From positions 1-39,200 of the forward strand of contig NZ_NXIB02000016.1 of assembly GCF_002412335.2 (NCBI RefSeq): a stretch of 39,200 nucleotides of DNA, written 5' to 3'. Position 1 is the stretch's first letter, and every line of letters begins with the position of its first letter. Under the pieces are notes generated by a model. That model was not told the origin of the DNA, searched no databases, and saw only the letters and a list, made by a program, of their open reading frames with translations. This stretch comes from Tychonema bourrellyi FEM_GT703 (GTDB lineage: Bacteria; Cyanobacteriota; Cyanobacteriia; Cyanobacteriales; Microcoleaceae). Positions 1 to 39,200 of the stretch are shown one piece after another. The position numbers were made by a program, and so were the translations under genes.

Positions 1-79
1 TTCAGGACGGCGATGTCTGATGGGTGAAACCCCTCAGACATTCGCCAACAGTCTCTTGAAATCGCTTCTACAAAAACGA

Positions 80-97
80 AGTCTGCCTCCGCAGACT
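80..97. repeat. Short palindromic repeat (7-bp arms)
   Basis: AGTCTGC and GCAGACT are separated by CTCC, giving a small perfect hairpin. I recall this string as a common interspersed repeat in filamentous cyanobacteria. The remaining DNA at 1-172 shows no gene and in particular no HicA-like frame next to the HicB-like gene. Confidence 0.5.
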
Positions 98-172
98 AAG
101 AGATGGATGGGGGTCTTTAATTAGGATTGGGTATGATCAAATCCCGGCGGGAGATTGAACCAAAAACTGGCA

Positions 173-415
173 TTAGGCAACAGACTCCACTTTCAAAATA
201 GCACCATCAAATTCTGGCAACTCGTGACCCATCGCAATGCCAAGCAACACCCATTCTTCTAGCACTTCTAATAATTCTGATCGACATTCTTCTAAGGTAC
301 TGCCTGTTGCCCATACTCCAGCAGCACCGGGAATTGACCCGTAAAAGCCGACCTGATCCTCAAGCATTTCATAATGTGCAGCTTGCATGGCATTTTGAAA
401 GTATTTCTGAATCAT
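173..415 (-). CDS. HicB-like antitoxin-family protein, orphan
   Basis: This 80-aa protein has the compact HicB-type fold pattern. A strand with aromatic residues is followed by a G-x-IPG-A-GVWATG stretch at about residues 24-38. Next come a T-LEECR-ELLE-LEEW helix (about 39-55) and a short hydrophobic C-terminus. HicB proteins normally neutralise the mRNA-cleaving HicA toxin and repress the operon. The start is supported by CAGGA placed seven bases before the ATG. No hicA-like frame lies immediately upstream (416-456) or downstream (1-172), so it is either a solitary HicB-like protein or its partner lies elsewhere. Unlike many HicB proteins it has no C-terminal DNA-binding domain. Family assignment is by pattern recognition; toxin-antitoxin activity is not shown. 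Confidence 0.7.
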   Translation of the reverse strand: MIQKYFQNAMQAAHYEMLEDQVGFYGSIPGAAGVWATGSTLEECRSELLEVLEEWVLLGIAMGHELPEFDGAILKVESVA

Positions 416-456
416 TTTTTTCCTGTAGGTTAAATCAAAAATGACTGCACGCTAAA

Positions 457-1245
457 TTAATCTCGCAATCCCCGATCGCGCAACCAGCCATCTGCCCAAA
501 TTGTATCAGCCTCTGACAGTGCTGGTATGACTTCCCAGTTGCGATAATCTATTTTGAGGTCATAACTTGCGATGTCGTAAATTTGAGTGAATAATTCCTG
601 CAAATTGATGATAGGTTCGATGTCGCCCGATCGCAATGGCAGAGGAAAAGCTGGCATCGGGTTCTGGACATTAAAAGCGTACAAATCTGCTTTGGGACGG
701 CGATTTCCCCGACACACTAAAATGCTATAGTGGCTTTCAATGTCATTGCCAATAACTGGCATTTTCCGGCCGCGCCGTAATAAATCTATTTCAATTAAAT
801 GAGTGCGACTAGATAAGATTTCTTCTCGCTTTTCCTCGTACATTTGTCGTCCTTTACCTGTGCGCTTATTGCTAGGCGAGAGTATTTCAATAACTGTAAT
901 TAATTCTTCGTTTCCCCTTTCTCTAATTTCTAAATAGCCTTCCCGAACCTGGTAGGGCATGGGAATATTTACTATCAAGGGTTGTGTTGGTCGCGCTGCA
1001 ACGGCTACGTTTGATGTTATTAATTCGGTCTTGGTTTTTGGCTGAATTACGTTTACATCAGGAATGCCTATTGATAAATTGTCGTCAGCCGTTTCATAAA
1101 TTCTCACTTCCAACGACACTAAATACTTAGGACGCAGTTGGGGAGACAAAAATCTAAAAATTTCACTAATTAGCAAGTGGTGTAGGGCAGGCCAGAGTTC
1201 TGGATGCTCTAAATACGGGTCCATACCGGGAAAGGGAGATGGCAT
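457..1245 (-). CDS. DUF4058 family protein
   Basis: This 262-aa protein opens with the MPSPFPGMDPYLE signature typical of DUF4058, a family abundant in cyanobacteria and of unknown function. An ILSPSNKR block lies near residues 120-130, and the C-terminal half carries the repeated acidic/hydrophobic pattern of the family. A longer reading to 1266 would need a TTG codon. The ATG at 1245 is preferred because it starts the family signature and has AAGGAG eight bases upstream. DUF4058 genes often occur near Uma2/DUF820 genes, two of which are in this window, but that association does not assign a function. The gene is intact. Confidence 0.85.
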   Translation of the reverse strand: MPSPFPGMDPYLEHPELWPALHHLLISEIFRFLSPQLRPKYLVSLEVRIYETADDNLSIGIPDVNVIQPKTKTELITSNVAVAARPTQPLIVNIPMPYQVREGYLEIRERGNEELITVIEILSPSNKRTGKGRQMYEEKREEILSSRTHLIEIDLLRRGRKMPVIGNDIESHYSILVCRGNRRPKADLYAFNVQNPMPAFPLPLRSGDIEPIINLQELFTQIYDIASYDLKIDYRNWEVIPALSEADTIWADGWLRDRGLRD

Positions 1246-1296
1246 TGATGTGACTCCTTGACTCAAGTCTATTTATAGTTTAGTTGAATATTTGTG

Positions 1297-1317
1297 GAAC
1301 AGGCATCTTGCCTGTTT
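1297..1317. repeat. AACAGGCA-type palindromic repeat, copy 1
   Basis: GAACAGGCA, a three-base loop and TGCCTGTTT form a small hairpin. The same core recurs at 6247, 16057, 16092, 24129, 29188, 29231 and 29274, some with paired changes in both arms. It lies in the gap between the DUF4058 gene and the regulator gene. Confidence 0.75.
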
Positions 1318-1377
1318 CTTGGGCGACTGTTAGGCGCTGACAGTTGGGGAGGTGGCGAATGAGATGCCAAGGTTGAA

Positions 1378-1459
1378 GTCGATCGCGATATGTCGATTGT
1401 TTTGGTATCATAGGAAAATCCTTCCCACTTTTGTGGGTGGTGAATGAAAGACGATCGCC
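1378..1459 (+). repeat. 82-bp direct repeat, upstream copy
   Basis: This segment aligns without gaps to 1747-1828, with about 60 of 82 positions identical by hand count. It starts at GTCGATCGC and ends at CGATCGCC. The two copies flank the XRE-type gene. The 210-bp minus-strand frame over this area has no recognisable protein signature and is treated as non-coding. Confidence 0.65.
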
Positions 1460-1532
1460 CTGCGACCTCAGAAATCAAGGGCGATCGTTGTATTTAACTT
1501 AAAGCTATGAGCATAGCTGTTGTCAAGCATAA

Positions 1533-1745
1533 ATGGGATTAATTCGGTTGCGAGTTCGAGAACTCGCCCAGGAGAAGGGTTGGACGCTTAAAGAAGTCTC
1601 TGACAGAACGGGAATTCCATACAGCACGGTTAAAAAATACGCCCAAGCTCCCAAAATGGCAACGGTGGACTACACGGCTTTGCAGAAACTTGCTGAAGTC
1701 TTCGATTTGATGATCGAAGATTTGGTGGAGGTTTTGGAAAATTAA
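1533..1745 (+). CDS. XRE/Cro-type helix-turn-helix regulator
   Basis: This 70-aa protein consists almost entirely of one helix-turn-helix domain: RLRVRELAQEKG, then TLKEVSDRTGIPYSTVKKYAQ (recognition helix at about residues 28-37), then TALQKLAEVFD. It ends in an acidic tail. Single-domain proteins of this kind in cyanobacteria are DNA-binding repressors or the antitoxin half of small modules. No partner gene is adjacent: the DUF4058 gene upstream is on the other strand, and the next gene starts about 190 bp downstream. No good Shine-Dalgarno sequence precedes the ATG. The gene sits exactly between two diverged 82-bp direct repeats, which suggests an ancient duplication. Confidence 0.8.
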   Translation: MGLIRLRVRELAQEKGWTLKEVSDRTGIPYSTVKKYAQAPKMATVDYTALQKLAEVFDLMIEDLVEVLEN

Positions 1746-1746
1746 G

Positions 1747-1828
1747 GTCGATCGCAATATGTCAATCGTGTTAATATGATCGGAAAATCCCGTCAAATGT
1801 TGTGGCTGATTGAAAAAAAGCGATCGCC
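1747..1828 (+). repeat. 82-bp direct repeat, downstream copy
   Basis: This is the downstream partner of 1378-1459. It begins one base after the stop codon of the regulator gene. Ungapped alignment over 82 positions, strongest at both ends, argues for a true duplicate rather than chance similarity. Confidence 0.65.
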
Positions 1829-1933
1829 CTTAATTGCATAAGTCACTGGCGATAGTTATACTTAGCACTTTTATTACAAGATCAGGATGTAGCATCTCTG
1901 TAATTTACTCTAGAGATAGTGGCAAAATAGCTT

Positions 1934-4690
1934 ATGTTAAACACAGCGAAACTTTTTGAAGAAAACCCAATTCAGGGAAATACTCAGGTGTTTTCAGCGG
2001 AAATTCCTGACTTATTTGGCAGCAAGTTCGATCCCCTAAATCCGACTAAAAACATGGGAGTCCGCGAAACCAATGTTTTATTTGATACCAACTCTGACTT
2101 GACTCAGAAACCAGAATTAGTGGCTGCTGCGACTGGTGGGGCGATCGACCTTTCTGAGCAATTCAGCAATTTCGGAACCCTGGAAACAACAGACAACAAT
2201 CTGAAATTCGATCGCAATCTCATATCCGAGCCAGATACCGACATTAAAGTTCAGCGAGACGAACTTACAGGCATGGATTTTGCGGTTAGCGAGACAGGCG
2301 AAAATCCAGAGCTATTTGCATCTAGAAATTCTTCCCCATTTCCTTCAGAAAACTGGGCTTTCGACTTTAAGAATTACACCATCGACCACCAAGGTTTAAA
2401 CACCCTAAACATCAAAGTTGGTTACGAATTAAAACCGGGAATTACCAAACAAGAATATCCTGATTTTGTGCCAATTTACAAAAGCATTGATAACTTCCTA
2501 GTTAACTACCCAAACGAAACAGATTTTTGGGAAATTCTTAACAAAAATCTGACTAAAAAAGTGCTAGATGAAAATCCGGTACTGACAGATATTATCCTGG
2601 AACTGGAGATTTTGCCAACAGATAGATTGCCCTACGATCGCGCTAGCACAGTTTTTCGCAGTCAATCAGGCAAAATCGAAGAAAATTTTGATTTTTCCTT
2701 CAAAGACTATGCAATCAATCACCAAGGATTAAACAAGCTAAATCTTGATGTCAATTACCAGTATAAGCCGGGAATTACCCAACCAGAATATCCCGATTTT
2801 GTGCCAATCTACAAAGGTATTGATAAGTTTTTAACCAACTATCCGAACGAAACAGATTTTTGGGAAATTGTCAATAAAAAATTGACCAAAGATATCCTGA
2901 ACGAAAATCCTGCGCTAGCCGGAATCAAAATTGATTTGAACGTTTTGCCAAGCCAAAGCTTACCCTACAACCGCACCAGCAAAGTTACTCGCACTCAACC
3001 CAGTAACCCTCAAGGAACTTTCCTAGTTGGCAATACTAGGGGAGATAATATACTGCGCTTTGATGGCAATACTGGCAATTTTATCGACGAATTTATTCCC
3101 GCAGCAAGTGGCGGTTTGTCCAAACCAGATACGGTCATCTTTGGACCCGATGGCAACGGGGATGGTAAGTCTGATATTTACATTGCTAGCGGTGACAAAC
3201 CAGGGAAATCGGGAGAAACGGGAGCATCTGCGGTATTGCGATATGACGGAATTACTGGTGCATTTATTGACAAATTTGTCGGCGACAATCCGAACACACT
3301 GACTGATGAAACAGGTGGATTGTCTCGCCCTTATGGTTTAGCTTTTGGTCCTGATGGTAATTTTTATGTCAGCAGTTTTTTGACTGACCAAATTCTCCGT
3401 TACAACGGCAAAACTGGGCAGTTTATTGATGTATTTGCTGCGGGGAATCAGCAAGCGGGAGGACTGAATGGCCCTAATGGTTTGGTATTCGCTCCTGATG
3501 GTAGTTTGTACGTGACAACTCAGGGGAGTGTTGCTCGAAATGGTCGGGCGGATTTTAGTGCGAATTTCCTCAGTCAGGTACTTCGTTATAACCTGGAAAC
3601 CAAGCAGTTTAGTATTTTTGCTTCCCCGGATGTTTCGCCCAGGAGTCAGGGATTTGTGAGTCTTTTGGGCCTGGCGATCGGACCGAATGATGGCGACCTT
3701 TATGTGAGCGATTTTGCTAATGATATCCGGCGTTACAAGTTGAAAACTGGGGAATTAGTCAAGACTTTATCTACTAATTATACTGAGACAGTCCCCAGTA
3801 GCAATTATGTAGGTAGTTTGGCGTTTTCGCCGATCGGCAATTTGTTTGCAGTTGGCTTTGACAACCGTGCTAATGCTAATTCTGCCGGTGCTATTTTGCG
3901 ATACAATGGCAAAACTGGCGACCCGCAGCCAATTGGTGGGAATATTGGTTCTAGTAACAATTCTATTTTTGTTCCTCCCGATAGTAAGTTAAAGCGTCCT
4001 GTGGGGATTACTTTCTTTCCTGCTGATAGTCAATTGACGGAAAAGTTTAATTTTACCTTGGCAAATTACCCGATCGATCATCAAGGGCTGAACAACCTAA
4101 ATATTGATGTAAATTACCAATACCAAAATGGGATTGAAAATTCTCAGTATCCCGATTTTGTGCCGATTTACAAGAGTCTTGAAAATCTTTTGGTGAACTA
4201 CCCCAATGAAACCGATTTTTGGGAAGTTGTGAATAAAAATGTGACGCAAAAAGTGATTGCGGAAAATCGGGCACTTGCGTCGGTGACAGTGGATCTGGAT
4301 ATTTTGCCGACGAACCGATTGCCTTACGATCGCAGCAGTACCGTTACTCGCACTCAAGATGGTAAGTTAGGTGAAGCCTGGGATTTCAAGTTTGCTAATT
4401 ACTCGATCGACCATCAGGGCTTAAACAACCTAAATATTGATGTCAAGTATCAGTACAAACCAGGAATTACAACTGCCGAATATCCCGATTTTGTGCCGAT
4501 TTACCGCAGTATTGACAATTTCTTGGCTAATTACCCCAATGAAACCGATTTTTGGGAAGTTGTGAATAAAAAATTGACAAAGAAGGTGCTAGCTGAAAAT
4601 CCGGCTTTGGATTCACTACAAATAGGCCTTGAGGTTTTGCCAACGAACCGATTACCCTATGAACGCAGTAGTATTGTGGCGATCGCATGA
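1934..4690 (+). CDS. Beta-propeller protein flanked by four ~105-aa repeat domains
   Basis: This is a 918-aa protein. Residues about 1-135 are low-similarity and polar. Residues about 139-245, 251-352, 703-805 and 814-918 are four copies of one domain, each with NY-I-HQGLN-LN, then YPDFVPIYK, YPNETDFWE and a closing LP-x-LPY-R strand. The order strand-helix-helix-strand is compatible with a T-fold-like unit, but that is my inference. Between the second and third copies, residues about 355-699 form a Vgb/NHL/SMP-30-like propeller with repeated LRY(N/D)GKTG and (F/G)PDGN-(F/L)YV blades. No signal peptide or membrane segment is visible. The start has no strong ribosome site. The stop overlaps the first ATG of the next open frame, but the true ndhM start lies 110 bp further on. 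Function unknown; a carbohydrate- or ligand-binding structural role is possible. Confidence 0.75.
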   Translation: MLNTAKLFEENPIQGNTQVFSAEIPDLFGSKFDPLNPTKNMGVRETNVLFDTNSDLTQKPELVAAATGGAIDLSEQFSNFGTLETTDNNLKFDRNLISEPDTDIKVQRDELTGMDFAVSETGENPELFASRNSSPFPSENWAFDFKNYTIDHQGLNTLNIKVGYELKPGITKQEYPDFVPIYKSIDNFLVNYPNETDFWEILNKNLTKKVLDENPVLTDIILELEILPTDRLPYDRASTVFRSQSGKIEENFDFSFKDYAINHQGLNKLNLDVNYQYKPGITQPEYPDFVPIYKGIDKFLTNYPNETDFWEIVNKKLTKDILNENPALAGIKIDLNVLPSQSLPYNRTSKVTRTQPSNPQGTFLVGNTRGDNILRFDGNTGNFIDEFIPAASGGLSKPDTVIFGPDGNGDGKSDIYIASGDKPGKSGETGASAVLRYDGITGAFIDKFVGDNPNTLTDETGGLSRPYGLAFGPDGNFYVSSFLTDQILRYNGKTGQFIDVFAAGNQQAGGLNGPNGLVFAPDGSLYVTTQGSVARNGRADFSANFLSQVLRYNLETKQFSIFASPDVSPRSQGFVSLLGLAIGPNDGDLYVSDFANDIRRYKLKTGELVKTLSTNYTETVPSSNYVGSLAFSPIGNLFAVGFDNRANANSAGAILRYNGKTGDPQPIGGNIGSSNNSIFVPPDSKLKRPVGITFFPADSQLTEKFNFTLANYPIDHQGLNNLNIDVNYQYQNGIENSQYPDFVPIYKSLENLLVNYPNETDFWEVVNKNVTQKVIAENRALASVTVDLDILPTNRLPYDRSSTVTRTQDGKLGEAWDFKFANYSIDHQGLNNLNIDVKYQYKPGITTAEYPDFVPIYRSIDNFLANYPNETDFWEVVNKKLTKKVLAENPALDSLQIGLEVLPTNRLPYERSSIVAIA

Positions 4691-4700
4691 TGGTACAGAT

Positions 4701-4746
4701 CCTTGACACTCCCCGGCGTGAACGCACGGGGATTCTTTGTTCAAGG
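4701..4746. mobile_element. IS200/IS605-type end hairpin (solitary)
   Basis: CCTTGA and TCAAGG form the outer arms. Inside, CCCCGGCG pairs with CGC-A-CGGGG (4711-4731) around a TGAA loop. This TTGACACTCCCCGG... hairpin is, from memory, the standard end structure of cyanobacterial IS200/IS605 elements that carry tnpB. No transposase frame is next to it, so it looks like a solo end or remnant. It lies between the 918-aa gene and ndhM, where it may also end upstream transcription or shape the ndhM leader. Confidence 0.6.
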
Positions 4747-4800
4747 TCTTTGAGCCATTACAATAAACTCAGCAAAAAAATCTTTACAGATCAAGAACTT

Positions 4801-5145
4801 ATGCAGCTCAAGTCCACAACCCGCCATATTCGCATATATACCGCCATCCTCGAAGACAACGAACTGGTACCCAGCAACGATCTTTTGACGATCGACATTG
4901 ACCCAGATAATGAACTCAACTGGAACGATGAGTCAGTTAAACAGGTGTATGCCAAATTCGACGAACTCGTAGACTCCTACGAGGGCGAAGATTTGACGGA
5001 GTACAATCTCCGTCGCATTGGTTCGGAATTGGAGCATTTGGTGCGATCGTTCTTACAGAAAGGTCAAATTAGCTATAACCTCAACAGCCGCGCTGTCAAC
5101 TACAGCATGGGATTGCCTAGAGTTGACGCGAAAATTCACCTGTAA
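4801..5145 (+). CDS. ndhM: NAD(P)H-quinone oxidoreductase subunit M
   Basis: This 114-aa protein is the NdhM subunit of cyanobacterial NDH-1, the thylakoid complex for cyclic electron flow and respiration. NdhM is an oxygenic-phototroph-specific subunit located near the peripheral arm. The opening KSTTRHIRIYTA, the DPDNELNWN block, EDLTEYNLRRIGSELEH and NLNSRAVNYSMGLP near the C-terminus match the family closely. The open frame extends back to 4687, but the extra 38 residues are a read-through of the transposon-type hairpin, so the ATG at 4801 (MQLKSTTRHIR) is the start. The ribosome site is weak. Its promoter must lie in the 110-bp hairpin-containing spacer or inside the upstream gene. Confidence 0.95.
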   Translation: MQLKSTTRHIRIYTAILEDNELVPSNDLLTIDIDPDNELNWNDESVKQVYAKFDELVDSYEGEDLTEYNLRRIGSELEHLVRSFLQKGQISYNLNSRAVNYSMGLPRVDAKIHL

Positions 5146-5236
5146 GGGCGATCGGGAGATGGGGCGATGGGGCAGGGCTGTTTCATTCTCACCAAAAAAG
5201 TCAAATGATGGGGGGAGAGGGGGAGAAGGAGAGGGG

Positions 5237-5433
5237 CATTGGTGTCAACTTAACGTCAAACCCAGTCAGAGACTGCTGTTTGACTATTAAGCCTAGATCC
5301 CCCCTAGCCCCCCTTAAGAAGGGGGGGACAAGAGTCCGATCAAAGTCCCCCTTCTTAAGGGGGATTTAGGGGGATCTAGACTTGGCTATGAACGAGAGAT
5401 ACCAAGGCTTTCAGGCTTAAGTTGACACCTATG
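5237..5433 (+). mobile_element. MITE-like element, copy A (197 bp)
   Basis: The ends are CATTGGTGTCAACTTAA and its near-perfect inverse TTAAGTTGACACCTATG. The middle is a long palindrome of GATCCCCCCTAG-type and CCCCCTT/AAGGGGG blocks. A 199-bp relative in the opposite orientation lies at 26933-27131. No open frame is inside. It interrupts a GGGAGAAGGAGAG tandem run. Confidence 0.7.
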
Positions 5434-5550
5434 GGAGAGGGGGAGAAGGAGAGGGGGAGAAGGAGAGGGGGAGAAGGGAATCGGAGGGATGACTGAAAAG
5501 CTTAAAAATTTATCGTTCTAGGGGTTCTGGCGATCGCCCCATATCCCCCT

Positions 5551-5660
5551 CTCCTCATCTCCCGCTCTCCTCATCTCCCGCTCTCCTCATCTCCCGCTCT
5601 CCTCATCTCCCCCTCTCCCCATCTCCCCCTCTCCTCATCTCCCCCTCTCCTCATCTCCCC
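5551..5660 (+). repeat. C-rich 16-bp tandem array
   Basis: The unit CTCCTCATCTCCCGCT repeats about three times and decays into CCCCTCTCCTCATCT variants. Similar pyrimidine tracts occur at 35227-35335 and at the right edge of the window (39175-39200). Confidence 0.7.
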
Positions 5661-5708
5661 ATCAACCGAGAATGAAACAGCCCTGGGGGAGATGGGGAGA
5701 AGCTGGTT

Positions 5709-6023
5709 TTATGATTCTTCCTGTTTCCTGCTTCTTTCTTCCTTGTCCTCCACCTCCTCAGCATCAACTGAAGAGTTGGGATCGCGCGATCGCTGCAAAA
5801 ACTGTTTCACCGCAACTTGGCGGTTAGCCATAAAGTGACCCCAAGCGCCCGGAAACACCTGATCGAGCGTTTCCACTAGCGCCCAAACCTCAAGATTCAT
5901 CACTTTGTAGTAATGACCGTGAGAATGCTTAATCCTGGTCAGCATTTCGTCTACCTCAACTGCGGCCGGAAGTTTCGGGTCGGGAAAATTTTCTGGAAAG
6001 GCGCTGGATTCCTGTTGGGGCAT
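5709..6023 (-). CDS. Conserved hypothetical cyanobacterial protein
   Basis: This 104-aa acidic protein has a well-formed central segment, about residues 22-75: EVDEMLTRIKHSHGHYYKVMNLEVWALVE and then a helix with FPGAWGHFMANRQ. The tail is highly charged (DAEEVEDKEERSRKQEES). I recall this type of small protein as widespread in cyanobacteria, but I cannot name a function. There is no signal peptide or membrane helix. No Shine-Dalgarno sequence is visible before the ATG. Neighbours give no hint; it stands alone on the minus strand between the repeat block and the phosphatase gene. Confidence 0.65.
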   Translation of the reverse strand: MPQQESSAFPENFPDPKLPAAVEVDEMLTRIKHSHGHYYKVMNLEVWALVETLDQVFPGAWGHFMANRQVAVKQFLQRSRDPNSSVDAEEVEDKEERSRKQEES

Positions 6024-6223
6024 GGCTAAATACTCAACAATTTGGAGAGGCGGGTGACATTAAACTTTACTTGGGAAATTGGGGCTCGATGCACTGAGCG
6101 CCCGATCGAGCCAACGCAGAATTGATATTTTGATTCCCGTAGGCTGAGTTAATTTCTATGAATCTGCATCTTACCATCAGACTCAGTGTAATATCTCAGT
6201 TCCCTTGAGCGCTGAAATTTATT

Positions 6224-6292
6224 AGACATCTCCCATAATTATTGTGGAACAGGCATCCTGCCTGTTCTTGACAAGCTTTTTGGGAGATGTCT
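6224..6292. repeat. Nested palindromic element with AACAGGCA core
   Basis: AGACATCTCCCA (6224-6235) and TGGGAGATGTCT (6281-6292) are perfect 12-bp inverted arms around an inner GAACAGGCA/TGCCTGTTC hairpin at 6247-6267. It lies in the 415-bp gap before the phosphatase gene. The rest of that gap (6024-6438) holds no gene that I can support. Confidence 0.7.
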
Positions 6293-6438
6293 ATTGGAAA
6301 ATTGGCATGGTGCCGAATCATGTTAACACTGTGTTTTAGCGTGGTAAAATACGACTTGTCAGTATTAAGACACCCGTCCAGGTTCAAGCGCTAAAATAGT
6401 TCAGATCAGCACTGGGCCCAAAGGCGTCTAGGAACCTT

Positions 6439-8760
6439 ATGCAAAACTCTGTGCCAAAAAACTACTTATGGGCTTTAGGTGAAGGGATAAAAACCTGTCG
6501 GCCGGGCGATGTGATCGCTGGTCGCTATTTGGTCAAGCGCGATCGGCTTCTGATCGATACTCAACCCGAACAGTTACCGGAACTGCCCGAAGACATCCCG
6601 AACTTTATAAATCCTTATCTGAGACTGTTTGCCCATCAATTGCACGTACCTCAAGTATACGGGGTGGTATCTGCCAAGGCGAGCCAGCTTTCGGGGGATA
6701 TCTGGCTGCTGGAAAATGGGCCAATTAAGAAGGTCACTGAAACGTTGATGCCGAAATTGGTCGAGGAGTGGAAAGGGGCTTCGGCGATGCGCCAGCTTAA
6801 TTGGCTGTGGCAAATTGCCCAACTTTGGCAGCCTTGTATTACTCAGGGCGTGGCTTCGACGCTGTTGACTCCTGAATTGCTGCGGGTGGAAGGGCCTGTG
6901 GTGCGGTTGCTGGAGTTGGAACCCGATCGCAAACCACCTAATTTGTCCGAGTTGGGCAAGTTGTGGCAGCAGTGGCTGGATGATGCTCACCCGGCGATCG
7001 TGAATTTTTTGGGTCAACTCTGCCAACAAATGGTCGCCCGTCAGGTTCGCAATGGCGAACAATTGATTGGTCAATTGGATACAGCTTTGGTAAAGTGTGG
7101 CCGATGGTACGATCGCACTGTTGAAATTGCCACGGGCACAGATGTAGGTCGATCGCGAACCCACAACGAAGATGCTTGTTATCCCCCCAGTGGCACCGTA
7201 CTCGAAGGGATTCCGCCGGGAGCGGAAGCTTGCGCGATCGTCTGCGATGGTATCGGCGGACAAGACGGCGGGGAAGTTGCTTCGGAATTGGCAATTTCTG
7301 TACTCCGAAAAAAGTTGCAGCAAGTAGTGCTCCACAAGGATATTTACGAGCCGCTGAGTCTGATATCGAAGCTGGAACGAGCGGCTTGTGCTGCTAATGA
7401 TGCAATTGCCAATCGTAACGACAGCGAACACCGCCAAGGTCGCCAACGGATGGGAACTACCCTGGTGATGGCTTTAGCCCACCTCCACGAGCTCTATGTT
7501 GCCCATGTCGGAGACAGTCGGGCTTATCTGATTACTCGCACTGGCTGCTATCAAGTGACTCTGGATGACGATGTGGCTTGTCGCGAGGTGCGTTTGGGCT
7601 ACGCGCTTTACCGGGATGCTTTGGAACAGGTGGCCGCGGGTGCTCTGATTCAAGCCTTGGGGATTACTTCTTCGAGCATTCTGCACCCGACAGTGCAACG
7701 TTTTCCGGTGGATGAAGACTGCGTTTTGTTGTTGTGTTCCGACGGTTTGAGCGATAAAGACCGGGTTGAGGAATGCTGGGAAACGGAGATTTTGCCGATT
7801 CTGGACGGTAGTATTGGTCTGGCTGCGGCGCGCGATCGATTGATCGATATTGCCAATACTAGAAATGGCCACGATAACGTCACTATTGGTTTAATTCACT
7901 GTCAAGCATATTTGAGAGAGGAAAGCAATAGTTTTACAGAATTGTCCATTGCAGCTTTAGAGCCGATCGAACCAATTGCTGACAGCGAGGATGTGCCAAC
8001 GGATTTGAACGATCGCAATACTGTTGATGATGGTAATTCTGAACCAAAAACGGAGATTTTACAGCTACCCGACCAAAGCAAAAATCCATTTTCGCTGTTC
8101 CTGAAAATACTATTTTTATTAGGTTTGGGGGGAGTATTTGCTTATTTTTTCATCCCTCCGGTAGGTCGAGCGATCGATACTGCCGGGGAATCAATTTTCG
8201 GTAAACGCGGTGTAATTGATACTCAAAGCAGTCCACAGACAACTCAAGAAACTCTACCTTCTCCGATTCAATCTTTAGAAAGAGGCTCATTTTTAGCAAT
8301 TAAAAGTTCTGCTGTTGGGGAATCTGGACAAGATGCCAATCCCTTTTACTTGCTCAAAAAAATCGGTGAGGATGTAAAAGTAACAGTCCCTGCGGGTAGC
8401 GTTTTACAGGTAATAAACAAACAGGTTGAACCGGAAGGTAATTGGTTGGAATTGAAAGTTTGTTCGATTCCTGAAATAGTGGAATCTCCTTCTCCAAAAC
8501 CCAAGCCACATAAAGATTTTTCGGGAGTTTTTCAACCAAAAACCAATCAATCTCCCGCTGTTTCTACTACTACTTCTTCTACCTCGCCTGCTCCCGTAGC
8601 TAAAACAACTGTTCCATTAGAAATAGCTAAGTTACAAGCGGGGGAAACAGGATGGATTCAAGAAAAAGATGCTGTCTTTAAGGTAGTCTCTAACCCAGTT
8701 GTCAAACCGAATCAACCGGGAAAATGTCTCGTTTCTGACTCAAATCCCAATGCCAATTAA
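6439..8760 (+). CDS. PP2C-type protein phosphatase with transmembrane anchor
   Basis: This is a 773-aa protein. Residues about 1-225 are a poorly characterised N-terminal region that opens with CRPGDVIAGRYLVKRDRL, reminiscent of the start of a Ser/Thr kinase lobe but lacking catalytic motifs. Residues about 230-487 are a full PP2C domain: DVGRSRTHNEDA, CDGIGGQDGGE, MGTTLVMAL, VAHVGDSRAYL, LCSDGLSDKD and GHDNVTIGLI are all present, so the Mn/Mg-binding aspartates are intact. One membrane helix follows (LFLKILFLLGLGGVFAYFF, about 552-574). A Pro/Ser/Thr-rich C-terminal part with an SH3b-like stretch (VTVPAGSVLQVI...NWLELKV) comes last. It probably dephosphorylates Ser/Thr on the cytoplasmic side while the C-terminus faces the other compartment. 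AGGA sits close before the ATG. Large antisense frames inside it are shadows. Confidence 0.88.
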   Translation: MQNSVPKNYLWALGEGIKTCRPGDVIAGRYLVKRDRLLIDTQPEQLPELPEDIPNFINPYLRLFAHQLHVPQVYGVVSAKASQLSGDIWLLENGPIKKVTETLMPKLVEEWKGASAMRQLNWLWQIAQLWQPCITQGVASTLLTPELLRVEGPVVRLLELEPDRKPPNLSELGKLWQQWLDDAHPAIVNFLGQLCQQMVARQVRNGEQLIGQLDTALVKCGRWYDRTVEIATGTDVGRSRTHNEDACYPPSGTVLEGIPPGAEACAIVCDGIGGQDGGEVASELAISVLRKKLQQVVLHKDIYEPLSLISKLERAACAANDAIANRNDSEHRQGRQRMGTTLVMALAHLHELYVAHVGDSRAYLITRTGCYQVTLDDDVACREVRLGYALYRDALEQVAAGALIQALGITSSSILHPTVQRFPVDEDCVLLLCSDGLSDKDRVEECWETEILPILDGSIGLAAARDRLIDIANTRNGHDNVTIGLIHCQAYLREESNSFTELSIAALEPIEPIADSEDVPTDLNDRNTVDDGNSEPKTEILQLPDQSKNPFSLFLKILFLLGLGGVFAYFFIPPVGRAIDTAGESIFGKRGVIDTQSSPQTTQETLPSPIQSLERGSFLAIKSSAVGESGQDANPFYLLKKIGEDVKVTVPAGSVLQVINKQVEPEGNWLELKVCSIPEIVESPSPKPKPHKDFSGVFQPKTNQSPAVSTTTSSTSPAPVAKTTVPLEIAKLQAGETGWIQEKDAVFKVVSNPVVKPNQPGKCLVSDSNPNAN

Positions 8761-8920
8761 AATTTCAGTGCTAGATGTTGCCGAGGAGATTTGCATAAGT
8801 TTGGTAAAATAGAAGATGCAGTTTGCTAAAAATAGAATGATTTAAGGCAAACACAGACCTAAAATAAAATTTGTATCGCTGAAGTCAAACATTACTCAAC
8901 TTCTTGATTCGAGATCAACT

Positions 8921-9646
8921 ATGACAAAAATCACAGACTATTTCCAGGGAGTTTATGTAGTAAATCTCCCTGAGAGACAAGACCGATACCAACTCATAGT
9001 CAAGGAATTAGAGTCAGCAGAAATGCCCCTCACACCCCATAAGGTTGAGATATTTCCCGCAATCCGCCCCGACGAAGCTGGAGGTTTCCCCAGCATTGGG
9101 GCGAGGGGATGCTTTTCTAGTCATCTCGCTATTCTGAAGCAGGCAAAAAAACAGGGGTTGAGTAATATCCTGATTGTAGAAGACGACCTAGAAATTTCAG
9201 CAAAGTTTAGAACAGACGAAGCTATTATCGTCGAACAACTGTGTCAGCAAGATTGGGATTTCGCCTATTTCGGACACGTCGAAGAGGTTGGAGAAAAGTC
9301 TCCTGTCACCCTTGTTCCCTTTTCTGAGGGGGTGATGACTACTCATTTTTATGCTGTAAATGGTAAGATTTTTGATCGTCTCTTGCACTTTCTAGAAGAA
9401 CTGCAACAGCGACCTCCGGGACATCCTGATGGTGGCCCAATGCACCTTGACGGTGCTTATTCTACTTTCCGAGCTCAAAATCCCGATGTTGTCACCTTGA
9501 TTGCTTCTCCAAATCTGGGGTGGCAAAAGAGTTCCCGTAGTGACATTTATCCTAATCCGTGGTTTGACCGTATACCTGGGATCAGGCAATTGGTAGCAGC
9601 AGCAAGAACAGGCAAAACATGGCTGAAGCGTCGCCTTTCTAGCTAA
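8921..9646 (+). CDS. Glycosyltransferase family 25-like protein
   Basis: This 241-aa protein has the GT25 pattern: VYVVNLPERQDRYQ at residues about 11-24, then a GARGCFSSHLAILKQA block (about 61-76), then ILIVEDDLEIS with the acidic metal/nucleotide-binding EDD, and MHLDGAYSTF near residue 175. GT25 enzymes transfer galactose or glucose onto lipopolysaccharide or similar acceptors from nucleotide sugars at the cytoplasmic face. No membrane segment is seen. It stands alone, with the phosphatase gene 160 bp upstream and a repeat cluster downstream. The acceptor is unknown; a role in surface glycan synthesis fits the GT61 and sulfotransferase genes further along but is inference. Confidence 0.8.
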   Translation: MTKITDYFQGVYVVNLPERQDRYQLIVKELESAEMPLTPHKVEIFPAIRPDEAGGFPSIGARGCFSSHLAILKQAKKQGLSNILIVEDDLEISAKFRTDEAIIVEQLCQQDWDFAYFGHVEEVGEKSPVTLVPFSEGVMTTHFYAVNGKIFDRLLHFLEELQQRPPGHPDGGPMHLDGAYSTFRAQNPDVVTLIASPNLGWQKSSRSDIYPNPWFDRIPGIRQLVAAARTGKTWLKRRLSS

Positions 9647-9668
9647 TTCAATTCTTTTGAAATTTGAG

Positions 9669-9740
9669 TTAACAGTTAACTGTTAACTGTTAAATGTTAA
9701 CTGTTGATAATCATGCCGATGCAACCGGAAATGATATGAT
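9669..9740. repeat. GTTAACT heptamer run plus CCGG-palindrome repeat
   Basis: Tandem TTAACTG heptamers (9669-9704) are followed by a copy of the GATGCAACCGGAAATGATAT repeat. The same pairing of heptamer run and CCGG repeat recurs near 29092, 32164 and 35819. Confidence 0.65.
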
Positions 9741-9746
9741 AGATTG

Positions 9747-10445
9747 CTAACCTAATTTCTTAGATAATTCTGCAAGTTTAGTCACCATTTGTGATACCGC
9801 TTTATCAACGGCGGCGCTCAAAAGCGAATCTTCATTATTGCTACTGGAATTGCCTCCGATACCCCTGATCGAGATACTAGAATCGCTTTGATCGGCTTCT
9901 CCGACTGCTTTGGCGGTGGCCAGAATGTCTCCCGAAGCGGTACTAATTAACCGGACATCAATTTGAACGATGGCTTTGGTTTTGCTTGAACCGCCGCCGA
10001 TTCCCATAAAACTGCCACCGCCGGATTGTTTGTCAACATTAAACTTGGTAATAGTGCCGATGAGTACGGCATCAACTCCTAATTGTTTGCCAATTTCTGC
10101 TGCGGTGCCGGCATCTATCGCACCTGTGTGATTTTGCTTTTTGAGGGCTTGTTCGATTTTGCTGCGATCGACTACAGTATAAGTGCCATTGTTCACCAGT
10201 TCGTTGATTAGCAGTTCGCTGATGCCTTTGGCTGCGCCGACTCCTCTGTAGGAGCTATAGTAACTGTTGGTAGTGCCGTAGTCGAAGTCCATCACGACAA
10301 GGCGTTTTTTCGCAGTAGCTTGGGCCGTTTGGAGGGTTGTGGGTTGGGTGGTGGCTGGTGTGGCGATCGCATTTACCGAAACACCTGCTAGCATTAGTGC
10401 AGCAAGGGAAATGGTTGTTAATCGAGACATCCGGGTTGTTTTCAT
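9747..10445 (-). CDS. CsgG/HfaB-type secreted protein
   Basis: This 232-aa protein has an N-terminal signal peptide (basic MKTTRMSR, hydrophobic core TISLAALMLAGVSVNAIA, probable cleavage near ATA or AIA at about residue 28). The mature part opens RLVVMDFDYG and continues GISELLINELVNNGTYTVVDRSKIEQAL, GKQLGVDAVLIGTIT and VRLISTASGDILATAKA, which is the CsgG/CsgG-like ordering. Classical CsgG forms the outer-membrane curli pore, but here there is no lipobox and no csg neighbour. A more general periplasmic or envelope role is likely. A Gly/Ser-rich insert (about residues 138-155) is unusual. It follows the DUF1823 gene by 59 bp on the same strand and may be co-transcribed. Confidence 0.82.
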   Translation of the reverse strand: MKTTRMSRLTTISLAALMLAGVSVNAIATPATTQPTTLQTAQATAKKRLVVMDFDYGTTNSYYSSYRGVGAAKGISELLINELVNNGTYTVVDRSKIEQALKKQNHTGAIDAGTAAEIGKQLGVDAVLIGTITKFNVDKQSGGGSFMGIGGGSSKTKAIVQIDVRLISTASGDILATAKAVGEADQSDSSISIRGIGGNSSSNNEDSLLSAAVDKAVSQMVTKLAELSKKLG

Positions 10446-10504
10446 AAATTTTTCTCACAGTTGTTTTGTTCCGATTCCAGAATAGTTCAAACAACAGCCT
10501 GATG

Positions 10505-10870
10505 TCAGTCAATTTTAGATATAAAACCCATCAACCAATTAGCCATCGTCGCCCTGCGAGTCTGTCTCGGCCCGAATTCTCCAATTTTATAGCCTTGAAA
10601 GCCCAATTTTTCCTTCAGCAACTGCTTGTTTTCTGAAATGATCGATCGAGTCAATTTCACCGTTGCGGGTCTAGAATCGATAAAATCCGGCGGTTCAGGA
10701 TACTCTAGACGCCACTCCTCGGCAACATTAGCACTGTTCCAGATCCCAGTCTCCGCATCGTAGCGATAGCCGAGATATTGCCAAACTAAGCGATTGACAG
10801 CGGCATCGTCGATTTCTTCGTTGAGGATAGACCAAATAGTTTCGTTGTTGAGAGGTGGCAATTCAGACAT
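10505..10870 (-). CDS. DUF1823 family protein
   Basis: This 121-aa protein is a clear match to the cyanobacterial/plastid-lineage DUF1823 family. Its signatures are PPLNNETIWSILNEEIDD, NRLVWQYLGYRYD, EYPEPPDFIDSRPATVKLTRSI and LGFQGYKIGEFGPRQTRRA. The function is unknown; the family is small, soluble and nearly universal in cyanobacteria. The protein is full length and starts at a plain ATG. It lies between gap upstream and the CsgG-like gene downstream on the same strand, with short spacers. Confidence 0.92.
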   Translation of the reverse strand: MSELPPLNNETIWSILNEEIDDAAVNRLVWQYLGYRYDAETGIWNSANVAEEWRLEYPEPPDFIDSRPATVKLTRSIISENKQLLKEKLGFQGYKIGEFGPRQTRRATMANWLMGFISKID

Positions 10871-10906
10871 ATAGAAGAAGGAAGAAGGAAGAAGGAAAGA
10901 ATCTGC

Positions 10907-10949
10907 TTGTGGGGTGGGCTTCTAGCCCGCCCAAAATGCTACCCCACAA
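10907..10949 (-). terminator. Hairpin just downstream of gap
   Basis: TTGTGGGGT and ACCCCACAA are perfect 9-bp arms, with a second nested GGGTGGGCT/AGCCCGCCC pairing. It begins four bases after the gap stop codon. No U-run follows on either strand, so it may be a processed 3' end or a palindromic repeat rather than a classic terminator. Confidence 0.4.
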
Positions 10950-10953
10950 AAAA

Positions 10954-11988
<1,035 letters not shown>

Positions 11989-12089
11989 TTAAACTCCTGT
12001 TGAAAATATCGCTATCTCGATCGCAACTTGTGCGTTAGAATTTACCACGGCAACCCATTGGTACAACTTAATCTTTTCTATCTCTTAAG

Positions 12090-12272
12090 AATTTGGTAAT
12101 TGGGAATTGGTAATTGGGAATTGGTAATTGGGAATTGGTAATTGGGAATTGGGAATTGGGAATTGGTGATTGGGAATTGGGAATTGGTGATTGGTAATTG
12201 GTAATTGGGAATTGTTGACTGTTGACGACTACTAACAACTGCCAATACCCCATGCCCCATGCCCCATGCCCA
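12090..12272. repeat. Heptanucleotide tandem repeats (AATTGGG, GCCCCAT types)
   Basis: About 18 heptamers of the AATTGGG/AATTGGT/GATTGGG kind are followed by a short GTTGACT pair and by tandem CATGCCC heptamers. These are short tandemly repeated sequences as known from cyanobacteria. Minus-strand open frames here translate only the repeat and are rejected. Confidence 0.85.
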
Positions 12273-12276
12273 ATAA

Positions 12277-12588
12277 CTACCCAACACACCTAGTAATTAG
12301 CAATTCCACCGCATCCGAAATAAAACATGACCCACCAAACCTATTGAGAACTGGTCTAATATTTTCTGCAACTGCTGATACTTGATCGGGTTCACAAAAA
12401 GCCAGCACATAAATATTATCCAGCATCGTCATTGATGAATCGCGGGAAACATGATCCCTGGTGCTTTTTCCAGCGACATCACGAATCACCGAATAACCTT
12501 GGACGCCAGCTTTATCTAAACCATCCAAAATCTTTCCCAACTCAACTGAATGAGCTATAATTTCTATCCTTTTAACCGACTCCATCAT
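12277..12588 (-). CDS. sbtB: SbtB-like PII-family regulator
   Basis: This 103-aa protein is a PII-like (ferredoxin-like fold) trimer-forming regulator. A first strand RIEIIAHS is followed by helix KILDGLDKAGVQGYSVI, a T-loop-like segment DVAGKSTRDHVSRDSSMTML, a second strand NIYVLAFC and the VLNRFGGSCFISDAVELL C-terminus. It starts one base after the stop of the SbtA gene, and GGAGGTGA precedes the tandem ATG codons, so the two are co-transcribed and probably coupled. Known SbtB proteins bind adenine nucleotides and gate SbtA. This one ends at ITRCVG and lacks the C-terminal CGPxGC redox loop of the best-studied homologues. The start could be either of the two ATGs. Confidence 0.85.
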   Translation of the reverse strand: MMESVKRIEIIAHSVELGKILDGLDKAGVQGYSVIRDVAGKSTRDHVSRDSSMTMLDNIYVLAFCEPDQVSAVAENIRPVLNRFGGSCFISDAVELLITRCVG

Positions 12589-12589
12589 C

Positions 12590-13564
12590 TCACCTCCAAA
12601 ACATATTGATTCCGTATAAATAGACGGGAATACCTACAATGATGTTAAACGGAAACGTCACTGCTAAGGCCGTTGAAATATAAAGACTTGGGTTAGCTTC
12701 GGGAACAGTTAGGCGCATGGCTGCGGGTACTGCTATGTAAGAAGCGCTCGCACACAATACCGAAAACAGCAAAGCGTCTCCCTGTGGCATTCCAATTAAT
12801 TTCGCTATTACCAAACCAATTACTGCGTTAACTATGGGAATTAGGATTGCAAAACCGATCAGAAAAACTCCTGCTTCTTGCAAATCTTTAATTCTGCTGG
12901 CGGCTACCAGTCCCATATCTAACAAGAAAAAAGTCAGAACGCCGTAAAACAAATCTTGAGTAAACGGGCTCATAACTTCCCAACCGTGTTCTCCTGTGAG
13001 GATGCCCATAATTAGGCTACCAATCAGCAGAAATACTGAACTGTTTAGGAATGATTCTTGCAGCACTTCTGACCAAACTATATCGCGTTTTCCTTCTTCC
13101 CCGCCACCGAAGACACTGACAAGAATTAGCCCGACGATAATTGCTGGGGATTCCATTAATGCTAGGGCTGCTACCATGTAGCCGTTAAAGTCAATTCCCT
13201 GTTCTGTGAGAAAGGAAGTTGCGGTGATAAATGTTACTGCACTGATTGAACCATAGGTGGCTGCAATTGCCGCTGCATTGTAGGCATCTAGTTTAATTCT
13301 CAGTATAAAGAAAGTATAGACTGGTACAAGTGCTGACATCAACATCGCTGCCAGAATTGTCAATGCGACTTGCTGGTTAAAGCCGCTTTTTGCCAGTTCG
13401 ACGCCACCTTTAAATCCGATCGCAAATAGCAGGTACAGTGAAAACAGTTTGGGGATTGGTGCTGGAATTTCTAAATCAGATTTCAGAAAAACTGCCAGCA
13501 TTCCCATAAAAAAAGCTAATACGGGTGGATTTAAGAGATTTGATGCTACAAGGCTTAAATCCAC
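12590..13564 (-). CDS. sbtA: Sodium-dependent bicarbonate transporter SbtA family
   Basis: This 324-aa inner-membrane protein has about ten hydrophobic helices arranged as two inverted halves. The first half opens LNPPVLAFFMGMLAVFLKSDLEIP and the second begins near LNSSVFLLIGSLIMG. SbtA imports bicarbonate with sodium as part of the CO2-concentrating mechanism. The cytoplasmic segment between the halves is short (GGGEEGKRDIVWSEVLQES), whereas the well-known Synechocystis protein has a long loop there, so this is a shorter clade. It begins at GTG with GGGAG nine bases upstream; the nearby ATG is out of frame. The downstream sbtB-like gene supports the identification. Confidence 0.9.
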   Translation of the reverse strand: MDLSLVASNLLNPPVLAFFMGMLAVFLKSDLEIPAPIPKLFSLYLLFAIGFKGGVELAKSGFNQQVALTILAAMLMSALVPVYTFFILRIKLDAYNAAAIAATYGSISAVTFITATSFLTEQGIDFNGYMVAALALMESPAIIVGLILVSVFGGGEEGKRDIVWSEVLQESFLNSSVFLLIGSLIMGILTGEHGWEVMSPFTQDLFYGVLTFFLLDMGLVAASRIKDLQEAGVFLIGFAILIPIVNAVIGLVIAKLIGMPQGDALLFSVLCASASYIAVPAAMRLTVPEANPSLYISTALAVTFPFNIIVGIPVYLYGINMFWR

Positions 13565-13664
13565 GATCGGTCACTCCCATGTCTGATTTTTTGATCTTAC
13601 TTCATCACTAATTGTGACACGATCGTGGCTCGATCGGGCGATCGATATTTTTGCTACTTTTTCG

Positions 13665-13686
13665 CCCCTTCCTGACACGGAAGGGG
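13665..13686. terminator. Hairpin between sbtA and the Prx-Grx gene
   Basis: CCCCTTCC and GGAAGGGG form a perfect 8-bp stem around TGACAC, 17 bases past the Prx-Grx stop codon. No U-run follows, so transcription termination is only likely, not shown. Confidence 0.45.
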
Positions 13687-13702
13687 AATTAGGTATTTTT
13701 CC

Positions 13703-14437
13703 CTAACTAGCAGCCAAATAAGATTCTAGGGCTTCGGAACCACCAATCAACTTGCCATCGATAAATACTTGTGGCACAGTTGTTGCCCCAGTTACGGCTC
13801 GGAGCGATCGAGTTGTGATATCTTGACCCAAAACTATTTCTTCATAATCCAAGCCCTTTTCAGTCAACATTGCCTTAGCGCGGGCGCAGAAAGGACAGCC
13901 GACTTTAGTAAACAAAGAAACAACTTTGGGCTTAGCCGCTGCCGAGTTAATGTAGTGGAGCATCGTATCAGCATCAGACACCTTGAAAGGATCACCAGGT
14001 TCCTCCGGCTCAATAAACATTTTGTCAACTACACAATCTTTCACTACCATAGAATAGCGCCAAGACCGTTTGCCAAAACCTAAATCTGTCTTGTCAACCA
14101 GCATTCCCATACCTTCAGTAAATTCGCCGTTACCGTCGGGAATTAATGTCACATTGTCCGCTTCTTGGTCTTTTGCCCATTCGTTCATCACAAATGTGTC
14201 ATTGACAGAAATACAAACGATTTCATCGACACCATTTGCTTTGAAAACTTTCGCTAATTCGTTGTAGCCAGGGAGGTGCGTTGAAGAACAAGTAGGAGTA
14301 AATGCTCCTGGTAGGGAGAATACTACTACGGTTTTGCCTGCAAATAAATCATTGGTGGTGACATCAACCCATTCGTTATCTTTGCGGGTGCGAAAGGTGA
14401 CAGTTGGTACTCTTTGACCTTCTTTGTTCGGCAGCAT
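13703..14437 (-). CDS. Peroxiredoxin-glutaredoxin fusion protein
   Basis: This 244-aa protein joins a Prx5-type peroxiredoxin (about residues 1-160, peroxidatic cysteine in [16 protein letters not shown]) to a glutaredoxin (about 168-244, [10 protein letters not shown] active site, [15 protein letters not shown] glutathione site). It reduces peroxides using glutathione through its own glutaredoxin domain, in the cytosol. The open frame runs back to 14494, but that ATG falls inside a good promoter and lacks a ribosome site. The ATG at 14437 has AAAGGA upstream and gives the family's usual [11 protein letters not shown] start. It is probably a single-gene transcript with its own oxidative-stress-type control. 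Confidence 0.92.
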
Positions 14438-14483
14438 GATTTTGAGTCCTTTGGTATTTGGGTTAAATTCACTTGCTCTCCTA

Positions 14484-14513
14484 ATCGTACTCATAACGAG
14501 TATGACTTGTCAA
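14484..14513 (-). promoter_or_regulatory. Sigma70-type promoter with operator-like inverted repeat
   Basis: On the minus strand TTGACA (14513-14508) and TACGAT (14489-14484) are 18 bases apart, about 45 bases before the chosen Prx-Grx start. Within the spacer lies TACTC-N5-GAGTA (14488-14502), a perfect inverted repeat well placed for a repressor. Confidence 0.5.
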
Positions 14514-14610
14514 GAGGGAGTGGGTTTTTTGCTGGGACTCCGGGGCGCGGGACAGTCAGTGCCTTGTCTTGGCGACAGTTTGGGAATGGAGAAGATTGAA
14601 AAATTGCTGT

Positions 14611-15252
14611 TTAAGGTAGCAGCAAATTCTGTCTCCATGCCTTTGCTGCTGCTAGCGGGTGAGGATTTTTCACGCATTCTGTCAACATCTCGATATCAAG
14701 TTCAGGCAGTAACTCGCTGTTTTGGATTAGTTCATAACCCCAGTTCGACACAAATTCAACCGGAATCTCTTCTCGCAAATGGTAGATAGAAAATCGGTCA
14801 TTTCGCCAGAACCAAACCTCTGGCACATTCAACCTTCTATACAGCTCTAGTTTATTAATACTGCCACTGGTAACAATCACTTCAATTACCAAATCGGGAA
14901 ATTCTTTATCAGTGCCAATACAGTAAGCTTCATCCGGCTCCGTACCGCCACTTTTTTCCTCTTGTCGCAGAGTTGTAGACCCAAAAGGGAAATATTCGAT
15001 GTCAGCTTCTACAAAATAAATTTCTAGTAGATTTCCAATGCGACTTTTACCATTTTCATGGCGACGAGAAGGTGACATAATTTCTAAAACTCCATCTAAA
15101 TAAGTAACTCGATATCCCGCAGCATCTCCAATTCGCTCCAGCAGTGTCTCGTATTCTTCCCAGTTCACCCTATCCGTGATGTAGCGCTCTTCAGGATCTT
15201 GGCGCTGGAGTGCTTGTTCCTTAAGTAATGTATCTAGCTCGATTGTCAGCAT
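14611..15252 (-). CDS. Uma2 family (DUF820) endonuclease-like protein
   Basis: This 213-aa protein has the PD-(D/E)xK-like Uma2 core: RVTYLDGVLEIMSPSRRHE (about residues 46-64), GSTTLR, GTEPDEAYCIG (about 102-112) and FPDLVIEVIVTSGS, where the Glu and Asp residues of the predicted active site fall. Uma2 proteins are extremely numerous in cyanobacteria and their role is unresolved. The frame extends upstream to 15330, but the ATG at 15252 has a near-perfect AAGGAGGT eight bases before it. It follows the TPR-sulfotransferase gene on the same strand behind a strong hairpin, so it may have separate transcription. Confidence 0.88.
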   Translation of the reverse strand: MLTIELDTLLKEQALQRQDPEERYITDRVNWEEYETLLERIGDAAGYRVTYLDGVLEIMSPSRRHENGKSRIGNLLEIYFVEADIEYFPFGSTTLRQEEKSGGTEPDEAYCIGTDKEFPDLVIEVIVTSGSINKLELYRRLNVPEVWFWRNDRFSIYHLREEIPVEFVSNWGYELIQNSELLPELDIEMLTECVKNPHPLAAAKAWRQNLLLP

Positions 15253-15289
15253 CGGTATTACCTCCTTACAAGTTGTTATAATTTTAGCA

Positions 15290-15311
15290 GACGGCGGTTT
15301 CAACCGCCGTC
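15290..15311. terminator. GC-rich hairpin between sulfotransferase and Uma2 genes
   Basis: GACGGCGGTT and AACCGCCGTC are perfect 10-bp arms with a very tight loop, five bases past the sulfotransferase stop. No U-run is present, so this may be a palindromic repeat acting as a terminator for the three-gene TPR train. Confidence 0.5.
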
Positions 15312-15316
15312 TTATC

Positions 15317-17152
15317 TTATTCCCAATCAAATTTCCGCCTCAAATAATCCTCTAATTCCTGATTGTAAGGTCTAAAATAATCACTCAACCGATCGCGCAT
15401 CGAATCACTGATAGGCTGATAAGAACCTGGATTAGCATTTTGGTATTCTGGCAATTGATATTCCGGCAAATCTAAAAATTCTAAAACTTGTTTAACAGTT
15501 GTCGCCGCGCCTGCATAAAAATCTTCGCTTCTCAAAATCAACAACTGTTCTTTCGGAAAGAAATCCAGCCAGTTTTTGATAAATTGTATATACCTGCCGC
15601 GAGCTAAATAATTCCCTGGTTCCTCGCCAATAATGTATGCTGGATTTTGAGCCAATCGTGCAATTTCATCGCTAATTGCCCGATCGAACGATCGCACTTC
15701 CCAATTTAACTCAGTCAAGCGGTAGAATTGAGAAATAGCGCGATCGACCGGATTTCGCAAAAGCACCACAAGCTTCACCTCTGGAAACGCGCTGTAGAGA
15801 CGTTCCGGTGCTGCCAGAGAGTCAAAATAGCTCGGACTTGCTTCGCCAGTCAAAAATTGCTCCCCGACTGGCATTGGCGGAAAATGAGCCAAATACCAAT
15901 CAATCCCTCTGTCAAAGTGCCACGAGAAAAAATCCATTTCCTTTTTAATCGGAGTCAAAATTTGCGGGTGTTGAGCTAAATAAGTGTACAGAGAAGTCGT
16001 GCCGCACCGCTGGGAACCAATAATTATAAAATCAGGAACTTTTACTGTATTTTGTAGCACAGGCATCTTGCCTGTGTCTTGTGTATTTTGTGGCACTGGC
16101 ATCTTGCCTGTGTCCTTACTGATAATAGCTCCAAAAGTTTGCTGATAACTAACAGTTTGATAGCAGCAAATTGCCTCCTCAATTTTGCCTTGTCTCGTCA
16201 AAGCTTCCCCCAAATTCAAATAAGGCCAAAAAGCCTCCGGTTGAGCTTCCACAACTCCGCGATACAAACTCGCGACTTCATCCAGCTTATTTTGCTTAAC
16301 CAAAACTTCCCACAAATTGTAATAAAACCACCAATAGAAATCGGGATTTATTTCTATTGCTTTCAAGAACGAAGTCGCCGCTTCATCCCACTTTTTTTGA
16401 TGGCTTAAAACAGCACCTAAGTTGTAATAAGACCAGCAATCATCAGGTTTTTGGGCGACAGTTGCGCGACATGAGGCTAAAGCGCGATCGCACTTTTCTT
16501 GTTCCTGCAAAAACTCCCCTAATTGCGCCGCCCACATATCACAATTTGGCTCATTTGTCAAGAGTAGTTTAAAAAAGATAATTGCGCTTTTTGGGCGATC
16601 GCACCGTGCTAAACTTCTCCCTAAATCCAAATAAAACTCGCGATTTTCCGGTACAAGTGGCAATTGACATTGTTGAAACACAGAATTCAAATCAGACTCT
16701 GTTTGTCGGAGAACATAACCTAACTTCTCGTAGATTTCCGGCAAATTTCGGTCAATTACAATAGCTTTTAAATACACATTAATCGCTTCATCCCACTTTT
16801 TTAGCTGAATCAAAGCATCGCCTAAATTGCCGAAAGACCAAGCAAAATCCGACTTAAGTTCAATTTCGCAGCGGTAAGCAGCAGCAGCATCCTCCCATTG
16901 TTCTAGCTTGAGCAAAACATCGCCCAAATTGTGATAAGACCACGAAAATTCAGGATTTAACTCAACAGCTTTGTTGTACGCTACGATAGATTCCTCCCAC
17001 CGTTCAAGTTTCACCAAAACATCGCCCAAACAGTGGTAAGACCACGAAAAATCGGGATTCAATTCAACAGCTTTTTGGTACGCAATCACAGCCTCATCAA
17101 ATTTCCCACTTTCTTGCAGGGCATTACCCAAATTATGGTACTCATTATTCAT
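15317..17152 (-). CDS. TPR-repeat sulfotransferase
   Basis: This is a 611-aa protein. About ten TPR units fill residues 1-345, many with an aromatic-rich variant (NPDFSWSYHNLGD, NPDFYWWFYYNLW). A linker made from two palindromic repeats gives TGKMPV-QNT twice. The C-terminal sulfotransferase domain (about residues 375-611) has the PAPS-binding motifs FIIIGSQRCGTTSLYTYL (5'-phosphosulfate loop) and LLRNPVDRAISQFYR (3'-phosphate loop). It should transfer sulfate from PAPS to a glycan or peptide; TPR fusions of this kind recall tyrosylprotein- or glycan-sulfotransferases. The ATG at 17152 has AGGAG and overlaps the end of the upstream gene by eight bases, which signals translational coupling. 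It is the last of the three TPR fusion genes. Confidence 0.88.
   Translation of the reverse strand: MNNEYHNLGNALQESGKFDEAVIAYQKAVELNPDFSWSYHCLGDVLVKLERWEESIVAYNKAVELNPEFSWSYHNLGDVLLKLEQWEDAAAAYRCEIELKSDFAWSFGNLGDALIQLKKWDEAINVYLKAIVIDRNLPEIYEKLGYVLRQTESDLNSVFQQCQLPLVPENREFYLDLGRSLARCDRPKSAIIFFKLLLTNEPNCDMWAAQLGEFLQEQEKCDRALASCRATVAQKPDDCWSYYNLGAVLSHQKKWDEAATSFLKAIEINPDFYWWFYYNLWEVLVKQNKLDEVASLYRGVVEAQPEAFWPYLNLGEALTRQGKIEEAICCYQTVSYQQTFGAIISKDTGKMPVPQNTQDTGKMPVLQNTVKVPDFIIIGSQRCGTTSLYTYLAQHPQILTPIKKEMDFFSWHFDRGIDWYLAHFPPMPVGEQFLTGEASPSYFDSLAAPERLYSAFPEVKLVVLLRNPVDRAISQFYRLTELNWEVRSFDRAISDEIARLAQNPAYIIGEEPGNYLARGRYIQFIKNWLDFFPKEQLLILRSEDFYAGAATTVKQVLEFLDLPEYQLPEYQNANPGSYQPISDSMRDRLSDYFRPYNQELEDYLRRKFDWE
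16057..16114. repeat. Two AACAGGCA-type palindromes inside the sulfotransferase gene
   Basis: GCACAGGCATCTTGCCTGTGTC (two short arms around ATCT) at 16057-16078 and a close copy at 16092-16114 lie in frame in the linker between the TPR and sulfotransferase domains and are translated as TGKMPV peptides. Confidence 0.75.
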
Positions 17153-20100
17153 GCAAAACTCCTGCAAGATTCATTAACTTCTCCAGCGATTTCAAATCCA
17201 ACTGCATATTTTTATGTACAGGTTTTTTAATAATTCCGTCATCAAACAAATCACCAATTAAATAGTAATGTTCCAAGCCGCACAAATTGCTAATCATCCA
17301 ATAACAACTTGGAACATAAATCGGAGAAAAAATCTCAATTATTTTAGTTCCCGGAGAGCAGAAAACTAGATTAGTCAAGCCAGCTCCGTGAGGTGAGATA
17401 ACTACTTTAGCAGCAGCCAGACACGCTGCTTGTTCCGCTACCGACATCGTTTCCAGTTGGACACTACGAAACCCAAATTTTTCTAGGAAACTCATTACTT
17501 CTTTATCGTTGACAATTCGACGATAAGATGCTTGTTCCCGACTGATATAAATTCGTTCTGAATAATCACTTTTTATGGGCTGTTGTTCAGTTAAGAAAGC
17601 TTGTTTAAGATAGTCACATTTCCATTTAGAAACTGCTCCGGCTCCATCATAAGAAATTGACGGTACTATTAATTTATCTGCTGTAATGTGGAGATTACAA
17701 CGACTTTCTAAAATCTTATGTTCGGGAATTCCTAAAGTATTTAAAGTTTCTTTTTGATAGGCAGAATCGCAGGCGTTGACAACAAACTTATCTATGCTTT
17801 CTATTAACCCACTTCTTTGCAAAAGGTCAAATCGAGTCATGACATCAAACATCCAATGAAAATAAGCGGCTCCACCCCAACGTGCTGATAAAAAAGCCAC
17901 ATTTCCATCGATGTGTTCAATGGGAGGCAATTTGTCGGAAGTGATGACTAATTCAGCACAACCCATTGAAATATCACCAACAAGTTTGTTGTCTGAAGTA
18001 ATGACGGCGGTAGTCACGACATCTGCCCAAGCTCGTCCTTTTGGTAGTATAGCGACAAAAGCTTTTCTGGTATGAGTTTGGTTCGCCCAAAATCTGTTGC
18101 TGCTGTCGGTAGTTTTGGAGGCTAATAAGTTGATTTGACTTGCCGGATAGATGTCAATACAAGTAATGTTCGGATTTGACTCTGCTGCAATTGCCAAATC
18201 CTCTGTAAATCCACAATATTTTTGCAATACACTTAATGGTAAGATTTGATTACTGCATTTTGCGCGATCGCTCTCATCGACTTCTCCTTGTTGTTCCAGA
18301 GCATAACCGATATTGTCGTAAACTTCAAACAAATCTGGTTGAATTTGCAGTGCTTGAACTAAATGAGTTATTGCCGGTTCCCACTGCTGTTTGGCAATTA
18401 AAGTTAAACCCAATCCTTCGTAACACCAACAGGATTTTGGTTCCAGATTGATGCCTTTTTCATAAATTGCGATCGCACTTTCTAATTCCCCTTGTTTTCG
18501 GAGAGCATCACCCAACTTTTTGTATAGCCAAATAGTATCCGGCGACAAATCAACAGCACGGCGAAAAGCAGCCGCAGCTTCGGGCCACTTTTCTTGCTCT
18601 TCCAGCACTTCTCCCAAACTATTATATAGCCAACAAAACTCAGGATTCAACTCAACAGCTTTGCGATAAGCAACCTCCGCTTCCCCCCAATTTTCCACCG
18701 CAATCAAAGCCTTACCCAACTTGTCATAAGCCCAACAAAAATCAGGATTCAATTCAATGACTTTGCGGTAAGCAACAGCAGCTTCTTCCAACTGAGCTAG
18801 CTCCATCAACACATCACCCAAACTGCTGTAAGTCCAACAAAAATCGGGATTTAACTCAATTGCTTTGTGGTAAGCAGTAGCAGCATCAGCATATTCCTCA
18901 ATAGCCTGCAAAGTCTCGCCCAAATAGTGGTAAGCCCAACTGAAATTTGGATTCAATTGAATTGCCTGTCTGTAAGCACTGAGAGCTTCGTCGAACAGTT
19001 CTTTTTTTTGCAAAACTTTACCCAACTTGTGGTAAAGTGAGTAGGTTCCTGACTTAATTTTAATTGCTGTTTGATAGCGTGCGATCGCCTCATCCGCATA
19101 ACCCGTATTTGCCGCAATATCCCCCAACTTTTCCCAGCCTTGAGACAAAAGTGCTTGCTCTTCCCCCAATTTTTTATTGTCAGTTTTTTTGACAATCAGT
19201 TGATAGCCTTGATGAACTACTTCTAACTGACTTGCAAACATCTCCAAGAAAAGATTGATGCCGATTTTAGTATCTTGCTCCGGGCTGTCGGGAAACGTAA
19301 ATTCGTAATCATCAAAAATCATCAATCCCCCAACTTTCACCAACCTCCAAGATAAAATTGCATCTTGCAAAACACTGGTGGGTTTGTGACAGCCGTCAAC
19401 ATAAGCAATATCGTAATATTCCGAAGTCAAATTAACTAATAAATCTTGAGAATAGCCTTCTAATTCAATGACTTGCTCTGCTACACCAGTTTTGACAATA
19501 TTACCCTTAAAATCTTGTTGGAAATACAAATCAATGCAAGTAATTTTTGCTGTGGGATGAGTTAAAATATTATCCAATAGCCAGCAAGCCGACATTCCCT
19601 GAAAACTGCCGATTTCCACCACTTGAAATTCTGGCATTCCCTTAAACTGCTGCAAATGTCGCTTCCAAATAGGGATATTGTGAGTGAACCAATCTTGCGT
19701 AAACTGGTAATCTTTCGTCGCACATTCAACCCAACCTCTCAATTCGCTGGCTTTTTGGTGACAGACAATCGCTTCCTCCAATTCGCCTAATTGTGGTAGA
19801 ATGTTTCCTAAATCGTTGTAGGCTTGAGAATCATTCGGGGCGATCGCAATTTTGTGACGATAACTGGCAATTTGTGCATATAACTCCTGCTGTTTCCGGC
19901 GCGCCTCATCCAGTTTAGCGACAACTTCCGCAGCGTTTGGTTCGATTTGCAGCGCCATGCTATAAAAGACGATCGCACCTTCCAACTGTTTCTGGTTAGC
20001 TAAACTATTGCCTAAGTTTAGATAAAACTCCATTCCATCCAACTCAATTCCCAGCAATTTGTGGTATGTTTTTCCATTGGCAAGTACCTCAATACCTTGA

Positions 20101-21236
20101 CAATAACTGAGAATTGTGTTATCTAAACTCGATTCGCTCAGCTTCCGCAAAACATATCCCAATCTTTGATTAATTCCAGTCAAATTCGGCTGAAGCTGAA
20201 TTGCATGGAGATAAGCCGCCACAGCTTGATTCCAAGATTTTTCGCAAGTTAAGGCAATTCCCAAATTGATGTAAAACCAAGGAATACTTGGATTTAATTC
20301 AATCGCTTTGTGGTAACAAATAATAGATTCTTGCCATAGCTTTTTTTGAGCCAAAGCTTCGCCTAAATAATTATAAGCCCAAGCTGAATTGCCGTTAATG
20401 TTAATCGCTTGATGGTAACAGTTAATTGCAGTATCAAACTCGCCCTTTTGCACCAAAACATTGCCCAAACTCAGACAAGCACGAGCGTAATTTGGATTGA
20501 TTTCGATGCTTTTGCGGTGACAGGCGATTGCCCGATCTAATTCTCCTTGAACTGCCCAAGTTTTACCCAAACCGTGGTAAGATTCAAAGGCATTTGGATT
20601 GATTTCAATAGCTTTTCGATAATTGGCGATCGCATCTTCCCATCTTTTTTCACGAAACAGCATTTCCCCCAAATTATGATAAGCTATGGAAAAGGTTGGA
20701 TCGATTTGAATTGCCTGGGAATAACACTCGATCGCGCGATCGAACTTTTCTTGTTCAACTAGATGATTTCCCAGACTGACGTATTCCTCAGCCGTAGCCC
20801 AATTCGGCTCAATCTTAAAAGCTTGATACCAACACTCTGTGGCTGTTTCGCGTTTTTGCAACTGCGTCCAAACTCGCCCTAACTGTCGGTAAGCCTCAGC
20901 AAAGTTCGGTGAGAGGGAAATTGCTTTTTCACAAGCTGCGATCGCCTTTTCCCACTGTTTGAGCTGAGAATATAAACTGCCGAGATTAGCGTAAACTTCT
21001 GGTAAATTGGGATCGCGATCGATCGCAGCTTCATACCACTGCTTAGCTTGCTCGATTTCACCTCGAACCTCCATCACCTTTCCCAGAGTCTGACAAGCTG
21101 TCGCCAAATTCGGCTGAATTCTCAGCGCTGACTCACACGCAGCCACCGCCTCATTTAACCTACCTTCAGCTAAATAAACCTCTGCTTGCTGACTCAAATC
21201 AACGGCTGCTTTTTCCATCTTTTCCATCAAACGCAT
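17145..21236 (-). CDS. Giant TPR-methyltransferase-TPR-glycosyltransferase 61 protein
   Basis: This is a 1363-aa protein. Residues about 1-500 are TPR units. Residues about 510-690 are a class I SAM-dependent methyltransferase (VVEIGSFQGMSACWLL as motif I, ITCIDLYF, IAYVDGCHKPTSVLQDA, GGLMIFDDYE). A second TPR block runs about 695-1000. The rest is a GT61/DUF563-type glycosyltransferase (YFHWMFDVMTRFDLL, ERIYISREQASYRRI, ISPHGAGLTNLVFCSPGTKIIE). The frame is open to a TTG at 21260. ATGs at 21236, 21227 and 21218 are alternatives; 21236 was chosen because TGGAG lies about 12 bases before it, so the start is uncertain. It follows the first TPR-GT61 gene directly and overlaps the sulfotransferase gene, forming one operon. 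It likely builds and methylates a surface glycan or glycosylated protein. Confidence 0.85.
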   Translation of the reverse strand: MRLMEKMEKAAVDLSQQAEVYLAEGRLNEAVAACESALRIQPNLATACQTLGKVMEVRGEIEQAKQWYEAAIDRDPNLPEVYANLGSLYSQLKQWEKAIAACEKAISLSPNFAEAYRQLGRVWTQLQKRETATECWYQAFKIEPNWATAEEYVSLGNHLVEQEKFDRAIECYSQAIQIDPTFSIAYHNLGEMLFREKRWEDAIANYRKAIEINPNAFESYHGLGKTWAVQGELDRAIACHRKSIEINPNYARACLSLGNVLVQKGEFDTAINCYHQAININGNSAWAYNYLGEALAQKKLWQESIICYHKAIELNPSIPWFYINLGIALTCEKSWNQAVAAYLHAIQLQPNLTGINQRLGYVLRKLSESSLDNTILSYCQGIEVLANGKTYHKLLGIELDGMEFYLNLGNSLANQKQLEGAIVFYSMALQIEPNAAEVVAKLDEARRKQQELYAQIASYRHKIAIAPNDSQAYNDLGNILPQLGELEEAIVCHQKASELRGWVECATKDYQFTQDWFTHNIPIWKRHLQQFKGMPEFQVVEIGSFQGMSACWLLDNILTHPTAKITCIDLYFQQDFKGNIVKTGVAEQVIELEGYSQDLLVNLTSEYYDIAYVDGCHKPTSVLQDAILSWRLVKVGGLMIFDDYEFTFPDSPEQDTKIGINLFLEMFASQLEVVHQGYQLIVKKTDNKKLGEEQALLSQGWEKLGDIAANTGYADEAIARYQTAIKIKSGTYSLYHKLGKVLQKKELFDEALSAYRQAIQLNPNFSWAYHYLGETLQAIEEYADAATAYHKAIELNPDFCWTYSSLGDVLMELAQLEEAAVAYRKVIELNPDFCWAYDKLGKALIAVENWGEAEVAYRKAVELNPEFCWLYNSLGEVLEEQEKWPEAAAAFRRAVDLSPDTIWLYKKLGDALRKQGELESAIAIYEKGINLEPKSCWCYEGLGLTLIAKQQWEPAITHLVQALQIQPDLFEVYDNIGYALEQQGEVDESDRAKCSNQILPLSVLQKYCGFTEDLAIAAESNPNITCIDIYPASQINLLASKTTDSSNRFWANQTHTRKAFVAILPKGRAWADVVTTAVITSDNKLVGDISMGCAELVITSDKLPPIEHIDGNVAFLSARWGGAAYFHWMFDVMTRFDLLQRSGLIESIDKFVVNACDSAYQKETLNTLGIPEHKILESRCNLHITADKLIVPSISYDGAGAVSKWKCDYLKQAFLTEQQPIKSDYSERIYISREQASYRRIVNDKEVMSFLEKFGFRSVQLETMSVAEQAACLAAAKVVISPHGAGLTNLVFCSPGTKIIEIFSPIYVPSCYWMISNLCGLEHYYLIGDLFDDGIIKKPVHKNMQLDLKSLEKLMNLAGVLHE

Positions 21237-21260
21237 AATTTCCACAACTCCAGACACCAA

Positions 21261-24074
21261 CTAACCCAAACCAACCACTTCAACCATCCGTTTTAGCGAA
21301 CTCAAGTTCACCAAAATATCCTCTGTAAGCGAATTTTGATACATCAACTGTCTAATAGGATAGCATTCAAAAGCCTCGCCAGTTAAAAAGTAATGTTCCA
21401 ACTGCAAATATTGACTGCTTCCCCAGTAATAATGACTGATATAATGAGGGGACATTAACTCAATTACTTTAGTTCCAGTCTGACAGAAAATCGTATTTGT
21501 CAACCCGCTACCGTGGGCGGCAACTATCACCTCAGCATGATAAAAATAGGCAATTTGCTCCAGCAAAGACATAGATTCAGGTAAAATAGAAACAAAGCCA
21601 AATCCCTCCAATACCTCAACGACATCTGCCTCATTCAAAACTCGTCTATATCTAGCTTTGCTACGGCTGATATAAATCCGTTTTGGATAGTTATAACTAG
21701 GTATAATTCCCTTGAGAAACTCCCGCCTCAAAAAATCGATCGCCCATCCAGAAGGCCAGCCCAAATATCCAGCAAAAGATGGTACAATCAACTCAGTGGC
21801 TTGAATGTGAGGTAGCCGATCGCTCTCCAAGACTTTTTCCTCTGGAATCCCCAGAATCCTGAGACTTTCCCGCTGAAATTGATGCTGACAACTATTCACC
21901 AAAAACCAGTCAATCTCCGTCAAATCCCTACCACTGCGTCGCAGTAATTCAATCCTCGGCAAAACATCCACCATCCAGTGAAAATAGACATTTCCCGACA
22001 AACCAGAAAGCACCGCCACACTACCTTCAATCTGCTTCAAAGGTGGAAATGATTCTAAGTTAAAAACACTATGTTTTCTGACATCATGCCTTTCGCATCC
22101 AGGCAAAAATCCCGGATAATCTCTAGACACATCAGCCAACAAATAGTTATCAGGAGTAATAACTGCGATCGCCTTACAAATCAGCCAATAATTTTCCTGT
22201 GGTACAATCCAAACTCGCCCATCAGGAATTGCAGCAACGAAAGTCTTCGGCGACTCCACGGGTAGCGGTTGAGAGTTAGACAAACGGCAAACTCCCCAAC
22301 CCAAATGTATCGGATCGAACCACTTAGAAAGTCGCTGCAAACACAACCCACAAGTTAAACCACCACAATCGGAATTGGGCATTGGGCATTGGGCATTGGG
22401 CATTGGGCATTGGGCATTGGGAATATTTTCGGTACTTGCTTCTGGTGCATATTTCCAAACTATTTCCACATAATTACCAGCATTTAACTTAGCAGCAACC
22501 AGCCAATCCCACGTCGATAAATAAATACCTTGGGGAAGTTCGATCGCATTTAATGCAAATTCTATACCATGATTTTGTTTCGATAGTTGCGGCTGTGAAT
22601 ACCCATGCGATTGCAACTCTAAAACCTTTTGATAATAATCGAGAGTTCGTTCCAAAGAGCCTTGTCTTTCCAGCACTTTCGCCAACTCAAAATAAACTTG
22701 CGGTTGAGCCGGTTGAATTGCCAAAGCCATGTGGTAAACTAAGATTGCGGCATCTAACCGCTTTTGCTTGACCAAAGAATTGCCTAGTCGCGAGTAAAGC
22801 TCTGTATTTTTCGGCTGAATTTGTAAAGCTTTTTGATAGTAAGCTGTAGCCGCTTCATAGCCGCCGTATTCTGTTAAAGCATTCCCTAAATGCCAGTAAA
22901 TTTCTGCTAAGTTATCGCAAATTTCACCAATTTCCAATTGAAAATCGGGCATCGGGAATTGGGCATCGGGCATCGGGAATTGGAAATTGGTAATCCGTTT
23001 AAATCCGTTAAATCCGTTACATAATCCGTTGCCGAACTTCCTTCCCGTTAATGCTTGCAAAAATCTACCACAAGCTGCGATCGCCTTTGAGAATTCATCA
23101 TCATCATCTTGAGCAAAATTCTGGCTTTCTCCCAAATCGCAGTAAGCCTCAACAAAATCAGGCTTGAGAGCAATCGCTTTGGCAAAATAAGGCAATGCTT
23201 CCGCAATTTTGCCCAAAGCCATCAAAGAAAAGCCAGCGTCTGTATAGCCCGAAATATAGTCAGGATTCAGCTCAACCACGCGATCGAAACAAACAACAGC
23301 CACAGAATGTTCACCCTGTATTTGCCACGCTTTCCCCAGATTGTAATGAGCCAAAACCAGATCTGGCTCTAACTCGATCGCCTTATGGTAAGCTGCGATC
23401 GCCCGATCGGGATTTTTGTCAAGCAAAACCTGACCCAAATTATTATAAAGCGTCGCCCAATCTGGCTTAATTGCGATCGCCCGTTCATAAATTGCGATCG
23501 CCTCTTGTGCCTTTTCCTGCTTAACTAAAACACAGCCCAAATTACTATAGGCCTTCAAATAGTTTGGAGCGATCGCAATTACTTCCTCATAAGCATCAAT
23601 CGCCGCTTCTAACTGATTATTCTCATTCAGCAAAACTCCGAGATTGTAGTAAGCATCAGCATAATTTGGTTTCAGGGCGATCGCATTTCGGTAGCTATCA
23701 ATTGCCGCCGTCAAATTTCCCTGCTTATGAAATACATTGGCGAGATTGTAGTGTAACTCTGCCCAATTGGGTTTAATTTCCAGAACCTGTTGGTAGTGAA
23801 CAACCGCTTCATCCAGCCAATTATACTCACTATATAACAGACCGAGGCAAACATGAGCCCTCACAAACAGCGGTGAAATTTCCAAAGCTTTGAGATAGCT
23901 TCTCCAAGCCTCATTCACATCGCCACCAGCTTCGATAGCTTCTCCCAAAGTCGTGTAAGCAGCCGCCGAATCAGGCTGTAGTTTAATCCATTGGTGACAA
24001 TTTGCGATCGCCTCCGTCCATTTCCCCTGAGCCAAATAGCCCTGGGCCAACCGGATATATTCTTGAATACTCAT
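21261..24074 (-). CDS. TPR-repeat glycosyltransferase 61 family protein
   Basis: This is a 937-aa protein. TPR units at about residues 1-335 (for example AIDSYRNAIALKPNYADAYYNLG) are followed by a repeat-derived insert (about 348-380), more TPR units (about 385-490) and a GT61/DUF563 domain (about 505-937). The GT61 hallmarks YFHWMVDVLPRIELLRRSG, KRIYISRSKARYRRV and VAAHGSGLTNTIFCQTGTKVIEL are all intact. A second heptamer-derived insert (NAQCPMP repeated) interrupts the N-terminal part of the glycosyltransferase region at about 550-568. GT61 enzymes include xylosyl- and GlcNAc-transferases; donor and acceptor here are unknown. It is first in the three-gene TPR train, and its ATG has no evident ribosome site. 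Confidence 0.87.
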   Translation of the reverse strand: MSIQEYIRLAQGYLAQGKWTEAIANCHQWIKLQPDSAAAYTTLGEAIEAGGDVNEAWRSYLKALEISPLFVRAHVCLGLLYSEYNWLDEAVVHYQQVLEIKPNWAELHYNLANVFHKQGNLTAAIDSYRNAIALKPNYADAYYNLGVLLNENNQLEAAIDAYEEVIAIAPNYLKAYSNLGCVLVKQEKAQEAIAIYERAIAIKPDWATLYNNLGQVLLDKNPDRAIAAYHKAIELEPDLVLAHYNLGKAWQIQGEHSVAVVCFDRVVELNPDYISGYTDAGFSLMALGKIAEALPYFAKAIALKPDFVEAYCDLGESQNFAQDDDDEFSKAIAACGRFLQALTGRKFGNGLCNGFNGFKRITNFQFPMPDAQFPMPDFQLEIGEICDNLAEIYWHLGNALTEYGGYEAATAYYQKALQIQPKNTELYSRLGNSLVKQKRLDAAILVYHMALAIQPAQPQVYFELAKVLERQGSLERTLDYYQKVLELQSHGYSQPQLSKQNHGIEFALNAIELPQGIYLSTWDWLVAAKLNAGNYVEIVWKYAPEASTENIPNAQCPMPNAQCPMPNSDCGGLTCGLCLQRLSKWFDPIHLGWGVCRLSNSQPLPVESPKTFVAAIPDGRVWIVPQENYWLICKAIAVITPDNYLLADVSRDYPGFLPGCERHDVRKHSVFNLESFPPLKQIEGSVAVLSGLSGNVYFHWMVDVLPRIELLRRSGRDLTEIDWFLVNSCQHQFQRESLRILGIPEEKVLESDRLPHIQATELIVPSFAGYLGWPSGWAIDFLRREFLKGIIPSYNYPKRIYISRSKARYRRVLNEADVVEVLEGFGFVSILPESMSLLEQIAYFYHAEVIVAAHGSGLTNTIFCQTGTKVIELMSPHYISHYYWGSSQYLQLEHYFLTGEAFECYPIRQLMYQNSLTEDILVNLSSLKRMVEVVGLG
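22371..22424. repeat. In-frame heptamer array inside the TPR-GT61 gene
   Basis: Six or more GGCATTG heptamers are translated on the minus strand as a seven-residue peptide repeat, NAQCPMP. The same repeat type is found between genes at 12240-12272 and 38200-38242. Confidence 0.85.
22934..23030. repeat. In-frame mixed repeat insert inside the TPR-GT61 gene
   Basis: GGGAATTGGGCATC heptamer mixtures followed by AATCCGTT-type repeats (about 97 bp) are translated as NGFNGFKRITNFQFPMPDAQ and similar. They interrupt an otherwise regular TPR array without breaking the frame. Confidence 0.8.
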
Positions 24075-24128
24075 TTTTCGTAACTAGACTTGACGACTGG
24101 AAAAATACACAAATATGTCTTGATTGTG

Positions 24129-24149
24129 GAACAGGCATCCTGCCTGTTC
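24129..24149. repeat. AACAGGCA-type palindromic repeat upstream of the TPR operon
   Basis: GAACAGGCA-TCC-TGCCTGTTC is identical to the core at 6247-6267. It lies about 55 bp before the TPR-GT61 start, so it would be in or near its promoter. Confidence 0.75.
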
Positions 24150-24168
24150 TTGGCTATCTTTTTAGGTC

Positions 24169-24233
24169 TGTAGGGTGCGTCAGCTCGATCGCTTATGAGG
24201 CAAGGGAAACGCTGGGGGCTGACGCACCCTACA
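24169..24233. repeat. 65-bp element with 16-bp perfect inverted ends
   Basis: TGTAGGGTGCGTCAGC and GCTGACGCACCCTACA bound a 33-bp centre containing CGATCG. This is a widespread cyanobacterial palindromic repeat as I recall it. Between 24075 and 24317 I see no gene, only this and the preceding repeat. Confidence 0.75.
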
Positions 24234-24317
24234 ATACTATTTTAAATGCTCCACAGCTTATTATCCGTGCGTTCAGGACTAATAGTATTAAAAATATCAG
24301 AATTCTTTCAATAATAC

Positions 24318-24351
24318 ATAAAAATGTCACCCTGCGCGTGGCAGAGTGACA
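24318..24351 (-). terminator. Rho-independent terminator of the RTX gene
   Basis: On the minus strand TGTCACTCTGC pairs with GCAGGGTGACA (11 bp, one G-T pair) around CACGC and is followed directly by TTTTTAT. It ends the RTX-repeat transcript about 80 bp past the stop codon. Confidence 0.88.
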
Positions 24352-24432
24352 CTTTGATAAACCAAAACTCAAAACTGTGTGGGAACAGCAATTGATCTGC
24401 GATCGATTCCTGTCCCACCATCATCAATTGTT

Positions 24433-25248
24433 TTAGAACAACTCGAAGTTGCTGGTGCCGATAGTCAGTCCAGGTGTCAACTGAGCGACAGGCACCGCAT
24501 TACCAGCGTTGTTGAAGTACAGAAGACCACTTGCGGAGTTGTAAATCACCTTGTTCGCATTTGCTGCTGCGGTCAGTTGTGCGTTATCAGTAATCACCAC
24601 AAACTCGGTAGCATCTACGGCGGTGCCCAATATAGCCAATGTACCGCCTTGCTTCATGCGAATCTTGTCTTCGCCTGGGGTAAAGTCAGTGATCGTGTCT
24701 ATATCACTACCTCCAATAGAAGCAAAGTAGAAGGTATCGCTGCCAGCACCACCAGTCAGAAGATCGGTGCCACCGTCTCCAGAGATCGTGTCGTTGCCAG
24801 CACCACCGTTGATAGTGTCAGCACCTTTACCACCCCAGAGGACGTCATTGCCAGCGTCGCCATTGAGCACATCATTGCCAGCCTGGCCGAAGATGAGGTC
24901 ATTACCGTCGCCACCGCCGATCACATCATTGCCACCGCCTGAACGCGAGGGAGTGTCTCCATAAATCGCGTCATCTCCAGCACCGCCAGCTACAGTGTCG
25001 TTTCCGGCATCCCCAGAGAGGACATCATTACCGGCGCCACCATCAACGAAATCGTTACCTTTACCACCACGTGCAGTGTCATTGCCAGCGTCAGCAGAAA
25101 TAATGTCATTGCCACGCCCTGTTTGCACGTTGTCGTTGCCAGTGCCAGCATTCAGCCTGTTGTCGCCTGCGACACCTCTAATATCAAGTCCGCCCTGGGT
25201 ATTAGGTGCTGAACTTGCTGGGGTCGTTGGATTAGTAACCTGTGTCAT
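24433..25248 (-). CDS. RTX calcium-binding repeat protein (hemolysin-type)
   Basis: This is a 271-aa acidic, glycine-rich protein. After a Thr/Pro/Ser-rich start (residues 1-20) come about a dozen GGxGxD-type nonapeptides (GGAGNDVLSGDAGNDTV, GGKGADTINGGAGNDTISGD) at about 30-170. They fold as a calcium-filled parallel beta roll. A typical RTX C-terminal region follows (DTFYFASIGGSDIDTITDFTPGEDKIRMK), which in this class carries the type I secretion signal. There is no enzymatic or adhesive domain, so it may be a short surface or S-layer-like protein. AGGAGGAG eight bases before the ATG and a strong terminator downstream show a single-gene, probably well-expressed unit. No transporter gene is in the window. 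Confidence 0.92.
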   Translation of the reverse strand: MTQVTNPTTPASSAPNTQGGLDIRGVAGDNRLNAGTGNDNVQTGRGNDIISADAGNDTARGGKGNDFVDGGAGNDVLSGDAGNDTVAGGAGDDAIYGDTPSRSGGGNDVIGGGDGNDLIFGQAGNDVLNGDAGNDVLWGGKGADTINGGAGNDTISGDGGTDLLTGGAGSDTFYFASIGGSDIDTITDFTPGEDKIRMKQGGTLAILGTAVDATEFVVITDNAQLTAAANANKVIYNSASGLLYFNNAGNAVPVAQLTPGLTIGTSNFELF

Positions 25249-25368
25249 TTACACTCCTCCTAGATGAATCATTTTTATACAATACACTTTTCCCTCCAAA
25301 CGGATTCAAAAAAATGAAGCCGGACATCGGTTGAGACTCTAATTTACCTATCTGCTATAGGCTGTCAC

Positions 25369-25630
25369 GTGAACTACCTCAACTAAACTTAGCTATGGTT
25401 GGGGCTTCCAACTAACACCAAGATTAGGACAGTTTGATTCGTCTTTGAGGTTTCTCGTCTTAACGACCGATGCCACGTTACGAACACCAAAAGGGCGATC
25501 GACACAAAGCGTCGATGATGGTCTTACTGCTATACAAATACTAGACAAGCCTAGGCATTTGCTTCTTACTTCATCGGGAGCATGGGAGCGGTTATCCCTC
25601 GGTAAGCTTTCACGCTTTAGCCAAGCGTGA
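25369..25630 (+). ncRNA. Candidate stand-alone HEARO/IscB-type OMEGA RNA
   Basis: This non-coding stretch begins at GTGA, followed by ACTACCTCAAC, which pairs with GTTGGGG (CCTCAAC/GTTGGGG, seven pairs) just before CTTCCAACTAACACC. It continues through several conserved-looking blocks (CGAACACCAAAAGGGCGATC, GGGAGCGGTTATCCCTCGG) and ends in TCACGCTT-TAGCC-AAGCGTGA, a perfect 8-bp hairpin. GTGA or ATGA at the 5' edge and a length near 260 nt fit my memory of HEARO RNAs, the guide RNAs of IscB nucleases, which are numerous in filamentous cyanobacteria and often occur without the gene. No IscB frame follows. The identification rests on memory of the motif, not a covariance search. Confidence 0.45.
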
Positions 25631-25634
25631 TAAA

Positions 25635-26105
25635 TTAATCGCTCAGTCCTGAGATTTCGGTAATGTCGATCGCAAATTGTCTGATCGCCCCCAAAAAAAG
25701 GCAGTTACCAAGTTGCGCTCTGTTAGTATAGTCTGAATTCACCAGACTTTTGAATTCTGCCAATAGTTCCCCGAAAATCAAAATTTTTGAAACCAGCTCA
25801 GATTCCCTCCCCAGAACGACCACAAGCAATTGGATCTGTCGCCTCGGATTCAGCCATAGAGTTGCTTTCTTCAATCGAAAATCAAAAATCGATCGACTGT
25901 GGTAGTCCATAGTTGCAAGTCTCTCGGAACTAGAAACTCAGCCAAATTGCTGTTGACATCCAGACAATAGTGAGCTAAGACACAATTTGCAATAGTCCCG
26001 CACCACCAGCCCAAAGCCCTGCCCACAAAAAGATTGAAGCAATGACCGAGAAAAAACATTTATTCTGTTATAGAATTCACTCTGAACTTTCACCTCAATA
26101 ATTAA
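25635..26105. other. No supported gene
   Basis: Two short overlapping minus-strand frames (91 and 62 codons) occur here. Neither shows a recognisable domain, a ribosome site or normal composition, so I do not call them. The stretch could be a decayed gene, but I cannot identify its parent. Confidence 0.5.
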
Positions 26106-26324
26106 TTATGATTCTCCATCATATTGATCTGCTTCTACTTCGGGCTTTTTGCTGTTAATTTGCAAAAGGGAGAAAGGCAGAACTAATGGCCAAAAAAGAG
26201 GCAAAAACAGTAAGGCTACCCAAGATATCAAGTCTTTTTTAGACGTGGAAGTATCGTTCCAAAAACGGTGAAACCAAACTAATAATACGATTGAGGCAAT
26301 CAAGAAGTAGCCAATAACTATCAT
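26106..26324 (-). CDS. Small two-helix membrane protein, unknown function
   Basis: This 72-aa protein has one hydrophobic helix at residues about 2-18 (VIGYFLIASIVLLVWF) and another at about 33-54 (LISWVALLFLPLFWPLVLPF), joined by a short polar loop (DTSTSKKD). An acidic tail ends it. It is a plausible inner-membrane or thylakoid protein. No family is recognised. The ATG is preceded by a purine-rich run without a clear Shine-Dalgarno sequence. It stands alone between the non-coding 25.3-26.1 kb stretch and the 63-bp array. Confidence 0.55.
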   Translation of the reverse strand: MIVIGYFLIASIVLLVWFHRFWNDTSTSKKDLISWVALLFLPLFWPLVLPFSLLQINSKKPEVEADQYDGES

Positions 26325-26530
26325 TTTTTTTACCCGCCTGTCATTTTATGCGATCGAAATGTTTGTGATTATATCTCACATCAATTTTGGATTTTCCCCA
26401 CGGATTAATTTGTGGGACTTGTCAGCAGCCAGCACTCAGTAGAAACCAAGTGTAACATTATTTTAAGACATAGTTCGGAATTAATATTACTCACAGCCAG
26501 GACACGGCAGTGCCGTATCCCTACAATTAA

Positions 26531-26908
26531 TCATGGTAGGGATACGGCACTGCCGTATCCTCTATATCTTGGCTGCCGTATCCCTACAATTAATCATGGT
26601 AGGGATACGGCACTGCCGTATCCTCTATATCTTGGCTGCCGTATCCCTACAATTAATCATGGTAGGGATACGGCACTGCCGTATCCTCTATATCTTGGCT
26701 GCCGTATCCCTACAATTAATCATGGTAGGGATACGGCACTGCCGTATCCTCTATATCTTGGCTGCCGTATCCCTACAATTAATCATGGTAGGGATACGGC
26801 ACTGCCGTATCCTCTATATCTTGGCTGCCGTATCCCTACAATTAATCATGGTAGGGATACGGCACTGCCGTATCCTCTATATCTTGGCTGCCGTATCCTA
26901 CAATTAAT
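26531..26908. repeat. 63-bp tandem array, six units
   Basis: The unit runs from TCATGGTAGG to CAATTAA and includes GGATACGGCA-C-TGCCGTATCC, a 21-base palindrome. Six nearly identical units occupy 378 bp, with partial units on both sides. Because 63 is divisible by three, two plus-strand frames stay open across it (190 and 124 codons). They are repeat translation and I do not call them genes. Confidence 0.92.
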
Positions 26909-26932
26909 CATGGTAGGGATACTCCAAAAGCC

Positions 26933-27131
26933 CATAGGTGTCAACTTAAGCCTGAAAGCCTTGATAAATCTCGTTTTTACCTGAGTCCAGATCCCCCTAA
27001 ATCCCCCTTGGTTCGGGGGACGAAAGATCGGACTCCTGTCCCCCCCTTGGTTCGGGGGGCTAGGGGGGATCTAGATTTAATAGTCTTGCCAACAGTCTCT
27101 GACTGGGTTTGACCTTAAGTTGACACCAATG
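26933..27131 (-). mobile_element. MITE-like element, copy B (199 bp)
   Basis: This is a relative of 5237-5433 in the opposite orientation. The ends are CATAGGTGTCAACTTAAG and CTTAAGTTGACACCAATG-type sequences, with the same CAGTCAGAGACTG, GATCTAG and CCCCC/GGGGG blocks inside. It lies within the degenerate last unit of the 63-bp array. Outside its ends a further inverted pair, GGATACTCCAAAAG and CTTTTGGAGTATCC, is present. Confidence 0.75.
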
Positions 27132-27156
27132 GGCTTTTGGAGTATCCTCTATATCA

Positions 27157-27180
27157 TTCCGGTGTCACCGGAATTGATAT
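27157..27180. repeat. CCGG palindromic repeat
   Basis: ATTCCGGTGTCACCGGAAT is a near-perfect palindrome followed by TGATAT. It belongs to a family with copies near 9711, 29092, 32213, 35817, 35886 and 37067. The rest of 27181-27379 shows no gene. Confidence 0.65.
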
Positions 27181-27379
27181 TATCCAGAGCTAGGAATTAG
27201 GAGGGAGCTAGTATTGGGGCTACTGGGGGCAAATAGGATATAAGTCCCAGCGTTAATTATTGATGACACAAATCACTAACTCCAAGCAAATAGATCACAT
27301 TTACTCCCGTATTGGAATCACATAAATATCAAATAAAGAAGTCAATACTATAAACAGTGAGTTCAAAAAAAATCTAATC

Positions 27380-27577
27380 ATGACACAAACACTTTTACCC
27401 CAATTTACTATTGCAGAGCTAGTTTTTCAGGTATATCACTCTGGTTTATTAACTCAGACTCACCGACAACAGCTCATGACAGTGCTGTTAAACGACTGTC
27501 TCACCGAAGAAGACCAAACAGCCATCAACCGTTTGTTGCACGCTGTCCGCCGTGGCTGGCTGAAAGTAGTAGATTAA
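27380..27577 (+). CDS. Small conserved cyanobacterial protein
   Basis: This 65-aa protein has a hydrophobic start (TLLPQFTIAELVFQVYHSG) and then two helices (TQTHRQQLMTVLLNDC and EEDQTAINRLLHAVRRGWLKVVD). I recognise this layout from small proteins found across cyanobacteria, with the closing RRG-LKVVD especially typical. I do not know its function. No membrane helix or signal is present. It sits alone upstream of a phosphoribosyltransferase gene, 206 bp apart on the same strand. Confidence 0.75.
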   Translation: MTQTLLPQFTIAELVFQVYHSGLLTQTHRQQLMTVLLNDCLTEEDQTAINRLLHAVRRGWLKVVD

Positions 27578-27783
27578 ACTTTGCCCCAATCCGAGTTTGA
27601 ATTTTGAATTTTAGATTTTAGATTTTAGATTACTCCCTTGACATACTGACCGGGAATCACAGCCACGGTGGTTCTTGACGCTTTACTGGATAAAGAATGA
27701 ATCTGGAGACCCGAACGAAATTGTTTTGGGTCATTTTTATCAAAATATTTAATAATATCTATAACATTTCAATAATATTCGGC

Positions 27784-28296
27784 ATGAGCGACCTTTACAT
27801 TTCCTGGTCAGACTACCATCGCAAGATTGAGGATTTGGCTGTAAAAATTCATCAATCTCAGTGGAAATTCGATCGCATTGTGTGCATTGCCAGAGGAGGG
27901 CTGCGGGCTGGCGATATTTTGTCACGGATTTTTGACAAACCCCTAGCAATTTTAGTGGCCTCGTCCTACGGTGGGACGGAGGGAAAAGTTCGAGGTTCAA
28001 TTAAATTTGCCCGCGACTTGACAATGGTGGGCGATGATTTGGGTAACAGAATTCTACTGGTTGACGATTTGGTGGATTCGGGAGTGAGTTTGGAACAAAG
28101 TATCCTTTGGCTGAAGAGTCGCTACACCGAGGATATTCAGGAAATTCGGACTGCGGTGCTTTGGTACAAAGCTTGTTCTGTGGCGATTCCAGATTATTAT
28201 GTCGATTATTTGGCAGATAATCCTTGGATTCATCAACCCTTTGAAATATACGAAAAGATGAGTGCGGCTGATTTTGCAGCGAAAGTTAGCAAATAA
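27784..28296 (+). CDS. Phosphoribosyltransferase (purine-salvage/Gpt-like)
   Basis: This 170-aa protein of the type I PRT fold opens MSDLYISWSDYHRKIEDLA. The PRPP-binding loop is ILLVDDLVDSGVSL (about residues 95-108), and an IARGGLRAGDILSR loop lies at about 35-48. Proteins of this shape convert hypoxanthine, xanthine or guanine with PRPP to the nucleotide, or act in related nucleotide metabolism; substrate is not determinable here. The frame extends to 27697, but the extra 29 residues are Asn/Ile/Phe-rich and unlike the family, so the ATG at 27784 was chosen. It is apparently a single-gene unit. Confidence 0.85.
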   Translation: MSDLYISWSDYHRKIEDLAVKIHQSQWKFDRIVCIARGGLRAGDILSRIFDKPLAILVASSYGGTEGKVRGSIKFARDLTMVGDDLGNRILLVDDLVDSGVSLEQSILWLKSRYTEDIQEIRTAVLWYKACSVAIPDYYVDYLADNPWIHQPFEIYEKMSAADFAAKVSK

Positions 28297-28334
28297 AAAA
28301 CTAAACACATAGCAGTTTTCAATCGTGGTGAGTT

Positions 28335-28375
28335 ATGCCCTATGCCCTATGCCCTATGCCCTATGCCCTATGCCC
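28335..28375. repeat. CCCTATG heptamer array
   Basis: Five to six tandem ATGCCCT heptamers lie between the phosphoribosyltransferase gene and the Uma2 gene. Confidence 0.85.
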
Positions 28376-28393
28376 ACACACATTGCTTAGCCT

Positions 28394-29062
28394 TTATTTC
28401 GCTTGTAATTGCTCTCGAACCCAAGCTCGAAAGGCTCTGATAGTTGGGCTTCTACCTTCGGTTTTGCTGCGATCGACATATTGAGGAATTAGATCAATAA
28501 TGGGAAAGTCGGGGAAGTTTTGGCTGGTACTGGACTCGGTATATTTTCCCTCTTGGAGCCGATAAATTTTCAGCACTTCCCCGTCATATCTCCAGAGTTC
28601 GGGAACTCCTAAAGCTTCATAGCAGTTTAAACTCGTTTGTGAAGAGTTATCAATCTCGATCGCCAAATCGGGCGGTGGGTCTACAGTTAAATCTAGCCGA
28701 TCTTTGCCTCGAACCGCACCTTGATTTTGGATATAGAAACAGTCGTCAGGTTCTACACCAGTCTGCATATCTTGGCGTTTGAAGGTAGTTGAGCCTAAAA
28801 CTTCACAATCAATATTAAGTTCTTCCAACAGCACGTTGACCAAGTATCCAATCAATGATTTAGCTTTTTCATGTTTTGGTAATGGCATCCTGATTTCCAA
28901 TGTTCCTTTGTAATAAGCAAGTCGAACTGCATAACCTTCCCCTAACTCTTCTAGGATAGATTCGTACATTTCCCAGCTAACATTTTGTAGCCGCACTTTA
29001 TTGCCTGGGGGGACAATTAGTTGGTTCAGTTCAAATACTGTATGTCTAACTTGAGTTTGCAT
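28394..29062 (-). CDS. Uma2 family (DUF820) endonuclease-like protein
   Basis: This 222-aa protein is a second Uma2 homologue, clearly diverged from the one at 14.6 kb. Signatures are RLAYYKGTLEIRMPLPKHE (about residues 47-65), GSTTFKRQD, GVEPDDCFYI (about 105-114), PPPDLAIEIDNSSQT (about 128-142) and LGVPELWRYDG. The conserved Glu/Asp residues of the predicted PD-(D/E)xK site are present, so it is probably intact. Function in vivo is unresolved for the family. Heptamer and palindromic repeats flank it on both sides, which is common for these mobile-looking genes. Confidence 0.88.
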   Translation of the reverse strand: MQTQVRHTVFELNQLIVPPGNKVRLQNVSWEMYESILEELGEGYAVRLAYYKGTLEIRMPLPKHEKAKSLIGYLVNVLLEELNIDCEVLGSTTFKRQDMQTGVEPDDCFYIQNQGAVRGKDRLDLTVDPPPDLAIEIDNSSQTSLNCYEALGVPELWRYDGEVLKIYRLQEGKYTESSTSQNFPDFPIIDLIPQYVDRSKTEGRSPTIRAFRAWVREQLQAK

Positions 29063-29091
29063 GGTATTCGGCTGCTTGTAGGATTGAGACT

Positions 29092-29300
29092 CATATTAAT
29101 TCCGGTTGTACCGGAATGATGTTGACTGTTGACTGTTGACTGTTGACTGTTGACTGTTGACTGTTGACTGTTGACTGGGAGTCACAAAACAGGCAAGATG
29201 CCTGTTCCACAATAATATTCAGTTTTTCAAGAACAGGCAAGATGCCTGTTCCACAATAATATTAACTTTTTGTGGCACGGGCATCTTGCCCGTGCCAATC
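29092..29300. repeat. Repeat cluster: CCGG repeat, TTGACTG heptamers, three AACAGGCA hairpins
   Basis: ATTCCGGTTGTACCGGAAT is followed by about eight TTGACTG heptamers, then AACAGGCA hairpins at 29188-29208 and 29231-29252, and a variant at 29274-29296. The variant reads GGCACGGGCA...TGCCCGTGCC, changed symmetrically in both arms. The cluster separates the Uma2 and dxr genes. Confidence 0.85.
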
Positions 29301-29311
29301 TGCTGATACAA

Positions 29312-30502
29312 TTACCGAACCGAAAGAATGCGCGCACCCAATTCCATACTTTCCACCAAAACTTCCTGCCGCGCCCACTTGTCCGCCGCCAAAATATCAT
29401 CTAAACCAGGGCTTTCACAGTTATCCGGTTGATGTTTATCGCAAGCCTTCTCAATCAATTTCGGAATATCCAAAAACTGAATCTTCTCCTCCAAAAATAG
29501 CGCTACCGCCTGTTCGTTCGCCGCATTCAATACCGCCGGCATCGAACCGCCAGCCCGTCCAGCCGCATAAGCCAACTGCATACAAGGATACTTTTTATGG
29601 TCAGGTTCTCGGAAAGTTAAATCCCCAGCTTTTACCAAATCAAATGGCTTCCAATCTGTATGAATGCGCTCCGGCCAAGACAAGGCATAAAGCAGCGGCA
29701 ACCGCATATCCGGCCATCCCAATTGTGCTAAAACTGACGTATCTTGCAACTCAATTAACGAGTGAATGATGCTCTGGGGATGAATGACAATATCAATGTC
29801 ATCATAATCCATTCCGAACAAATAGTGAGCTTCAATTACTTCTAATCCTTTATTCATCAAAGTCGCCGAATCAATGGTGATTTTTTGTCCCATCGACCAA
29901 TTCGGATGTTTCAAAGCATCAGCAACAGTAACTTCGGCTAACTTTTCAATTGGCAAATCTCTAAAGGAACCGCCGGAAGCTGTGAGAATAATTCGCCGCA
30001 AACTCCCAGGAAGAACGCCTTGGAGACACTGAAAAATTGCTGAATGTTCGGAGTCTGCTGGTAATATTTTAACTCCATGTTTTTCGATCAGGGGGTTGAC
30101 AACGGGGCCGCCTGCGATTAATGTTTCTTTATTGGCTAAAGCGATATCTTTTCCGGCTTGGATGGCGGCAATTGTTGGTAGCAAACCAGCACAGCCGACT
30201 ATGCCGGTGACTACGGCTTCGGCGTCGCCATATCTGGCAACTTCGACAACGCCTGTCTCGCCTGCAAGTATAATAGGTTGAGGGTCGATATCTGCGATCG
30301 CCTCTTTCAATTCAACTAATTTATTTTCGTCGCCAATCGCGACAATTTCGGGCCGAAACTGTCGGATTTGTTGGGCTAGCAAGGTGACATTTCGTCCAGC
30401 GGTTAAGCCGACAATCCGAAATTGTTCCGGGTATTGAGCTACAATATCTAGGGTTTGAGTGCCGATCGAGCCTGTGGAGCCGAGAAGAGTTATTGCTTTC
30501 AC
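29312..30502 (-). CDS. dxr: 1-deoxy-D-xylulose-5-phosphate reductoisomerase
   Basis: This 396-aa enzyme makes 2-C-methyl-D-erythritol 4-phosphate from DXP with NADPH, the committed step of the MEP isoprenoid pathway that feeds carotenoids and the phytol of chlorophyll. It opens with the NADPH-binding [39 protein letters not shown] with the metal-binding Asp and Glu, [10 protein letters not shown] and [24 protein letters not shown] follow, as does the C-terminal [13 protein letters not shown]. Length is normal for the family. The start codon is GTG. The gene is divergent from the DUF2079 genes, with only 35 bp between starts, so their promoters overlap. Confidence 0.97.
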
Positions 30503-30537
30503 AATTTTTTAAGGTTTTGTGGATTATTCTAAATTTT

Positions 30538-32130
30538 ATGCAGAATTCGTCCAATTTTGTTGATTCTGATGAGGAGAGTAACGTCTCGAATCAGGAAAAT
30601 GTAGAGAAAGGTCGATCGCGCCCACCGTCGAGTTTGCTAATGGCGATCGCGATTTTTGCGACAATCTTATTTTTGTGTAGTAGTTTGCGACACGCCTTGT
30701 TTCAATCCACTGCTTTCGATTTAGGTATTTTTGACCAAGCAATTTACCTCATCAGCCAAAACCAAACGCCTTTCTCTTCTTTGATGCAGATGCACATTTT
30801 AGGCGACCACGCAGCGGTCATCTATTATCCGCTGGCTTTGTTGTACAAAATTTACCCAGATGTGCATTGGCTATTTTTGGTACAAGCAGTTGCTTTATCC
30901 CTGGGAGCTTTGCCTAGCTGGAGTTTAGCACGTTTGGCTGGTTTGACTAAAGCACAATCTCGTGCGATCGCATTTATTTACTTACTGTATCCGGTAGTAT
31001 TTAATATCAATCTATTTGACTTTCACCCAGAAGTCATCGCTTTACCCGCACTTTTAGCCGCCATCTTAGCAGCGCGTTTAAATAAGATTATCTGGTTTGG
31101 TAGCGCTGTTTTGTTAGTCTTGAGTTGCAAAGCAGTTTTGTCTCTAACCGTTGCTGCAATGGGCTTCTGGCTGTTAGTGTGCGAGAAAAAAAGACGTTGT
31201 GGCGCGATCGCAATTTTGCTCGGTATAGCCTGGTTTCTGATTGCTTCCCAAAAAATAATCCCCTTATTTAGTGGTAGCGAAGTCGCCGGAGTCGGGCGCT
31301 ACAGCTATCTAGGCAAATCTGTACTAGAAATTGTCATCAATCTCATATTAAAACCACAATTAGTCTTAGGAAAATTCCTTTCCTTTGACACTTTCAAATA
31401 TATATTTATACTCAGTTTACCCGTAATTTGGGGACTCTTGCCATTCTCCCGCAAAACAGGACTGCGATACTTGACACCGCTAATTCCAGCCATCCCGACT
31501 CTCGCCATCAATATCCTCTCAGACTTGCCATTTCAGCGCAGTTTAGCCTATCAATATTCAGTACCGATAATTCCATTTTTATTGTTAGCAGTCATCTCGA
31601 AGGAAGGTTCGGCAGCGGATTTTGTAGCGGATTTAGCGGATGTTGGGAAGAGGGAAGGTTCGGCAGCGGATTTTGTAGCGGATTTAGCGGATGTTGGGAA
31701 GAGGGGGAAATTTTCTCGGATTCCTCAATTTTGGTTGGGAATGCAGTTGCCAAAAACCATGATAATTTGGTCATTAATCATATTCCTATTTCTCGGCGAG
31801 TACAAAGATTTTTTCCTCTATCTAAATAGACTAGATACTTGGCAAGCAACACGAGAGGCGATCGCCCAAATCCAACCCCAAAGTAGCATCTTAACAGATA
31901 ATAGACTTGCGCCGCACTTTACCCACCGCCCCATCGTCAAATTACTTTCCCAAATTTCACCCCAAACAGATTTAGCAGAATTTCAATACATCTTATTAAA
32001 TCAGCGCCATCCTTGGCCCGACACAGCCAAAATTGGCAATGACTTAGCAAATCAACTCCAAAATACTCCCAAATTTCAATTAACCTATCAAAAAAACCAA
32101 GTTCTACTATTCAAACGCATCCCTGATTAA
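30538..32130 (+). CDS. DUF2079 membrane protein, paralogue 1
   Basis: This 530-aa polytopic membrane protein has about a dozen helices. After a polar N-terminus (about 35 residues) come the conserved loop FDLGIFDQAIYLISQNQTPFSSL, LGDHAAVIYYPLALLYKIYPDVHWL and INLFDFHPEVIALPALLAAILAARL. I recall DUF2079 being grouped with the GT-C glycosyltransferase fold, and the Asp-containing first loop would fit that, but activity is unproven. A 17-residue segment (EGSAADFVADLADVGKR) is tandemly duplicated in a loop before the last helix. The start at 30538 was chosen; the upstream TTG at 30493 lies inside dxr. It is the first of three tandem paralogues. Confidence 0.85.
   Translation: MQNSSNFVDSDEESNVSNQENVEKGRSRPPSSLLMAIAIFATILFLCSSLRHALFQSTAFDLGIFDQAIYLISQNQTPFSSLMQMHILGDHAAVIYYPLALLYKIYPDVHWLFLVQAVALSLGALPSWSLARLAGLTKAQSRAIAFIYLLYPVVFNINLFDFHPEVIALPALLAAILAARLNKIIWFGSAVLLVLSCKAVLSLTVAAMGFWLLVCEKKRRCGAIAILLGIAWFLIASQKIIPLFSGSEVAGVGRYSYLGKSVLEIVINLILKPQLVLGKFLSFDTFKYIFILSLPVIWGLLPFSRKTGLRYLTPLIPAIPTLAINILSDLPFQRSLAYQYSVPIIPFLLLAVISKEGSAADFVADLADVGKREGSAADFVADLADVGKRGKFSRIPQFWLGMQLPKTMIIWSLIIFLFLGEYKDFFLYLNRLDTWQATREAIAQIQPQSSILTDNRLAPHFTHRPIVKLLSQISPQTDLAEFQYILLNQRHPWPDTAKIGNDLANQLQNTPKFQLTYQKNQVLLFKRIPD
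31602..31703. repeat. 51-bp in-frame tandem duplication
   Basis: Two identical 51-bp units containing GGCAGCGGATTTTGTAGCGG lie within the first DUF2079 gene, adding 17 residues per copy to a loop. The other two paralogues have unrelated sequence in this loop. Confidence 0.85.
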
Positions 32131-32173
32131 ACCAATCAATAATATCGTTTCCGGCTGCATCGGTATTGTTCAA

Positions 32174-32238
32174 ACAGTCAACAGTCAACAGTCAACAGTC
32201 AACAGTCAACATCATTCCGGTGCAACCGGAATTGATAT
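32174..32238. repeat. CAACAGT heptamers plus CCGG repeat
   Basis: Five CAACAGT heptamers are followed by ATCATTCCGGTGCAACCGGAATTGATAT. The cluster fills the gap between the first and second DUF2079 genes. Confidence 0.8.
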
Positions 32239-32253
32239 AAATTAAACCAATCA

Positions 32254-33720
32254 ATGCTCACGTTAAAATCCCTAAAATCTCATCCAGTATTTTTAATGAT
32301 TGTCGTCACAACGATAGTCTTATTTGCTGCGAGTAGCGCGCGACACGCTTTGTTTCACTCAACAGCATACGACTTAGCAATATTTGACCAAGCGATTTAT
32401 TTAATCTCTCAAAATCAAACGCCATTTTCATCTTTAATGGCCATTAACATCTTAGGCGATCATACAGCATTTATCTTCTATCCGCTGGCTTTACTTTACA
32501 AAATATATCCAGATGTTCACTGGCTATTATTCGTACAAGCAATTTCCTTAGCCTTGGGTGCTTGGCCCAGTTGGAGTTTAGCACGGCAAGCGGGTTTAAA
32601 TGAACAAAAATCAATAGCCGTAGCAGCAGTCTATCTGCTTTATCCTGTAGTTTTTAATGTCAATCTTTTTGACTTCCATCCAGAAGTAATTGCCTTACCC
32701 GCAATCTTAGCAGCAATCTTAGCAGCTAGACTTGATAAAATATTCTGGTTTTGCGCTGCAATTGGATTAATTATAAGCTGCAAAGCCGTGCTATCTTTGA
32801 CAGTGATGATGATGGGTGTGTGGCTACTCATCTTTGAGAAAAAGCGCAATTATGGACTGATTGCTATATTTTTCGGGGTAGCTTGGTTTTTGATAGCAAC
32901 TCAAGTCATTGTACCTTATTTTAATCAAGGTAAGCAACACGCTGGTGTGGGGCGATATCAATATTTGGGAAAGTCTGTTTTTGAAATTGCGATTAATTTG
33001 GTTGTCAAACCTCAGCTAATTGCAGGGCGTGTTTTTTCCGCCGATACTTTTGGTTATTTAATCTTGTTATTTTTGCCTCTAATTTGGTGGCTTTCCCCGC
33101 GACATCTGTCACCGTTAATTGGTGCTTTACCCGTACTGGTGATGAATATTCTTTCGGATATTGAGGCGCAACGAGACTTGATTCATCAGTATTCTGTGCC
33201 GATATTTCCTTTTTTGTTAGCCGCTGTAATTGCGACGCTAGCTGATAGACAGAAACGAGGCATCAATTCTGGAAAAAAGGATGAAAAGATTGGTGGCTTC
33301 TCAACCTATTTAGTCTTGGCTAATTCTCAGGTGTCAAAGCTGTTAATTTTGTGGGCGATATTAACTTTTTTAGTTTTAGCCAAATATGGATATTTTTGGA
33401 CTGTTTATTTAGAGTCTATGGATACTTGGCAAGCTACGCGACAGGCGATTTATCTGGTTCAAACTAAAGGTAGTGTATTAACAGATAATTCCCTAGCAAC
33501 TCATCTCGCCCATCGTTCAAAAATTAAATTGTTACATCAAGTTTCCACTGAACAAGATTTGAGGGAATTTGATTATGTCTTGCTCAATCTGCGTCATCCT
33601 TGGCCTGATACTAAGCAAACTGCTATTAGTGTAGTAGCACAACTTAAAAAGTCTCCTTTGTTTAAAATAAGTTATGAAAAAGATGATGTTCTGTTGTTTC
33701 AAAAATATGCAATTAAGTAG
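32254..33720 (+). CDS. DUF2079 membrane protein, paralogue 2
   Basis: This 488-aa polytopic membrane protein is closely related to its two neighbours. The same blocks are present: YDLAIFDQAIYLISQNQTPFSSL, LGDHTAFIFYPLALLYKIYPDVHWL, VNLFDFHPEVIALPAILAAILAARL, GVGRYQYLGKSVFEIA and, near the end, VLTDNSLATHLAHR and YVLLNLRHPWPDTK. There is no tandem insert in the variable loop, which instead holds RQKRGINSGKKDEK. Its stop codon abuts the start of the third paralogue, so at least these two are one transcript. Substrate unknown; lipid-linked sugar or protein glycosylation is possible if the GT-C link holds. Confidence 0.87.
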   Translation: MLTLKSLKSHPVFLMIVVTTIVLFAASSARHALFHSTAYDLAIFDQAIYLISQNQTPFSSLMAINILGDHTAFIFYPLALLYKIYPDVHWLLFVQAISLALGAWPSWSLARQAGLNEQKSIAVAAVYLLYPVVFNVNLFDFHPEVIALPAILAAILAARLDKIFWFCAAIGLIISCKAVLSLTVMMMGVWLLIFEKKRNYGLIAIFFGVAWFLIATQVIVPYFNQGKQHAGVGRYQYLGKSVFEIAINLVVKPQLIAGRVFSADTFGYLILLFLPLIWWLSPRHLSPLIGALPVLVMNILSDIEAQRDLIHQYSVPIFPFLLAAVIATLADRQKRGINSGKKDEKIGGFSTYLVLANSQVSKLLILWAILTFLVLAKYGYFWTVYLESMDTWQATRQAIYLVQTKGSVLTDNSLATHLAHRSKIKLLHQVSTEQDLREFDYVLLNLRHPWPDTKQTAISVVAQLKKSPLFKISYEKDDVLLFQKYAIK

Positions 33721-35178
33721 ATGGATATGAATAAAATTAACTACTTTCAATATTGTAAATCTCATCGGGTAGTTTGGGGAGTCGCACTTTTTTCCCTAAT
33801 ATTTTTCCTGTGCAGCAGTCTGCGACACTCGTGGCTTCAATCCAATGCTTTTGAATTGGGAATTTATGACCAAGTAGCCTATCTAATCAGTCAGGGACAA
33901 ACGCCGTTTTCGTCATTTCTCGATATTCACCACATGGGAAATCACGCCGCTTGGGTGATGTATCCTGTGGCTTTGTTGTACAAGATATATCCCGATGTTC
34001 ACTGGCTATTGTTGGTGCAAGCCGTGTCCCTAGCTTTGGGTGCTTTGCCTAGTTGGAGTTTGGCGCGTCAAGCTGGATTAAATCATAGCATATCTTGGGC
34101 GATCGCCTGTACTTACCTGCTCTATCCATTAGTATTTAATGTCAATCTCTTCGACTTCCACCCTGAAGTAATTGCTTTACCCGCATTGTTAGCAGCAATC
34201 TTAGCGGCGCGACTGAATAAAACACTCTGGTTTTGTGCTGCGATTCTATTAGTTTTGAGCTGCAAAGCCGTGTTATCTTTAACTGTGGCTGCGATGGGTT
34301 TGTGGCTGTTGTTTTTTGAAAAAAATCGTAATTGTGGACTCGTCGCTCTATTTCTCGGTGCTGGTTGGTTTTTGATAGCTACTCAGGGAGTGATACCATA
34401 TTTTAATCAGGGTAGAGAACACGCGGGAATCGGGCGATATCAATATTTGGGAAAGTCTGTTTTAGAAATTGCTGCTAATTTAATCTTGAAACCTCATCTA
34501 ATTTTGGGGCGTTTGTTTTCCTTAGATACTTTTGAATATTTAGCCTTTTTGGTATTTCCGGTAATTTGGTGGATTTCTCCACGGCATCTGACACCTTTAA
34601 TTAGTGCAGTGCCGATGTTAGGGATGAATATTCTTTCGGATATTCCGGCTCAACGAGATTTGATCCATCAATATTCTATCCCAATATTGCCATTTTTGTT
34701 AGTGGCTGCGATCGCAAATTTGTCACATCAAAATCTACAAGAGGTAAAAATACCTAAAATATTCGACAATTTACGAATTCCCAGTCTACCATTATCCAAG
34801 GCGATCGTAACTTGGTCATTCATTACTTTTTTGTGCTTGGCGAAGTACGGCTATTTCTGGACAATTTATTTAAATGAAACCGAAACTTTGTCAGCGACGA
34901 AAGAGGCGATTACTCTGGTTCAAACCAAAGGCAATGTTTTAACGACATCTCATATTGCTCCCCACTTAACTCACCGTCCTGTGGTAAAATTAACTCAGGC
35001 TGATACACCGCCTGGAAATTTGACAGAATTTGAGTATGTGTTGCTAAATTTGCGGTATCCTGGTTGGATGAGCGATCGCAATTTTGTACAAAACTTAATA
35101 ACTCAACTCACCAACAATCCCCAATTTCAACTTAAATATCAGCGGGATGACATTTCTCTATTTACGAAAAAGCGATAA
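33721..35178 (+). CDS. DUF2079 membrane protein, paralogue 3
   Basis: This 485-aa third paralogue starts immediately after the stop codon of the second; a second ATG two codons on is an alternative start. It has the family blocks with more change in the first loop (FELGIYDQVAYLISQGQTPFSSF and IHHMGNHAAWVMYPVALLYK, where the GDH of its sisters is GNH). The HPEVIALPALLAAILAARL core is unchanged. The substituted Asp could mean altered or lost activity if that residue is catalytic. The C-terminal soluble part again ends in a YVLLNLRYP block. Confidence 0.87.
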   Translation: MDMNKINYFQYCKSHRVVWGVALFSLIFFLCSSLRHSWLQSNAFELGIYDQVAYLISQGQTPFSSFLDIHHMGNHAAWVMYPVALLYKIYPDVHWLLLVQAVSLALGALPSWSLARQAGLNHSISWAIACTYLLYPLVFNVNLFDFHPEVIALPALLAAILAARLNKTLWFCAAILLVLSCKAVLSLTVAAMGLWLLFFEKNRNCGLVALFLGAGWFLIATQGVIPYFNQGREHAGIGRYQYLGKSVLEIAANLILKPHLILGRLFSLDTFEYLAFLVFPVIWWISPRHLTPLISAVPMLGMNILSDIPAQRDLIHQYSIPILPFLLVAAIANLSHQNLQEVKIPKIFDNLRIPSLPLSKAIVTWSFITFLCLAKYGYFWTIYLNETETLSATKEAITLVQTKGNVLTTSHIAPHLTHRPVVKLTQADTPPGNLTEFEYVLLNLRYPGWMSDRNFVQNLITQLTNNPQFQLKYQRDDISLFTKKR

Positions 35179-35226
35179 GTTGTTGTGCATTGAAATTGTA
35201 TATTTCAATCTCATATCAAAAATCAT

Positions 35227-35335
35227 CCAATCCTCTCCTCTTCTCCCCCTCTCCCACTCTTCCCCTCTCCTCTTCTCCCCCTCTCCTCTTCTCCCACTCT
35301 TCCACTCTCCTCTTCTCCCCCTCTCCGCGCCAGCC
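35227..35335. repeat. Pyrimidine-rich CTCTCCTCTTCTCCCC tandem tract
   Basis: Irregular tandem CCCCTCTCC/CTCTTCTCC units are in the same style as 5551-5660. The short plus-strand frame across it is not a gene. 35336-35441 holds only the presumed ftrC leader. Confidence 0.8.
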
Positions 35336-35441
35336 AGCTAAGTCAAGTGGATTTTAGATTGCGAAATATCAAGTGTTTAAAGTCACATTCTGCGGTACAA
35401 TCATAAAAAGCTTGTGACGTCCTCAACTCCGATCTTAAACT

Positions 35442-35816
35442 ATGAACACAACAGAGAATACAACAGAAAAATCCAAACTCTCCAAAGAAAAAACCTTGGA
35501 GGCTATGAAGAATTTTTCCGAAACCTACGCCAAGCTCACTGGAACTTACTTTTGTTCCGAGCTTTCTGTCACCGCAGTCGTAATTGAAGGACTAGCAAAA
35601 AACAAAGACGAATTAGGCGCTCCCTTGTGCCCTTGTCGCCACTACGAAGACAAAGAGGCAGAGGTAAAAGCAGCCTACTGGAATTGTCCTTGCATTCCCA
35701 TGCGCGAGCGCAAAGAGTGTCATTGTATGTTATTTTTGACACCAGATAACGATTTTGCTGGAACGAATCAGGAAATTGGAATGGATCAGCTTCAAGCAGT
35801 CAGAGAGACTATGTAA
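35442..35816 (+). CDS. ftrC: Ferredoxin-thioredoxin reductase, catalytic (beta) chain
   Basis: This 124-aa subunit of FTR passes electrons from photosystem I-reduced ferredoxin to thioredoxins, giving light control of metabolism. The pattern GTYFCSELSVTAVVIEGLA, LGAPLCPCRHY, YWNCPCIPMRERKECHCMLFL contains CPC, CPC and CHC. These supply the four cysteines of the 4Fe-4S cluster and the redox-active disulfide. A charged, low-complexity N-terminus of about 18 residues precedes the core. The variable-chain gene is not in the window. The symbol is ftrC or ftrB depending on the annotation scheme. Repeats follow directly downstream. Confidence 0.96.
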   Translation: MNTTENTTEKSKLSKEKTLEAMKNFSETYAKLTGTYFCSELSVTAVVIEGLAKNKDELGAPLCPCRHYEDKEAEVKAAYWNCPCIPMRERKECHCMLFLTPDNDFAGTNQEIGMDQLQAVRETM

Positions 35817-35916
35817 TATCAATTCCGGTTGCACCAGAATGATGTTAACTGTTGACTGTTAACTGTTGACTGTTAACTGTTTGAACAATACCGATGCAAC
35901 CGGAAACGATATCATA
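35817..35916. repeat. CCGG repeats bracketing TTAACTG/TTGACTG heptamers
   Basis: ATCAATTCCGGTTGCACCAGAATGAT opens the cluster and GATGCAACCGGAAACGATATCAT closes it, in opposite orientation, with five heptamers between. The arrangement is the same as at 9669-9740. Confidence 0.75.
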
Positions 35917-35937
35917 ACTTTTCAAACCTAAAACCGC

Positions 35938-36348
35938 ATGGAAGAAGAAATGTCGGTAGAGTTTTGGCAAGGCATCGAAGAGTTTAATAGTAAAGAATTT
36001 TATGCTTGTCACGATACTTTAGAGGCTTTGTGGATGGAAGCTGGTGATCCTAATAAAAGATTTTATCAAGGAATCTTACAAATTTCTGTCGCACTTTATC
36101 ACTTAGGAAATCAAAACTGGCGCGGTGCTGTAATCTTGTTGGGAGAAGGGATAAATCGGCTTAGGTATTATCAGCCAAGTTATGCAGGCATTGCTGTTGA
36201 GGATTTGGTACAACAAAGTGCTAAACTTTTGAATGCTTTGCAACAAGCTGGTTCGGAAAGAGTGGCTGAATTTTTACCGTTATTAAGTGGTGGGGAAGTT
36301 GCAGGTTTGCAATTGCCATGTATTGTCAAAGATTACTCGGCGGTTTAA
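35938..36348 (+). CDS. DUF309 family protein
   Basis: This 136-aa all-helical protein has the DUF309 core: FWQGIEEFNSKEFYACHDTLEALWMEAG (His and Glu in the H-xxx-E motif), then RFYQGILQISVALYHLGNQNWRGAVILLGEGINRL. The function is not established; the family is common in cyanobacteria and bacilli. The start may be the first ATG or the ATG four codons later, for which GGAAGAAG could serve as the ribosome site. It is between ftrC and a redoxin on the opposite strand, and nothing in the context assigns a role. Confidence 0.9.
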   Translation: MEEEMSVEFWQGIEEFNSKEFYACHDTLEALWMEAGDPNKRFYQGILQISVALYHLGNQNWRGAVILLGEGINRLRYYQPSYAGIAVEDLVQQSAKLLNALQQAGSERVAEFLPLLSGGEVAGLQLPCIVKDYSAV

Positions 36349-36396
36349 ATCGCTAAATCATCAAAGGGTGGCAAACCCGGATTTGGTATAATGAGT

Positions 36397-36470
36397 GTTG
36401 GGTTTCGTTCCTCAACCCAACCTACAGAATAAAAACAAATCGGTTCCCAGGCAGAGAGAGCCGGGGAACC
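36397..36470. repeat. Two palindromic repeats (GTTGGGTT and GGTTCCC types)
   Basis: GTTGGGTT/AACCCAAC at 36397-36421 and GGTTCCC/GGGAACC at 36442-36470 are adjacent hairpins between the convergent DUF309 and redoxin genes, followed by TAATGAC heptamers. They may act as a bidirectional terminator. Confidence 0.6.
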
Positions 36471-36493
36471 AGTTAATGACTAATGACTAATGA

Positions 36494-37051
36494 CTATTCT
36501 CGCCACTTAATAGAACAGCCGATCGCATCTGTACTCGACGGTTCTACCGATTCATCACTCAGTAATTGACCGATCGCACTTCGCAGATAAGACACCTGCA
36601 CAGCACCTGCATCATCAGCATTATCATCAATCAAACCTTTATAGCGCAATTTGCCATCTTGGTCTAACAAAAAAACCTCCGGTGTTTTAGAAGCCCCAAA
36701 ACTTTCAGCCACATCTTGAGCAACATCTCGGATGTACGGAAAGTTAAGTTGATTGTTAGCCGCAAAAGTTTTCATGTTCTCAAAACTGTCATCGGGATAT
36801 TGATTTGCGTCATTAGCATTAATCCCGATTAAAGTAACAGCTTGGTCTTGAAACTCTGCTTGAATTTCTTTAAGGCGATTTAGATACAACTTCACATAAG
36901 GACAGTGATTGCACATAAATATCACCCCGATCGCCCGAAACTTTTCTAAATATCGAGCTAAATGGTGAACTTCTTCATCAATTCCCGGTAGTTCAAAATC
37001 GGGAGCATAGCTATTAATCAGAGTACCCATTGTTTCTCTTTGTAAACTCAT
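36494..37051 (-). CDS. Thioredoxin-like redoxin (AhpC/TSA-Redoxin family)
   Basis: This 185-aa cytosolic thioredoxin-fold protein has APDFELPGIDEEVHHLARYLEKFRAIGVIFMCNHCPYVKLYLNRL, carrying a CNHC active site at about residues 45-48. GINANDANQYPDDSFENMK and the cis-Pro region SKTPEVFLLDQDGKLRYKGLIDD follow. Such proteins reduce disulfides or peroxides; the specific partner is unknown. The open frame reaches 37084, but those residues would come from a GTG inside a palindromic repeat, so the ATG at 37051 was chosen. No ribosome site is obvious. The nearby ftrC gene is a suggestive but unproven redox link. Confidence 0.88.
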   Translation of the reverse strand: MSLQRETMGTLINSYAPDFELPGIDEEVHHLARYLEKFRAIGVIFMCNHCPYVKLYLNRLKEIQAEFQDQAVTLIGINANDANQYPDDSFENMKTFAANNQLNFPYIRDVAQDVAESFGASKTPEVFLLDQDGKLRYKGLIDDNADDAGAVQVSYLRSAIGQLLSDESVEPSSTDAIGCSIKWRE

Positions 37052-37087
37052 TTTTTCAGGAGGTGATATCAATTCCGATTGCACCGT

Positions 37088-37124
37088 CAGGTAAATACAA
37101 TTAACTTTTAACTGTATTTACCTG
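37088..37124. terminator. 12-bp-arm inverted repeat between the agmatinase and redoxin genes
   Basis: CAGGTAAATACA and TGTATTTACCTG are perfect arms around a 13-base AT-rich loop, 18 bases past the agmatinase-type stop codon. There is no U-run, so termination or protein binding are both possible. Confidence 0.5.
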
Positions 37125-37141
37125 AGAAAGGCTATACCAGT

Positions 37142-38071
37142 TTATTCCTCGCCCTGTTTTAGCCAACCTTGAGCCAGAGCTTGATATCCAATCATTTTGT
37201 ATGTTAATTTGGCGGCGGTAAATTCTGAGACTACAGAATCTACAACAGGTGCTAATTCCATAATGTCACAGCCGATCACTTCGTAGGACTGGAAGACACG
37301 GCGCAAAAATCCAGTGAGGGAATACCAATTTAACCCGCCCGGTTCTGGAGTGCCAACCCCTGGAATTAAAGTCGGATCGATGCCGTCTAAGTCTATAGTC
37401 AAAAATACCCGTTTAGTGGTTATGCTAGCAATTGCCCGATCGGCCCAATCCGGTTCATTAGCAATTTCGCGAGCCCGAATCACGTTTAGCTGTTTTGCTT
37501 TAATCAAGTCAGCTTCTTCCTTGCAAATAGCACGAATGCCGATTTGCAATGTCGGTAAACCCATATCCACAACGCGCCGCATCACACAGGCGTGGTTGTG
37601 AATCGAGCCTTCGTACTCGTGCCGCAAGTCGCCGTGGGCATCGATTTGTATGACGGTGAAAGCTTCGTCTGGGTATGCTTGGCGATAACCTTCGACAACA
37701 CCGGCGGTGATGCTGTGTTCGCCTCCGAGGGAGATCACAAATTTATTTTCCGTAACTAGCTGATACACTGCGGCTTGTGTGACTTGCAGCATTTCAAGGG
37801 ATGAAACTGGTTGACTGTTACGGGTATCTGCGATCGGCTCTTTTGTATAAATTCCGACATCGTAGCAAACTTCGGAATCTAGTTCTTCGTCGTAGCACTC
37901 CAGTTGATGAGAAGCTTCTAGAAGTTTCGCGGGCCCGTTTTCGCACCCACGGCGGTAAGTGGTGGTAGCTTCGTAGGGAATTGGTAAGATAACTACTTTG
38001 GCGGTGTGGTAGTCGGGTACAATTTCCGATCCCAGAAATGGTACGACAGCAGTGGAAATGATCGTTGGCAT
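37142..38071 (-). CDS. speB: Agmatinase-type ureohydrolase (arginase family)
   Basis: This 309-aa enzyme belongs to the arginase/agmatinase family, which hydrolyses a guanidino substrate to urea (agmatine to putrescine for SpeB). The two-manganese ligands are visible in GGEHSITAG (His), IQIDAHGDLR (Asp, His, Asp) and LTIDLDGIDPTLIPGVGTPEPGGL (Asp, Asp). IHNHACVMRR replaces the usual SHG at the other His site. The N-terminal PIPYEATTTYRRGCENGPAKLLEAS is typical of cyanobacterial members. Length is normal. The substrate is not proven; some cyanobacterial relatives act on other guanidines. Translation starts at a plain ATG without a clear ribosome site. Confidence 0.88.
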   Translation of the reverse strand: MPTIISTAVVPFLGSEIVPDYHTAKVVILPIPYEATTTYRRGCENGPAKLLEASHQLECYDEELDSEVCYDVGIYTKEPIADTRNSQPVSSLEMLQVTQAAVYQLVTENKFVISLGGEHSITAGVVEGYRQAYPDEAFTVIQIDAHGDLRHEYEGSIHNHACVMRRVVDMGLPTLQIGIRAICKEEADLIKAKQLNVIRAREIANEPDWADRAIASITTKRVFLTIDLDGIDPTLIPGVGTPEPGGLNWYSLTGFLRRVFQSYEVIGCDIMELAPVVDSVVSEFTAAKLTYKMIGYQALAQGWLKQGEE

Positions 38072-38142
38072 AGGGGGAATTTCAATAAAGCAAAAAATTC
38101 AGCATCTTTAATGGTGGCATAATATGCGCTCGTGCTGCAAAG

Positions 38143-38242
38143 TAGTCATTAGTCATTAGTCAGCAGTCATTAGTCATTAGTCAGCAGCTAACAATGCTCC
38201 ATGCCCCATGCCCGATGCCCCATGCCCCATGCCCCATGCCCA
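38143..38242. repeat. TCATTAG and CATGCCC heptamer arrays
   Basis: TCATTAG/TCAGCAG heptamers are followed by about six ATGCCCC heptamers, between the divergent agmatinase-type and hydrolase genes. They occupy much of the 190-bp shared promoter region. Confidence 0.85.
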
Positions 38243-38261
38243 ATCTAAAATCTAAAATCCT

Positions 38262-39167
38262 ATGACATCTTCTACGTTAACTGCTGTCGCACCTCAAACT
38301 TGGCTGTGGAAAGGCTTTCCGATTTGCTACCAGACTGCGGGCACTCAGGGGCCTGCGGTGGTGTTTGTCCACGGTTTCGGTGCGTCTTGGGGCCATTGGC
38401 GGAAGAATTTGCCGGGATTGGCTGCTGATTGTCGCTGTTATGCGATCGACCTGATCGGTTTTGGCGGTTCTGCTAAACCGGCACCGAAACTGGAAATTGA
38501 CTATACTTTTGAAACTTGGGGTCAGCTAATTGCTGATTTTTGTCGGGAAGTTGCGGGCGGGTCGGCTTTTTTGGTGGGAAATTCGATCGGCTGTGTGGCG
38601 ATTATGCAAGCTGCTGTGGATTTTCCCGATGTTGCTTCTGGCGTAATTTTACTTAATTGTTCTTTGCGTTTGTTGCACGATCGCAAACGGGCTAAATTAC
38701 CTTGGTATCGCAGTTTGGGAGCGCCAATAGCACAAAAAGTTTTAAATGTCAAGTGGATTAGTCAATTATTTTTCAAACAATTGGCAACGCCGAATACAGT
38801 GCGAAAAGTGCTTTTGCAAGCCTATCATCGTCCTGAAGCAGTCACCGATGAACTGGTAAATATGCTGCTGGAACCTGCCAAAGACAGTGGCGCAGTCGAT
38901 GTATTTGTGGCATTTATCAGTTATTCTCAGGGGCCGTTACCGGAGGATTTGTTGCCTCGTTTGAGCTGTCCTGCTTTGATTTTGTGGGGTACGGATGACC
39001 CTTGGGAGCCGATCGCCCTTGGCCGAGAATTGGCAAAATTTCCGGCCGTTGAAAAGTTTATTCCTTTGGAGGGGGTTGGCCATTGTCCCCAGGATGAAGC
39101 GCCGGAGTTGGTCAATCCTATTTTACTTGATTGGATTAAAGGGCGATCGGCATTTACAGAAAATTAG
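38262..39167 (+). CDS. Alpha/beta hydrolase
   Basis: This is a 301-aa alpha/beta-hydrolase fold protein. The oxyanion-hole segment is VVFVHGFGASWGHWRKNL (about residues 32-49). The nucleophile elbow is GNSIG with Ser (about 108-112), the acid is in LILWGTDDPWEP, and the catalytic His is in EGVGHCPQDEAPEL near the C-terminus. All three members of the triad are present. Cyanobacterial relatives include pheophytinase-like and haloalkane dehalogenase-like hydrolases; I cannot choose between them. A lid region at about 140-215 contains KLPWYRSLGAPIAQK. The gene is complete, and 39168-39200 holds only a pyrimidine-rich tract. Confidence 0.88.
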   Translation: MTSSTLTAVAPQTWLWKGFPICYQTAGTQGPAVVFVHGFGASWGHWRKNLPGLAADCRCYAIDLIGFGGSAKPAPKLEIDYTFETWGQLIADFCREVAGGSAFLVGNSIGCVAIMQAAVDFPDVASGVILLNCSLRLLHDRKRAKLPWYRSLGAPIAQKVLNVKWISQLFFKQLATPNTVRKVLLQAYHRPEAVTDELVNMLLEPAKDSGAVDVFVAFISYSQGPLPEDLLPRLSCPALILWGTDDPWEPIALGRELAKFPAVEKFIPLEGVGHCPQDEAPELVNPILLDWIKGRSAFTEN

Positions 39168-39200
39168 GTAGGGACCCCCCTCTCCCCATCTCCCCCTCTC

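Follow-up and report, generated by a model that had tools for sequence, protein, structure and literature searches.

Probable remains of two TnpB transposons in a nuclease-less stretch of the Tychonema bourrellyi genome

Does the cyanobacterium Tychonema bourrellyi FEM_GT703 carry, at 25369..25630 of the DNA considered here, an OMEGA guide RNA that has no nuclease gene beside it? An earlier note, made from the letters alone, had read this stretch as a plus-strand HEARO RNA of the IscB type, opening at a GTGA insertion motif, closing with a hairpin and taking its guide from the bases just 5' of the GTGA. The window, by which we mean the whole stretch of 39,200 nt that was analysed, is contig C77 of a 5.1 Mb genome that is 92.5% complete; G denotes genomes (G000 being the Tychonema genome itself), C contigs and L fetched loci. 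We conclude, with a probability of roughly 0.8 and judging by sequence comparison, that the spot represents the remains of two TnpB transposons, the guide-RNA ends of which survive without a nuclease.

The HEARO reading and the strand of the stretch

The landmarks on which the first reading was founded are genuine: GTGA occupies 25369-25372, CCTCAAC (25377-25383) lies opposite GTTGGGG (25398-25404), and the perfect 8-bp hairpin is formed by TCACGCTT (25610-25617) and AAGCGTGA (25623-25630). The stretch was also rightly called non-coding, as it holds no convincing gene and its sole fully contained open reading frame is a mechanical one of 61 amino acids on the plus strand. The plus-strand fold of 25353-25635 gives a weak signal, since 7 of 200 shuffled sequences fold equally well or better (z = -1.70). 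At the gathering score, the Rfam HEARO model matches nothing in the window; at 25200-25800 it matches nothing even up to E = 10, and of the six matches to the model in the whole genome at E <= 10 none resides on C77, which likewise has no match to the RRXRR domain characteristic of IscB-type proteins. Four of the six genomic matches adjoin IscB-type (RRXRR) genes. The strongest (145 bits; L001 1501-1714, corresponding to G000:C22:34992-35205) is the only one above the gathering score, and no IscB match was found in the 3.2 kb fetched around it (about 1.5 kb on each side); it is a real stand-alone HEARO. The nuclease-less HEARO that had been proposed thus exists in this genome, but on C22 and not at 25369..25630. 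Stand-alone HEARO RNAs have reportedly been described in print.

Other RNA families fare no better in the window. A CRISPR-DR20 match at 25521-25486 reaches 25.7 bits, where the gathering score is 42, and falls within the first variable stem of the element that we call A below, and a RAGATH-32 match at 25200-25800 (11.4 bits, E 7.1) was taken as chance; the Rfam scan returned no RAGATH-18 match in the window, and no tRNA was found there.

Matches to the stretch occur in 22 of 59 genomes, the Tychonema genome included, and most of them come in two blocks, A (about 158 nt) and B (118 nt), which abut at 25526/25527. The relatives therefore divide the supposed single plus-strand RNA of about 260 nt into two separately repeated elements, of which B runs past the proposed end at 25630 to 25644. 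Further copies of both A and B were found in relatives, and of B in the Tychonema genome too; the stretch also matches two plasmid records, both of them cyanobacterial. The GTGA, taken as the HEARO insertion motif, is the reverse complement of the TTCAC tip of element A. The GTGA and the terminal hairpin are visible by eye and speak for a plus-strand stand-alone HEARO/IscB guide RNA; with the HEARO model silent in the window, at 25200-25800 and on C77, and with both halves tied by their homologues to TnpB on the other strand, its probability is practically nil. What endures of the first reading is an OMEGA-type sequence without an adjoining nuclease gene, while its family, strand and unity were wrong, the elements being of the TnpB type and on the minus strand. 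The guide assigned to 25353-25368 would indeed adjoin the scaffold of A, but as a 3' guide that runs on the minus strand downward from 25368. A stand-alone OMEGA RNA spotted by eye should consequently be checked for strand and family before a nuclease is assigned to it.

Element A, a probable decayed right end

Element A (25369..25526, minus strand) is the putative decayed right end, or omega-RNA region, of a TnpB transposon, as indicated by a match to a tnpB end and by covarying stems. Read on the minus strand from 25526 to 25369 it terminates in ...CCCCAACCATAGCTAAGTTTAGTTGAGGTAGTTCAC, its end hairpin being the complement of 25377-25404 and its TTCAC tip that of 25369-25373. The tie to tnpB consists of one 42-nt match to a single tnpB end: in Gloeothece verrucosa, a gene annotated as TnpB has a 3' end that resembles 25369-25409 (88% over 42 aligned positions, E 5e-3). 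In an alignment of 21 copies, 19 of them distinct, 12 of 22 pairs chosen by hand (the stem columns having been picked on one row) have changed on both sides; shuffled alignments yield 4.7 such pairs on average and none of 500 reaches 12. A tblastn search with two TnpBs as queries detected tnpB in the fetched flanks of 0 of the 21 copies; two copies, L194 and L195, carry tail remnants that by eye look like TnpB C-termini. The window copy has lost pairs in both the core stem and the end hairpin, and A is an old element in decay. If A resembles TnpB RNAs, its putative guide position is the host flank that adjoins the TTCAC tip (25349..25368, minus strand), a flank also found in relatives devoid of A.

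Downstream of both A and B lies a gene for an RTX calcium-binding-repeat protein (24433..25248, minus strand; PF00353, 140.5 bits). At the orthologous RTX-upstream site A is present in G022 and G025, truncated in G017, G010 and G026 and absent from G019, G008, G014 and G001; in G001 a different insertion of TnpB-like look (CATACTCACCGCCC...GGACGGGGCTT; L051, on C21) replaces it. Class-wide, 15 of 291 genomes match A, seven of them by short matches that do not include its end.

Several relatives carry A-type ends without tnpB upstream of another gene (L037, L039, L040, L041, L059 and L060), and in these loci the bases at the guide position are partly alike. The downstream frame is one that we take, by eye, to be rubredoxin-like. 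No extra constraint on A was seen at this locus, where A and its surroundings change about equally fast. The Tychonema genome itself holds 33 TnpB-domain and four Y1-transposase matches. A motif scan across 30 of its TnpB loci gave mostly chance matches; one locus, L066 (G000:C236), has a right end reading GAAGCC...GGTAGTTCAC with the same tip as A and may be a living relative of it.

Element B, its copies and its parent

Element B (25527..25644, minus strand) spans 118 nt, counting the target GAG on the left and an AG on the right. In relatives the same block makes up the final 118 nt of an IS607-family element and directly follows tnpB, the stop codon of which lies inside the block. The parent is laid out as a left end (GAGCTAG.ACCTAG), tnpA, tnpB and the right end. 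Its tnpA, with Resolvase (PF00239) and MerR domains, was seen in the same element as B at L135 and L157, and the other parents of B display none. TnpB domains were found in P0001, a sequence that begins three codons ahead of its ATG. L157 (G026:C37) combines tnpA and an omega-RNA end with a tnpB reduced to roughly its first 26 codons.

In the window, B has neither a left end with its motifs nor a tnpA. The target GAG (25642..25644) is joined at this left junction to sequence from inside the tnpB tail, the solo starting 1 nt past the GAG, and the vestigial final tnpB codons (A-I-N-L-S-R-L-A-K-A-stop, 25610..25642) can still be read; in intact relatives tnpB ends in AINLSRLAKP* and similar sequences. 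The 8-bp hairpin of the first reading is stem 1 of B (25610..25630) in the consensus structure. Stem 2 pairs 25602-25606 with 25565-25569 (25565..25606 overall), surrounds the conserved GGGATAACCGCTCCCATGCTCCC and includes one pair with A-U/G-C exchanges in 16 of 67 rows. Stem 3, the end hairpin (25534..25562), stands next to the right end, where B closes with the AG dinucleotide (25527..25528) of ...TATAGC-AG, an end marked by the copies and by the empty alleles. The putative guide position (25507..25526) falls here on the edge of A, because 56 nt that are present in G025 are missing.

The alignment of B comprises 67 rows, in which 97.7% of cells are paired, a share biased towards the structure because the structure was derived from the same alignment. 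Seven of 28 pairs have changed on both sides (shuffled mean 3.4, 0 of 500 as high); a count of further pair types is weaker (29 of 500). Among the 24 solos alone 98.4% of cells are paired and four pairs have changed on both sides (11 of 500 shuffles as high; 141 of 500 for pair types), and part of this variation may stem from different parents. These data support B as the omega-RNA end of an IS607-family TnpB element, lying on the minus strand and with its stems conserved.

Across the genus we counted at least 83 distinct copies of B, of which 41 adjoin tnpB sequence, 35 do not and seven, with no tblastn match and less than 300 nt upstream, are undecided. These are lower bounds drawn from at most 12 candidates per genome with several short matches left out, and a distinct copy is defined by the element and 20 nt of flank, so that orthologous sites are counted repeatedly. 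The tnpB-bearing class is defined by a tblastn match within 80 nt upstream, broken genes included, and the tnpB-less class is rough, one of its members (L127) keeping about 58 nt more of the tail. The Tychonema genome contains at least five further matches to B: full-length solos with the identical GAGC junction on C104, C82 and C149, a copy with a GATC junction on C34 and a 100-nt piece with a different left edge on C44. No tnpB was seen upstream of any of the five, C149 offering only 250 nt on that side; on the guide side of B, about 630 nt away, C149 also bears a TnpB zinc-ribbon fragment. The best TnpB of this genome is 49% identical to the B-type protein, and a cognate, B-type TnpB was not seen in it. 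For that reason the window copy of B is most likely a relic.

The recurrent left junction and its possible origin

The left junction of the window copy is shared by at least 24 solo copies of B at no fewer than 18 insertion sites, and in each the target GAG is followed by the base that comes after an internal GCAG of the tnpB tail. Solos open with GAGC(G/A)AT and similar sequences; GAGC is found in at least one copy at 16 sites, with GAAC in L155 and GATC in L011. Twelve of the 35 tnpB-less copies lack the common junction, although one listed among them (L165) does show it, its right end being lost instead. To which side the GAG belongs is indicated by empty alleles: 29 genomes were searched with the joined flanks of 27 sites, and 11 sites have an empty allele among the 30 fetched loci on which this reading is based, the search having given further joined-flank matches. 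At eight of the 11 (L033, L038, L149, L164, L125, L052, L140 and L158) the junction of the allele is an ungapped GAG, and the GAG is therefore part of the target; L106 and L155 have small gaps there and L128 a larger one, and three more distant alleles, L236 and L239 at site L149 and L230 at site L125, are not GAG. It should be borne in mind that the pattern used to search for left ends already contained GAG. The comparison supports a parent that inserts after GAG without a longer target duplication. The AG is common to the target, the right end (GC-AG) and the internal site.

We favour, as a likely reading of these alignments, two minus-strand TnpB right ends of which B was stripped of tnpA-tnpB by an exchange at AG. 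An IS607-family element would first insert after its GAG target. Recombination of the left AG with the internal GCAG of the tnpB tail would then remove the tnpA-tnpB part, so that the GAG of the target is directly followed by the C that comes after this GCAG, 11 nt ahead of stem 1. Such a product would retain all conserved RNA stems and lose both proteins. The serine transposase TnpA would in effect mistake the internal GCAG for a right end, and we give about even odds that TnpA made the junction; published IS607 elements are described as recombining at matching dinucleotides, GG in the described cases (PMC10711439; PMC6188088; as far as the consulted parts go).

The left end and the tnpB tail both contain AGC, so slippage between short repeats would yield the same junction. 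An ordinary deletion between the AGC of GAGC and that of GCAGC, without TnpA, is a conceivable if not the probable course, and repeat-mediated core deletions are known from IS605-type elements of Haloquadratum in the excerpted text of PMC3119063. Against it, each of the eight elements counted has 19-25 AGC in its interior (GCAGC once in 8/8, GCAG 1-4 times, AG 82-91 times), yet 18 of the 19 sites joined directly to the target GAG use the same internal one.

Whether the junction arose once or many times was addressed with a tree built from 113 columns and 54 rows, representing 18 solo sites and 36 tnpB-bearing copies. Its bootstrap had not settled; of the 67 alignment rows the tree leaves out L127, L145, L154, L160, L167, L168, L171 and six orthologous solo rows. 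A single solo clade is rejected (AU p = 0.0002) and at least six changes of the solo label are forced by starred branches, the label changing 14 times in all, where shuffled labels change 15.3 times on average and, in 121 of 500 shuffles, no more than 14 times. Two solos are identical to a tnpB-bearing copy past the first five columns. Taken together, the rejection of a single origin, the GAG of the empty alleles and the covarying stems suggest that tnpA-tnpB have been lost repeatedly at AG, and the sequences support the same junction having arisen more than once. Gene conversion between copies could also have scattered the solo label on the tree. In keeping with the favoured reading, one site exists in three states: it is empty in G017, G026 has the 118-nt solo there, and in G010 the GAG is joined to a remnant of 168 nt. 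The G010 remnant uses a different internal point, which speaks against that reading. The 56 nt between the right-end GCAG and the GAG at the edge of A, retained in G025, are missing from the window and from G022 alike, in what looks from the sequences like a second event of the same kind.

Identical ends at 18 sites with unrelated flanks, and empty alleles with a clean GAG at four solo sites, would also suit a miniature element of 118 bp, mobilised as a whole by TnpA acting in trans and having AG-C(GATT) as its left end. The site shared by L038 (G017) and L144 (G026) points the same way, as if hit twice: B differs there at 13 of 118 positions and the flanks at 7 of 399 (p = 5e-5), that is, flanks under 2% apart enclose copies of B that are 11% apart, and a third relative is empty. 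Simple descent of one insertion is insufficient here; either gene conversion or a second insertion at the same GAG may have occurred. The solos are ungrouped on the tree, two of them equal tnpB-bearing copies beyond the first five columns, and the solo lacks any left-end motif, when robust assembly of the IS1535 complex needed about 84 bp of left end (PMC6188088, in the part consulted). We regard the miniature element as unlikely.

The L038/L144 site runs opposite to the window site, where B differs from that of G022 at 3 of 118 bases and the flanks at 55 of 397 (p = 0.0002); comparisons of the window site with G025 agree (p = 0.014 and 0.028). The divergence comparison covers four solo sites, three pairs at the L162/L163/L172 site having been left out. 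That selection should maintain the solos, as guides that TnpB uses in trans, would fit their retained stems, the slow change of B at the window site and a similar lean at two other solo sites (p = 0.0003 and 0.057). A B-type TnpB was not seen in the Tychonema genome, one site of the four shows the opposite trend and the contrast between L032 and L033 arises mostly from one flank; such selection is very doubtful. A bolder scheme is also improbable, if slightly less so: IS607-type elements would carry a right-end decoy (GCAG-C) at the 5' edge of the omega-RNA and within the tnpB frame, by which the transposase repeatedly removes tnpA/tnpB, the guide of the solo would match its own insertion site, and a compatible TnpB encoded elsewhere in the same cell would go on destroying empty alleles, making of the solo a guide-RNA-only parasite.

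Comparison with described systems is limited to the portions of the cited papers that we consulted. IS607 TnpBs are reported mainly from cyanobacteria (PMC10711439). The reRNA of ISXfa1 resembles B in lying at the right end, with recombination at a matching dinucleotide and the guide past that end; it differs in its GG core and GGG motif, as opposed to the AG core and GAG target of B, which in addition lacks tnpB and whose RNA extends into the end of that gene (PMC10711439). RAGATH-18 pairs an IS607 TnpB with a conserved structured RNA, like the parents of B, but that RNA is situated outside the tnpB frame and has no match in the window; 64% of RAGATH-18 RNAs adjoin an IS607 TnpB, so that some stand apart from it (PMC11061315). 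The PATEs and core-deleted IS605-type elements of Haloquadratum are, like B, gene-less through internal deletion, some with C-terminal tnpB remnants; they are IS605-type with repeats of 19-22 bp, and the part consulted shows no common junction at the edge of an omega-RNA (PMC3119063). Gene-less derivatives of TnpB elements are thus already known. The HEARO/IscB omega-RNA shares with the solos the possibility of an OMEGA guide without a nuclease gene, as on C22, and differs from A and B in RNA, strand and nuclease. Among the papers listed by full-text searches, which mostly exclude subscription papers, we recognised none on the formation of solo IS607 omega-RNAs; within what was searched, the repeated, base-exact loss of tnpA-tnpB with retention of the whole omega-RNA appears new. 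If true, this recurrent stripping of IS607 elements would be a concrete origin of nuclease-less guide RNAs, and the solos could furnish material from which guides acting in trans arise, a role that becomes testable in hosts with both solo and complete copies.

Two minor observations concern tandemly arranged DNA. The window contains a tandem array at 26511-26922 (63-bp unit, 6.6 copies, 99% matches). At L158 a tRNA-like gene that has an odd four-base anticodon and is part of an array contains a full B-type element, and the corresponding empty allele (L214) holds 16 tRNA-type genes in 1.5 kb.
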